From NCBI RefSeq assembly GCF_946480385.1, contig NZ_CAMLJP010000038.1, forward strand, positions 1 through 51,680: a DNA stretch of 51,680 bases, read 5' to 3'. Positions 1 through 51,680 of the stretch are shown in pieces. This DNA is from an uncultured Azospirillum sp. GTDB taxonomy: Bacteria > Pseudomonadota > Alphaproteobacteria > Azospirillales > Azospirillaceae. The notes under the pieces were generated by a model. That model saw nothing but the letters and a program-made list of their open reading frames with translations, had not been told where the DNA came from and did no database searches. The stretch's first letter is position 1. Each line of letters opens with the position of its first letter. A program made the translations under genes and the position numbers.

Positions 1-1169
1 GCCGCGAGGGCGTCGGCGTGAACCCGCTGCGCGGCCAGAACAACGTGCAGGGCTCCTGCGACATGGGTTCCTTCCCGCACGAGCTGCCGGGCTACCGCCA
101 CGTGTCGGACGACCTCGTCCGTCAGGAGTTCGAAGCCGCCTGGGGCGTCACGCTGGATCCGGAACCGGGCCTGCGCATCCCCAACATGTTCGACAGCGCC
201 CATGACGGCAGCTTCCGCGGCCTGTTCGTGCAGGGCGAGGACATCGTCCAGTCCGATCCCAACACCACCCACGTCACCTCGGCGCTGGAATCGTTGGACA
301 TCGTCATCGTCCAGGACCTGTTCCTGAACGAGACCGCGGCCTTCGCCCACGTCTTCTTCCCCGGCACCTCCTTCCTGGAAAAGGACGGCACCTTCACCAA
401 CGCCGAGCGCCGCATCAACCGCGTCCGTAAGGCGATGCCGTCCAAGGTGGGCAAGGACGAGCATTGGGTGGCCTGCGCGCTGGCGACGGCCATGGGCTAC
501 CCGATGCACTACGAGACCACGTCGGAGATCATGGACGAGATCGCCCGGCTGACCCCGACCTTCCGCGGCGTCAGCTTCGAGAAGCTCGACCGCGTCGGCA
601 GCGTCCAGTGGCCCTGCACCGGCTTCGAGGACGACGACACCGGCATGGCGATCATGCATGGCGAAACCTTCGCCCGCGGTCTCGGCCGCTTCATGATCAC
701 CGAATATGTGCCGACCGACGAGCGGACCACGCGGATGTACCCGCTGGTGCTGACCACCGGCCGCATCCTCGCCCACTACAATGTCGGCGCCCAGACCCGC
801 CGCACCGCCAACGTGGCCTGGCATCCGGAGGACGTGTTGGAGATCAACGCGGTGGATGCCGAGATCCGCGGCGTCAAGGACGGCGACATGGTCTCTCTCG
901 CCAGCCGCATGGGCGCCACCACGCTGCGTGCCGTGATTTCCGACCGCATGCCGGCCGGCGTCGTCTACACCACCTTCCACCACCCGGTGACCGGCGCCAA
1001 CGTCATCACCACGGAAAATTCGGACTGGGCGACCAACTGCCCCGAATACAAGGTGACGGCGGTGCAGGTCGCCCGCAGCAACCAGCCGTCGGACTGGCAG
1101 GTCGACTACGCGAAGAACGACGTCGAGCGCAAGCGCATCGCCGCCGCCAACGTGATCGCCGCAGAGTAA
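1..1169 (+). CDS. fdsA: Formate dehydrogenase alpha (molybdopterin) subunit, 3' part
   Basis: C-terminal 389 or so residues of the catalytic subunit of a soluble NAD-dependent formate dehydrogenase, which oxidises formate to CO2. The reading frame is open from base 3, so the true start lies before the window; the GTG at 18 is an internal valine codon. The visible part starts in the conserved stretch VNPLRGQNNVQG typical of FdhF/FdsA-type molybdoenzymes. It ends with the molybdopterin-dinucleotide-binding domain, which begins near YPLVLTTGR and has the guanylate-contacting region HYNVGAQTRR. The N-terminal iron-sulfur domains and the (seleno)cysteine ligand are outside the window. fdhD and fdsD follow directly, as in fds operons (fdsGBACD), and this supports FdsA rather than a respiratory FdnG. 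The identification is secure; the exact operon type is inferred from the downstream genes. Confidence 0.93.
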   Translation, partial: REGVGVNPLRGQNNVQGSCDMGSFPHELPGYRHVSDDLVRQEFEAAWGVTLDPEPGLRIPNMFDSAHDGSFRGLFVQGEDIVQSDPNTTHVTSALESLDIVIVQDLFLNETAAFAHVFFPGTSFLEKDGTFTNAERRINRVRKAMPSKVGKDEHWVACALATAMGYPMHYETTSEIMDEIARLTPTFRGVSFEKLDRVGSVQWPCTGFEDDDTGMAIMHGETFARGLGRFMITEYVPTDERTTRMYPLVLTTGRILAHYNVGAQTRRTANVAWHPEDVLEINAVDAEIRGVKDGDMVSLASRMGATTLRAVISDRMPAGVVYTTFHHPVTGANVITTENSDWATNCPEYKVTAVQVARSNQPSDWQVDYAKNDVERKRIAAANVIAAE

Positions 1170-1204
1170 TGCGCCGCCGAATGACGGCCTGAGGAGTGGG
1201 AAGC

Positions 1205-2032
1205 ATGACCGCGATGACCTCTGGTTCCATCCGTCCCGACGATATGTCCATGTGCTCCATCGCCGTCACCGGCACTGGCTTCGCCGCCGGTGTCGGGGTG
1301 GAGGAGGGCGCCGACGTCGAATGGCAGGTGCCGGAGGAAACCGCGGTCGCTTTCGAATATAACGGCCGGTCCCATGCCGTGATGATGGCGACCCCCGCCG
1401 ATCTGGAAGACTTCGCGCTTGGCTTCAGCCTTGCCGAGGAGATCGTCGGGACCGCCGCCGATATCGAGAAAATCTCCGTGCGGGAAACGCCGCTGGGCTT
1501 CGTCGTCAACCTGACGGTCGATCCCTTGCGCCTCCTGCGCGGAAGCCTGCGCAGCCGCTCCATGGAGGGGCGGAGCGGCTGTGGCCTGTGCGGCGTGGAC
1601 AGTCTTGTCCACGCCGTTCGGGAGCCCCGCAAGATCGAAACCGCGCTGGAGGTCGACCCGGCCGCCGTGGCCGCCGCCTTCCGCGCCCTGCCGGATCACC
1701 AGCCGATGAACCGGGCCAACCGCTCGGTCCACGCCGCGGCGTGGTGCGCGCCGGACGGAAGCATCCGGCTGGCCCGCGAGGATGTCGGCCGCCACAACGC
1801 GCTGGACAAGCTGATCGGCGCCATTGCCGGTTCGGGTGCCGACCCGGCCGGCGGCTTCGTGGTGATGACCAGCCGCTGCAGCTTCGAACTGGTGCAGAAG
1901 ACCGCCGCTGTCGGCATCCCGCTGCTGGCGACCATCTCGGCGCCGACGGCGCTGGCGCTGGAACTGGCGCGCAACGCCAACCTGACCCTGGGTGCCCTGT
2001 CGCGCCGCGACACCGTCATCCTGTTCCGCTGA
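1205..2032 (+). CDS. fdhD: Formate dehydrogenase accessory sulfurtransferase FdhD
   Basis: FdhD takes sulfur from the cysteine desulfurase IscS and transfers it to the molybdenum cofactor, which makes formate dehydrogenase active. The 275-residue protein has the diagnostic C-x2-C pair (CGLCG, Cys126 and Cys129) that carries the persulfide, and the conserved segment REDVGRHNALDKLIG. I chose ATG 1205 over the in-frame GTG at 1196 because GAGGAG at 1191-1196 is a good ribosome-binding site eight bases before it and overlaps that GTG. The gene starts 35 bp after fdsA and is followed by fdsD; in fds operons it is also called fdsC. It acts in the cytoplasm. Confidence 0.95.
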   Translation: MTAMTSGSIRPDDMSMCSIAVTGTGFAAGVGVEEGADVEWQVPEETAVAFEYNGRSHAVMMATPADLEDFALGFSLAEEIVGTAADIEKISVRETPLGFVVNLTVDPLRLLRGSLRSRSMEGRSGCGLCGVDSLVHAVREPRKIETALEVDPAAVAAAFRALPDHQPMNRANRSVHAAAWCAPDGSIRLAREDVGRHNALDKLIGAIAGSGADPAGGFVVMTSRCSFELVQKTAAVGIPLLATISAPTALALELARNANLTLGALSRRDTVILFR

Positions 2033-2066
2033 ACAACCCCTCACCGCTTCGTCAATGGAGACACCG

Positions 2067-2294
2067 ATGAGCCACACGAACCATGCCAAGGATCTGGTCC
2101 GGATGGCGAACCAGATCGCCGTCCATTTCGCCTCCTACCCGCGGGAAGAGGCGGTGACCGAGACGGCGACCCACATCCGAAAATTCTGGGATCCGCGCAT
2201 GCGCGCCGGCCTGTTCGCCCACGTCCAGTCCGGCGGCGAAGCCGACCTGCACGAGGTCGCACGCGGCGCGGTCGGGATGCTGCAGGCGCGTTGA
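2067..2294 (+). CDS. fdsD: Formate dehydrogenase delta subunit
   Basis: Small protein of 75 residues matching the FdsD family, the delta subunit that accompanies soluble NAD-dependent formate dehydrogenases. It has the family pattern of an N-terminal LVRMANQIA helix followed by HIRKFWDPRMR. Its exact role is not settled; it is thought to help assembly or stability of the complex. A GGAG at 2057-2060 lies six bases before ATG 2067, so this start is preferred over the in-frame ATG at 2055. It is the last gene of the operon and begins 34 bp after fdhD. Confidence 0.9.
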   Translation: MSHTNHAKDLVRMANQIAVHFASYPREEAVTETATHIRKFWDPRMRAGLFAHVQSGGEADLHEVARGAVGMLQAR

Positions 2295-2320
2295 GGCGAA
2301 GCGGTCGCCGCCGGGATCCG

Positions 2321-3082
2321 TCAGACCTTGCGAAAGGCGAACATGCCGGTTTCGTAGGGAAAGGCGATCTCGGCGCGGTCCGCCAGTTCAGGCGTTCGGG
2401 CGATCAAGGCGCGGGTTTCCCGTTCGACCTCCGCCTGCTGCTCGGCAGGCAGTGCTGCAATGAAGCTGACCGAGAGTGTGCGCTTGACGATGACGTCTTC
2501 CGGGCTTCCGACATGAGCATGCCGAACATGGCGCTCGTCGATGGGCTCGAAGCCCGGTGCGGGGAGGACCCGGCGCCAGTTGCCGGTCCGATAGCGCGGG
2601 GTGTCGCCCTCCCAGGGGTCGGTGATGGCGGTCAGTTCCGCCATCCACGGCACGCTTTCGTCGCGGACGTTCCAGATCAGTCCCAACGTCCCGCCCGGCG
2701 CAAGGACACGCCGCATTTCCTGCAAGGCTGCCGGGGTGGCGAACCAGTGAAAGGCCTGCGCACAGACCACGGCATCGACGGAGCCGTCCGGCAGCGGAAT
2801 GGATTCCGCGTTGCCTGCCAGAACGGTGATGTCGGGAAAACCCTGGACCAACTGCTGGCGCATGCCGGCGACCGGCTCGACGGCGGTGATCTCGCCGCCG
2901 CATTCCTTCAGCACCGCGATGAATTTGCCGGTGCCGGCGCCGACCTCCAGAACCTTCCGCCCGGGACCGACACCCAGAACGTCGCGCAGCCAAGCGGCCG
3001 CTTCAGGCGGGTAGCCGGGACGGCCTTTGACATAGGTCGCGGCTCCCGTCTCGTAGCCTCTGGAAGAGTGATGCACCGACAT
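2321..3082 (-). CDS. Class I SAM-dependent methyltransferase
   Basis: Rossmann-fold methyltransferase of the Methyltransf_11 type, 253 residues. Motif I, the S-adenosylmethionine-binding glycine loop, reads VLEVGAGTGKF. The acidic residue at the end of strand 2 is in AVEP, motif II is in VDAVVCAQAFHWF, and RRVLAPGGTLGL follows. The substrate cannot be told from sequence; related proteins act on small molecules. The ATG at 3082 is preferred over the one at 3094 because GGAG sits six bases before it, whereas 3094 directly abuts a purine run. The gene lies tail to tail with fdsD (26 bp apart), so it is not part of that operon. Confidence 0.85.
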   Translation of the reverse strand: MSVHHSSRGYETGAATYVKGRPGYPPEAAAWLRDVLGVGPGRKVLEVGAGTGKFIAVLKECGGEITAVEPVAGMRQQLVQGFPDITVLAGNAESIPLPDGSVDAVVCAQAFHWFATPAALQEMRRVLAPGGTLGLIWNVRDESVPWMAELTAITDPWEGDTPRYRTGNWRRVLPAPGFEPIDERHVRHAHVGSPEDVIVKRTLSVSFIAALPAEQQAEVERETRALIARTPELADRAEIAFPYETGMFAFRKV

Positions 3083-3121
3083 GTGGATCTCCATCCTTCC
3101 AGTGTGCCTCGAAGCGGACCT

Positions 3122-5012
<1,891 letters not shown>

Positions 5013-5368
5013 GGCGATGGGACCGGAACGTGAACGGAAAGGATCGAGCGCTGTATCCTTCGATGAGCCTTCCGCAATCCGCAAGCGACATTTGGTGTCG
5101 GCAGCTCTGCTGTTCACACTGTTGCTCCCGTGCATCGCCCTGTCACTCGGGGGCGGCCATGGCCGTTACACGGCCTGATTACGACTGTTGGACGCCGCGG
5201 CAACGGTTTTATTCCGAACCTCCGACCGATAGAGGGCCGGAAAGGCCGGGGCGTGGCCGTATGTGTCATTTGACGTAGATACCGCCTTTCGCATGCGCGG
5301 TAGCTTTTCCCCCGACGATGTGGCGAAGCCCCGGAGCAACCGGGGCGCCAAAGGAAGGGGGCAACTTC
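5013..5368. promoter_or_regulatory. Divergent intergenic region with urtA leader hairpin
   Basis: This 356-bp space separates the minus-strand L,D-transpeptidase gene from urtA and must hold the promoters for both. No convincing sigma-70 or sigma-54 pair stands out; a TTGACG at 5270-5275 has no matching -10 at the right distance. The clearest element is a perfect 7-bp stem with a 5-nt loop at 5328-5346 (GCCCCGG / CCGGGGC), which would lie in the urtA mRNA leader and end 22 bases before the start codon. The self-complementary CGCATGCG at 5290-5297 is also present. Nitrogen control would be expected for urea uptake, but no site can be named from this sequence. Confidence 0.4.
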
Positions 5369-6679
5369 ATGCGGACCAAGCAACTGACGTCCAGCTTCGG
5401 GATCAGCGCGTTGGCCGGTCTGGCCATGGGCGCGATGGCGTCCTTCGCGATGCCGGCCCAGGCGGCCGACGACACCATCAAGGTGGGCATCCTGCATTCC
5501 CTGTCCGGCACGATGGCGATCAGCGAGACGACGCTGAAGGACGTCATGCTGATGCTGATCGACGACCAGAACAAGAAGGGCGGCCTGCTGGGCAAGAAGC
5601 TGGAGCCGGTGGTGGTCGATCCGGCCTCCAACTGGCCGCTGTTCGCTGAGAAGGCGCGCGAGCTGATCAGCAAGGACAAGGTGTCGGCTGTGTTCGGCTG
5701 CTGGACCTCGGTCAGCCGCAAGTCGGTGCTGCCGGTGTTCGAGGAGCTGAACAACATCCTCTTCTACCCGGTCCAGTATGAGGGCGAGGAGTCCTCGCGC
5801 AACGTCTTCTACACCGGCGCTGCGCCGAACCAGCAGGCGATCCCGGCCGTCGATTACCTGATGCAAAAGGAAAAGGTCCAGCGCTGGGTGCTGGCCGGCA
5901 CCGACTACGTCTATCCGCGCACGACCAACAAGATCCTCGAAGCCTACCTGAAGGGCAAGGGCGTCAAGCCCGAGGACATCATGATCAACTACACGCCGTT
6001 CGGTCATTCCGACTGGCAGTCGATCGTGGCGGACATCAAGAAGTTCGGGTCGGCCGGCAAGAAGACCGCCGTCGTCTCCACCATCAACGGCGACGCCAAC
6101 GTTCCCTTCTACAAGGAACTGGGCAACCAGGGCGTGAAGGCGCAGGATATTCCGGTCGTCGCCTTCTCCGTCGGCGAGGAAGAGCTGGCCGGCATCGACA
6201 CCAAGCCGCTGCTCGGCCATCTGGCCGCCTGGAACTACTTCCAGTCGGTCGAGACCCCGGCCAACAGCGACTTCATCAAGTCGTGGAAGGCCTACACCAA
6301 GAACGATAAGCGCGTCACCAACGACCCGATGGAAGCCCATTACATCGGCTTCAACATGTGGGTGAAGGCGGTCGAGGCGGCCGGCACCACCGAGCCGGAC
6401 AAGGTCATCGACGCCATGGTCGGCGTGTCGGTCCCCAACCTGACCGGCGGCTATTCGGCGATGCTGCCGAACCATCACATCACCAAGCCGGTGCTGATCG
6501 GCGAAGTGCAGGAGAACGGCCAGTTCGACGTCGTCTCCAAGACCTCGGGCCTCGTCCCGGGCGACGAGTGGTCGGACTACCTGCCGGACAGCAAGGACCT
6601 GATCGCCGATTGGCGCAAGCCGATGTCCTGCGGCAACTTCAACGTGAAGACCGGCAAGTGCGGCGGCAAGGGGTCGTGA
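5369..6679 (+). CDS. urtA: Urea ABC transporter substrate-binding protein
   Basis: Periplasmic urea receptor of the UrtABCDE high-affinity importer, 436 residues. The signal peptide runs to about residue 32 (cleavage after AQA). The mature protein begins TIKVGILHSLSGTMAISE, the opening of the UrtA branch of the Leu/Ile/Val-binding-protein family. It keeps the family-typical segments FGCWTSVSRKSVLPVFE and NNILFYPVQYEGEESS. An AAGGAAGGGGG run just upstream gives a strong ribosome-binding site for ATG 5369, so longer in-frame extensions are not used. It is the first gene of urtABCDE; a hairpin after it may set its expression above that of the membrane components. Confidence 0.96.
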   Translation: MRTKQLTSSFGISALAGLAMGAMASFAMPAQAADDTIKVGILHSLSGTMAISETTLKDVMLMLIDDQNKKGGLLGKKLEPVVVDPASNWPLFAEKARELISKDKVSAVFGCWTSVSRKSVLPVFEELNNILFYPVQYEGEESSRNVFYTGAAPNQQAIPAVDYLMQKEKVQRWVLAGTDYVYPRTTNKILEAYLKGKGVKPEDIMINYTPFGHSDWQSIVADIKKFGSAGKKTAVVSTINGDANVPFYKELGNQGVKAQDIPVVAFSVGEEELAGIDTKPLLGHLAAWNYFQSVETPANSDFIKSWKAYTKNDKRVTNDPMEAHYIGFNMWVKAVEAAGTTEPDKVIDAMVGVSVPNLTGGYSAMLPNHHITKPVLIGEVQENGQFDVVSKTSGLVPGDEWSDYLPDSKDLIADWRKPMSCGNFNVKTGKCGGKGS

Positions 6680-6716
6680 GGGTAGCGTCCGCTCCCTGAG
6701 CATTGAGTGATTGCGA

Positions 6717-6767
6717 CGCCTGCCCTTTCCCCAATCCCGCTGGGCGGGGAAGGAGAGAGGGCAGGCG
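6717..6767 (+). other. Hairpin in the urtA-urtB spacer
   Basis: An inverted repeat of 10 bp (CGCCTGCCCT at 6716-6725 region, AGGGCAGGCG at 6758-6767) can be extended inward by TTTCCCC and GGGGAA with small bulges. It occupies most of the 127-bp gap between urtA and urtB. There is no T run after it, so it is not a classic terminator. Structures in this position often protect the 3' end of the binding-protein mRNA or reduce readthrough into the permease genes; that role is inferred here. Its C/T and G/A-rich arms resemble the palindromic repeats seen at 30.9 and 33.4 kb. Confidence 0.6.
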
Positions 6768-6806
6768 TTTCGCATTGTCAGACACCCCCGCACCGAAGGA
6801 CCCGCG

Positions 6807-8429
6807 ATGCGACGCGCTCTCCGCTGGCTGATGGCGCTCTGTGTGGTGGTCGCCACATCGACCGCCGCCCATGCCGCCGATCTCCGCCCGCTTGTCCAGG
6901 CCCTGGGCAGCGGCGGCTATTCCGGAACCGAAAAGGCCCTGGCGCAATTGTCGGAGGCCGGCGACCCCGCCGCCGTGCCGGTGATCGAGGCGCTCCAGGC
7001 CGGTGATCTCTATGTGCGCAAGGCAGACGGCACCGTCGTCATCGCCCGCAAGGCCAGCGACGCCTTCACCCTGACCGATCCGCTGACCCGCGCCGCGCTC
7101 GGCGATGCGCCGGCCGCCGCGGTCGAGAAGATCCGCATCAACAATTCGCTCCGTCGCGCCATCAGCGCCTCGCTGGGGGCCCTCACCCTGATGAGCCCCG
7201 ATGCCGGCGTCCGCCGCTCCGCCGCCGATGCGGTGTTCAAGAGCCGCGACGCCGCTGCGCTGGATACGCTGAACGCCGCCATCGCCAAGGAGCAGGACAA
7301 GGGCGTCCGCGCCGCCATGGAGCAGGCACGGGCCGCCATCCTGCTGACCGGCGACGCCGCGTCGAAGATGAGCGATGCCGAAATCCAGTCGGCGACCGAC
7401 ACGCTGGCCGCCCGCGGCGACCGCGACGCGCTGGTCCTGCTGAACATGGTCGCCGGTTCCGGCGCCTCCGACGTCACCAAGCGCTCGGCCGCCGCCGCCG
7501 TCTCCACCCTGGAGCAGAAGCTGGCCTTTTGGGCCGCGCTGCAAAATCTCTGGTACGGGCTGTCGCTGGGCTCGGTGCTGCTGCTGGCCGCCATCGGGCT
7601 GGCCGTCACCTTCGGCGTGATGGGCGTCATCAACATGGCCCATGGCGAGATGGTGATGATCGGCGCCTACACCACCTTCTTGGTGCAGGAGTTCTTCCGC
7701 GCCCATGCGCCCGGCCTGTTCGACCTGTCGATCCTGGTGGCGCTGCCCGCCGCCTTCATCGTGTCGGGCGGCGTCGGTATCGTCATCGAGCGCAGCGTGA
7801 TTCGCTGGCTCTACGGCCGTCCGCTGGAAACCCTGCTCGCCACCTGGGGCCTGTCGCTGGCGCTCCAGCAGGCGGTGCGCTCCATCTTCGGCCCGACCAA
7901 CCGCGAGGTCGGCGCGCCGAGCTGGATGTCCGGCGCCTTCGAACTGGGTGGCCTGACCATCACCTACGGCCGGCTGTGGATCGTCATCTTCGCCTTCGCC
8001 GTCTTCGCGGCGCTGCTGGTGGCGCTGAAGCGGACCTGGTTTGGCCTGTCGATCCGCGCGGTGACGCAGAACCGGCCGATGGCCAACGCCATGGGCATCC
8101 GCACCGCGCGGGTGGACGCGCTGACCTTCGGCCTCGGCTCCGGCATCGCCGGTCTGGCCGGGGTGGCGCTGAGCCAGATCGACAATGTCAGCCCGAATCT
8201 CGGCCAGGGCTACATCATCGACAGCTTCATGGTGGTGGTGTTCGGCGGAGTGGGCAACCTGTGGGGCACGCTGGTCGGCGCGCTGACGCTGGGCTCCATC
8301 AACAAGTTCCTGGAGCCCTACGCCGGCGCGGTGCTGGGCAAGATCCTGGTGCTGATCTTCATCATCCTGTTCATCCAACGGCGTCCGCGCGGCCTGTTCG
8401 CGCTGAAGGGCCGCGCGGTGGAGGCCTGA
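6807..8429 (+). CDS. urtB: Urea ABC transporter permease UrtB
   Basis: Inner-membrane permease subunit of the urea importer, 540 residues. The first 25 or so residues look like a signal peptide (ending AHAAD). They are followed by about 210 residues of alanine-rich helical repeats resembling HEAT repeats, a soluble extension characteristic of UrtB and absent from LivH. The membrane domain starts near LWYGLSLGSVLLLAAIGLAV and has the LivH-family signature GVMGVINMAHGEMVMIGAY. It ends with RRPRGLFALKGRAVEA. ATG 6807 follows a GAAGGA site; longer upstream frames overlap the hairpin and are rejected. It is followed by urtC after four bases. Confidence 0.95.
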   Translation: MRRALRWLMALCVVVATSTAAHAADLRPLVQALGSGGYSGTEKALAQLSEAGDPAAVPVIEALQAGDLYVRKADGTVVIARKASDAFTLTDPLTRAALGDAPAAAVEKIRINNSLRRAISASLGALTLMSPDAGVRRSAADAVFKSRDAAALDTLNAAIAKEQDKGVRAAMEQARAAILLTGDAASKMSDAEIQSATDTLAARGDRDALVLLNMVAGSGASDVTKRSAAAAVSTLEQKLAFWAALQNLWYGLSLGSVLLLAAIGLAVTFGVMGVINMAHGEMVMIGAYTTFLVQEFFRAHAPGLFDLSILVALPAAFIVSGGVGIVIERSVIRWLYGRPLETLLATWGLSLALQQAVRSIFGPTNREVGAPSWMSGAFELGGLTITYGRLWIVIFAFAVFAALLVALKRTWFGLSIRAVTQNRPMANAMGIRTARVDALTFGLGSGIAGLAGVALSQIDNVSPNLGQGYIIDSFMVVVFGGVGNLWGTLVGALTLGSINKFLEPYAGAVLGKILVLIFIILFIQRRPRGLFALKGRAVEA

Positions 8430-8433
8430 TCCG

Positions 8434-9585
8434 ATGCTGCTGCGCTTTTTCCTGATGGGGCTGGACCGCAAGGCCGGGATCGTGCTGACGATCCTCGCCA
8501 TTCTCGCGGTGGCGGTCCCGGTGATGACGCTGTGGGTACCGGCGGACTCGCCCTTCCACCTGTCGGTCTTCACCGTCTCGCTGCTGGGCAAATACCTGTG
8601 CTTTGCGCTGCTGGCGCTGGCGCTGGATCTCGTCTGGGGTTATTGCGGCATCCTGTCGCTCGGCCATGCCGCCTTCTTCGCGCTCGGCGGCTACGCCATG
8701 GGCATGTACCTGATGCGGCAGATCGGCCCGCGCGGCGTCTACGGCAACCCGGTGCTGCCCGACTTCATGGTCTTCTTGAACTGGAAGGAGCTGCCCTGGT
8801 ACTGGCTGGGCTTCGACCAGTTCTGGTTCGCCGCCTTGATGGTGCTGGTGGTGCCGGGGGCGCTGGCCTTCGCCTTCGGCTGGTTCGCCTTCCGCAGCCG
8901 CGTCACCGGCGTCTACCTGTCGATCATCACCCAGGCGCTGACCTTCGCCCTGCTGCTGGCCTTTTTCCGCAACGACATGGGCTTTGGCGGCAACAACGGC
9001 CTGACCGATTTCAAGGACATTCTCGGCTACGACATCCAGGCCGACACCACCCGCGTCGCCCTGTTCGTGGCGACGGTCGCCGCCCTGGCGCTCTCCTACA
9101 TGATCGCGTCCGGCGTCATCGCCTCCAAGCTTGGCAAGGTGCTGGTGGCGCTGCGCGACGCCGAGAGCCGCGTCCGCTTCATGGGCTACGACACCGAAAG
9201 CTACAAGCTGTTCGCCTGGACCCTGTCGGCCTGCATGGCCGGCGTTGCCGGCGCCCTCTACGTCCCGCAGGTCGGCATCATCAACCCGTCGGAGTTCGCC
9301 CCGGCCAGTTCGATCGAGGCGGTGATCTGGGTCGCGGTCGGCGGGCGCGGCACGCTGGCCGGCGGCATCCTGGGCGCGGTTCTGGTCAACATGGGCAAGA
9401 GCTACTTCACCGGCGCGCTGCCGGAGCTGTGGCTGTTCGCTCTCGGCGGCCTGTTCGTGGCGGTCACCCTGTTCCTGCCCAAGGGCCTGCTGGGGCTTGG
9501 CGCGCAGCTGAAGGCCAAGCTGCCCGGATGCAACAAGACCTCGCCCCTTCCCAATGCCAAAACAGCCGACCAGAAGGGAGCCTGA
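8434..9585 (+). CDS. urtC: Urea ABC transporter permease UrtC
   Basis: Second inner-membrane permease subunit, 383 residues, of the LivM family. It has about eight to ten hydrophobic segments and the LivM-type signature DLVWGYCGILSLGHAAFFALG. The cytoplasmic loop that contacts the ATPases contains LRDAESRVRFMGYD. Together with UrtB it forms the urea channel. It begins four bases after the urtB stop and ends just before urtD, so translation is probably coupled. The C-terminal 25 residues are polar and variable. Confidence 0.95.
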   Translation: MLLRFFLMGLDRKAGIVLTILAILAVAVPVMTLWVPADSPFHLSVFTVSLLGKYLCFALLALALDLVWGYCGILSLGHAAFFALGGYAMGMYLMRQIGPRGVYGNPVLPDFMVFLNWKELPWYWLGFDQFWFAALMVLVVPGALAFAFGWFAFRSRVTGVYLSIITQALTFALLLAFFRNDMGFGGNNGLTDFKDILGYDIQADTTRVALFVATVAALALSYMIASGVIASKLGKVLVALRDAESRVRFMGYDTESYKLFAWTLSACMAGVAGALYVPQVGIINPSEFAPASSIEAVIWVAVGGRGTLAGGILGAVLVNMGKSYFTGALPELWLFALGGLFVAVTLFLPKGLLGLGAQLKAKLPGCNKTSPLPNAKTADQKGA

Positions 9586-9588
9586 CCC

Positions 9589-10335
9589 ATGAGCGCGGAA
9601 TCGACCCTTCTCTATCTCGACGGCGTGTCGGTCAGCTTCGACGGCTTCAAGGCGCTGAACAGCCTGTCACTGGTGATGATGCCCGGCGAGATGCGGGCCA
9701 TCATCGGCCCCAACGGCGCCGGCAAGACGACGATGATGGACGTCATCACCGGCAAGACCCGTCCCGATACCGGCACCATCCTGTTCGAGGGCGACACCGA
9801 CCTGACCCGCCTGCGCGAGGCCGCCATCGCCAACCTCGGCATCGGCCGCAAGTTCCAGCGCCCGACCGTCTTCGAACCGCACACGGTGTGGGACAACCTC
9901 GAACTGGCGCTGAAGGCGCCGCGGCGGCCGCTGAAGACGCTGACCTACGCCATCAGCCGCGACGACCGCTCGCGGATCGAGGAAATCCTCGACATCACCC
10001 GCCTGTCGGCCCTGCGCAACCGTCAGGCCGGCAGCCTGTCGCACGGCCAGAAGCAGTGGCTGGAGATCGGCATGCTGCTGGCCCAGGACCCCAAGCTCCT
10101 GCTGGTCGACGAGCCGGTCGCCGGCATGACCGACGCCGAGACCGAACAGACCGCCGAACTGCTGTGCAGCATCGCCGGCAAGCATTCGGTGATCGTGGTG
10201 GAGCATGACATGAGCTTCGTCCGCGCGCTCGGCGTCAAGGTGACGGTGCTGGCCGAAGGCTCCGTCCTGGCCGAAGGCTCGCTGGACGCGGTGAGTTCGA
10301 ATCAACAGGTCATCGACACCTATCTCGGCCGCTGA
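9589..10335 (+). CDS. urtD: Urea ABC transporter ATP-binding protein UrtD
   Basis: One of the two cytoplasmic ATPases of the urea importer, 248 residues, of the LivG family. Walker A is GPNGAGKTT (residues 40-48), the ABC signature is LSHGQ (150-154), Walker B is LLLVDEP (170-176), and the H-loop histidine is His206 in VVEHDMSF. All residues needed for ATP hydrolysis are present. The signature LSHGQKQWLEIGMLL is characteristic of UrtD. It starts directly behind urtC and is followed by urtE after 14 bases. Confidence 0.96.
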   Translation: MSAESTLLYLDGVSVSFDGFKALNSLSLVMMPGEMRAIIGPNGAGKTTMMDVITGKTRPDTGTILFEGDTDLTRLREAAIANLGIGRKFQRPTVFEPHTVWDNLELALKAPRRPLKTLTYAISRDDRSRIEEILDITRLSALRNRQAGSLSHGQKQWLEIGMLLAQDPKLLLVDEPVAGMTDAETEQTAELLCSIAGKHSVIVVEHDMSFVRALGVKVTVLAEGSVLAEGSLDAVSSNQQVIDTYLGR

Positions 10336-10349
10336 CCGGAGATCCTAAG

Positions 10350-11045
10350 ATGCTGGACGTTCGCTCTCTCGATCTGCATTACGGCGCCGCCCAGGCCCTG
10401 CGCAGCGTTTCCATGAAGGCCGAAATCGGCAAGGTCACGTGCTTGGTCGGCCGCAACGGCGTCGGCAAATCCAGCCTGCTGCGCGCCATCGTCGGGCTGA
10501 AGCCGGTGTCCGGCGGCTCCATCGGTTGGGACGGCGCCGACGTGACCAGGATGGCGCCGGCCGACCGGGCGCGGCGCGGCATCGCCTATGTCCCGCAGGG
10601 GCGCGAGATCTTCCCGCTGCTGACGGTGCGGGAAAATCTGCTGACCGGCTACGCCCCGCTGCCGCGTGCCCAGCGCTCAATCCCCGACGAGGTGTTCGAG
10701 CTGTTCCCGGTGCTGAAATCCATGCTGGACCGCCGTGGCGGCGACCTGTCGGGCGGACAGCAGCAGCAGCTCGCCATCGGCCGCGCCCTGGTGACCCGCC
10801 CGCGCCTGCTGGTGTTGGACGAGCCGACCGAGGGCATCCAGCCCTCCATCATCAAGGACATCGGCCGCGCCATCTCCTATCTACGCGACAAGGGCACCAT
10901 GGCGATCCTGCTGGTGGAGCAGTATTTCGACTTCGCCCGCGACCTCGCCGACGACTGGGTGGTGATGGAGCGCGGCGAGGTCATGCTGTCCGGCCCCCGC
11001 AGCGGTCTCGACGAGCAGGAGGTGCGCAAATACCTGACGGTGTGA
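10350..11045 (+). CDS. urtE: Urea ABC transporter ATP-binding protein UrtE
   Basis: Second cytoplasmic ATPase of the urea importer, 231 residues, LivF family. Walker A is GRNGVGKSS (residues 34-42), the Q-loop region is VPQGREIFPLLTV, the signature is LSGGQ (133-137), and Walker B LLVLDEPTEGIQPS follows. The phrase TEGIQPSII is typical of UrtE. It completes the urtABCDE set. No urease or urease accessory genes follow within the window, so urea imported here must be hydrolysed by enzymes encoded elsewhere. Confidence 0.96.
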   Translation: MLDVRSLDLHYGAAQALRSVSMKAEIGKVTCLVGRNGVGKSSLLRAIVGLKPVSGGSIGWDGADVTRMAPADRARRGIAYVPQGREIFPLLTVRENLLTGYAPLPRAQRSIPDEVFELFPVLKSMLDRRGGDLSGGQQQQLAIGRALVTRPRLLVLDEPTEGIQPSIIKDIGRAISYLRDKGTMAILLVEQYFDFARDLADDWVVMERGEVMLSGPRSGLDEQEVRKYLTV

Positions 11046-11146
11046 TGCCAGCGGAATGATGCCGGCGGAATAACCGCGCCTCCGGCTGCGTCCTTCATCC
11101 ATCAGGTCCGTCGTCCGGCGGGCCGGTTTTGGGGAGGAACCGTAGA

Positions 11147-11542
11147 ATGACGTCAGCACTCCGTGTCACCGCCGCCGCCATCGGCCTGGGAGCCGTCCTG
11201 TTCGGCGCGCCGGCCTTCGCTCAGGACAAGGAACCGGCCATGATGGGGAAGACCGCAATGGGTCCCGTCCTGACCGACGCGAAGGGCATGACGCTCTACG
11301 TCTTCGACAAGGACAGCGCCGGCAAGTCGGCCTGCAACGGGCCTTGCGCAACCAACTGGCCGCCGCTGATGGCTCCGGCTTCCGCCAAGCCGATGGGCAA
11401 ATACACCGTGGTCACCCGCGACGACGGCAGCCATCAGTGGGCTTATGACGGCAAGCCGCTCTATACCTGGGCCAAGGACATGAAGCCCGGCGACGCCACA
11501 GGTGACGGCGTGAACAACGTCTGGCACGTCGCGAAGCCGTAA
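11147..11542 (+). CDS. Secreted COG4315-type protein with two Yx(FWY)xxD motifs
   Basis: A 131-residue exported protein with a clear signal peptide ending FGAPAFA. The mature part holds two copies of the family motif Yx(FWY)xxD, YVFDKD and YTWAKD, and the conserved C-x3-C element CNGPCATNWPP. Homologues are annotated as predicted lipoproteins, but no lipobox cysteine is present here, so it is likely soluble in the periplasm. The function of the family is unknown. GGGGAGG at 11131-11137 supports ATG 11147. It follows urtE by 101 bp and could be read through from that operon, but it is not a known urea-uptake component. Confidence 0.8.
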   Translation: MTSALRVTAAAIGLGAVLFGAPAFAQDKEPAMMGKTAMGPVLTDAKGMTLYVFDKDSAGKSACNGPCATNWPPLMAPASAKPMGKYTVVTRDDGSHQWAYDGKPLYTWAKDMKPGDATGDGVNNVWHVAKP

Positions 11543-11724
11543 GTCCCTGTCCCGCGGTGCCGTAGTGGTCATTCCGCCCAACGCCGCCGCGCTCTTTCGG
11601 AGTATTCTTCTCCTGTCGAGGTAATTCACAAACTTCGGCTTCGCAGGTGGCGCTCTTTAATGGTCGTTAAGGATCGAAACCACAAGATGTCCTCACCGTC
11701 ATCTTGCTCATGGAGCAGCAGGCC

Positions 11725-11877
11725 ATGTCGATCTACAACGCCGCCTCGTTCGAAGCCCCCCCCTCCGCCGAGCCGAAGGTCCGCAAAATGAGCGGTCTGC
11801 CGCGGCTGGCGGTGTGGGCGGTGATGATCGGCACGCCTTGGGTGGTGATCGTGGAAGCGGTGCGCCTGATCTTTTAA
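11725..11877 (+). CDS. Small one-TM protein (50 aa)
   Basis: Short open frame encoding 50 residues: a hydrophilic N terminus rich in Pro and Glu, then a hydrophobic stretch (LAVWAVMIGTPWVVIVEAVR) that looks like one transmembrane helix, ending in LIF. GGAG at 11712-11715 is nine bases before ATG 11725; an in-frame ATG at 11710 has no such site. A 7-bp inverted repeat (CAAGATG at 11683-11689, CATCTTG at 11700-11706) lies just upstream and could affect translation. I do not recognise the family. Third-position G/C is high across the frame, which supports coding. Confidence 0.55.
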   Translation: MSIYNAASFEAPPSAEPKVRKMSGLPRLAVWAVMIGTPWVVIVEAVRLIF

Positions 11878-11901
11878 ATCTGGCGCACCCCCGTCATAGC
11901 C

Positions 11902-12795
11902 TTATTGAGCCTGCGGCACCCACGGCTCCAGCGCGCCGATCTTTTTGGCCCGCTTCTCGTCCGCCGACAGTTTGAAATTGTGCCCATAGGGCGCGCTCTC
12001 GAACGAGCCGTATCCGGGATTGGCCAGCATCAGCCAGTCGCGCCCGAAATGCTCCTTCACCGTCTCATAGGCCTTCATCCGCTCCGCCTCGCTGCCGTTG
12101 GCGGCGTCGGTGAAGTCGCCGAAATTGTCGCCGAACAGCAGGACGATCCGGTAATCCTTGGCGATGTAGGCGCGGCGTGCGCTCTTCGCCGAACCCCATT
12201 CCGGCTTTTCCTTCGACATCAGGAAGGTATCGACGTTGCCGCCCATCGGGAAGCCCAGCGCCTGCGCGTTGTGGCGGGTCGGCTCCTCCTGGTCGGCGCT
12301 GCGGTTGGTGACGTAGAAGACCTTGACGCCCTTCGACTCGGCATACTGGGTGAACTCCACCGCGCCCGGCACCGCCGTCGCCTTCTCCGCCTTCACCCAG
12401 GCGTCCCAGGTCTTGGGCGAGAAGTCGGTGCCGCTGGTCACCAGACCGGTCTGGTAGGCGGAGTTGTCCATCGCCGTCTCGTCCAGGTCCAGCACCACGG
12501 CCGGCGGCAGATCCTGGTAATTGCCGGTCTGCTCGGTCGCCGCGGTCCAGTTCTTGTCGGCCAGCGCCTTGTCCAGCTGGATCCTGCCCAGCGCATAGAC
12601 CGCCAGCGCGTTGGCCTTGTATTCGACCGACCGCTGCATCCACAGCTCGGCGTTCAGCAGGTCGTTCTGGGGAGCCGGGCCCTGGGGCGCCGGATCGGCC
12701 GCCAGGGCGGGGCCGGCGAGAAGGGAGAGGACAACCGCACCGGACAGCAGCGACCAGCGCCCGGAACAGGCGGAATTGCGCATCGACACACCCAT
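11902..12795 (-). CDS. e(P4)-family acid phosphatase / 5'-nucleotidase (HAD IIIB)
   Basis: Exported acid phosphatase of the HAD superfamily class IIIB, 297 residues. The signal peptide ends near ALAAD. The catalytic motif DLDETAMDN (Asp103 and Asp105) is the HAD nucleophile and acid, VTNRSA is the second motif, and GDNFGDF supplies the acidic metal ligands. In Haemophilus the e(P4) protein hydrolyses NAD-derived and other nucleotides at the outer membrane as a lipoprotein; here no lipobox cysteine is evident, so a soluble periplasmic form is more likely. An alternative ATG at 12783 is possible. The gene is convergent with the small gene at 11725. Confidence 0.88.
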   Translation of the reverse strand: MGVSMRNSACSGRWSLLSGAVVLSLLAGPALAADPAPQGPAPQNDLLNAELWMQRSVEYKANALAVYALGRIQLDKALADKNWTAATEQTGNYQDLPPAVVLDLDETAMDNSAYQTGLVTSGTDFSPKTWDAWVKAEKATAVPGAVEFTQYAESKGVKVFYVTNRSADQEEPTRHNAQALGFPMGGNVDTFLMSKEKPEWGSAKSARRAYIAKDYRIVLLFGDNFGDFTDAANGSEAERMKAYETVKEHFGRDWLMLANPGYGSFESAPYGHNFKLSADEKRAKKIGALEPWVPQAQ

Positions 12796-12866
12796 CCATC
12801 AAGTGTCATGGAACCGTCATCGAAGCACAGATCCGGACGCTTGGCGACGGTCGCGTGACCCATGCG

Positions 12867-13778
12867 TCACGGTACCACGATACGCTCTCCCGGTTCGTTA
12901 TCAGGCTCCTTCCAGCGCAACGGGATTGCCGCCTTCCGCCGCCATCCGCGCTCCACATGCAGGCTCCAGCTTCGCTGGGCATTGGGCAGGGCAGGATCGG
13001 GTTCCCAATCGACGGTGACCGCCCCGGTCAGGTGCAGCACGTCGCCGCCGGCGACATCGACCAGCAGCAGCCCGGCGCGCGGGTTCAGCAGCATGTTGCC
13101 CAGCGTGTTGAAATAGCGGTTGCCGGCGTAATCCGGCACGATCAGCCGGTCGCCGTCGATCCTGATGAATCCCGCCGGCCCGCCCCGGTGCGACACATCC
13201 AGCCGGCCGTCACGCCCCGGCGACGAGGCCGACGCGACGAAGGCGGTGTCGGCCGGGCCGATCAGCCGCCGGGCCTCGCCGTCCAGCCCGGCCAGCACCT
13301 CCAAGGCACCGGCGGGGGAGGGGGCCTCGTCCTCCGCCCGACGGACATGGATGTATTGCGGGCAGTTGCCGAAGCTCTCCTCCACCGCCATGGCGAAGGC
13401 CAGCCCGTCTCGCGCCGCCACCCGGCCGTTCACCCGGTTGCGCCGCCGGGTGGCGGGATCGATGCCCAGCGCCGCCACCGGCTCCCCCACCGCCGGCCCC
13501 TCCGGCCAGGGCTGCCATGCGCCATGGTCGGGCCGCACCCACAGCGTCTGCGGGTCGGCGGCGGAGACGAAGCCGGGTGCGCCGGTCAGCACCCCGGCCG
13601 CCGGGTCGCCGGCCTCGTCACGCGCGGCGACCAGCAGCCAGGGCAGCAGCGGAAAGAACTGCTGATGCTGGGGGATCAGCCGGTCGCGGATCGGCGCCGA
13701 CGGCACGCGGAACCCGGCCCGCGCCTGCGCCTCCCGTTCGCCGGGATGGAAGGGTTCGGGGATGCGGTCCTGGTCCAT
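12867..13778 (-). CDS. Pyridoxamine 5'-phosphate oxidase-fold flavoprotein (COG3576-like)
   Basis: A 303-residue protein whose second half has the split-barrel flavin-binding fold of the pyridoxamine-phosphate oxidase superfamily: GPAGFIRIDGDRLIVPDYAGNRYFNTLGNMLLNPRA is split across the FMN-binding strands. It matches the long COG3576 type rather than PdxH itself. Function is unknown. The start at 13778 is supported by AGGAG about nine bases upstream; an upstream extension to 14183 would run through the antisense of the GST gene and is rejected. It lies 32 bp downstream of the GST-like gene and is probably co-transcribed with it. Confidence 0.8.
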   Translation of the reverse strand: MDQDRIPEPFHPGEREAQARAGFRVPSAPIRDRLIPQHQQFFPLLPWLLVAARDEAGDPAAGVLTGAPGFVSAADPQTLWVRPDHGAWQPWPEGPAVGEPVAALGIDPATRRRNRVNGRVAARDGLAFAMAVEESFGNCPQYIHVRRAEDEAPSPAGALEVLAGLDGEARRLIGPADTAFVASASSPGRDGRLDVSHRGGPAGFIRIDGDRLIVPDYAGNRYFNTLGNMLLNPRAGLLLVDVAGGDVLHLTGAVTVDWEPDPALPNAQRSWSLHVERGWRRKAAIPLRWKEPDNEPGERIVVP

Positions 13779-13810
13779 GGCCGTGCTCCTGCCATCAAGA
13801 GGGAAAGCGT

Positions 13811-14443
13811 TCAGGCGGGTTGCGGAATCTCGCTCTGCGGCATCGGGATCAGCGCCGGGATCGCCTCCACCCGCTCCAGCCAGCGGCGGACCGCCGGATA
13901 GGGATCGAGCGGGATGTGGCCTTCCGGCGCGCGGGCGACATAGGCGTAGCAGGCAATGTCGGCGATGGTCGGCCGCTCCGCCGCCAGCCAGTCGCGGCTT
14001 GCCAGATGACCGTCCATGAAGCGCAGGACGCGCCCGGCGACCGCCTGCGCGTCGGTCAGCGACGCGGCTCCGCCCCACAGCGTCAGGATGCGCGCCAGCG
14101 CCGGCCCGAAGCGCAGGTCGCCCGCCGCGACCGACAGCCAGCGCTGCACCCGCGCCGCGTCCTCCGGCGTCTTCGGGTTCCACAGGCCGGAGGCGTCATA
14201 GCGGTCGGCGAGGTAGACCAGGATGGCGACCGAGTCCGGCAGCACGAGGTCGCCGTCGACCAGCACCGGAATCTGCCCGAAGGGGTTCAGAGCGAGGAAG
14301 CTCTCCGACCGCCGCAACTCGGCGCCGGCCTCGACGAAGCGGTAAGGCAGGCCGAGGATGTTCAGAAAGGCTTCCACCCGATGGGTGTGCCCCGACAGCG
14401 GCGTGCCGTAGAGCGTGATGGCGGGCTCGGTGGTGGCGCTCAT
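13811..14443 (-). CDS. Glutathione S-transferase family protein
   Basis: Cytosolic GST-fold protein of 210 residues. The N-terminal thioredoxin-like domain begins ITLYGTPLSGHTHRVEAFL, with a serine in the active-site region. It has the glutathione-binding NPFGQIPVL with its cis-proline and the DSVAILVYLADRY segment. The C-terminal all-helical domain contains PTIADIACYAYV. Substrate is unknown. The ATG at 14443 follows an AAGGGA site and is preferred over 14488. It is divergent from the LysR-type gene (111 bp between starts), the usual layout for a regulator and its target. Confidence 0.88.
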   Translation of the reverse strand: MSATTEPAITLYGTPLSGHTHRVEAFLNILGLPYRFVEAGAELRRSESFLALNPFGQIPVLVDGDLVLPDSVAILVYLADRYDASGLWNPKTPEDAARVQRWLSVAAGDLRFGPALARILTLWGGAASLTDAQAVAGRVLRFMDGHLASRDWLAAERPTIADIACYAYVARAPEGHIPLDPYPAVRRWLERVEAIPALIPMPQSEIPQPA

Positions 14444-14554
14444 CGGACAAGTCCCTTCGATGTCTGTTTCGCGGATGCCCACAGCCAACCACTTGCGCGC
14501 GTCGGCAGGAATGCGCTTTCGTCAAAAGGGACTCTTTCAGAAAACGGAAGAATT

Positions 14555-15454
14555 GTGGACCGGCTGGACGAACTGGCGATCTTCGTGGCGATCCTGGAGG
14601 CCGGCAGCCTTGCCGGCGCGGCGAAGCGGCTGCGGCGGTCGGCGCCCGCGGTCACCCGCGCGCTGTCCGGGCTGGAGGAGCGGCTGGGCCTGCGGCTGAT
14701 CGAGCGGACCACCCGCAACCTCGCGCCCACCGACGCCGGCCGGCGGCTGGCCGAGCAGGCGCGCCGGCTTCTCGCCGACTATGACGAGGCGCTGGCCGCC
14801 ACCGGCACCGACCGGCCGCTGCGCGGGCGGCTGCGCGTCACCGCGCCGGTGATGTTCGGGGGCAAGCATGTGACGCCGCTGGTCCTCGACTTCATGCGGG
14901 CCTTCCCGGACATCCGGGTCGAGCTGGTGCTGTCCGACGGCAACCTCGACCTGATCGAGGAGGAGCTGGACGTGGCGATCCGCATCGGCCCCTTACCCGA
15001 TTCCGGTCTCGTCGCCCGGCGGGTGGGGCAGGTCGGGCGCTATCTGGTCGCCAGTCCCGCTTACCTGGCGCGGCGCGGCACGCCCTCGGTGCCGGAGGAT
15101 CTGGCCGGACACGACATCATCCTGTCGCTCGCCCGTCCCCGGCCGCCCGACTGGCGCTTTCTGGTCGACGGGCGGGAGCGGGTGGTCAGGGTCACGCCGT
15201 GCCTGTCGGTCAGCCACATCGAGCCGGCGCTGCTGGCCGCCCGCGACGGCTACGGCATCGCCCGGTCGCTGTCCTATCAGGCGGCCGACGATCTCGCCGC
15301 CGGCACCCTGGTGCGCCTGATGCCGCACACCGAGCCGGCGCCGCTGCCCGTCCATGTCGTGGTGCCGACGGCACGGCTGATGCCCGGCCGGGTGCGCGTC
15401 TTCCTCGACCATGCGGTGCAGGGGTTGATGGCGCTGGAGGTGCTGCGCGCCTGA
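14555..15454 (+). CDS. LysR-family transcriptional regulator
   Basis: DNA-binding regulator of 299 residues with an N-terminal winged helix-turn-helix (residues 2-60: AIFVAILEAGSLAGAAKRLR, then SAPAVTRALSGLEERLGLRL) and a C-terminal effector-binding domain from about residue 90 (LRGRLRVTAPVMFG). The start is a GTG at 14555 with GGAAG just upstream; there is no ATG in this frame near the HTH. The sequence type is the CrgA-like branch that often controls a divergent gene. Here the probable target is the GST/flavoprotein pair on the other strand. No clear T-N11-A site could be picked out by eye. Confidence 0.9.
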   Translation: MDRLDELAIFVAILEAGSLAGAAKRLRRSAPAVTRALSGLEERLGLRLIERTTRNLAPTDAGRRLAEQARRLLADYDEALAATGTDRPLRGRLRVTAPVMFGGKHVTPLVLDFMRAFPDIRVELVLSDGNLDLIEEELDVAIRIGPLPDSGLVARRVGQVGRYLVASPAYLARRGTPSVPEDLAGHDIILSLARPRPPDWRFLVDGRERVVRVTPCLSVSHIEPALLAARDGYGIARSLSYQAADDLAAGTLVRLMPHTEPAPLPVHVVVPTARLMPGRVRVFLDHAVQGLMALEVLRA

Positions 15455-15482
15455 TCTATGGAGTGGACAAGGGGAGCGGACA

Positions 15483-15513
15483 GGGCGCGGGAAAATCGGG
15501 CGCGGGAAAAATC
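15483..15513 (+). repeat. Tandem 15/16-bp repeat upstream of the PheC-like gene
   Basis: Two adjacent copies of GGGCGCGGGAAAATC (15483-15497) and the same sequence with one extra A (15498-15513). A perfect hairpin, GCCGGCC-GTCA-GGCCGGC, lies further down at 15630-15647. Both are in the 237-bp space before the gene at 15692. They could be regulator-binding sites or simply a slippage duplication; the sequence does not decide this. Confidence 0.5.
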
Positions 15514-15691
15514 ATTCGCCGTACTGCCCGGCCGCGCAACGATCTGCCGCGGAACCCGGTTCGATCGGCATTTTCCGACCGTACATTCGCCTCCTCCGGC
15601 GGCATACTGGTGCATTCCCGATGTGGAGTGCCGGCCGTCAGGCCGGCCGCGGCGAAGAATGATAGAAAACAACCAACGACAGGGGTTCAGG

Positions 15692-16480
15692 ATGAGGGCA
15701 TATTTGATGGCCGCCGCGATGCTCGCCACGACTGCCACCGCTACCATCGCTGCGGTTCCGATGGCCTGGGCTGCCGACGGCGTGCTTCAGACGATCAAAC
15801 AGGCCGGCGTCGTCCGGGTCGGGACGACCGGTGATTACAAGCCCTTCAGCTACAAGGGCGCCGATGGCGCGCTGGTGGGTGCCGACATCGAGATGGCGAA
15901 GGAACTGGCCTCGACGCTGGGCGTCCGTGTGGAGTTCGTGCAGACCAGCTGGAAGACGCTGATGGACGACTTCAAGGCCGAGAAATTCGACATCGCGCTG
16001 GGCGGCATCACCGTCAATCCCGACCGCGCCGCCGTCGGCGACTTCTCCGTTCCCAACGTCAGCGACGGCAAGCGTCCGATCGCGCGCTGCGCCGACAAGG
16101 AGAAGTTCACGACCGTCGAGAAGATCGACCAGCCGACCACCCGCGTCGTCGTCAACCCCGGTGGGACCAACGAGAAATTCGCCCGCGCCACCTTCACCAA
16201 GGCGCCGATCGAGGTGTGGCCCGACAACAAGACCATCTTCGCGCAGATCGCCGCCGACAAGGCCGACGTCATGGTCACTGACGGCATCGAAGCCGACATG
16301 CAGGCGAAGCTGAACCCCGGCGTTCTCTGTGCCGTTCCGGTCGCCGCTCCCTTCACCCATTTCGAGAACGCCTATCTGCTGCGCAAGGATCCGGCGCTGA
16401 AGCAGGCGGTCGACGCCTGGATGACCAAGGCGCTGTCCAGCGGTCTGTGGAAGGCCAAGCTCGACGCCGCCATGCAGTAA
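15692..16480 (+). CDS. Periplasmic PheC-like cyclohexadienyl dehydratase / solute-binding protein
   Basis: A 262-residue exported protein with a signal peptide ending AWAAD and a type II solute-binding fold. Several stretches match what I recall of Pseudomonas PheC, the periplasmic cyclohexadienyl (prephenate/arogenate) dehydratase: TTGDYKPFSYKG, VQTSWKTLMDDF, DIALGGITVN, VVNPGGTNEKFARA, and ADVMVTDGIEA. The GGTNEKFAR region is, from memory, part of the PheC active site. The enzyme would make phenylpyruvate outside the cytoplasm. The fold is shared with amino-acid ABC receptors, and there are no permease or ATPase genes beside it, which favours an enzyme over a transporter part. ATG 15692 is preceded by CAGGGGTTCAGG. 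Function by analogy only. Confidence 0.65.
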   Translation: MRAYLMAAAMLATTATATIAAVPMAWAADGVLQTIKQAGVVRVGTTGDYKPFSYKGADGALVGADIEMAKELASTLGVRVEFVQTSWKTLMDDFKAEKFDIALGGITVNPDRAAVGDFSVPNVSDGKRPIARCADKEKFTTVEKIDQPTTRVVVNPGGTNEKFARATFTKAPIEVWPDNKTIFAQIAADKADVMVTDGIEADMQAKLNPGVLCAVPVAAPFTHFENAYLLRKDPALKQAVDAWMTKALSSGLWKAKLDAAMQ

Positions 16481-16485
16481 GCGGC

Positions 16486-17472
16486 TCACGGGTCGCGGGC
16501 GACGCGGAGCCCGTAGGCGGCATAGCCGCTCTCCGCCGCGTCCGCCCGCCGCACCGCCGAACGCACATAGCGCGGGTTGCTGTGCCACGACCCGCCGCGC
16601 ATCGTCCGGCGGGAGCAGCGCCCGCCGGACATTTCCCCGGCCGGACTGTCCTCCGCGCAGTCCTCCACCCACTGCCAGACATTGCCGAGCATGTCGTAGA
16701 GGCCGAAGCCGTTTGGCCGGTAGCTGCCGACCGGCGCGGTGAACAGGGCGCCGTCGCGGCAGTTCGCAACCTCCCAGTCGGTGAAGCGATCCTTGGCGCT
16801 CAGGTCGGCACCGTTCGCCGCGTCGCAGCCCTTGGCCGGATCATCACCCCACCAGCGGGCGGTCCGGGTGCCGGCGCGGGCCGCATATTCCCACTCCGCC
16901 TCCGTCGGCAGGCGATAGGGCTTGCCGGTTCGCCGGCTGAGCCAGTCCACATAGGCCTTGGCGTCGTACCAACTGACGCAAACTGCAGGGTCCTGGTTCG
17001 TCTGGTCGAAGCCCGGCCGGCGCCAGGAGAAATGCCAGCGCGGCAGCAGGTCCGTCTCGCCGGCATAGCCCCGGCAGATCGTCCGCGGTTTGTAACCGCT
17101 GTCCTGGATGAACCGCGCGTACTCGCCGCGGGTCACAGGATACTTGCCGATGGCGATGGGGTGCCGGATCGACACCGGCCGTTGCAGCGGTTCGTCGGGA
17201 AAGCGCTCCCGTTCCGATTCGGGTGAGCCCTGGAGAAAGCTGCCGGCGGGGAGCGCCACCAGGACCGGGGCGTCGGGATGGTCCCAGATCTCGCGGGCTG
17301 GGCCGCCCGCCTGCCAGACCTGGAAGGTCGACAGGCGTTCGGCGCGCCAGCCGCTCAGGTCCTCCGGCTCCGCCCGACGCCAGCCGGCGAGAGCCGCCAA
17401 CACGAGGATGAGGACGACCACCGCGCCCACGGATCCGGGCAGGGTGACTGGCATGGCGGGGATGCGGATCAT
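16486..17472 (-). CDS. Formylglycine-generating-enzyme-like (SUMF1 domain) protein, catalytic cysteines absent
   Basis: A 328-residue protein with one N-terminal transmembrane segment (VTLPGSVGAVVVLILVLAAL) and a C-terminal FGE-sulfatase/SUMF1 domain facing the periplasm. The domain is recognised from FLQGSPESERERFPDE, YPVTRGEYARF, YRLPTEAEWEYAARAGT, GLYDMLGNVWQWVED and RGGSW. True FGEs have two copper-binding cysteines shortly after RGGS; here the segment reads RGGSWHSNPRYV and has none there. So it is unlikely to activate sulfatases. Related domains occur in proteins that oxidise other substrates or only bind. The ATG at 17472 has AGGGAA nine bases upstream; ATG 17481 abuts it. It is convergent with the PheC-like gene, five bases apart. 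Confidence 0.82.
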   Translation of the reverse strand: MIRIPAMPVTLPGSVGAVVVLILVLAALAGWRRAEPEDLSGWRAERLSTFQVWQAGGPAREIWDHPDAPVLVALPAGSFLQGSPESERERFPDEPLQRPVSIRHPIAIGKYPVTRGEYARFIQDSGYKPRTICRGYAGETDLLPRWHFSWRRPGFDQTNQDPAVCVSWYDAKAYVDWLSRRTGKPYRLPTEAEWEYAARAGTRTARWWGDDPAKGCDAANGADLSAKDRFTDWEVANCRDGALFTAPVGSYRPNGFGLYDMLGNVWQWVEDCAEDSPAGEMSGGRCSRRTMRGGSWHSNPRYVRSAVRRADAAESGYAAYGLRVARDP

Positions 17473-17675
17473 GCCCACCATTTCCCTGCGATATCGCGCC
17501 TCCGGCAACCGCGCGTCCGTGTCCCGGTCGTGGCACTTCCCCGCCGGTGCCGGACGCCGGCGGCCGAAGCCCTGCCCCTTCGGGCTATGCTGAAAGCGGT
17601 AAGCATCGAAGACGGTGTGCCGCTGTTGGTGCGGGCAGACGTTCAACGGAGCGTTGATACCACAGGAGCACACAC

Positions 17676-18197
17676 ATGGCCGCCTATCCCGCGGATCTCA
17701 CGCGCGCGCTGTTCGTCACTGGCCTGCGCAACGCCCATGCGGTGGAACAGCAGGCGCTGGCTCTGATGGACCGCCAGCTCGACCGCCTCGTGAATTATCC
17801 GGAAGTCTCCGACCATCTGCGCATGCACCGTGGCGAGACCGAATCCCAGATCACCCGCATCGAGCAGATCCTGGACCAACTGCAGGAAAGCCATTCCGGC
17901 CTGAAGGACACCGCCCTGTCGATCATGGGCAATCTGGCCGCGCTCGGCCATACCTTCGCCGAGGACGAGATCCTCAAGAACTCCTTCGCCAACTATGCCT
18001 TCGAGAATTTCGAGGTGGCGAGCTACCGGTCACTGCTGACCGTGGCGGACGCCGGCAACTTCGCCTTCGCCACGCCGCTGCTGCAGACCTCGTTGCGCGA
18101 GGAGGAGGCGATGGCCTCCTGGGTGATCGAGAGTGTGCCGAAGCTGACGCTGAAATACCTGTCGCTGAAGGCGAGCGACCAGACCGCCGGCCGCTGA
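17676..18197 (+). CDS. DUF892 / YciF-like ferritin-fold protein
   Basis: A 173-residue all-helical protein of the DUF892 (YciE/YciF) ferritin-like family. The conserved pattern includes FVTGLRNAHAVEQQALALM, HRGETESQITRIEQIL, and FEVASYRSLLTVADAGN, with glutamates spaced as expected for a four-helix carboxylate-binding bundle. Members are linked to stress and stationary phase; a catalytic role is not established. A CAGGAG site lies ten bases before ATG 17676. It is a single-gene unit closed by a strong terminator. Confidence 0.85.
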   Translation: MAAYPADLTRALFVTGLRNAHAVEQQALALMDRQLDRLVNYPEVSDHLRMHRGETESQITRIEQILDQLQESHSGLKDTALSIMGNLAALGHTFAEDEILKNSFANYAFENFEVASYRSLLTVADAGNFAFATPLLQTSLREEEAMASWVIESVPKLTLKYLSLKASDQTAGR

Positions 18198-18215
18198 CGC
18201 CGGATTTGAGGGCAC

Positions 18216-18256
18216 GGAAAAGGCCGGGGAGGACAGGCTCTTCCCCGGCCTTTTCC
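18216..18256 (+). terminator. Rho-independent terminator
   Basis: Perfect 15-bp stem GGAAAAGGCCGGGGA / TCCCCGGCCTTTTCC with an 11-nt loop, beginning 19 bases after the DUF892 stop. The U tract is formed by the TTTT of the right arm. The left arm carries AAAA, so it could also terminate transcripts coming from the minus-strand gene at 18281-18448. Confidence 0.9.
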
Positions 18257-18280
18257 ATGCGGCACCGTCCCCGGCGCCCG

Positions 18281-18448
18281 TCACACGTCGTAGATCGGGC
18301 CGGGGGTCTTCTTGTTGGTGCCGCCGGCCTTTTCCTCCGACTTTTCGGTCAGGGTCTTGTCGCGGTCCTGATCGGTACCCACGGTCGACGCCTTGCCGCC
18401 CTTGGCCTTGTCGGTCTGCGGCTTCCCCTGCTTGGACGCATCGGTCAT
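18281..18448 (-). CDS. Small hydrophilic protein (55 aa)
   Basis: A 55-residue frame, very rich in Lys, Thr, Gly and Asp, starting MTDASKQGKPQTDKAKGGKA and ending KTPGPIYDV. No hydrophobic segment; it is probably unstructured. GGAG eight bases before ATG 18448 and the shared terminator at 18216-18256 support a real gene. I do not recognise a family. The composition is like that of small stress-associated hydrophilic proteins, but this is only a resemblance. It is divergent from the lipoprotein gene at 18646 with a 197-bp gap. Confidence 0.6.
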   Translation of the reverse strand: MTDASKQGKPQTDKAKGGKASTVGTDQDRDKTLTEKSEEKAGGTNKKTPGPIYDV

Positions 18449-18645
18449 CTTGGTTGCTCCGGCTTGTGGCGATGCCTTTCCAACAGTGCAAGGCCGCCGC
18501 CGTTGCCCTCAATCGCCGACAACGCGCCGCCGGCCATCGCTGCACTGCAACGCAGCCTTCCGGCCGTGTCCGGATTTTGCCCGGTGACGAGCCGGGGGGC
18601 TTTGCCGTAAGAAACTGGGCGGGTTTCAAAACGAATGGCTCCCCC

Positions 18646-19389
18646 GTGTTCCGATCGGTCTCCTTCTGCCTGTTCATCGCCGCGGCCAGCGGTCTTGCGG
18701 GCTGCACCTCCGACTATTCCCCCAACACCTACGCCTCCAACGCGGTCCAGCAGGCCAACAAGGTGGAGCCGGGCGTCGTCGTCGGATTCCGCCAGGTGGC
18801 GATCAGCGCCAACGGCACGGTCGGTGCGGTCAGCGGCGGCGCGGCCGGCGGCATCCTGGGCGCGCAGGTGGGGACAGGCGGCATGAACGCCGCATTGGGC
18901 ACCGTCGGCGGCACGGCGATCGGCGGCCTGCTGGGCACGGCGATGGAGCACATCGCCGGCGACACCACCGGCTGGGAATACATCGTCCGCAAATCGAACG
19001 GCGATCTGCTGTCGCTGACCCAGAAGGAGCCGCAGCCGCTGCCGATCGGCCAGAAGGTTCTGGTCATCACCGGCAGCCAGGCCCGCATCGTCCCCGACTA
19101 TTCCACCCCGGCCGATCCCGCGCCTGCCAAGGCCGAGTCGCCCAAGGCGGACGCGCCAAAGTCGGAGACTCCGAAATCGGACATCAAGGCGGTCCCGCTC
19201 GCCCCGCCCGCCGAACCGGCTGCGCCGGCGGCACCCGCTCCGGCGGAGCAGTCCGCCACCGAACCGGCATCGCCCGCCAGCGGCGGCGGCCCGATCCGCC
19301 TGACCGCCCCCACCGACTCCGCTCCCGCGCCCGCGGCGACCCCGGAGCCGGCAAGCCCGCCCCCCGCCGAGCCGAAGCCGGCCGAATAG
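18646..19389 (+). CDS. Glycine-zipper outer-membrane lipoprotein (SlyB-like)
   Basis: A 247-residue lipoprotein. From the GTG at 18646 the lipobox LAGC falls at residues 17-20, with Arg3 as the only positive charge of the signal peptide. The mature N terminus is followed by VVVGFRQVAI and a glycine-zipper segment (AVSGGAAGGILGAQVG, then GGTAIGGLLGTAMEH), as in SlyB/Pcp-type proteins. The C-terminal 90 residues are a low-complexity Pro/Ala/Glu/Lys tail. No strong ribosome-binding site precedes the GTG; upstream in-frame sequence has no ATG that keeps the lipobox near the N terminus. It probably supports envelope integrity. Confidence 0.78.
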   Translation: MFRSVSFCLFIAAASGLAGCTSDYSPNTYASNAVQQANKVEPGVVVGFRQVAISANGTVGAVSGGAAGGILGAQVGTGGMNAALGTVGGTAIGGLLGTAMEHIAGDTTGWEYIVRKSNGDLLSLTQKEPQPLPIGQKVLVITGSQARIVPDYSTPADPAPAKAESPKADAPKSETPKSDIKAVPLAPPAEPAAPAAPAPAEQSATEPASPASGGGPIRLTAPTDSAPAPAATPEPASPPPAEPKPAE

Positions 19390-19464
19390 CAGCACCATAC
19401 TTGTCCGAATGGCCGGGATGGCGCACAGTCCGGTGGTCAAACAGAGATCACCGGCCGAGGGTCC

Positions 19465-19971
19465 ATGTCCGCCGTCGATACCGCACAGAACGCCGCCCCC
19501 GTCTCCGCTCCCGCCATGACGAAGGAAGAGCTGGAGGACCTGATCCGCGAGGGGGTCCCCCTGGTCGGGAATTTCGGGATCGTCGTGGAAAGCCTGGGCG
19601 CCGGGACGATTCGCCTGCGCCTGCCCTACAAGGACGATTTCGTTCGGCCCGGCGGCACCGTCACCGGCCCGGCGATGTTCGGGCTGGCCGACGTGGCGCT
19701 CTATGGCGCGGTGCTGAGCCTGATCGGCCGGGTCGAGTTGGCGGTGACCACCAGCATGACCATCAACTTCCTGCGCCGCCCGCCGCCCGTCGCCATCATC
19801 GCCGAGGCGCGCGTCCTGAAGCTGGGCAAGCGGCTGGCCTATGGCGAGATCCTGCTGTTCTCCGAAGGCGATCCGGAACCGGTCGCGCACGTCACCGGAA
19901 CCTACTCCATCCCGCCGCACGCCCCCGTCACCGTTGCGGTATCTCACTACCGCATGGATGAGGCTCCATAA
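19465..19971 (+). CDS. PaaI-type hot-dog thioesterase
   Basis: A 168-residue single hot-dog-domain protein of the PaaI/acyl-CoA thioesterase family. It has the family features GNFGIVVESLGAGTIRLRLPY, RPGGTVTGPAMFGLADVALYGAV (central helix with its Asp), and TTSMTINFLRRP. The likely reaction is hydrolysis of an acyl- or aryl-CoA thioester in the cytoplasm. The acyl chain is unknown. It lies upstream of rplM but has its own context, separated from it by 182 bp with a promoter. Confidence 0.85.
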   Translation: MSAVDTAQNAAPVSAPAMTKEELEDLIREGVPLVGNFGIVVESLGAGTIRLRLPYKDDFVRPGGTVTGPAMFGLADVALYGAVLSLIGRVELAVTTSMTINFLRRPPPVAIIAEARVLKLGKRLAYGEILLFSEGDPEPVAHVTGTYSIPPHAPVTVAVSHYRMDEAP

Positions 19972-20042
19972 AAAATCCTTTCGTATCAATGGGTTTGCTT
20001 GGACGGTATCTAATTACCGCGCTTGCAAGCCACTGAAAATAA

Positions 20043-20087
20043 ACGGAAATTTTTCCGTTGACAGAGGCCTGTCCTGGCCCGTAGAAA
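20043..20087 (+). promoter_or_regulatory. Probable rplM-rpsI promoter
   Basis: A perfect -35 box TTGACA at 20058-20063 is followed after 18 bases by TAGAAA at 20082-20087, a four-of-six match to the -10. A 7-bp palindrome (ACGGAAA-TT-TTTCCGT, 20043-20058) touches the first base of the -35 box and may be an UP-like or regulator site. The region is AT-rich compared with everything around it. rplM starts 67 bases after the -10, leaving a leader of roughly 60 nt. Confidence 0.6.
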
Positions 20088-20153
20088 GCCGTCCGCTTCG
20101 GCGCCCCGGTATCGGCGGCTTGCCGATCCGTATTCGAAGAAACGAGTGTGGCG

Positions 20154-20618
20154 ATGAAGACCTTCAATCTGAAGCCGACCGAAATCGAGAAGAAGTGGTA
20201 CGTCGTTGACGCCGACGGCCTCGTTCTCGGGCGGCTTGCCAGCATCCTGGCGAACATCCTGCGTGGCAAGAACAAGCCGACCTACACCCCCCACATGGAT
20301 TGCGGCGACAACATCGTCGTGATCAATGCGGAGAAGGTGAAGCTGACCGGCAACAAGCGCGACGCCGACATCTTCTACTGGCACACCGGCTATCCGGGTG
20401 GGATCAAGGGCCGTTCCAAGGGCCAGATCCTGGACGGCAAGTATCCGGAGCGCGTGATCGAGAAGGCCGTGGAGCGCATGGTTCCGCGCGGTCCGCTCGG
20501 CCGCCAGCAGATGACCCACCTCAAGGTCTACAAGGGTGCCACGCATCCGCACGATGCGCAGCAGCCGGTCGCCCTCGACATCGGCGCCCTGAACCCGAAG
20601 AATAAGCGGAGCGCGTAA
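20154..20618 (+). CDS. rplM: 50S ribosomal protein L13
   Basis: Large-subunit protein L13, 154 residues, starting [20 protein letters not shown]. It shows the conserved core [35 protein letters not shown] and [13 protein letters not shown]. coli L13 is 142 residues; the slightly longer form is usual in alphaproteobacteria. An in-frame GTG at 20148 exists, but ATG 20154 gives the canonical N terminus. rpsI follows two bases after the stop, as in nearly all bacteria. Confidence 0.98.
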
Positions 20619-20620
20619 GC

Positions 20621-21109
20621 ATGGCCCAGGTCACCACCACCCTCTCCAGCCTCAAGGAACTGACGGGCGCCGCCGCCACCGCGACCGTCACCGAGGAGCT
20701 CGCCGCTCCGAAGCTGGACGCCCAGGGCCGCGCCTATGCCACCGGCAAGCGCAAGGACGCCGTCGCCCGCGTGTGGATCAAGCCGGGTTCCGGCAAGGTC
20801 ACCGTGAACGGCCGCGACCAGTCGGTCTACTTCGCCCGTCCGGTTCTGCGCATGATGATCGCCCAGCCGTTCGGCGTGACCGAGCGTTCGGAGCAGTTCG
20901 ACGTGGTCGCCACCGTCGCCGGCGGCGGTCTGTCGGGCCAGGCCGGTGCCGTCCGTCACGGCATCTCCAAGGCGCTGACCTACTTCGAGCCGGCCCTGCG
21001 CCCGCCGTTGAAGGCCGCTGGCTTCCTGACCCGCGACGCCCGTACGGTCGAGCGTAAGAAGTACGGCCGCGCCAAGGCCCGCCGCAGCTTCCAGTTCTCG
21101 AAGCGCTAA
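20621..21109 (+). CDS. rpsI: 30S ribosomal protein S9
   Basis: Small-subunit protein S9, 162 residues, with the invariant C terminus [17 protein letters not shown] that reaches the P-site tRNA. The core begins [20 protein letters not shown]. The N-terminal 32 residues before the core are an extension absent from E. coli S9 (130 residues) but common in alphaproteobacteria. It is co-transcribed with rplM and closed by a strong terminator. Confidence 0.98.
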
Positions 21110-21144
21110 TCCCTACACGGGCCTGCTGCTTTACGGTACAAGCG

Positions 21145-21178
21145 AGGGGCGTCCCGAAAGGGGCGCCCCTTTCTTTTT
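21145..21178 (+). terminator. Rho-independent terminator of rplM-rpsI
   Basis: An 11-bp stem (AGGGGCGTCCC / GGGGCGCCCCT, one G-U pair) with a GAAA tetraloop, followed by TTCTTTTT. It lies 35 bases after the rpsI stop and before argC. Confidence 0.93.
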
Positions 21179-21242
21179 GCCCTCACCCCCACGCCTACCC
21201 AAACTTCAACGTTCCTCCCGTCAAGCGAAGGACATCGGTTCC

Positions 21243-22319
21243 ATGGCCTCCATCAGCATTCCGGGCACCACTCCCGGCGGTTCGAAAATCCGCGTCGGCA
21301 TCCTGGGCGCTTCCGGTTACACCGGCGCCGAACTGGTGCGCATGCTGCTGCGCCACCCGAACGTGGAGATCGCCGCGCTGACCGCCGAACGACAGGCCGG
21401 CAAGCCGATGGCGGAGGTGTTCCCGCATCTGGGCGGCTATGACCTGCCCGATCTGGTGAAGATCGAAGAGCTGAAGTGGGACAACCTGGACTTCATCTTC
21501 TGCGCCCTGCCGCACGGCACGACGCAGGAGGTGATCGCCGGCCTGCCGAGCGGCCTGAAGGTGGTCGACCTGTCCGCCGATTTCCGCCTGAGCGATCCGG
21601 CCGAATACGCCACCTGGTACGGGCATGAGCATCGCGCCGTCGACCTGCAGAAGGAGGTCGCCTACGGCCTGACCGAGTTCAACCGCCAGGGCGTGCGCAA
21701 GGCGCGGGTGGTGGCGAATCCGGGTTGCTACCCGACCTCCTCGCTGCTGCCGCTGCTGCCGCTGCTGATGGAAAACCAGATCGAGCCGGGCGGCATCATC
21801 ATCGACGCCAAGTCCGGCGTGTCGGGCGCCGGCCGCGACGCCAAGCAGGCCAACCTGTTCACCGAGGTGTCGGAGGGCTTCAACGCCTATGGCGTCGGCC
21901 ACCACCGCCACATGCCGGAGATCGAGCAGGAGCTGCGGCTGGCCGCTGGCCGTCCGGTCACCGTCTCCTTCACCCCGCATCTGGTGCCGATGAACCGCGG
22001 CATGATGGCGACCATCTATGTCCGCTTGGCCGACGGCGTCACCGCCGACGACCTGCGCGCGACGCTGGCCGCCCGCTATGCCGACGAACCTTTCGTCCGC
22101 GTGACCCCGGCCGGCGTGGTGCCGGCAACGCGCCATGTCCGCGCCTCCAACCACTGCCTGATGGGCGTGGTCGCCGACCGCGCGCCGCGCAGCGCCATCA
22201 TCGTGTCGGTGATCGACAATCTGGTGAAGGGCGCCTCGGGCCAGGCCATCCAGAACATGAATGTCATGATGGGTCTGGGCGAGACCACCGGCATCGATCA
22301 GGCGCCGCTTTTCCCGTGA
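21243..22319 (+). CDS. argC: N-acetyl-gamma-glutamyl-phosphate reductase
   Basis: Third enzyme of arginine synthesis: NADPH-dependent reduction of N-acetylglutamyl-5-phosphate to the semialdehyde. The protein has 358 residues, with the nucleotide-binding GILGASGYTGAELVR and the catalytic cysteine Cys162 in NPGCYPTS. The conserved histidine region reads GVGHHRHMPEIEQEL. This is the longer type 1 form. The start at ATG 21243 is chosen over an in-frame start at 21177, which lies inside the preceding terminator. The gamma-carbonic anhydrase gene follows after 177 bp; co-transcription of this pair has been described in Azospirillum brasilense. Confidence 0.96.
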   Translation: MASISIPGTTPGGSKIRVGILGASGYTGAELVRMLLRHPNVEIAALTAERQAGKPMAEVFPHLGGYDLPDLVKIEELKWDNLDFIFCALPHGTTQEVIAGLPSGLKVVDLSADFRLSDPAEYATWYGHEHRAVDLQKEVAYGLTEFNRQGVRKARVVANPGCYPTSSLLPLLPLLMENQIEPGGIIIDAKSGVSGAGRDAKQANLFTEVSEGFNAYGVGHHRHMPEIEQELRLAAGRPVTVSFTPHLVPMNRGMMATIYVRLADGVTADDLRATLAARYADEPFVRVTPAGVVPATRHVRASNHCLMGVVADRAPRSAIIVSVIDNLVKGASGQAIQNMNVMMGLGETTGIDQAPLFP

Positions 22320-22496
22320 TCGGGTACCGCGGCAGGATGGGGCGGGGGCTGTGACAGCGTTGTGGCCCCCTGTCCGCACTGTTGCACAGAGGCACCAATC
22401 GGGATTTGCTTTGGTCTGTCAATGCGAAATCAGGTGGTGCCTTAAGCCTTACGGTGCTTCAATCCCGCCCGTCATGCACGACTTCGGTACGACCTG

Positions 22497-23033
22497 ATGA
22501 CCGGCCTTGTCCGCGCCTTCAACGGCATCCTGCCCACCGTCGACCCGACCGCGTTCATCGCGGAAACGGCGGCGGTGATCGGTGATGTCGTGATCGGGGC
22601 GAACAGCAGCATCTGGTACGGCTGCACCGTGCGTGGAGACGTCAACGAGGTCCGAATCGGCGCTCGCACCAACATTCAGGACGGCACCGTGATCCACGTG
22701 GCCTCCGAAGGGCAGGGCACCTACATCGGCGACGACATCACCGTCGGCCACATGGCGTTGCTGCACGCCTGCACGCTGGAAGACGGCTGCTTCATCGGCA
22801 TGAAGGCCTGCATCCTGGATGGGGCCTATGTCGAGTCGCGGGCGATGGTCGCAGCCGGTGCTCTGGTGACGCCCGGAAAGCGGGTGACGTCCGGATTCTT
22901 GTGGGCCGGCAGCCCTGCTAGACCGGTTCGCGAACTGACGGAAAAAGATCTCGCGGTTTTTCCGGTGCTCAGCCACCGTTATACGGATTTGGCGGAATCC
23001 TACCGGAAAAGCTGCTATGGAAGTGGAGCATAG
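22497..23033 (+). CDS. gca1: Gamma-type carbonic anhydrase-like protein
   Basis: A 178-residue left-handed beta-helix protein with hexapeptide repeats (IGDVVIGANSSIWYG, and on) of the gamma-carbonic-anhydrase family. The three metal-ligand histidines are present at His67 (TVIHVAS), His85 and His90 (VGHMALLH), with the same spacing of five between the last two as in archaeal Cam. Cam's acidic loop with its proton-shuttle glutamate is missing, which is typical of the CamH/YrdA subgroup, whose activity is often low or undetected. In A. brasilense the homologue is called gca1 and is linked to argC. The gene symbol rests on that synteny. Confidence 0.87.
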   Translation: MTGLVRAFNGILPTVDPTAFIAETAAVIGDVVIGANSSIWYGCTVRGDVNEVRIGARTNIQDGTVIHVASEGQGTYIGDDITVGHMALLHACTLEDGCFIGMKACILDGAYVESRAMVAAGALVTPGKRVTSGFLWAGSPARPVRELTEKDLAVFPVLSHRYTDLAESYRKSCYGSGA

Positions 23034-23203
23034 GTCCAAGTACAGGTACGGTTCGGCCAATCGGCTGGGGTGCCGGAACACCACCGCGCACCACATGTTG
23101 GGAAGGTCGCTGCCGCGCTTGAACACGGGCGGATGCTTCGATTGATAGGTTCATCCCCCGCAGGCACTCTGATGGGGAAGGGTTCTGGAAGGGAGTGAAG
23201 ACA

Positions 23204-23800
23204 ATGAAGACTATTGTTCGCGCGGGTCTGGCTGCCATCCCGGCCGCCATCGTCGCTTTCGGCCTGTCGGCGGCCGCCAATGCCCAGGACGCCAGCAAGG
23301 TCGGCACCGGCGTCGAGTGGTGCAACCCGGTCATCGGCTGGGGCAATGTCGCCGCCCGCACTGCTGGCGGTGGCTACGTCATCCATCAGGGCAGCTATCC
23401 GTGCCCGCCGGCCGCCGCTGCTCCGGCTCCGGCCGCCGTCGCCGCGGTCCAGAGCGAATATCTGGTGTTCTTCGACTGGGATAAGTCGAACATCACCCCG
23501 GCCGCCGATCGCGTGATCGGTGACGCGGTGTCGGCCATCCTGAAGAACGGTGGCGCCAAGATCAACGTCGTCGGCCACACCGACACCTCGGGGTCGCCGG
23601 CCTACAACCAGAAGCTGTCGGTGCGTCGTGCCGACGCGGTCAAGAAGGCCCTGGTCGCCAAGGGCATCCCGGCCGCCAACATCACGACCCAGGGCAAGGG
23701 CGAGAGCCAGCTGCTGGTTCAGACCGGTCCGAACGTCCGCGAGCCGTCCAACCGTCGTGCGCAGATCCTGCCGCGCCTGCTGAACGCTCCGTCGTCCTAA
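23204..23800 (+). CDS. OmpA-family peptidoglycan-binding protein
   Basis: A 198-residue exported protein. The signal peptide ends SAAANA, followed by a short unique region with two cysteines and an Ala/Pro-rich linker. The C-terminal OmpA domain starts YLVFFDWDKSNITPAADRVI and has the peptidoglycan-binding signature NVVGHTDTSGSPAYNQKLS plus RRADAVKKALV. It has no N-terminal beta-barrel, so it resembles the periplasmic or Pal-like members without a lipobox. AAGGGAG eight bases upstream favours ATG 23204 over GTG 23195. A bidirectional terminator follows. Confidence 0.9.
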   Translation: MKTIVRAGLAAIPAAIVAFGLSAAANAQDASKVGTGVEWCNPVIGWGNVAARTAGGGYVIHQGSYPCPPAAAAPAPAAVAAVQSEYLVFFDWDKSNITPAADRVIGDAVSAILKNGGAKINVVGHTDTSGSPAYNQKLSVRRADAVKKALVAKGIPAANITTQGKGESQLLVQTGPNVREPSNRRAQILPRLLNAPSS

Positions 23801-23867
23801 GGACGGTTGGCAGGGGGCCGTTCCGGGGGTATCGGATCGGCCATCCCGCCAGCGCGAGAAACCGCAA

Positions 23868-23907
23868 GAAAAAGGCCGCGCCGGGCTTCCCGGTCGCGGC
23901 CTTTTTC
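23868..23907. terminator. Bidirectional rho-independent terminator
   Basis: A 13-bp stem (GAAAAAGGCCGCG / CGCGGCCTTTTTC) with a loop that itself can pair CCGGG with CCCGG. The five T on one strand and five A on the other let it serve both the OmpA-like gene and the convergent flavoprotein gene that ends at 23923. Confidence 0.92.
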
Positions 23908-23922
23908 CGTTTCGGACTGCTA

Positions 23923-24597
23923 TCAGCCCCCAACCTGCGCCGGGTCCTGTTCCGGCTCGCCGGCGGTCAGCCGCAGGGGCACCACACCCGCCCACACCGG
24001 GTGGTCCATATCCTCCGGATCGTCGCCGGGCGGGCCGGACCGCCGCTTGACCGACGCCTCGGCGATGGGGAAGGCCAGCACGGATGTGGCCTTCAGTTCC
24101 TGCGTATTGGGCGCCCGCACCTTGGCGCTGCGGCCGGGTTCGATCTTCTCCATCAGCGCGTCGAGCGCCGCGCGCTTCTCCGCCTCCTCCGATACCAGCC
24201 GCGGCCGGCCGAACAGCATGACCGAGCGGTAGTTGACGGAGTGATGGAAGGCCGAGCGCGCCAGCACCCACCCATCGATCAGCGACAGGGTGATGCAGGC
24301 CTCGCCCCCCTCCTGCAGCCGCCGGATCATCCGGCTGGAGGAGGCGCCGTGGATCATCAGCTCATCCCCCACTCGCCAGGGAACCGTCGGGATCACCATG
24401 GGGGAGGGGGCGCCATGGCCCTTGATGGCATCGTCGACGAAGCCGACGTGGCAGATCGGCGCCTCGTCGATGATGGAATGGATTAGGGCGACGTCATGGC
24501 TGCCGCGGTCGCCCAGCCGCACCGGACGGGTGCGCGGGGTCTGGGCCAAGGCGGCAGGGGACTCGGCAGTGGGGGACTCGGTGAGAAGGCTGGTCAT
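23923..24597 (-). CDS. Pyridoxamine 5'-phosphate oxidase family protein (COG3467/NimA-like)
   Basis: A 224-residue flavin-binding split-barrel protein. It has the features ICHVGFVDD, PMVIPTVPWRVGDELMIHGASSSRMIRRL, CITLSLIDGWVLARSAFHHSVNYRSV and LFGRPRLV, which place it with the COG3467 nitroimidazole-resistance-like flavoproteins rather than with PdxH. The substrate is not known. It is divergent from the MocR-type regulator at 24719, and this pairing is common: the regulator probably controls this gene in response to pyridoxal phosphate or a related compound. The start at 24597 gives a normal family length; the upstream extension to 24720 crosses the promoter region. Confidence 0.83.
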   Translation of the reverse strand: MTSLLTESPTAESPAALAQTPRTRPVRLGDRGSHDVALIHSIIDEAPICHVGFVDDAIKGHGAPSPMVIPTVPWRVGDELMIHGASSSRMIRRLQEGGEACITLSLIDGWVLARSAFHHSVNYRSVMLFGRPRLVSEEAEKRAALDALMEKIEPGRSAKVRAPNTQELKATSVLAFPIAEASVKRRSGPPGDDPEDMDHPVWAGVVPLRLTAGEPEQDPAQVGG

Positions 24598-24631
24598 GGT
24601 CGTGCTCAAGGCCGGAACTGTTGCGATGGCC

Positions 24632-24680
24632 CAGAATGGCCGGCAGAATGGCTCCTTCAAAAGGTCCGGAATGTCGATTC
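24632..24680. promoter_or_regulatory. Candidate MocR-regulator binding sites
   Basis: In the 121-bp space between the divergent genes there are two direct repeats of CAGAATGGC (24632-24640 and 24644-24652), spaced by 12 bp start to start. A short inverted repeat GGAAT-GTCG-ATTCC (24667-24680) follows. MocR/PdxR regulators are known to bind direct repeats in such divergent spacers, so these are the best candidates for the operator. Nothing more can be shown from sequence. Confidence 0.4.
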
Positions 24681-24718
24681 CATAGGGACCAATTTGCCAA
24701 CCCTCCGGGAGGTTCGCC

Positions 24719-26206
24719 ATGGCCCGCTCGGCGCGTCCGGTTCTGTCCAGCCTCGGGCCGGTGGCACTCGACCGAGATGGGGCGGAGCCGTTGCACCGCC
24801 AGCTCTACCGCGCGCTGCGTCAGGCGGTGCTGGACGGCCGGCTGCGGCCGGGCGAGCGGCTGCCGCCCAGCCGGGCGCTTGCCACCGAGTGGGGGCTGTC
24901 GCGCAACACGGTGGTCACCGCCTACGACACGCTGCTGGCGGAAGGTTACGTCAGCGGCCGGGTGGGGGCCGGCACCTTCGTCGCTCCCTCGCTTCCCGAT
25001 GCGGCGCCCGGCGGCGTTCCGGCCCGCGACGAGGCCAGGCGCGGCGTCGGCCTGTCCGCCCGTGGCCGGACGCTGGCCGAGGCGCCGGCCATCGCCCGTG
25101 ACCGGGCCGGACGGCCCTTCGCGCTCGGCACGCCGGACCTCGGCGCCTTTCCCGTCGAGTTGTGGGCACAGCTGCTCGGCCGCTGCTGGCGCCATGGCGG
25201 ACGGACGCTGGCGACGGATCCGGACCCGCTCGGCTACGCTCCGCTGCGGGCGGAGATCGCCGCCTATCTGCGTGCCGTCCGCGCGGTGCGCTGCGAGGCG
25301 GAGCAGGTCGTCATCGTCTCCGGCGCGCAGCAGGGCTTGGCGCTGATGGCGCAACTGCTTCTCGACCCCGGTGACGAGGCCTGGGTGGAGGAACCCGGCT
25401 GGCCCGGCAACCGCGCCGCCCTGCTGGGCGCCGGGGCCCGGCTGGTCCCGGTGCCGGTGGATGGCGAGGGCATCGACGTCGCTGCCGGCATGGCCCATGG
25501 GGCCGGCGCCCGGCTGGCTCTGGTCACCCCCTCCCACCAGTTCCCGCTGGGCGTGACCATGAGCCTTGCCCGCCGCCTGCACCTTCTGGACTGGGCGGCG
25601 GCGCGCGACGCCTGGATCGTTGAGGACGATTACGACAGCGAGTTCCGCTACGCCGGCCCGCCGCTGGCCGCCCTCCAGGGGTTGGACGGCGCCGGCCGCG
25701 TCATCTATGTCGGCAGCTTCAGCAAGGTGATGTTCCCGGCGCTGCGGCTCGGCTATGTCGTGGTGCCGCCCGATCTGGTCGATCCGGTGCGCGCCGCGCG
25801 CCGCCATTTCGACGGCGGGACCAGCGTGGTGCCGCAGGCGGCGCTGCACCGCTTTCTGGCCGACGGCCATTTCGCCTCGCACCTGCGGGCCATGCGCTCC
25901 CTCTACGCCGCCAAGCGCACCGCCATCCTGGAGTCGATTACCGACGCCTTCGCCGGCTTCGCCAGCGCCGAGGCGGGGGAGGCCGGCATGCATGTCCTGC
26001 TCCGCCTGCCTCCCGACTGCCCCGACCATCTCCTGGCCGAGCGCGCCGCCCGCATCGGCCTGACCACGCCATGCCTGTCGAGCTACCACCGCTCCGCAGA
26101 CGCTGCCACCGGTAACGGTGTCCTCCTCGGCTTCGCCGCCCACGACCCGGCGACGCTGGACCGCGCGGTGCGGGATCTGGCACGGCTGGCGTTGCCGAAC
26201 CGCTAA
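24719..26206 (+). CDS. MocR-type (GntR-aminotransferase) transcriptional regulator
   Basis: A 495-residue chimeric regulator. Residues 20-95 form a GntR winged helix (AVLDGRLRPGERLPPSRALA, then LSRNTVVTAYDTLLAEGYV). The rest is a fold-type I aminotransferase domain with PLGYAPLRAEIAAYL, SGAQQGL, the PLP-phosphate region VEDDYDSEFRY, and the Schiff-base lysine in GSFSKVMFPALRLGY. Such proteins sense PLP (PdxR) or an amino compound. GGAGG six bases before ATG 24719 gives a firm start. The neighbouring flavoprotein gene is the likely target. Its end overlaps the convergent glycosyltransferase gene by four bases. Confidence 0.9.
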   Translation: MARSARPVLSSLGPVALDRDGAEPLHRQLYRALRQAVLDGRLRPGERLPPSRALATEWGLSRNTVVTAYDTLLAEGYVSGRVGAGTFVAPSLPDAAPGGVPARDEARRGVGLSARGRTLAEAPAIARDRAGRPFALGTPDLGAFPVELWAQLLGRCWRHGGRTLATDPDPLGYAPLRAEIAAYLRAVRAVRCEAEQVVIVSGAQQGLALMAQLLLDPGDEAWVEEPGWPGNRAALLGAGARLVPVPVDGEGIDVAAGMAHGAGARLALVTPSHQFPLGVTMSLARRLHLLDWAAARDAWIVEDDYDSEFRYAGPPLAALQGLDGAGRVIYVGSFSKVMFPALRLGYVVVPPDLVDPVRAARRHFDGGTSVVPQAALHRFLADGHFASHLRAMRSLYAAKRTAILESITDAFAGFASAEAGEAGMHVLLRLPPDCPDHLLAERAARIGLTTPCLSSYHRSADAATGNGVLLGFAAHDPATLDRAVRDLARLALPNR

Positions 26207-27132
26207 ACCTCCTCCGCCACCCGCTCCACCGCCGGCACTTCCCAAGCCGGGTAGCGCAGGCTCAGCTGATGCGTGCGGTCCCGCATGTCCAGCACCGGGC
26301 GCAGCACCGACGGGTCGGCGCGCATGGCGTCCTCGCCGGCCATGTGGACGATGCCCAGGCGCCGGTTGGGCAGGTAATACTCGACCAACTCCCGCCGCTC
26401 AGGGTCGAAGCGCCAGGGGCCGATGTAGTTGCACCATTCCGGCAGAAGCTCGACCGGCAGCCCGTCCAGATAGATGGCGCCGGCCATCGCCAACTGGTCC
26501 GACGTGAACAGCCGGCCCTTGCGCAGCACGCGCTTCTGCCAGCGCTGGAACGCCTCCCAATGCGGCGCGTCGGACTTCAGCGCATAGGCGCCGGCATTCA
26601 GCGTCGGGCGGGTCGCCAGCGCCCGGCATTCCGCCGTGGTCAGCCCGGCGCGGCTGGAGTTCTTGTAGAGGATCGACCGCACCCGGGCGAAGCGGCCGAA
26701 CAGCCAGTCCAGCCGCAGCTCCGTCTCCGAAAAGCGGCCGAACTGGGCGACGATGGCGAAGCGGTTCAGCGCCGCCCCCCGCCGCAGCATCTCCACCGCC
26801 TCCCAATCCTGCACCCAGGCGTCGGCGTCGATCCAGATCACCGTGTCGTAGCCGGGGAAGTAGGTCGGCAGGTGCAGCTTGGCGAGGTTGGCCTTCAGAT
26901 GGATGCGGTTGCGCAGCTTGTGCGCGGGGATGCTGACCGGCCAGGGCGGCGTCACCACCGCGGCCCCCTGGGCCTTCAACTCCACGATCTGCCCATCCGT
27001 CAGGCCGGCGTCGATCACGCCGATGGGGCAGTCGGCCGCCGGCTTCAACGCCCGCAGCGACGCTATCAGCTCGCGGATCAGCGGATGGTAGCGGCTGTCG
27101 CCGCCGGTGACGACGATGAAGGAACCCAGCAT
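26203..27132 (-). CDS. GT8-like glycosyltransferase
   Basis: A 309-residue cytoplasmic protein with a GT-A-like arrangement. The N-terminal strand is FIVVTGGDSRYHPLIRELIASL, and KLHLPTYFPGYDTVIWIDADAWV provides the DxD-type nucleotide-sugar/metal motif (IDADAW). An acceptor-side NAGAYALKSDAP and the conserved FTSDQLAMAGAIY follow. This is like glycosyltransferase family 8 and related hypothetical proteins. Donor and acceptor are unknown. It sits directly before the glycogen/trehalose cluster on the opposite strand (292 bp between starts), but a functional link is not evident. Confidence 0.7.
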   Translation of the reverse strand: MLGSFIVVTGGDSRYHPLIRELIASLRALKPAADCPIGVIDAGLTDGQIVELKAQGAAVVTPPWPVSIPAHKLRNRIHLKANLAKLHLPTYFPGYDTVIWIDADAWVQDWEAVEMLRRGAALNRFAIVAQFGRFSETELRLDWLFGRFARVRSILYKNSSRAGLTTAECRALATRPTLNAGAYALKSDAPHWEAFQRWQKRVLRKGRLFTSDQLAMAGAIYLDGLPVELLPEWCNYIGPWRFDPERRELVEYYLPNRRLGIVHMAGEDAMRADPSVLRPVLDMRDRTHQLSLRYPAWEVPAVERVAEEV

Positions 27133-27424
27133 GATTTATCCGATACGCCATAGGCGTAAAGTTGTGCCTGTGTTCACCCTGCCTGGATAACCCTTCGGCG
27201 TCAATCGATGTCAAGTTCGGATTGCTGTGCTTTCGAACGGTTGCCCGAAACCTCCGGCCGGCCCCTCTGAACGTGGTACGCCCTGGCTCTCGCCGTCCTG
27301 CCTATCCGGAAGTCAGGGGTTGCCTGAGGGCTGTTCGGGTGAAACCTTCGCTCCCGTGGCTTGTTTCCGTCCCGTGTTCCCGCGACACGTGTTCCGTCAA
27401 ACGCTTCTCGAAAGTGCTCGACCC

Positions 27425-30400
27425 ATGATCGATCGGCAGGACCGGCTTTGGTACAAGGACGCCGTCATTTACCAACTGCACATCAAGGCGTTCTTCGACG
27501 CCGACAATGATGGCATCGGCGATTTCGCCGGCCTGACCCAGAAGCTGGATTACATCCAGGAACTGGGGGTGACGGCGGTGTGGCTTCTGCCCTTCTATCC
27601 ATCGCCGCTGCGCGACGACGGCTATGACATCGCCGACTACACCTCGGTCAACCCGACCTACGGGAACCTGGATGACTTCCGGCGATTCATGGAGGAATGC
27701 CACAACCGCGGCCTGCGGGTGATCACGGAACTGGTCATCAACCACACCTCCGACCAGCATCCCTGGTTCCAGCGCGCGCGGGAGGCGCCTCCCGGCTCCA
27801 ACCACCGCGACTATTATGTCTGGTCCGACAGCGACCAGAAATACCAGGGCACGCGCATCATCTTCTGCGACACGGAAAAGTCCAACTGGACCTGGGATCC
27901 GGTCGCCAACGCCTATTACTGGCACCGTTTCTATTCGCACCAGCCCGACCTGAACTTCGACAATCCCGAGGTTCTGGAGGAGGTGCTGAAGGTGATGCGC
28001 TTCTGGCTGGACATCGGGGTGGACGGGCTGCGGCTCGACGCCATCCCCTACCTGAAGGAGCGCGAGGGCACCAACAACGAGAACCTGCCGGAAACCCACG
28101 ACGTCCTGAAGGCGATCCGCGCCGCGCTGGACGCCGAATACCCCGACCGCATGCTGCTGGCCGAAGCCAACCAGTGGCCGGAGGATGTGCTGCCCTATTT
28201 CGGCGATCCGGAGAAGGGCGGCGACGAATGCCACATGTCCTTCCACTTCCCGCTGATGCCGCGCATCTACATGGCGGTGGCGATGGAGGACCGGCATCCC
28301 ATCGCCGACATCATGCGCCAGACCCCGGACATCCCGGCCGACTGCCAGTGGGCCATCTTCCTGCGCAACCACGATGAACTGACGCTGGAGATGGTCACCG
28401 ACAGCGAGCGCGACTATCTCTGGAACTTCTACGCCGCCGACCGGCGCATGCGGATCAACCTCGGCATCCGCCGCCGCCTCGCCCCGCTGCTGGAGAACGA
28501 CCGCCGCAAGATCGAGCTGCTGAACAGCCTGCTGATGTCGATGCCCGGCACGCCGGTGCTCTATTACGGCGACGAGATCGGCATGGGCGACAACATCTAT
28601 CTCGGCGACCGTGACGGCGTGCGCACGCCGATGCAATGGTCGATCGACCGCAACGGCGGCTTCTCGCGCGCCGACCCGGCGCGGCTCTATCTGCCGGCGG
28701 TGCTCGACCCGATCTACGGCTTCATGGCCGTCAATGTCGAGGCGCAGGCCCGCAACCCCTCCTCGCTGCTGAACTGGATGAAGCGGCTGGTGGCGGTGCG
28801 CAAGCAGCGCCAGAGCTTCGGCCGCGGCAGCTTCTCGCTGCTCTATCCCGGCAACCGCAAGGTCCTGGCCTATGTCCGCTGCCTGGAAACGGAGGACGGG
28901 GCGGAGATCGCACTGTGCGTCGCCAACCTGTCGCGCTCGGCCCAGGCGGTTGAGCTGGACCTGAAGACCTGGAAGGGCCGCATCCCGGTCGAGCTGCTGG
29001 GCCGCACCGTCTTCCCGCCGATCGGCGACCTTCCCTATCTGCTGACCCTGCCGGCCTACGGCTTCTACTGGTTCGCCCTGACGGCGGAGGCGGAGCTGCC
29101 GACCTGGCACGAGACCCCGCCGGAGCCGGTGCCGGACCTGCTGACCATCGTCATGCGCGACGGCTGGCACAGCCTGACCACCGGCAAGGCGGCGGACGAG
29201 CTGGGTCGCGACATCCTGCAGGCCTTCCTGCCCCAGCAGCGCTGGTTCTCCGCCAAGGACCGCCGCATCACCCGCTCGCACGTCACCATGGCCGCCCAGC
29301 TTCCGGGACCGGGCGAAGGCTTCCTGCTCGTCAGGACGCAGGTCGGGCTGGATGGCGCCGCCGCCGACCAGAGCTATTTCCTGCCGCTGGCGATGAGTTG
29401 GGAGAGCGGGGCGGGCGGCACCGGCTGGCCGCTGCTGCCCTACACGCTGGGCAAGGTGCGGCGCGGTCCCAGGACCGGCGCCATCTATGACGCCGTGCAG
29501 GCCGACGGTTTCGCGCTCGCCCTGATCGAGGCGCTGCGCCGCGGCGACACGCTGAAGGCCAACGCCGGTGACGACGTCGTCCGCTTCACCGCGACCGAGG
29601 CGTTGAACGCCATCGAGCTTTCGGAAGAGGCCGAGGTGCGGCGCCTGGGCGTCGAGCAGAGCAACACCTCCGTTCTGGTCGACAGCCAGATCGTGCTGAA
29701 GGTGCTGCGCCGTCTGGTGGAGGGCGAGCATCCCGAGGTCGAGATGGGCCGCTTCCTGACCGAGGTCGGCTTCGCCAACACCCCCGCCCTGCTGGGCACG
29801 GTGGAGCAGGTCGCGGCCGACGGCACGCCGACCGCGCTGGCGGTGGCCCAGGCCTTCGTCCGCAACCAGGGCGACGGCTGGGCCAGCACGGTTGAGGAGC
29901 TGGAACGCCAGCTGGAGGACATCCGCCTTGGCGTCGCCGGCACCACCGAGGACGCCGCCGAAACGGGCGAGCCCTTCGGCATGCATCTGGTGATGATGAC
30001 CACGCTGGGGCAGCGCACCGCCGAACTGCACCGGGCGCTGGCGCAAGGCCCCGGTAAGCAAGGCACCGCCAATCCGGCCTTCGATCCGGAACCGATCACC
30101 GCCGAGGATCTGGCGCGCTGGGCCGATGCCGCCCGCGTCCAGGCGGAGGCTGCCTTCGCCGCCCTGCCGGGCACGCTGGACCGCCTGCCATCCGACGTGC
30201 GCGCCGATGCCGAGCAGCTTCTGGCCCGCCGGGCGGAGGCGATGGACCGGCTGTCGGCGCTGGCGTCGATGCCGGCCGACGGCGTCAAGACCCGCATCCA
30301 TGGCGACTATCACCTGGGGCAGGTCGTGCGGGCGCAGAACGACTGGTACATCCTCGACTTCGAAGGGGAGCCGGCCAAGACGCTGGAGGAACGCCGCGCC

Positions 30401-30775
30401 AAATCCAGCCCGTTGCGCGACGTGGCCGGCATGCTGCGCTCCTTCAACTATGCGGCCTGGGCGGCGCTGTTCCGGCTGGACAGCGCCGGCGAGGGTGCCA
30501 ACAGCGGCGACAGCCCGGCGCTGGCAGCCGCCCGCGACTGGGAACGGCGCAGCGTCGAATCTTTCCTTGATGGCTACCGCACGGTGATCGAGGGCTGCCC
30601 GGCCTGGCCGTCCGCAGCCGGCACCGCGCGCGGCCTGCTGACCCTGTTCCTGCTGGAAAAGGCCTTCTACGAGATCGTCTACGAGGCGGCGAACCGGCCC
30701 AACTGGATCGGCATCCCGGTCAAGGGCGTGCTGGGCCTGCTGGACGACGCGCAGGAGGCGGGCGCGAAGGAGTAA
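27425..30775 (+). CDS. treS: Trehalose synthase fused to maltokinase (TreS-Mak)
   Basis: A 1116-residue bifunctional protein. Residues 1-545 are a GH13 trehalose synthase that interconverts maltose and trehalose; catalytic residues are Asp205 (GLRLDAIPYL), Glu247 (LAEANQWPED) and Asp317 (RNHDEL). Residues about 590-1116 are a maltokinase domain with the aminoglycoside-phosphotransferase-like motif HGDYHLGQV (His959) and the Mg-binding ILDFEGEPAK. The kinase makes maltose 1-phosphate, the substrate of GlgE. ATG 27425 begins the canonical MIDRQDRLWYKDAVIYQLHIK-type opening; 66 codons of open frame upstream are low-quality. It heads the cluster with glgB, glgX and malQ. No glgE is visible in the window. 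Confidence 0.95.
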   Translation: MIDRQDRLWYKDAVIYQLHIKAFFDADNDGIGDFAGLTQKLDYIQELGVTAVWLLPFYPSPLRDDGYDIADYTSVNPTYGNLDDFRRFMEECHNRGLRVITELVINHTSDQHPWFQRAREAPPGSNHRDYYVWSDSDQKYQGTRIIFCDTEKSNWTWDPVANAYYWHRFYSHQPDLNFDNPEVLEEVLKVMRFWLDIGVDGLRLDAIPYLKEREGTNNENLPETHDVLKAIRAALDAEYPDRMLLAEANQWPEDVLPYFGDPEKGGDECHMSFHFPLMPRIYMAVAMEDRHPIADIMRQTPDIPADCQWAIFLRNHDELTLEMVTDSERDYLWNFYAADRRMRINLGIRRRLAPLLENDRRKIELLNSLLMSMPGTPVLYYGDEIGMGDNIYLGDRDGVRTPMQWSIDRNGGFSRADPARLYLPAVLDPIYGFMAVNVEAQARNPSSLLNWMKRLVAVRKQRQSFGRGSFSLLYPGNRKVLAYVRCLETEDGAEIALCVANLSRSAQAVELDLKTWKGRIPVELLGRTVFPPIGDLPYLLTLPAYGFYWFALTAEAELPTWHETPPEPVPDLLTIVMRDGWHSLTTGKAADELGRDILQAFLPQQRWFSAKDRRITRSHVTMAAQLPGPGEGFLLVRTQVGLDGAAADQSYFLPLAMSWESGAGGTGWPLLPYTLGKVRRGPRTGAIYDAVQADGFALALIEALRRGDTLKANAGDDVVRFTATEALNAIELSEEAEVRRLGVEQSNTSVLVDSQIVLKVLRRLVEGEHPEVEMGRFLTEVGFANTPALLGTVEQVAADGTPTALAVAQAFVRNQGDGWASTVEELERQLEDIRLGVAGTTEDAAETGEPFGMHLVMMTTLGQRTAELHRALAQGPGKQGTANPAFDPEPITAEDLARWADAARVQAEAAFAALPGTLDRLPSDVRADAEQLLARRAEAMDRLSALASMPADGVKTRIHGDYHLGQVVRAQNDWYILDFEGEPAKTLEERRAKSSPLRDVAGMLRSFNYAAWAALFRLDSAGEGANSGDSPALAAARDWERRSVESFLDGYRTVIEGCPAWPSAAGTARGLLTLFLLEKAFYEIVYEAANRPNWIGIPVKGVLGLLDDAQEAGAKE

Positions 30776-30891
30776 CCGGGCAAATCCGCGGCGGGAATGG
30801 TGTGACGAAACCGCCGCGGGTATGTTCACCTCCGGAGAAGGCGTTCCCTGCGTCCAGTCATTCCCGCGAAGGCGGACTGTGCCAAACCGGT

Positions 30892-30991
30892 CCCCTCCCT
30901 AACCCTCCCCCGCCTATGGCGGTGGAGGGAACTGCCGCCGCTTCGCAGAAGGCACCCTCTCCCTCGAAGAGGGGGAGGGTTGGGGAGGGGG
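30892..30991. repeat. Palindromic intergenic element (treS-glgB)
   Basis: The 303-bp space 30776-31078 holds a roughly 100-bp inverted-repeat element. The left arm (30892-30911, C-rich, CCCCTCCCTAACCCTCCCCC) pairs with the right arm (30971-30991, G-rich) with one mismatch. A second nested hairpin, ACCCTCTCCCTC-GAA-GAGGGGGAGGGT, occupies the right half. Such C/T-G/A palindromes are dispersed in many proteobacterial genomes; related copies occur at 33.4-33.5 kb. It can act as an mRNA stabiliser or partial terminator between treS and glgB. The rest of the space shows nothing else I can support. Confidence 0.65.
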
Positions 30992-31078
30992 CAACGCCTC
31001 TGACGCGTTCCGGCTGGACGGTGAACGATCAACGGTCCACAAGACGTTGGGGCCTCCACGAAGAAGGGCACTTGGCCA

Positions 31079-33394
<2,316 letters not shown>

Positions 33395-33401
33395 GAAGAG
33401 T

Positions 33402-33519
33402 CCCCTCTCCCCCCCGGGGAGAGGGTTAGGGTGAGGGGGACGCATTGCGGCTCTCTACCGAGAATCAATTCCGCGAGTCTCCCCTTACCCTTCCCTCTCC
33501 GGGGGCGGGAGAGGGAGAC
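33402..33519. repeat. Pair of REP-like palindromes after glgB
   Basis: Two hairpin units in opposite orientation. The first is CCCTCTCCCC-CCC-GGGGAGAGGG (33403-33425), followed by GTTAGGGTGAGGGGGA. The second is centred on TCCCTCTCC / GGGAGAGGGA at about 33491-33519 and preceded by CCCCTTACCC, which mirrors the tail of the first. They resemble the repeat at 30.9 kb and belong to a family of dispersed intergenic palindromes. They begin eight bases after the glgB stop. Confidence 0.65.
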
Positions 33520-33548
33520 GCACGCGACAACCCGCTCCACTTTCCCAA

Positions 33549-33580
33549 CCTCCCTTGACGCCGCCGGAGGGAGGCTTTCT
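33549..33580 (+). terminator. Probable terminator after glgB
   Basis: A 7-bp stem CCTCCCT / AGGGAGG (33549-33555 and 33568-33574) with a 12-nt loop, followed by CTTTCTTATT. The U-rich tail and position after the REP-like palindromes suggest that glgB transcription ends here and that glgX has its own promoter. Confidence 0.55.
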
Positions 33581-33750
33581 TATTGGATCCCTTGTGTCTT
33601 TTCGGGGAACCGGTGAAGCGTGCGCTGGCTGATGGTCGATAGGAACCCCGTTCCCTTCATTGATGACGCGATGCGAACCCGGCGGATAAACCGCAAGGCG
33701 TCGTGCCGCCGGCCGAATCCGCATGCGGCCACGGCGGTGGGGCAAGGGCA

Positions 33751-33826
33751 TGGAACAATGGAACAGGCCCCGAAAACTGTTTCATCCTGTTCCAAACGTT
33801 CCATCCGCCGGCCTCCCAACCGGCGG
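33751..33826 (+). promoter_or_regulatory. glgX leader with two hairpins
   Basis: The 494-bp glgB-glgX space (33395-33888) holds the repeats and terminator listed separately and, near glgX, a nested inverted repeat. TGGAACA (33751) and TGGAACAGG (33759-33767) face CCTGTTCCA (33786-33794) and GTTCCA (33798-33803). A second perfect hairpin, CCGCCGG-CCTCCCAA-CCGGCGG, follows at 33805-33826, 63 bases before the start codon. They could form a structured mRNA leader or be repressor sites. No clear -35/-10 pair was found between 33600 and 33750. Confidence 0.45.
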
Positions 33827-33888
33827 CCTGTCGGATCAGCGGCCCTGACGATCACCTCAAGCAATTCCACCACACAGGCCGCCCGCTG

Positions 33889-36027
<2,139 letters not shown>

Positions 36028-36181
36028 GGAGCGGGCATGAAACCGATGGTGCGTCGCCCTGCGATCCTTTGCCCACTGTCCATGCCCCCGGCGGAGATGC
36101 TACCGCGACGGGCGAAGACAAAGCGTGTTACGCTATGCCGCGCGTTCCCGTCACAGCGGCAGCGGAGCTTCGGGTAGGACG

Positions 36182-37279
36182 ATGCCGGATTACGATTTCT
36201 CGCAGGTCGACGCCGCGATCATCGACAGCCAGCTCAACACCGCGCGCGTGTTCCGCGACGTGCTGATCCGGCTGGGCTTCCGCCGGGTGGAGCTGTTCGA
36301 TTCGGTGAAGGCCGCCGCCGGGCTGTTGGCAGCGGCCATGCCCGATCTGGTGCTGGTCGATGCCGACGGCGAGGATTCGGAGGCCTTCCGCTTCATCCGC
36401 TCCCTGCGCAATGAACCGGCGGTGCCCAACCCCTTCGCCTGCGTCATCGTCACCACCTGGGCGCCGACCCCGGCGCTGCTGACCCGCGTCACCAATGCCG
36501 GCGGCGACGACCTGCTGATGAAGCCGGTGTCGCCCAAGCAGGTGCGCGAGCGCATCGTCAGCCTGATCGAGGCGCGCAAGGGCTTCGTCGTCACCGCCGA
36601 CTACACCGGTCCCGACCGCCGCAAATCCCCGCGCGAGGGGGCGCAGGTGCCGGTGCTGGACGCCCCCAACACGCTGCGGCTGAAGGCGACCGGCCAATGG
36701 ACCCAGTCCGGCGCCCGCATGCGGCTGAACGAGGCGATCGCCACCGTCACCACCCAGAAGCGGCTGCGCGCCAGCATCCAGGTCGCCTTCCTGATCGAAT
36801 TCGCCCTGGCCGGTCTGGCGCGGCCGGTTCCGGACCGCATGTCCATCGACCATGTCGGCCGCATCGGCGGCTTCCTCGACGACCTGCTGCGCCGGCTGGG
36901 GGATGACGGCGACCATGCCCCGGTCGAGGCGGTCGCCCGCGCCATCAAATCCCTGGCCGACAAGGTGCGCGCCGCCGCCGAGACCGGCCCGGTTTCCATC
37001 GACGACCGCGACCAGCTGCAAGCCCTGTCCCGCGCCCTGATGCAGGCCGTCGATCCCGACCGCCCGCTCGAGGCGATGACGCGGGAGGTGGCCTCCGCCG
37101 TCGCCGGTTATCGCAGCCGGCTGGAGCAGATCGCCCAGGCCAAGGCCGCCGCTGCCGCATCGGCGCTGGCGGCCTCATCCGCCGATACGGCGGGTGAGGC
37201 CGCGAACGAATCCATCGCCTCCGCCGTCCCGCCGCCAACTGTGGCCGGGCCGGCGGCTGCCTCGCTTTCTGCCGGCTGA
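36182..37279 (+). CDS. Atypical response regulator (REC domain plus unknown C-terminal part)
   Basis: A 365-residue protein with an N-terminal CheY-like receiver domain (residues 8-135). The phospho-acceptor is probably Asp60 in LVLVDADGED, with Thr91/Thr92 and Lys114 (LMKPVS) in place. Of the acidic pair only one aspartate is kept (AAIIDSQ), and the usual proline after the acceptor loop is missing. After the receiver comes the motif YTGPDRRKSPREG, common in Rhodospirillales single-domain regulators, then about 210 residues of helical sequence of unknown function with an Ala-rich end. No DNA-binding domain is recognised. GGTAGGAC precedes ATG 36182. It sits between glgX and malQ; co-transcription is likely, with a 109-bp gap to malQ. 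Confidence 0.8.
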   Translation: MPDYDFSQVDAAIIDSQLNTARVFRDVLIRLGFRRVELFDSVKAAAGLLAAAMPDLVLVDADGEDSEAFRFIRSLRNEPAVPNPFACVIVTTWAPTPALLTRVTNAGGDDLLMKPVSPKQVRERIVSLIEARKGFVVTADYTGPDRRKSPREGAQVPVLDAPNTLRLKATGQWTQSGARMRLNEAIATVTTQKRLRASIQVAFLIEFALAGLARPVPDRMSIDHVGRIGGFLDDLLRRLGDDGDHAPVEAVARAIKSLADKVRAAAETGPVSIDDRDQLQALSRALMQAVDPDRPLEAMTREVASAVAGYRSRLEQIAQAKAAAAASALAASSADTAGEAANESIASAVPPPTVAGPAAASLSAG

Positions 37280-37387
37280 TGGGGGAGTGCCGATGGCATA
37301 GGCCGCCGGGCGGCATTGACGCTGCGGACCGCGATCCCAATCCCTAAGCCCCACACCTCTTTCCGTACAAACCCGCGGGGACCCTGC

Positions 37388-39580
37388 ATGAGTGATCTCG
37401 ACCGGCTGGCCGATCTGCTTGGACTAGAACCCCACTATCACGACATCTGGGGCAACCGGCGGGAGACCTCCGCCGCCACCAAGCGGGCACTGATCGCCGC
37501 CATGGGATTGCCGGCTGCCACCGACGAGCAGGTCGCCGACAGCCTGCGCACGGTCGAACGCCGGTCCTGGAGCCGCCCGCTGCCGCCGGTGCTGGTGGCT
37601 GGGGAAGGGCAGGGGATCGATCTGGGCGTCGCCCTGCCGGCCGGTCTGGACGATGCCATGCTCGTTTGGGATCTGACTCCGGAGGGCGGGAGCGCCCAGG
37701 GTGGCCGCATCGTCATCAGCGACCTGCCCGTCACCGACCGCGCCAGCTTGGACGGCACGTCTTACGAGCGCCGCGCGCTGGGCGCCCTGCTGCCGGTGTC
37801 GCTGCCCATCGGCTATCACCGGCTGGACCTGCATGTGGAGACCGCCGGAGGAACAGCCGGGCCGTCGGGCTCCACCACCCTGATCGTGGCGCCGGACCGC
37901 TGCGTGACGGTGGAGGAGATGGTGTCGGCCGGCCGCAGTTGGGGCATCGGCCTGCAGGTCTATTCGCTGCGCTCGGATCATGACTGGGGCATGGGCGATT
38001 TCGCTGACCTCGCCGGCTTTGCCGAGGTTGCCGGGCGGCTGGGCGCCGGGCTGGTCGGCCTCAACCCGCTACATGCCCTGTTCCCGGCCGATCCCAACCA
38101 CATCGGCCCCTACTCGCCGTCCAGCCGCCAGTTCCTGAACATCCTCTACATCGACCCGGCCTCCGTACCCGAATTCGCCGGTGCCGACGACCTGCGCGCC
38201 CGCATCCAGGACCCTGCCTTTCAAACGGCGCTGGCCGTTGCCCGTCAGGCTGAGCTGGTCGACTACCCCGCGGTCGCCGCGCTGAAGCTGCCGCTGCTGG
38301 AGGCTCTGCACGCCCGCTTCCGCGCCTTGCCCGACGACCACTCGCGCAAGGCCGCCTATGCGGCCTTCCGGCAGGAGATGGGGGCGGCGCTGGACCGCCA
38401 CGCCCTGTTCGATGCCCTGCACGAACATTTCTTCCGCGAGGACTCTGCGCAGTGGATGTGGCGGAGCTGGCCGGCTGCCTTCCAGGACCCGCAGAGCGCC
38501 GAGGTTGCCGCCTTCGCCCGCGAGCATGCCGATCGCGTCGATTTCTTCGCCTGGGCGCAGTTCGAGGCCGACCGCCAGTTGGGCGAGGCCGCGGCGCGCG
38601 GGCGGTCTGCCGGGCTTGCCATGGGATTCTACCGCGACCTTGCCGTCGCCGCCCATCCCGGCGGTGGGTCCGCCTGGGCCGATCCGTCGATGCTGGTGAA
38701 GGGCGCCAACGTTGGGGCGCCGCCCGACCAGTTCAACATGAACGGCCAGAACTGGGGCCTTGCCCCATTGTCACCGCTGGGTCTGCGCGAGGCGGCATAC
38801 CGCCCCTTCGTCGAGCTTCTGCGCGCCAACATGCGCCATGCCGCGGCACTCCGCATCGACCATGTGATGGCGCTGCAGCACCTGTTCTGGATTCCGGAGG
38901 ACGGCAGCCCCGGCGCCTATGTCGCCTATCCCTTCCACGACCTGCTGCGCATCGTTGCGCTGGAGAGCCGCCGCAACCGCTGCGTCGTGATCGGCGAGGA
39001 TCTGGGCACCGTGCCGGAGGGTTTCCGCCCGGCGTTGGAGCAGGCCGGGATCCTCAGCTATCGCGTGCTCTACTTCGAGCGCACCGCCGACGGTGGTTTC
39101 AAGCCGCCTGCTGACTATCCCGCCGGGTCGATGGCGACGGTCAGCACCCATGATCTGGCGCCTTTCAAAGGCTTCTGGACCGGCCGCGACCTTGACTGGC
39201 GCCAGCGTCTCAGCCTGTATCCGGACGACGCCAGCCGCGACAAGGACCGCTGGGACCGTGGCGTCGACCGCTGGCGCCTGCTGCAAGCCCTGTCGAGCGA
39301 GGGGCTGCGCCCGGACAGCTATCCGACCGAGGACGGCGACCAGCCCTTCCGCGTGGAACTGTCCGCCGCTGTCCACGCCTATCTGGCGCGCACCCCATCG
39401 CGCATCGTGATGATGCAGATCGAGGATGCTCTGGCCGACGACGAGCAGCCCAACCTGCCTGGCACCGTCGACCAGCACCCCAACTGGCGCCGCCGACTTC
39501 CCCGCAAGCTGGAAGAGTTGGAGTCCGACGACGACCTCCGCCGTATCGTCGCCCCGATGACGAACATCGCTCCGCACTGA
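37388..39580 (+). CDS. malQ: 4-alpha-glucanotransferase (amylomaltase)
   Basis: GH77 enzyme of 730 residues that transfers maltooligosaccharide chains between alpha-glucans, releasing glucose. Residues 1-170 are the N-terminal beta domains seen in E. coli-type MalQ. The catalytic barrel starts with SWGIGLQVYSLRSDHDWGMGD split over the substrate-binding strand. Catalytic residues are Asp491 (LRIDHVMAL), Glu537 (VIGEDLGTVP) and Asp589 (STHDLAPFKGFW). The C terminus has the family motif NLPGTVDQHPNWRRRL. In this cluster it would recycle maltodextrins released by GlgX and link them with maltose for TreS. Confidence 0.95.
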   Translation: MSDLDRLADLLGLEPHYHDIWGNRRETSAATKRALIAAMGLPAATDEQVADSLRTVERRSWSRPLPPVLVAGEGQGIDLGVALPAGLDDAMLVWDLTPEGGSAQGGRIVISDLPVTDRASLDGTSYERRALGALLPVSLPIGYHRLDLHVETAGGTAGPSGSTTLIVAPDRCVTVEEMVSAGRSWGIGLQVYSLRSDHDWGMGDFADLAGFAEVAGRLGAGLVGLNPLHALFPADPNHIGPYSPSSRQFLNILYIDPASVPEFAGADDLRARIQDPAFQTALAVARQAELVDYPAVAALKLPLLEALHARFRALPDDHSRKAAYAAFRQEMGAALDRHALFDALHEHFFREDSAQWMWRSWPAAFQDPQSAEVAAFAREHADRVDFFAWAQFEADRQLGEAAARGRSAGLAMGFYRDLAVAAHPGGGSAWADPSMLVKGANVGAPPDQFNMNGQNWGLAPLSPLGLREAAYRPFVELLRANMRHAAALRIDHVMALQHLFWIPEDGSPGAYVAYPFHDLLRIVALESRRNRCVVIGEDLGTVPEGFRPALEQAGILSYRVLYFERTADGGFKPPADYPAGSMATVSTHDLAPFKGFWTGRDLDWRQRLSLYPDDASRDKDRWDRGVDRWRLLQALSSEGLRPDSYPTEDGDQPFRVELSAAVHAYLARTPSRIVMMQIEDALADDEQPNLPGTVDQHPNWRRRLPRKLEELESDDDLRRIVAPMTNIAPH

Positions 39581-39740
39581 CCGACCGGTGCCGCCGGCCT
39601 GGGGATGGAAACCGGGTCGGTGGCGGCCGTTGGAAAAAAATGCATCCGGAACGAAAAAAGCTCTTCACAGCCCGGCATGTGGTCGCTATAAACCCGCCCA
39701 CACCACGGGGCACGGCGAACGAGCCGCCCCGGTGACGGTC

Positions 39741-39814
39741 TGGGGGATCGTCTAGCGGTAGGACAGCGGACTCTGACTCCGCCAGCCTAGGTTCGAATCC
39801 TAGTCCCCCAACCA
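39741..39814 (+). tRNA. tRNA-Gln (anticodon CTG)
   Basis: A 74-nt cloverleaf with encoded CCA. The acceptor stem TGGGGGA (39741-39747) pairs with TCCCCCA (39804-39810), the anticodon stem GCGGA/TCCGC encloses loop CTCTGAC with anticodon CTG (reads CAG), and the T arm contains GGTTCGAATCC. It is the likely integration target of the adjacent prophage: the integrase gene begins to its right and phage DNA starts at the 3' end. Confidence 0.97.
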
Positions 39815-39842
39815 ACCTTTCCCGAGCAAAATCAACACGTTA

Positions 39843-39866
39843 GGCCCGCCCTACGGTGGGCCTTTT
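39843..39866 (+). terminator. Terminator after tRNA-Gln
   Basis: An 8-bp stem GGCCCGCC / GGTGGGCC (one G-T wobble) with loop CTAC and a following TTTT, 29 bases after the tRNA. It would end the tRNA transcript and is probably carried by, or restored by, the integrated element. Confidence 0.75.
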
Positions 39867-39874
39867 GCATTTGA

Positions 39875-39966
39875 GCGTGTCGCAGCGTGTCGCAACGCTA
39901 TCCCGTTGATCTGCAACGATTTCCAAGCGCTACAAGGCGTTTCGGCGCAACACGGATGCAACACGG
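39875..39966. repeat. Four integrase arm-type-like repeats
   Basis: Four copies of a CGTGTYGC core: two head-to-tail copies of GCGTGTCGCA on the plus strand (39875-39884 and 39885-39894), and two copies of CCGTGTTGC on the minus strand (read on plus as GCAACACGG at 39947-39955 and 39958-39966, 11 bp apart). They lie between the tRNA and the integrase stop. Short repeated sites in this position are what arm-type sites of lambda-like integrases look like; binding is inferred. Confidence 0.55.
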
Positions 39967-40009
39967 TTGGGGTGGTTCCGTTCTCTCCTTGTTCTGAGCG
40001 TTCCGCAGA

Positions 40010-41203
40010 TCATGGCGGCCCTCCCAAGAGCCGAGCCTGAAGCTGTGCCATCGCTTCCCGGTCGTCGTCCGGGGATGGGAACAGGTGACCGTAGATGTCG
40101 TAGGTCACGGTGATGCTGGAGTGGCCCATCAACGCCTGGACCTTCTTCGGCCCCCAGCCTGCTTCAATGAACAGGGAGGCGGCGGCATGCCGCAGGGAGT
40201 GGAAGGGATAGGGCGGATCGGTGGCTTCCTTCGCCATCAGCCCGCAGGCGCGTAGCAACGGATAGTAGCCCTGACGCAGCAGGTTGGTGTGCAGGATCAC
40301 TGAACCTTGTTCGGAGGGAAACACAAGGTCCAACTCCGTGTTCGGGCAGACCAGCCGCCACTCCTTCAAGGTGTTCACCACCAGCGGCGCGAGCGGGATG
40401 TCTCGGCGGCCGGCCTTGGACTTTGGTGGCCCGAGCTTCTGATATCGGTCAGCTCGTTCTCGGACGCGGATCAGCCCAGCCTTGAGATCGACATTCGACC
40501 AGCGCAGGGCCCGCAGTTCGGATGCCCGCATGCCGGTAAAGATCGCGGTCACGATCAGGGGGCGCCAGGGGATCGGTAAAATGCGCTGTGGTCGCCCTTG
40601 CCCGGCGACCCATCGGCCGAGCGTCACGCGGCTCAGAGGGTACGTTTCCGCCGCTTTGGCCAGCAGGGCGCGGATGTCCTCCTTCGGCGGGATCGGCGCG
40701 TCCTCTTCATCCTCGATCCGCCGCTTATCGACGCTGACCGCCTCGGCCGGGTTCTGAGCGATCAGCCCCTTGCGGCGAGCGACCTTTAGAATTCCCTTTA
40801 GGCTGGTCAGTACCGCCCGTGCCATCTGCCGAGAGCGGGTGCGGACCAGTTCGTCCTTGAACGCCTCCACCTTGGGCGTGGTGAGTTGCGACAGCTTCGT
40901 CTCGCCTATCAGCGGGACGATGTGCAGGCGCATGTGCTGGTCACGCTGGGTGATTGTGCTGGCTTCCAGTCCATCGGCTTGGCCAGCCTTGATCCATAAC
41001 TCAGCCGCCGCAGCCACCGTCACCGACACTGAGTCAGGCGTGTGGATACCGGCCGCCACCTCGGCGCGGGCTTTCGTTTCGAAAGCGTCAGCCTCCTTCT
41101 TTGTCCTGAATTGTCGAGACCGCCGGTGCCCGGCCTGATCCTTGTAGTCGACCTGCCAGACGGCCTTCCCGCTGGGCAGAGTGCGCTTGCGTACAGATGC
41201 CAT
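40010..41203 (-). CDS. int: Phage tyrosine integrase
   Basis: Site-specific recombinase of 397 residues. An N-terminal arm-binding region (VWQVDYKDQAGHRRSRQFRTK) is followed by a SAM-like core-binding domain (residues 60-160) and the catalytic domain. The catalytic set is complete: Arg226 (GMRASELRAL), a lysine around 261-263, His335 and Arg338 (FHSLRHAAAS), His361 (MGHSS) and the nucleophile Tyr371 (YDIYGHLF). It is transcribed towards the tRNA-Gln gene, its probable attachment site. Its promoter overlaps a 28-bp palindromic site shared with the divergent gene at 41334. Confidence 0.95.
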   Translation of the reverse strand: MASVRKRTLPSGKAVWQVDYKDQAGHRRSRQFRTKKEADAFETKARAEVAAGIHTPDSVSVTVAAAAELWIKAGQADGLEASTITQRDQHMRLHIVPLIGETKLSQLTTPKVEAFKDELVRTRSRQMARAVLTSLKGILKVARRKGLIAQNPAEAVSVDKRRIEDEEDAPIPPKEDIRALLAKAAETYPLSRVTLGRWVAGQGRPQRILPIPWRPLIVTAIFTGMRASELRALRWSNVDLKAGLIRVRERADRYQKLGPPKSKAGRRDIPLAPLVVNTLKEWRLVCPNTELDLVFPSEQGSVILHTNLLRQGYYPLLRACGLMAKEATDPPYPFHSLRHAAASLFIEAGWGPKKVQALMGHSSITVTYDIYGHLFPSPDDDREAMAQLQARLLGGPP

Positions 41204-41245
41204 TTCACACTCTATCTATTGACTATCCGTTCTATCGGCTACAAG

Positions 41246-41310
41246 ATGCTACCCGACATCCGCTTTTGCGTCAAAAGCAATTGACGGGGTTAGCTGCAAA
41301 GCCCTATATA
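41246..41310. promoter_or_regulatory. Divergent promoter pair with compound operator (O1)
   Basis: Back-to-back promoters share one operator. Rightward: TTGACG 41281-41286, 18-bp spacer, TATATA 41305-41310, serving the gene at 41334. Leftward: TTGACG on the minus strand (41274-41269), 17-bp spacer, TAGCAT (41251-41246), serving int. The two -35 boxes face away from each other with six bases between. The same stretch forms a palindrome GCTTTTG-CGT-CAAAAGC (41262-41278), and CGTCAA-6-TTGACG is a second, overlapping inverted repeat. The whole 28-bp unit 41262-41289 recurs inverted at 42154-42181. Confidence 0.7.
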
Positions 41311-41333
41311 TCCATCCGTTAGCAGGCGTTCCA

Positions 41334-42125
41334 ATGGCTAAGTTTTCTGAACTTATGGACAAACTGGCAGATGCAATCGACTGGACGCCAGGGCAAGTCC
41401 GGCAATTTGGGAGGCACGCCAGGGAGGGTGGATATATAACGACCACTGGAGCACGCGGAAACGCTGCACCCGATGCCAATTCAACTGATGCGGCAAACCT
41501 ACTCATTGCAATGCTTGGCAGTGAGCATGCAAAGGAGGCGGCGGAGACTATCAAAAAGTGTCGCAAGCTTGATAGTGATAGCGCTCCAGGAACGATGGAT
41601 TGGATCTCTTTAACTGAGGAGCAGAAAAAATCGATAAAGTGTCCCTTCATTGACGATCAAGGTTTTCTCTCTCGAACTCCCAGGCTTCCACCAGAGTTTG
41701 TTTGGATGGTTGGGGGATGCGAGTTTGGCTACGCACTTGAAAAACTAATTGATATGGCTGTGAAGGGAGAGCTTCAGGAGGTATCGAAAAGAAAGTGTGA
41801 AATATATGCTTTTCCAAGAGTTGTGATATCCGTCAAATCACCGAATGCACAAGCATGCATACGAATAAATGATCAGTGGATGTTTACAAAAAAGATGGAT
41901 GAGATGGTGGAGCAGTATGGCGATGATCTTGATGTCATCGCTAAGATGGCACCGTCACCCATCATCGAGCAGTATTTTGTTGCTGGTCGGGAACGGGTTG
42001 CGGAGGATTTTACCGCGAAGAAATCGGCAACGATTGGCTCTCTGCAAAAGAAGCCCCGCTTTGATATTGTGAGGGAAATCAACCAGAGTGTTATTGAGCG
42101 TATTGGTGAGATCATCCGAAACTAG
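41334..42125 (+). CDS. Unrecognised protein with N-terminal wHTH-like region; putative prophage regulator
   Basis: A 263-residue protein I cannot assign. Residues 5-65 (MDKLADAIDWTPGQVRQFGRHARE, continued GYITTTGARGN, then STDAANLLIAMLGS) resemble a small winged-helix module seen at the N terminus of uncharacterised alphaproteobacterial phage proteins: a recognition-helix-like segment, a wing rich in Gly/Thr/Arg, then a helix. The remaining 190 residues have two cysteine-containing segments and no known motif. Codon use is AT-rich compared with the chromosome. It occupies the position of a repressor gene: divergent from int, with a strong promoter overlapped by a palindrome. A role as lysogeny regulator is inferred from position only. 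Confidence 0.7.
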   Translation: MAKFSELMDKLADAIDWTPGQVRQFGRHAREGGYITTTGARGNAAPDANSTDAANLLIAMLGSEHAKEAAETIKKCRKLDSDSAPGTMDWISLTEEQKKSIKCPFIDDQGFLSRTPRLPPEFVWMVGGCEFGYALEKLIDMAVKGELQEVSKRKCEIYAFPRVVISVKSPNAQACIRINDQWMFTKKMDEMVEQYGDDLDVIAKMAPSPIIEQYFVAGRERVAEDFTAKKSATIGSLQKKPRFDIVREINQSVIERIGEIIRN

Positions 42126-42140
42126 CAAGGGGTCCGAAAG

Positions 42141-42407
42141 ATGAATAGGCGCGCCACGTCAACTGCTTTTGACGCAAAAGCACAAGCCGAGACGTTGGAA
42201 GATGTTGGAACTGAGTCGATTGCCCATGATCTTCTCCAAGGAGCAGAGGCCATCGGAGCATTCATGGGGCTTGATCCCCGGCAGGTATATTATCAGAGCA
42301 AAAGACTGCCAATATTTAAGATCGGTGCGCTGATTTGCGCTAGAAAATCAACTCTAATAAGGTGGATTGAAGAGCAAGAAAGCAGAACAAGGAATTCTGC
42401 AGCATGA
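42141..42407 (+). CDS. Small DNA-binding protein, excisionase/AlpA-like
   Basis: An 88-residue protein whose residues 30-82 (LLQGAEAIGAFMGLDPRQVY, then YQSKRLPIFKIGALICARKS, then TLIRWIEEQE) match the MerR/excisionase-type HTH: helix-turn-helix, a wing with a hydrophobic strand, and a final helix. Proteins of this kind are common in alphaproteobacterial prophages as excisionase or Cro-like regulators. AAGGGG eight bases before ATG 42141 supports the start. It follows the 263-aa gene by 15 bp. The second copy of the 28-bp palindromic site falls inside codons 5-14, so binding there would affect its own transcription. Confidence 0.75.
   Translation: MNRRATSTAFDAKAQAETLEDVGTESIAHDLLQGAEAIGAFMGLDPRQVYYQSKRLPIFKIGALICARKSTLIRWIEEQESRTRNSAA
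42154..42181 (-). promoter_or_regulatory. Second copy of the 28-bp operator (O2), inverted
   Basis: On the minus strand this site equals the 41262-41289 site at 26 of 28 positions; the 17-bp palindrome with arms GCTTTTG and CAAAAGC is identical. It also keeps the CGTCAA-6-TTGACG inverted repeat. Unlike the first copy, no -10 sequence is found at 16-18 bp on either side, so it looks like a binding site rather than a promoter. It lies inside the coding sequence of the small DNA-binding protein, 865 bp from the first copy. Confidence 0.7.
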
Positions 42408-42493
42408 ATATCATCTCAGAAATATTTGGTCAGCGGGGCGCTCTCGCGCCAACGATCAGCCCCGCTGCCCGCGTTGTCCGGTCCTTTAAGTAA
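42404..42493 (+). CDS. Possible 29-aa peptide overlapping the upstream gene
   Basis: A short frame starting with an ATGA overlap of the upstream stop codon, encoding 29 residues (MNIISEIFGQRGALAPTISP and nine more). AAGGA about ten bases upstream could serve as ribosome-binding site. Overlapping ATGA junctions are used repeatedly elsewhere in this prophage, which raises the chance that it is translated, but length alone makes it uncertain. No homology recognised. Confidence 0.35.
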   Translation: MNIISEIFGQRGALAPTISPAARVVRSFK

Positions 42494-42529
42494 GTCCCGA
42501 AACCCACTAATCGCTTAGGAGAGCGACCA

Positions 42530-43363
42530 ATGAGTGAGCCATTTATGGCCGCAAGGCCTTCGTGCGTCCAGAACTCATACGGGGCACAAACGGGCAACAC
42601 CCCGAATATCATCGCCTTCAACGGTGTTCCGGTGATGACCACGGAACGGCTGGCGCATGCATATGGGACCGATCCACAGCGCATCATCCAGAATTACAAT
42701 CGAAACAAGGCTCGGTTCGTTCAAGGAACGCATGTTATCCGCGTGACTGGTGCTGCACTTCGTCAACTCAAAGCTTCATATCCAAATGACATCGACCCCT
42801 GCGCCCCTTCTGTCCTGTTGTGGACGGAACGCGGTGCGCTGGCTCACGCCAAGATCCTCGAAACGGACGAGGCATGGCAGGTCTACGACCGGCTGGTCGA
42901 CACCTACTTTGCCGTGAAGGAAGGGGTGATCGAGCCGCCGACCAAGAAGGTTGGAACCCCGCGGCTCAGCGGCGCGCTCCTGCGCGAACTGACGTCCTTC
43001 CCCGACAAGCTGCGCGCTGCCTTCCCCTCGCTGTCCGAGAACTCGCTCCAGGCAGCCTTCAGCCGGCTGAGCGGTCAGGTTCTCGGCGAACCGCTGATCC
43101 CGCTCCCGCGCCTGGAGGGGCGGTTCTACACGGCGGGCGACATTGCGACGGAGCACGAAATCTCCATCAACCGCGTGGGCCGGATCGCCAACGAGGCCGG
43201 CATTCCCCGCGACGACTCGACCGGAGAGATGCGGCTCGGCCAATCCGAACACAGCAGTCGGCAGGTGGAGCACTGGCGGTGGAATGCTCACGGCAAGTCG
43301 CTGGTCGACGCCGCGATCAGAGAATGGAAGACGCAGGGTGTCTCGGCCGACGTGAAGCGCTGA
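42530..43363 (+). CDS. ORF6N-domain antirepressor-like phage protein
   Basis: A 277-residue phage protein. Residues 25-115 form an ORF6N domain: IIAFNGVPVMTTERLAHAYG, then RIIQNYNRNKARFVQGTHVI, then LWTERGALAHAKILETDEAW. ORF6N occurs in phage antirepressors and Rha-like regulators. The C-terminal part (GRFYTAGDIATEHEISINRV, then WRWNAHGKSLVDAAI) looks like a second, HTH-like module with a KilA-C-like flavour. AGGAGAG eight bases before ATG 42530 is a strong ribosome-binding site. From here on the G+C content and codon bias return to those of the host. Probably acts in lytic-lysogenic control. Confidence 0.82.
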   Translation: MSEPFMAARPSCVQNSYGAQTGNTPNIIAFNGVPVMTTERLAHAYGTDPQRIIQNYNRNKARFVQGTHVIRVTGAALRQLKASYPNDIDPCAPSVLLWTERGALAHAKILETDEAWQVYDRLVDTYFAVKEGVIEPPTKKVGTPRLSGALLRELTSFPDKLRAAFPSLSENSLQAAFSRLSGQVLGEPLIPLPRLEGRFYTAGDIATEHEISINRVGRIANEAGIPRDDSTGEMRLGQSEHSSRQVEHWRWNAHGKSLVDAAIREWKTQGVSADVKR

Positions 43364-43375
43364 TTGGGGGCCGGC

Positions 43376-44302
43376 ATGACGACGTTCAACGCCGACCGCT
43401 TCGCGAAGGTTCTCGCGCTGGCGAGCAGTGATCACGATGGGGAGGCGTTGGCGGCGCTGCGCAAGGCGCGGGACATGCTGAAGGCGGCGGGCAAGACCTT
43501 CTCCGATGTGATCGCGGAGGAGGCTCCCTTAGCCGTGTACGCCCAACCAACTGGCCCGACCTTCACCGACATCTTCACCGGCTTCGAAGATCGCATGGAG
43601 GAGAAGGAGCCGGGTTGGAAGGCGAAGCGGGCAGCCGAACAGGCGGAGCGCACCCGCAAGCGGGCAGCCTACCGGAAGTCCGTGATCGAGAAGTACGGAT
43701 CTGAGGAGGCTGCCGTCGCTCCCTGCTGGCGGGAACAGAAGGTACGCGCTGCGCTCGGCTCCTTGATCACCCCTTGTGAACAGCCGTGGGCGCGCTGGAC
43801 CCATCACATCGAGAACATCGGGCACTGCGGCGACTTCTTCGGCTTCAAGGAGGTGTCGCCACAGGTCCGGGCGGCCATCGAGACGGCCTATCCGCTTCCG
43901 ACCACCATCCAGGATGCCCACGCCGAATATGAGGCGTGGCGGGAGCGGGAGCGTGAGATCGAGGCGGCCGAGAACTGGCAGACCGGCGATACGGCCCTTG
44001 ACCTTGCCGCCTACGGTCGGATGGAGCGGGTGCGGATGCTGCTGGAGACGGAGCTGCCTGCGCGCGATCTGTTCGACCTGCTGTTCCGCTCCCGCTACTA
44101 CCGCGCTTTGGAGACGCAGTGCGACCGGATCGAGGCAGCCATTCACCGTGACCTTGAGGCGTTGGTGATGCACGCCCCGCATGCGACATCCGTCGGAGCG
44201 TCACCGAGTCGCCGACCACGCAAGACGAAACCTAAGGCCGCCCCAGTGCCGGCCGATCCGAGACAGCGGGACTTGTTCCCTGAAAATGGAGCGACCCCAT
44301 GA
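43376..44302 (+). CDS. Phage protein with DUF2786-like N terminus
   Basis: A 308-residue cytoplasmic protein. Its first 45 residues (RFAKVLALASSDHDGEALAA, then LRKARDMLKAAGKTFSDVI) have the pattern of DUF2786, a short helical domain found at the start of many phage and plasmid proteins. The rest is charged and helical; the end is basic (SRRPRKTKPKAAP) and finishes RQRDLFPENG. Function unknown. GGGGG before ATG 43376 supports this start rather than the TTG at 43364. Its stop overlaps the next start (ATGA). Confidence 0.7.
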   Translation: MTTFNADRFAKVLALASSDHDGEALAALRKARDMLKAAGKTFSDVIAEEAPLAVYAQPTGPTFTDIFTGFEDRMEEKEPGWKAKRAAEQAERTRKRAAYRKSVIEKYGSEEAAVAPCWREQKVRAALGSLITPCEQPWARWTHHIENIGHCGDFFGFKEVSPQVRAAIETAYPLPTTIQDAHAEYEAWREREREIEAAENWQTGDTALDLAAYGRMERVRMLLETELPARDLFDLLFRSRYYRALETQCDRIEAAIHRDLEALVMHAPHATSVGASPSRRPRKTKPKAAPVPADPRQRDLFPENGATP

Positions 44303-45156
44303 CCATCACCGAGACAGGGGCGCAGTGGCACGCAGCCCGCGCCACATTCATCGAGCGTATCGACGCGCTGGACGCGCATGGCGAAGCGGTTGGGGATCAA
44401 ATCCCCTGGCCGTTCGTCTCGCATGGCAAGCGCGGCACGGTCTACATGTCCGCGGTAGAGATCGACCGGGACAAGCGGCTTTCGCCCAAGGTGAAGGAGC
44501 GGCTGAAGGGCCGGTTGGAGCGTACCATCGTTGCGCACAACGAAGCCCGTCAGCGGCTCGGCCTTGCCGAGATGGAAGCCGCCGTCAACGCGGCCAGTGA
44601 GGACGTCGGACGACTCGGCCATGCCCTTGCCGACGACAGGTCCGGCACCGTCCAGGCCATCGTCACCAAGCTGCGGGTACTGACCGTCGAGGTGGAGGAC
44701 GGTGGCGACATGTCCGGCTATGCGTCCGGTCTGCTGGCGTCGGCGCTGGCGGATGCGGAAGCGTTGGTCTCCGGATCGGATGACCTGATCGACCTGCATC
44801 GGGAATGGTCGGCACTGATGGAGCAGGCCGACCAGCGCCACAACGGCCCGCCCGCCACCCGGCCGGACTACCCGGATTATGACCGGATGGCGGAGTTGGA
44901 GGAGTTGATCGCCCACCACCCCGACACCGGCATTCCCGACGCCGTGATGCGGCTGGACGTGGCGCTGGGCACGTTCGTCGGCTCAGTGATGTGCGGCGAG
45001 GTGGAGATGCTGGACGAAGGCGCCATCGTGGGCGCCACACGCGCGCTGGAGTCGCTGTCGGCTTCCGCCCCCAGCGTGACGCCCTGGACCGTTCAGGCGC
45101 GTCAGCGGGGCTTGGAGCGGCGATCTGCACGTCGGATGCGGGAGGCTGCGGAATGA
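44299..45156 (+). CDS. Uncharacterised phage protein (285 aa)
   Basis: A 285-residue acidic, helical protein of unknown function, with no hydrophobic segment or recognised motif. It begins in a 4-base ATGA overlap with the gene upstream and ends in the same kind of overlap with the next, so it is translated as part of one operon. The centre (PWPFVSHGKRGTVYMSAVEI, then RDKRLSPKVKERLKGRLERT) is basic and might contact nucleic acid, but this is only a hint. Confidence 0.65.
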   Translation: MTITETGAQWHAARATFIERIDALDAHGEAVGDQIPWPFVSHGKRGTVYMSAVEIDRDKRLSPKVKERLKGRLERTIVAHNEARQRLGLAEMEAAVNAASEDVGRLGHALADDRSGTVQAIVTKLRVLTVEVEDGGDMSGYASGLLASALADAEALVSGSDDLIDLHREWSALMEQADQRHNGPPATRPDYPDYDRMAELEELIAHHPDTGIPDAVMRLDVALGTFVGSVMCGEVEMLDEGAIVGATRALESLSASAPSVTPWTVQARQRGLERRSARRMREAAE

Positions 45157-45353
45157 CTGAGAAAACCAACGTTACTCCGTTCCCTGTCCACCCCCGCCCT
45201 CGGATGATCCGGAACCACTCCGCTGCTGAGCGGGTCCGTGGCGCAGCTGCCGACATCCGGGACTTCATTGCTGAAAACACAATCGACTTGGACGGCCTGC
45301 GCGAGATCGCCCGCCGGCTTGATGCGGTTGCCGGTCAGATGGAGGGCCGCTGA
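45153..45353 (+). CDS. Small phage protein (66 aa)
   Basis: A 66-residue protein with a predicted C-terminal helix pair (AAERVRGAAADIRDFIAENT and DLDGLREIARRLDAVAGQM). It starts in an ATGA overlap with the upstream gene, with GGAGG about 12 bases before the start, and its stop is one base before the next ATG. The tight packing argues that it is real. Function unknown. Confidence 0.65.
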   Translation: MTEKTNVTPFPVHPRPRMIRNHSAAERVRGAAADIRDFIAENTIDLDGLREIARRLDAVAGQMEGR

Positions 45354-45354
45354 T

Positions 45355-46335
45355 ATGGCGCGCATCCGCAGCGTGAAGCCTGAGTTCTGCACGTCCGACG
45401 ACACGATGGCGCTGTCTCGGGATGCCCGGCTGACCTTCATCCTGTTGTGGCCGTTCTGTGATGACGGCGGCGTTCACCTTGCCTCGCTCCGCAAGATCAA
45501 GGCGGAAATCTACCCGTCTGACGAGGACGTGACGCTCGCCTTGCTCGGTAAGTGGCTCGACGAGGCCATCATCCAAGGGCTGATCGGCCGGTTCACCCAC
45601 GAAGGGCAGCAGTACCTCTATGTGACCGGCTGGAAGCAGCATCAGCGCATCGACAAGCCGCAGCCGCTCCGTTATCCGCAGCCCGACAGTTCGGGAGCGA
45701 TCCCCGACCATTCCCTTTTCTGCGGCGGAACGGTCCCGGTCCAATCCTCGACCATTCCCGCCCCTGTGCCGATGTCTTCCGAGAGCATTCCCGAAGCTGT
45801 CGGTGAACAGGACGGGACCGTTCCCGAACCACTCCCGGACCACTCCGGGAGTGTTCCCGGACCATTCCCGCCTGATAGGAAAGGAAGGGATAGGAAGGGA
45901 GAAGAGATCTCTGAACGGTCGGTCGGCGGTGCCGACGCGACCCGTGCGGATGATCGGTTCGAAGAATTCTGGTCCGTCTACCCGTCACGCGGTTCGGCAT
46001 CCAACCCGAAGAAGCCGGCCAAGGACAAGTTCGCCCGGCTGGTCAAAGCGGGGGTGGACCCGGACGCCATGATCAGCGGCGCCAAGGCCTATGGCCGGAA
46101 CATCCGGGCGCTGGGCAAGGATCGCACCGACGGCGTGGCGCAGGCGCTCACCTTCCTGAACCAAGAACGCTGGCGGGACCTGCTGGACCAGCGGCCGGGA
46201 GATGAGGCGCCTTGGCGGTCCGACCCGCGCGCCTGGACCGACCGCGACCGTCCGCCGCCGTGGGATGACGCTCCCGTGGGCACGATGTGCGGGCCGTGGC
46301 GCAAGACACCGACAAGCTGGGCGTATCTGCGATGA
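45355..46335 (+). CDS. Phage replication-initiator-like protein
   Basis: A 326-residue protein that begins MARIRSVKPEFCTSDDTMAL, the standard opening of a family of phage replication proteins, and has a wHTH-like N-terminal domain (to about residue 110, with LLGKWLDEAIIQGLIGRF and YVTGWKQHQRIDKPQP). A 75-residue Pro/Ser-rich linker follows, then a C-terminal domain with the initiator pattern FEEFWSVYPSRG, NPKKPAKDKF and ALTFLNQERW. It is the probable counterpart of lambda O. The linker DNA holds iteron-like repeats and a long palindrome, so the origin may lie inside the gene. The next gene is the helicase, and the two overlap by ATGA. Confidence 0.75.
   Translation: MARIRSVKPEFCTSDDTMALSRDARLTFILLWPFCDDGGVHLASLRKIKAEIYPSDEDVTLALLGKWLDEAIIQGLIGRFTHEGQQYLYVTGWKQHQRIDKPQPLRYPQPDSSGAIPDHSLFCGGTVPVQSSTIPAPVPMSSESIPEAVGEQDGTVPEPLPDHSGSVPGPFPPDRKGRDRKGEEISERSVGGADATRADDRFEEFWSVYPSRGSASNPKKPAKDKFARLVKAGVDPDAMISGAKAYGRNIRALGKDRTDGVAQALTFLNQERWRDLLDQRPGDEAPWRSDPRAWTDRDRPPPWDDAPVGTMCGPWRKTPTSWAYLR
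45705..45870 (+). repeat. Iteron-like repeats and palindrome inside the initiator gene
   Basis: Direct repeats of GACCATTCCCG: nearly exact at 45706-45715, 45750-45760 and 45860-45870, with weaker copies at 45783-45793, 45816-45826, 45827-45837 and 45838-45848. A perfect 10-bp inverted repeat CACTCCCGGA-CCAC-TCCGGGAGTG lies among them at 45830-45853, and a purine-rich run (about 45874-45905, with GATAGGA twice) follows. This matches the layout of lambda-type origins, in which iterons lie inside the initiator gene. Part of the repetition comes from coding Ser/Thr-Ile/Val-Pro repeats in the linker. Confidence 0.55.
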
Positions 46336-48116
46336 CCGATCTGCTGAACGAGTTGGCCGGGCATGGCATCCGGCCCCAGCGTGGCGGAGCCTTTCGTCAC
46401 GGCGACAACGCGACGACTTGCCCGCAGTGCTCTGCCCAGCGCCACGGGGCGAACAAGGGCAAGCCCTGTCTGTCGGTGAAGCTGGACGACGATGGCGGGG
46501 CGGTGTGGCGGTGTCATCACTGCGAGTGGACGGGCAACATCCCCGGTCGCCGCGCTGCTGGTGTCGGCACCTTCCGCCGTCCTGTCCCGAAGGCTCCCAT
46601 CAGACGGCCCGATCCGCCGGCTGAGACGCCGCGGCCCGACGCCTTCCTGAGCTTCTTCGACGGGCGTGGGATTGCCCGCGACGTGGTGGAGGAAATGGGC
46701 GTCTATCGCGGGGTGAAGTTCTTCCCGCAGGTCGGAGAGGAGCGGCCCTGCGTGGTGTTCCCCTACCTGAAAGGCGGGGAACTGGTGAACAACAAGTACC
46801 GGGACCGTGAGAAGAACTTCGCGCAGGACAAGGACGCGGAGCGGGCACTGTACAACTTCGACCAGATTGCCGATGACGTGCTGATCTGGGTGGAAGGCGA
46901 GATGGACGTCCTCGCCTGCATGACGGGCGGCTATCGCTCCGTTACCACCCTTCCCGATGGTGCACCCGCGAAGCTGAAGGACGAGGACGATCCGAGCCGC
47001 GATACCGACAGGCGGTTCGAGGCGATGGTGAACGCGGCCGACCGGCTGGCGTCGGTGCGCAAGATCATCATCGCCACCGACGGTGACGGGCCGGGCGGCA
47101 ATCTGGCGGAGGAGCTGGCCCGCCGGCTGGGGAAGGAACGCTGCTGGCGGGTCCGCTACCCCGAGGGCTGCAAGGACGCCAACGACGTCCTGCTGAAGCT
47201 GGGGCCGGACGCCCTGCGCCTGATGATCGAGTCGGCGCAGCCATACCCGATCCGGGGCGTTCACACAGCCGAAGATTTTTGGGACGACGTTCTGGCCCTC
47301 TACAACGGGGAGCGTGCTGTCGGTCTCACCACCGGCTTCGACAATCTGGACCCGCTCATGAAGCTGACGGGAACGGGTCTGCTGGTCGTCGTCACGGGCA
47401 TCCCCAATCACGGGAAAAGCGAGTTTGTCGACCAGCTAATGGTCAACTATGCCCGGTCCTATGGATGGAAGGTCGGATATTGTTCCTTCGAGAATGCTCC
47501 GCCTCGGCATATCGCCAAATTTGCAGAAAAGATCATTGGAAAGCCGTTTTTCTGCTATAATGAGCACCGTCGGCTGAGGATGGATGAAATGGAACTGGAG
47601 GCGGCGCGAGAGTGGGTGAGGCATCATATCCATTTCATCCGGGCGGATGACGACGCCCCGACTGTGGATTGGATCATCGAGAAGTCGCGAGTTCTGGTCA
47701 TGCGCCACGGGATCAAGGCGCTGATCATCGACCCGTACAATGAGATCGAGCATCGCCGCCAGCCGGGCAAGACGGAAACCGAGTACATCAGCGAGGTGCT
47801 GGGCAAGCTGCGGCGGTTCGGTGAGAACCACGGCGTCGATGTGTTCATCATCGCCCATCCGACCAAGCTCCAGACCAACGGCGAAGGCGCGGCCGAGCCT
47901 GTGCCCGGCCTCTACGACATCTCCGGCGGTGCCCACTGGAACAATAAGGCCGACATCGGCTTCACGGTCTGGCGCGACCGCTCGATCCTGCCCCGTGGCG
48001 CGAAAAGTTCCACGCTGGTGAAGGTTCACAAGGTCCGCTCCAAGGAACTCGGACGGCCCGGCGCCGCTGACTTCGAATACGACATTCCCACCGGCATCTA
48101 CTCCCCGATCTACTGA
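46332..48116 (+). CDS. Primase-helicase (T7 gp4 / Twinkle type)
   Basis: A 594-residue bifunctional replication enzyme. The N terminus has a zinc finger (CPQC at 30-33 and CHHC at 61-64) of the DnaG/gp4 primase type. A TOPRIM domain follows with Glu188 in WVEGEMD and the acidic motif ATDGDGPGG. The C-terminal RecA-like hexameric helicase has Walker A GIPNHGKSE (Lys362), Walker B ALIIDPYNEIEH, and the C-terminal IAHPTK and DIGFTVWRD. It should unwind and prime at the phage replication fork. The start at ATG 46332 overlaps the stop of the initiator gene. Confidence 0.92.
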   Translation: MTDLLNELAGHGIRPQRGGAFRHGDNATTCPQCSAQRHGANKGKPCLSVKLDDDGGAVWRCHHCEWTGNIPGRRAAGVGTFRRPVPKAPIRRPDPPAETPRPDAFLSFFDGRGIARDVVEEMGVYRGVKFFPQVGEERPCVVFPYLKGGELVNNKYRDREKNFAQDKDAERALYNFDQIADDVLIWVEGEMDVLACMTGGYRSVTTLPDGAPAKLKDEDDPSRDTDRRFEAMVNAADRLASVRKIIIATDGDGPGGNLAEELARRLGKERCWRVRYPEGCKDANDVLLKLGPDALRLMIESAQPYPIRGVHTAEDFWDDVLALYNGERAVGLTTGFDNLDPLMKLTGTGLLVVVTGIPNHGKSEFVDQLMVNYARSYGWKVGYCSFENAPPRHIAKFAEKIIGKPFFCYNEHRRLRMDEMELEAAREWVRHHIHFIRADDDAPTVDWIIEKSRVLVMRHGIKALIIDPYNEIEHRRQPGKTETEYISEVLGKLRRFGENHGVDVFIIAHPTKLQTNGEGAAEPVPGLYDISGGAHWNNKADIGFTVWRDRSILPRGAKSSTLVKVHKVRSKELGRPGAADFEYDIPTGIYSPIY

Positions 48117-48125
48117 GGAATTGCC

Positions 48126-48452
48126 ATGAACCAAGAGATTTCGCAGATCGGCGGGGGCTGCCCGCCAAAGGGTACGGAACACGAACGGCTGACAGCCGAA
48201 CTGATCAGGCTGACTCGCGCCGTAAGCGCGAACCGGGAGCGTTTCGAGGCATCGGGCCGTGGGAGCATCCACGACGACCCGACAGAAATCCGGCTCAAGG
48301 GCGAAATCCAGGCCATTGGCGAGCGACTGGACGGCATCGGCGGTTGGGGCGCGATGATCACCGCCTGTGACGAGGTGGAGGATACCGTCGGCTTCATGGG
48401 CGGAGTAGTGCTGAACTACGCCTGGGATGGGATTGGGAGGTGGGCGGCGTGA
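48126..48452 (+). CDS. Uncharacterised phage protein (108 aa)
   Basis: A 108-residue protein with a charged helical middle (HERLTAELIRLTRAVSANRE) and a conserved-looking C-terminal GFMGGVVLNYAWDGIGRWAA. GAGGAA before ATG 48126 is a good ribosome-binding site. It sits nine bases after the helicase gene and its stop overlaps the next start. No function can be assigned. Confidence 0.65.
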   Translation: MNQEISQIGGGCPPKGTEHERLTAELIRLTRAVSANRERFEASGRGSIHDDPTEIRLKGEIQAIGERLDGIGGWGAMITACDEVEDTVGFMGGVVLNYAWDGIGRWAA

Positions 48453-49444
48453 AGACGAACAGCATGATCAGCAACAAGCCCGCTGCGCCGGTCGCTTTCG
48501 TGCTTCCGGTGACGCTGACCGTCGACGCCATGGCCAAGCGCCGTACCGATCTGCCGGACTACTGGACGGCCGAACTCGGGTTGGCGGAGGGGAAGGTCAT
48601 CCGCCGGCACTTCAGGAAGTCGGAGGATGACGGGGAGTTGGAGGACGTCACCGATCTGGTGACGGACCTCCTCTTGGACCGCGCCCGGTCGCTGAAGACG
48701 GCCGAGCGGTCGCGCCAAGCCGAACAGGTCGGCCGGGTGGGTGTCGTCACCCCCGAACGTCTCCGCCGCGACCGTGGGGAGATCGTGGAAGAGGGAACGA
48801 TGCGGGCCGGGCAGACGCGCGCCCGCGCCGTCTCCAGCCTGGACACTCTGAACCAGCGGAAGCTGCTGACCATGCGCCAGCACGAAGGGGGCGACCGCCT
48901 GGCACAGGACATCAAGGTCATGTCCGGGGCGAAGGAGGCGCGGGACGATGCGGCTCCGCCCATTGGCTCTATCAGCCCGGACGCGGGGCGGTGCTGGGAA
49001 GACTTCGCAGTGTCCGCCTCTCGTCGCTTCCAAGCCGCCCGCGCCGCGGTCCAGCAGCTCCCCGCATTCGAGGGCGTCACCCCGTGGGCTGTCATCGACC
49101 ATGTCGTGATCCAGGACCGGGCAATCACGGAGCTATCGGCAAGTCATGCCCGGTCGGTTATGCGCCGATACAAGGCCGCTCTGCGGATGGGGCTGGACCG
49201 CATCGCGGACACCTACGGTCTGAGCGACAACGTCCTGTTCGGCCGCGTCCTCCATGCCGGCATCCCGCGGGAACTCCTCTATCGAGAGGACCGCGACGGC
49301 CCGGACCAGAACGGAGAGGCGCGGATCATCGTCCGGTCGGTCACGCTGAATGGCGCCCCATGGGTTGCGGTGTTCGATACCTGGAATGAACTGTACGACG
49401 CGGCACGAAAGCACCTTCGCGCCTTGGATGCGCCGGGGGCTTGA
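48449..49444 (+). CDS. Uncharacterised phage protein (about 331 aa), possible regulator
   Basis: A protein of 331 residues if it starts at the GTG at 48449, which overlaps the upstream stop (GTGA); ATG 48464 is the alternative. The middle is basic and Arg-rich; the C-terminal half contains VIDHVVIQDRAITELSASHARSV and RRYKAALRMGLDRIADTYGL, an arrangement of two helices that could be HTH-like and weakly recalls alphaproteobacterial DUF6456-type proteins. It is the last gene of the left operon and is followed by a strong terminator. Its position, after the replication genes, would fit a late-gene regulator, but this is a guess. Confidence 0.6.
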   Translation: MKTNSMISNKPAAPVAFVLPVTLTVDAMAKRRTDLPDYWTAELGLAEGKVIRRHFRKSEDDGELEDVTDLVTDLLLDRARSLKTAERSRQAEQVGRVGVVTPERLRRDRGEIVEEGTMRAGQTRARAVSSLDTLNQRKLLTMRQHEGGDRLAQDIKVMSGAKEARDDAAPPIGSISPDAGRCWEDFAVSASRRFQAARAAVQQLPAFEGVTPWAVIDHVVIQDRAITELSASHARSVMRRYKAALRMGLDRIADTYGLSDNVLFGRVLHAGIPRELLYREDRDGPDQNGEARIIVRSVTLNGAPWVAVFDTWNELYDAARKHLRALDAPGA

Positions 49445-49501
49445 CCGAATACGACTTCCCGGTTACTGTGCGATGGTGCGTGTCACGCGCACACGATCAT
49501 G

Positions 49502-49534
49502 ACCCCGCCCCGTTCCAACGGCGCGGGGTTTTTT
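49502..49534 (+). terminator. Rho-independent terminator of the replication operon
   Basis: Stem ACCCCGC / GCGGGGT continued by CCGTT / AACGG after one C-C mismatch, small loop, then six T (49529-49534). It closes the operon that runs from about 41.3 kb. Confidence 0.9.
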
Positions 49535-49869
49535 CGTGCCTTCCCTCGGGCAAGGTTGAGCAGCGCGGCGGGGCGGCTCCCTCACCGCTCCGCCGCGCTT
49601 CGGGACAATTACGGCTTTTGCAAGTGCGGCGCTTGCGACCTATAGGGGTACGCCACTCTCCCCGTAGCAGTCGACGGCTTCCCGCCCACCGAACCGGACC
49701 GGCGATTTCCCGGTTGTCAAGGCCGCAAGCTATTCGAGCTTACACCTCGCGGTCAGTTCCGACTGTCATCCATTGCCCGCCCGGTCCTGACGCGGCGTTT
49801 TTCTTTCTGAAGCACGGCGAACCCTGACGTGAAGACGGCACCCGGCGCAACCAAGTGCCGTCTACAGCG
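49535..49869. other. Non-coding or unresolved stretch after the terminator
   Basis: This stretch has no convincing gene. The plus-strand frame 49441-49827 is open but Arg/Pro/Ser-rich and crosses the terminator. Structure is present: AGCGCGGCGG / CCGCCGCGCT (49562-49571, 49590-49599) and AGACGGCAC / GTGCCGTCT (49833-49841, 49855-49863). The latter could be a weak terminator for the minus-strand gene ending at 49870. A short frame ends NYGFCKCGACDL at 49640 or so with a TAG and then stays open in the same frame to about 49810. It may be a decayed gene. Confidence 0.4.
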
Positions 49870-50034
49870 TTAATGCACCGGGGCGTTGTACGCCTGCTTC
49901 ACAAGGCTGATACCGTGCTCGGCATCAGCCTTTGAAACGTAGCCTTCGCCAGAGTCCGCAATTTTCTTGTGGTTGGCTGCATAAAGCGTCCAGCGCCACT
50001 GTCTTGCAGTGTCTTGGTAGAGTTTGAAGTACAA
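49870..50034 (-). CDS. DUF1508 (YegP-like) small protein, TTG start
   Basis: A 54-residue protein starting MYFKLYQDTARQWRWTLYAA and continuing with HKKIADSGEGYVSKADAEHG, a single complete copy of the DUF1508 fold (E. coli YegP has two). The pattern of an aromatic WRW, then IADSGEGY, is diagnostic. The start must be the TTG at 50034, because an in-frame stop lies nine codons upstream and no ATG or GTG precedes the conserved region; GGGAG six bases upstream supports it. Function unknown. It is read against the prophage operon and starts only 11 bp from the divergent gene at 50046. Confidence 0.75.
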   Translation of the reverse strand: MYFKLYQDTARQWRWTLYAANHKKIADSGEGYVSKADAEHGISLVKQAYNAPVH

Positions 50035-50045
50035 TGGAGTCTCCC

Positions 50046-50267
50046 ATGAATGATGGATTTAGGGACTTCTTGTTCACCTACCGACATGACGGTGCGGAGT
50101 GGGGCATCCAAATACGAGCCACGAGCGCCGAAGACGCTATGGCTCGACTTCAATCGTTGGCTTGGGCCAAGTATAATGGTGAGGTAATAGCCACCATTCC
50201 GATTGTCCCGCGTGCGCTCCTCCATTGGATCGGAAGGATTGCATCATATTGCACTCTTAGGAGGTGA
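50046..50267 (+). CDS. Small phage/accessory protein (73 aa)
   Basis: A 73-residue protein beginning MNDGFRDFLFTYRHDGAEWG, then EDAMARLQSLAWAKYNGEVI. The form FTYRHDGAEWGIQI with a later WAKYNGEVIATIP is one I have seen in short uncharacterised alphaproteobacterial proteins. GGAG seven bases before ATG 50046 supports this start over ATG 50034. Downstream lies a 19-bp near-palindrome GCAAAAAGAATTCTTTTGC (50318-50336) that may help termination. Lower G+C than its neighbours. Confidence 0.65.
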   Translation: MNDGFRDFLFTYRHDGAEWGIQIRATSAEDAMARLQSLAWAKYNGEVIATIPIVPRALLHWIGRIASYCTLRR

Positions 50268-50478
50268 GATTCCATGGGTCGCGTCCGTTTTTTGATGCAT
50301 TATCTAGCAAGACAATAGCAAAAAGAATTCTTTTGCAGTCTAACAAAACTGTTTTGGGAGTGCTTTGAGGCGTTGGCCGTTTTCTGCACCGCCTTTCCTG
50401 ACCCACCCCCGGAACCACCCAAGAGCCAGAGCCAATCTCGCTCGACTAAGCGCAATCCATTTTCAGGACTGACCGCCC

Positions 50479-50802
50479 ATGGACAGCCTCACCATCCCCG
50501 ACATCGGGGACACCCTCCATTCCATCGCTGGCTTAAGCCCCGCCGCGCAGCTCGCGGCCATCTTCTGCCTTGGCGCCATCGTCGTGACATGGATTTGGTC
50601 CCGCCGGCCGCAGCCTGGACCTGATGCGCAGATCGTTGTCGAGGCATTGAAGAGCACGGCTCAAGCCCAGGTGGAGACGGCGGCCAGCATCGCCGCCATG
50701 GCCCAACAGAACGAGTTGATCGTTTCGGAGGTGCGCGGCGCCGTTGCAGAGATGCGTGTCATGGTCAATGCGGCCCTGGCCACTATCAAGCAGGCGGCCT
50801 GA
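50479..50802 (+). CDS. One-TM phage protein, holin- or i-spanin-like
   Basis: A 107-residue protein with one transmembrane helix (residues 23-40, AQLAAIFCLGAIVVTWIW) followed by RRP and about 60 residues of alanine-rich, heptad-like helix (VVEALKSTAQAQVETAASIA and on). This topology, a short N terminus, one TM, and a coiled-coil-like tail, fits an inner-membrane spanin or a class III-like holin. The arginines after the helix would by the positive-inside rule put the tail in the cytoplasm, which argues against a spanin. No endolysin gene is next to it in the window, so a lysis role is uncertain. Confidence 0.55.
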   Translation: MDSLTIPDIGDTLHSIAGLSPAAQLAAIFCLGAIVVTWIWSRRPQPGPDAQIVVEALKSTAQAQVETAASIAAMAQQNELIVSEVRGAVAEMRVMVNAALATIKQAA

Positions 50803-50806
50803 TCCC

Positions 50807-50953
50807 ATGGACCTGCTGAGCATCCCGTCGGACGTACTGGCGCACATGGTGGCGCTGGTTGAGGCTATCAGGTCACGCTGCGATGCGGGTTCGGACCGTC
50901 GGCTGGAGCCGGCGCGTGAACCCGGAAGCGCTGAAGCGGCTGCAGGCCAATAA
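50807..50953 (+). CDS. Small phage protein (48 aa)
   Basis: A 48-residue frame starting MDLLSIPSDVLAHMVALVEA four bases after the preceding gene, ending in a low-complexity Ala/Glu/Gly tail. The first 23 residues look like an amphipathic or weak membrane helix. From 50883 a second plus-strand frame overlaps it (MRVRTVGWSRRVNPEALKRL onward). So either the 48-aa product is real and overlaps a second gene, or a frameshift joins the two. Low certainty. Confidence 0.4.
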   Translation: MDLLSIPSDVLAHMVALVEAIRSRCDAGSDRRLEPAREPGSAEAAAGQ

Positions 50954-51227
50954 GCAGCGGATGCAGCAGATGCAGAACGTTAGCAACAGAATGAGCGGTT
51001 TGTTCGACGGCAAGCGGCTCAGGCTCGGCGGAGATGTCGCCATAGCGTTGCTGGATTTCCGATGGCTCAATAATCGAGCCATCGATGAGCGAGATCACGA
51101 CGACGTTCCGAACACTCTCCGGAACGGCTTCCACGGCATAGCGAACAGCGTCATTGACACTCCGGAATTCCCTCTGCAGCAGGGTGCCGAAGTCATCGGG
51201 ATGGGGCTCCCAGACAGTGGCAGCCAT
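50868..51227 (-). CDS. Probable accessory (moron-type) protein on the minus strand
   Basis: A 119-residue frame from ATG 51227, with GGAG six bases upstream. The first 70 residues, including DFGTLLQREFRSVNDAVRYA and VISLIDGSIIEPSEIQQRY, follow the pattern of short alphaproteobacterial proteins of unknown function. The remaining 45 residues run over the plus-strand frames at 50807 and 50883 and look less natural, so the original stop may have been lost. Upstream ATGs at 51287 and 51383 are weaker. It is read against the phage operon and lies in lower-GC DNA, like a moron. Confidence 0.5.
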   Translation of the reverse strand: MAATVWEPHPDDFGTLLQREFRSVNDAVRYAVEAVPESVRNVVVISLIDGSIIEPSEIQQRYGDISAEPEPLAVEQTAHSVANVLHLLHPLLIGLQPLQRFRVHAPAPADGPNPHRSVT

Positions 51228-51553
51228 TTCGAACTCCGTCTCAGCGGTTCTCTGCAAATATTGCTGAAAATGCTTGCAAGAGTCCATGCGTCTTATTGAA
51301 GCGTGTTTCGTTGCAAGAATAGGAATGATGTCAACTCTGTCATCCAACTCTGTATAATGGGGAGCAATAGAATTTCTAAACACGTTTCAACCTGTTGCGA
51401 GTGCCATGATGCAATGCAGAATAAGCGCAGAGTCTAAACGATGCTCCACCTCCGCACCCTGAATTCTTCATTGTCCATCCTTGACACCCGTACCGGCAAG
51501 GCCATGGCGCCGGTGGTGTTGGCCCATCGATGAGCCGGTGAGGGCCTGAACCT
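51228..51553. other. Low-GC spacer with a possible promoter
   Basis: This stretch of 326 bp contains no convincing gene. The plus strand has a perfect TATAAT at 51353-51358 without a good -35 box. The minus strand has a perfect TTGACA at 51334-51329 without a good -10. A 30-codon frame at 51441-51533 (MLHLRTLNSSLSILDTRTGK and ten more) ends just before the last gene, but it has no clear ribosome-binding site. Confidence 0.35.
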
Positions 51554-51680
51554 ATGCGCGCCGCTGTCACCATCACCGGCAGCCTGGAGGACGCCTTCAA
51601 CGAGTGGACGGAGGGAACCGCCCGCCGGCTGACCGACGCCACGGAACACGCCGCGTCCACCATGCGGGACGAGATGCGGG
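51554..51680 (+). CDS. 5' part of a phage gene, possibly a minor structural protein
   Basis: Only 42 codons are in the window: MRAAVTITGSLEDAFNEWTE, then TARRLTDATEHAASTMRDEM. The short beta strand followed by a long amphipathic helix resembles the N terminus of HK97 gp10-like or DUF6441-like tail-completion proteins. This is weak evidence; if correct, the structural module starts here. The frame is open to the window end. Confidence 0.45.
   Translation, partial: MRAAVTITGSLEDAFNEWTEGTARRLTDATEHAASTMRDEMR

Follow-up and report, generated by a model that had tools for sequence, protein, structure and literature searches.

In the contig analysed here (the window, 51,680 nucleotides from an uncultured Azospirillum sp.), the gene of a 263-aa regulator near the start of a phage-derived element is bracketed by two inverted copies of a 28-nt site, called O1 and O2. 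The regulator belongs to a family with a recurrent operator type that resembles O1 and O2, and the region containing the regulator gene and both sites has been exchanged as a block in a related element. We propose, with a probability of roughly 0.55, that the 263-aa protein is an autoregulated repressor that would act from O1 on two divergent promoters, O2 adding a DNA loop or a transcription roadblock.

The regulatory region and its two inverted sites

The element begins at a tRNA-Gln(ctg) gene detected by ARAGORN (39741-39814, + strand), next to which lies the gene of a tyrosine integrase (int, 40010-41203, - strand; PF00589, 1.2e-22; phrog_1, 4.9e-73), and it continues with a rightward early region. 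The 3' end of the tRNA gene is probably the attachment site of the element, and in G001, the nearest genome compared, likeness to the window ends at 39820, just beyond this gene. Both attR and the right end of the element were sought within the 51,680-nt window and not found there; since the window holds no attR, a full prophage and a smaller phage-derived island are both possible. In the related strain G042, a second copy of the tRNA-Gln end (window positions 39771-39822) is located at G042:C15:88323-88374, about 18 kb past the first one. Several ORFs between these two copies are not phage-like by eye, and the second copy may be a remnant or belong to another tRNA.

The rightward genes start with that of the 263-aa protein (41334-42125, + strand), followed by that of an 88-aa small DNA-binding-like protein (42141-42407, + strand; phrog_18541, a group of unknown function, 5.5e-19). 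An ORF6N-type antirepressor is encoded two genes behind the regulator (42530-43363, + strand; PF10543, 8.6e-17; phrog_1726, 1.9e-40), and the early region also encodes a replication initiator and a primase-helicase. The 88-aa protein has no Pfam match and is putatively Xis/AlpA-like, by position and size only. The preliminary description had recognised no CI- or Cro-type protein nearby and, in agreement with it, neither the 263-aa nor the 88-aa protein has a CI/Cro-type HTH match in Pfam or PHROG. The G+C content of 41204-42407, which comprises the intergenic region, the 263-aa gene and the 88-aa gene, is about 47%, versus 66% for the window.

A repeat search confirmed the inverted compound palindrome described earlier: O1 (41262-41289) and O2 (42154-42181) form 28-nt inverted arms, complementary at 26 of 28 positions (93%) and separated by 864 nt, not by the 865 first given. 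Both inner palindromes, GCTTTTG-CGT-CAAAAGC and CGTCAA-6-TTGACG, are present. In a 7-9-7 register the core of O1 is GCTTTTG-cgtcaaaag-CAATTGA (41262-41284) and that of O2 lies at 42159-42181; read in this way the site is a poor palindrome (4/7 pairs by eye), and it contains three half-site-like words. A 25-base pattern of the site, allowing up to three mismatches, has two matches in the 51,680 bp, namely O1 and O2, and none in 100 shuffles. As previously described, O2 spans codons 5-14 of the 88-aa ORF, whose start is at 42141, and begins 13 bp into it. The view that O1 and O2 look like operators is supported.

Near-site matches (up to two mismatches) in 38 of 194 genomes were taken as chance, and an ORF scan of 15 loci with such matches (L001-L015) revealed no regulator of the 263-aa family. 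The one exact viral match to the site (L016) lies within the ORF of another protein. An RNA-hairpin role for O2 was not supported either, the hairpin of the window being no stronger than those of shuffles (z 0.52).

The proposed overlap of O1 with the -35 boxes of two divergent promoters, those of int and of the 263-aa gene, is supported as well, the promoters themselves being putative. The leftward int promoter would be TTGACG-17-TAGCAT (41246-41274, - strand). It was the sole promoter-like match of a consensus scan of 41150-42560, and since shuffles gave a mean of 1.6 matches, the scan is no evidence by itself. By eye, the putative int promoter of the related locus L091 reads TTGACA-17-TAGCGT, with the same spacing as in the window. 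The rightward promoter of the 263-aa gene, TTGACG-18-TATATA (41281-41310, + strand), was also recognised by eye and was missed by the consensus scan of 41150-42560. The CGTCAA-6-TTGACG palindrome equals two back-to-back TTGACG boxes, so that this half of the site may be promoter rather than operator.

A family of regulators and its paired operators

As a single query, the 263-aa protein has no match in 5.8 billion proteins, phage records and viral contigs. No Pfam or PHROG match was obtained, nor a Pfam match to the MerR HTH domain at E<=0.01, and a DNA-level search of phages and plasmids was equally negative. Its family was reached through loci fetched by means of the 88-aa gene, whose neighbours were then inspected. 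Among these fetched loci, tblastn with the 263-aa protein of the window detects L091, L089, L049 and L097 at E<=1e-4, the likeness consisting of stretches within residues 1-147. A search with profile A2 returned three proteins: P0015 (the same as L021 in A2), P0016, which is 139 aa long and identical to part of the regulator of the window, and the new P0017. Profile searches extend the family to 28 listed members; successive searches of one set of 82 genomes found it in 12 and then 15 of them, and those of a set of 385 genomes of the class in 5 and then 6. The window's protein matches profile A3 at 5.4e-60, a value that is partly so by construction because the window is a row of A3. It carries the mark of the family, an N-terminal domain with a GARG/GRG motif and a DAANLLIA-like segment.

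The family, found in alphaproteobacterial phage elements, consists of putative winged-HTH regulators. Eight A2 members have no convincing match in Pfam, NCBIfam or PHROGs (best E 0.0089, 0.0026 and 0.041, respectively, each for single members). With the N-terminal profile A4, a PDB search gave 19 chains at E<=10, and 14 of them (E 0.16-1.1) are what we take, from their titles, to be winged-HTH regulators, presumably of the Lrp, IscR, SmtB, NmtR, DtxR and ArsR types. Two designed TIM barrels that outrank these chains (0.004-0.005) are aligned at positions 57-77 and were taken as spurious. Pfam searches with 17 N-terminal domains gave HTH_24 in four (best 0.031) and HTH_5 in one (0.0079), beside MoCF_biosynth in three (0.01); the window's own N-terminal domain has no HTH match in Pfam, the weak matches coming from other members. 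The N-terminal winged HTH of the 263-aa protein, seen through family alignments A2-A4, is called putative because all these matches are sub-threshold.

In a tree of 15 N-terminal domains (first 95 residues), the window and L091, from Azospirillum tabaci, are sister regulators (96/93), L091 being flagged as a long branch. Seven members are located beside int (the window, L017/L089, L021, L023/L091, L024, L049 and L050), and in all of them the regulator points away from int. Some relatives adjoin late genes instead of int: a prohead protease gene in L132 (2202-2801) and L124 (387-1121), and a portal gene in L156 (3979-5277).

Many promoters of the family contain repeated sites. A paired test for 7-9-7 palindromes, applied to the 120 bp that precede each regulator gene, gave p<=0.02 for 13 of 25 members, versus 0.5 expected. 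The 25 are what is left of the 28 members after removal of L147 (weak), the interrupted L123 and L136, which nearly duplicates L134; L150 and L151, which look like near copies, were both retained. For the same spacer of 9, the test was significant for one of 21 controls with another regulator in the slot, the start positions of several of these controls being approximate and not all of them shown to be MerR-like, and for two of 100 stretches taken at random from these loci. In nine of the 13 significant members the two sites lie 35-42 bp apart, as a tandem pair in the promoter. The 12 non-significant members include the window (p=0.43), L023/L091 (0.16), L021 (0.85), L020 (0.61), L024 (0.06), L150 and L151; the window has no tandem pair in its promoter, its second site being 864 bp off.

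Other odd spacers also gave significant members (of 25): 11 for spacer 7, 10 for 11, nine for 5, six each for 3 and 13, and three for 15; even spacers from 4 to 14 gave one to five. The paired statistic also rewards the likeness of the two sites, and nearby odd spacers share their centre. Since these spacers likewise exceed the 0.5 expected, the repetition of the sites is clearer than their exact spacer. An earlier single-site count in 14 members found, for spacer 9, a 6-of-7 palindrome in nine members (3.9 expected) and 16 sites in total (4.5 expected), with 15 sites each for spacers 7 and 17. Half-site specificity varies within the family (CCATTTG, CTATCTG, ATTCTG and GTTTTGG types), and paired sites like CCATTTG-N9-CAAATGG occur in several members.

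The sites of the window were compared to this operator type by means of a half-site matrix built from 20 sites (40 half-sites) of ten relatives, with the window and L091 excluded. The ten were picked by eye after the paired test, all with 35-42 bp between their two sites: nine that reached p<=0.02, plus L050 (p=0.030, register shifted by one); L156, L122, L124 and L102, also with p<=0.02, were left out, their sites being 32, 47, 58 and 57 bp apart, respectively. Of the 40 half-sites, 38 have G beside the spacer and all 40 have A or T as their third base. With this matrix the window sites (41262 and 42159) come second and third among 51,658 positions, and first and second among the 1,251 positions within 41200-42450. 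A matrix from five of the ten members ranks them 2 and 4, and leave-one-relative-out matrices keep them at ranks 1-4; among column-permuted matrices, 35 of 5,040 matched the result. Because O1 and O2 are copies, their ranks count as one result and not as two. The sites of L091 rank 2 and 1 of 10,188 positions, with 106 of 5,040 permuted matrices as good. When the spacer is changed to 3, both sites of the window come first, and they stay within the first 21 for spacers 7, 8 and 15; for L091, the spacer 8 matrix gives ranks 2 and 3. The window sites are therefore predicted to carry the operator half-site of the family, and since the site contains three half-site-like words, the half-site type is claimed with more confidence than the spacing. 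The shared operator type and the matrix ranks together make the 263-aa protein the likely binder of O1 and O2.

With the five-member matrix only, a further match over the int start codon (41200-41222) came 1st of 51,658 positions. One of its halves has no G beside the spacer, and the match may be due to chance.

Bracketing of the regulator gene and exchange of the block

The bracketing layout is rare. In a layout test covering 49 non-redundant loci that have int and an 88-aa relative, the best inverted 24-mer match was sought between the int-regulator region and the junction of the regulator with the 88-aa gene; L055 and L102, whose stretches overlap, were set aside from the correct pairs and retained in the 2,352 mispairings. 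Matches of at least 19 were found in three of 47 loci (window 23, L031/L115 20, L023/L091 19) and in two of the 2,352 mispaired comparisons, L061 with L046 (20) and the L091 promoter with O2 of the window (19). The latter match indicates a site shared between the window and L091. A 22-mer test of 27 of the 28 family members (L102 was too near its locus end) found an inverted pair in the window (21/22) and L023/L091 (17/22) only, with 17/22 in direct orientation in L024; mispaired controls scored at least 17 six times among 702 inverted comparisons and seven times among 702 direct ones. Taken by the 22-mer test alone the inverted pair of L091 is suggestive, and it is the matrix that carries it. 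Among these 27 members, bracketing is confined to the window and its sister L091; the 28-bp site does not flank homologues of the 263-aa gene as a rule, which the preliminary description had proposed to check. When 11 members were scanned over 3.2-7.9 kb for their own operator, no copy turned up behind the regulator. Upstream there are additional weak matches (11-12 of 14), three in L097 (0.5 expected) and one each in L131, L049 and L156 (0.2-0.95 expected).

The order int(-), an ORF in the slot of the 263-aa gene(+), 88-aa relative(+) recurs beside many relatives of the 88-aa gene, in a survey restricted to ORFs of the strand that runs from int towards that gene. Elsewhere the slot is filled by other proteins: five of ten scanned match MerR_1 at E<=0.01, four of the ten above the curated cut-off, and the other five show nothing relevant. 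Several loci with a MerR-type regulator in the slot, L115 among them, share this order with the window. For instance, in L115 an inverted pair (3362-3385 and 3989-4012; 20/24) brackets a MerR-type regulator as in the window, but both the regulator (MerR_1) and the site are unrelated to those of the window, a possible case of convergence. A broader reading, which we put forward tentatively and hold less probable than the proposed switch, is that the family is an undescribed one of phage master regulators with an operator code of its own, of which one branch has no tandem pair in the promoter and brackets its own gene with inverted sites ~0.8 kb apart instead, the bracketing of a MerR-type regulator having arisen separately.

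Comparison with locus L110 of genome G042 reveals an exchanged block (41204-42500) that comprises the int-263 intergenic region, the 263-aa gene, O2 and the 88-aa gene. L110 is 92.2% identical to the window up to the int start codon (41203) and 91.6% identical again from 42501, whereas 41204-42500 has no blastn match in L110 at E<=1e-5. What L110 has there instead is another regulator from this family, the same protein as P0015 of Azospirillum sp. B21, whose promoter contains an inverted pair, together with a distant 88-aa relative. O1 and O2 are both internal to the block and do not form its edges. The block appears to move as one, as an exchangeable immunity module would.

A proposed switch and its biological meaning

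According to our proposal, the 263-aa protein would be the master regulator of the element, most likely a repressor of its own gene as well, activation instead of repression being possible. Bound at O1, it would cover both -35 boxes and thereby limit the synthesis of integrase and its own. The same protein would bind O2, the near-perfect inverted copy just behind its gene. The early genes (88-aa protein, antirepressor and replication) share their orientation with the regulator gene, and O2 could therefore serve to silence them: with O2 occupied, the regulator would still be made in the lysogen, and transcription of the 88-aa gene would be halted by an O1-O2 loop or by a roadblock. The ORF6N antirepressor (42530-43363), which the preliminary description had left unmentioned, is a natural candidate to inactivate the 263-aa regulator and may in this way relieve repression.

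The best surviving alternative, to which we give about a third of the weight of this proposal, is that the 88-aa gene has a promoter that has escaped recognition and O2 is simply its operator, three promoters being repressed singly by the same regulator with neither loop nor roadblock. It is in L091 that this explanation finds its footing. There, a terminator-like hairpin with a T run (~4838-4867) closes the regulator gene and immediately precedes the second site; when 4830-4925 (96 nt) was shuffled 200 times, two of the shuffles folded equally well. The 88-aa gene, separated in this way from the regulator, may need its own promoter, and the second site lies in that leader. The same hairpin would do part of the silencing and make a roadblock redundant in L091, which weakens the roadblock reading for that locus. 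In the window, however, O2 begins inside the 88-aa ORF, and the consensus scan, a weak test, gave no + strand promoter-like match in 41150-42560.

The preliminary description had suggested that the switch may use an undescribed regulator, either the 263-aa or the 88-aa protein. The first choice has gained ground, the 263-aa protein being the better candidate and belonging to no curated family. That the 88-aa protein binds both sites instead, as an Xis/AlpA-like excisionase or activator, seems unlikely. The protein is small and DNA-binding-like, and its gene adjoins int in many fetched loci, but its family is conserved, occurring in many loci with unrelated sites, which speaks against it as the binder; in an alignment of 14 members its N-terminal part is not conserved. 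Moreover, paired operators go with the 263-aa family (13/25) and not with other regulators in the slot (1/21).

We consider it more doubtful still that O2 is a recent chance duplicate without function. An identity of 26/28 could indeed be young, but L091 has a diverged pair (19/24) in the same two places, top-ranked by a matrix to which it did not contribute. Recombination ends, in the form of an invertible segment or transposon-like repeats moving or flipping the 263-aa gene, would fit 28-bp inverted repeats around a 47% G+C gene in a 66% G+C window, but they are very improbable given that int is the sole recombinase among ten proteins scanned, that the outer ends are by eye without target-site duplication, that the exchanged block, with its ends at the int start codon and at 42500, is wider than the repeat pair on either side, and that the regulator faces away from int in all seven members beside it.

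The principle of such a switch is already known from other systems. DeoR, GalR and LacI each bridge a promoter-proximal operator and a second one inside a coding gene, over distances of ~0.1-0.9 kb. These are host metabolic repressors, whereas the pair in the window is part of a phage element and encloses the gene of the regulator itself. In lambda CI and related switches, one repressor controls divergent promoters, some operators are long-range, and the immunity block is exchangeable. The switch proposed for the window would share these three traits, divergent promoters, distant operators and exchangeability; unlike CI, the 263-aa gene is transcribed with the early genes and diverges from int, and it has no CI/Cro match.

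A further likeness concerns the repressors of cluster A mycobacteriophages (L5, TipsytheTRex). These proteins are described (PMC9283540) as binding operators in promoters and also intergenic stoperators, proposed to halt elongation, which are asymmetric 13-bp sites bound by a monomer, orientation-dependent and present in more than 20 copies per genome. The proposed switch would likewise have a phage repressor with an operator in a promoter and a site elsewhere, but here two palindromic sites are found in 51.7 kb. Many asymmetric 13-bp sites of the cluster A style were not seen in the 51.7-kb window, which has the two 25-base site matches mentioned above.

Literature searches on Azospirillum prophage regulators or operators showed, among the titles and abstract openings listed, no description of this switch, and a search for a winged-helix repressor gene of temperate phages with flanking operators found none. 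Within these searches, the 263-aa family and its bracketing layout appear new as a variant of a known principle. They provide a candidate immunity regulator and a candidate operator code for temperate elements of plant-associated alphaproteobacteria. If the bracketing operators act by looping or as a roadblock, a repressor could share its direction of transcription with the genes that it silences. If the broader reading given above is true, bracketing would be a general solution for a repressor gene located upstream of, and reading into, the lytic operon that its product silences.
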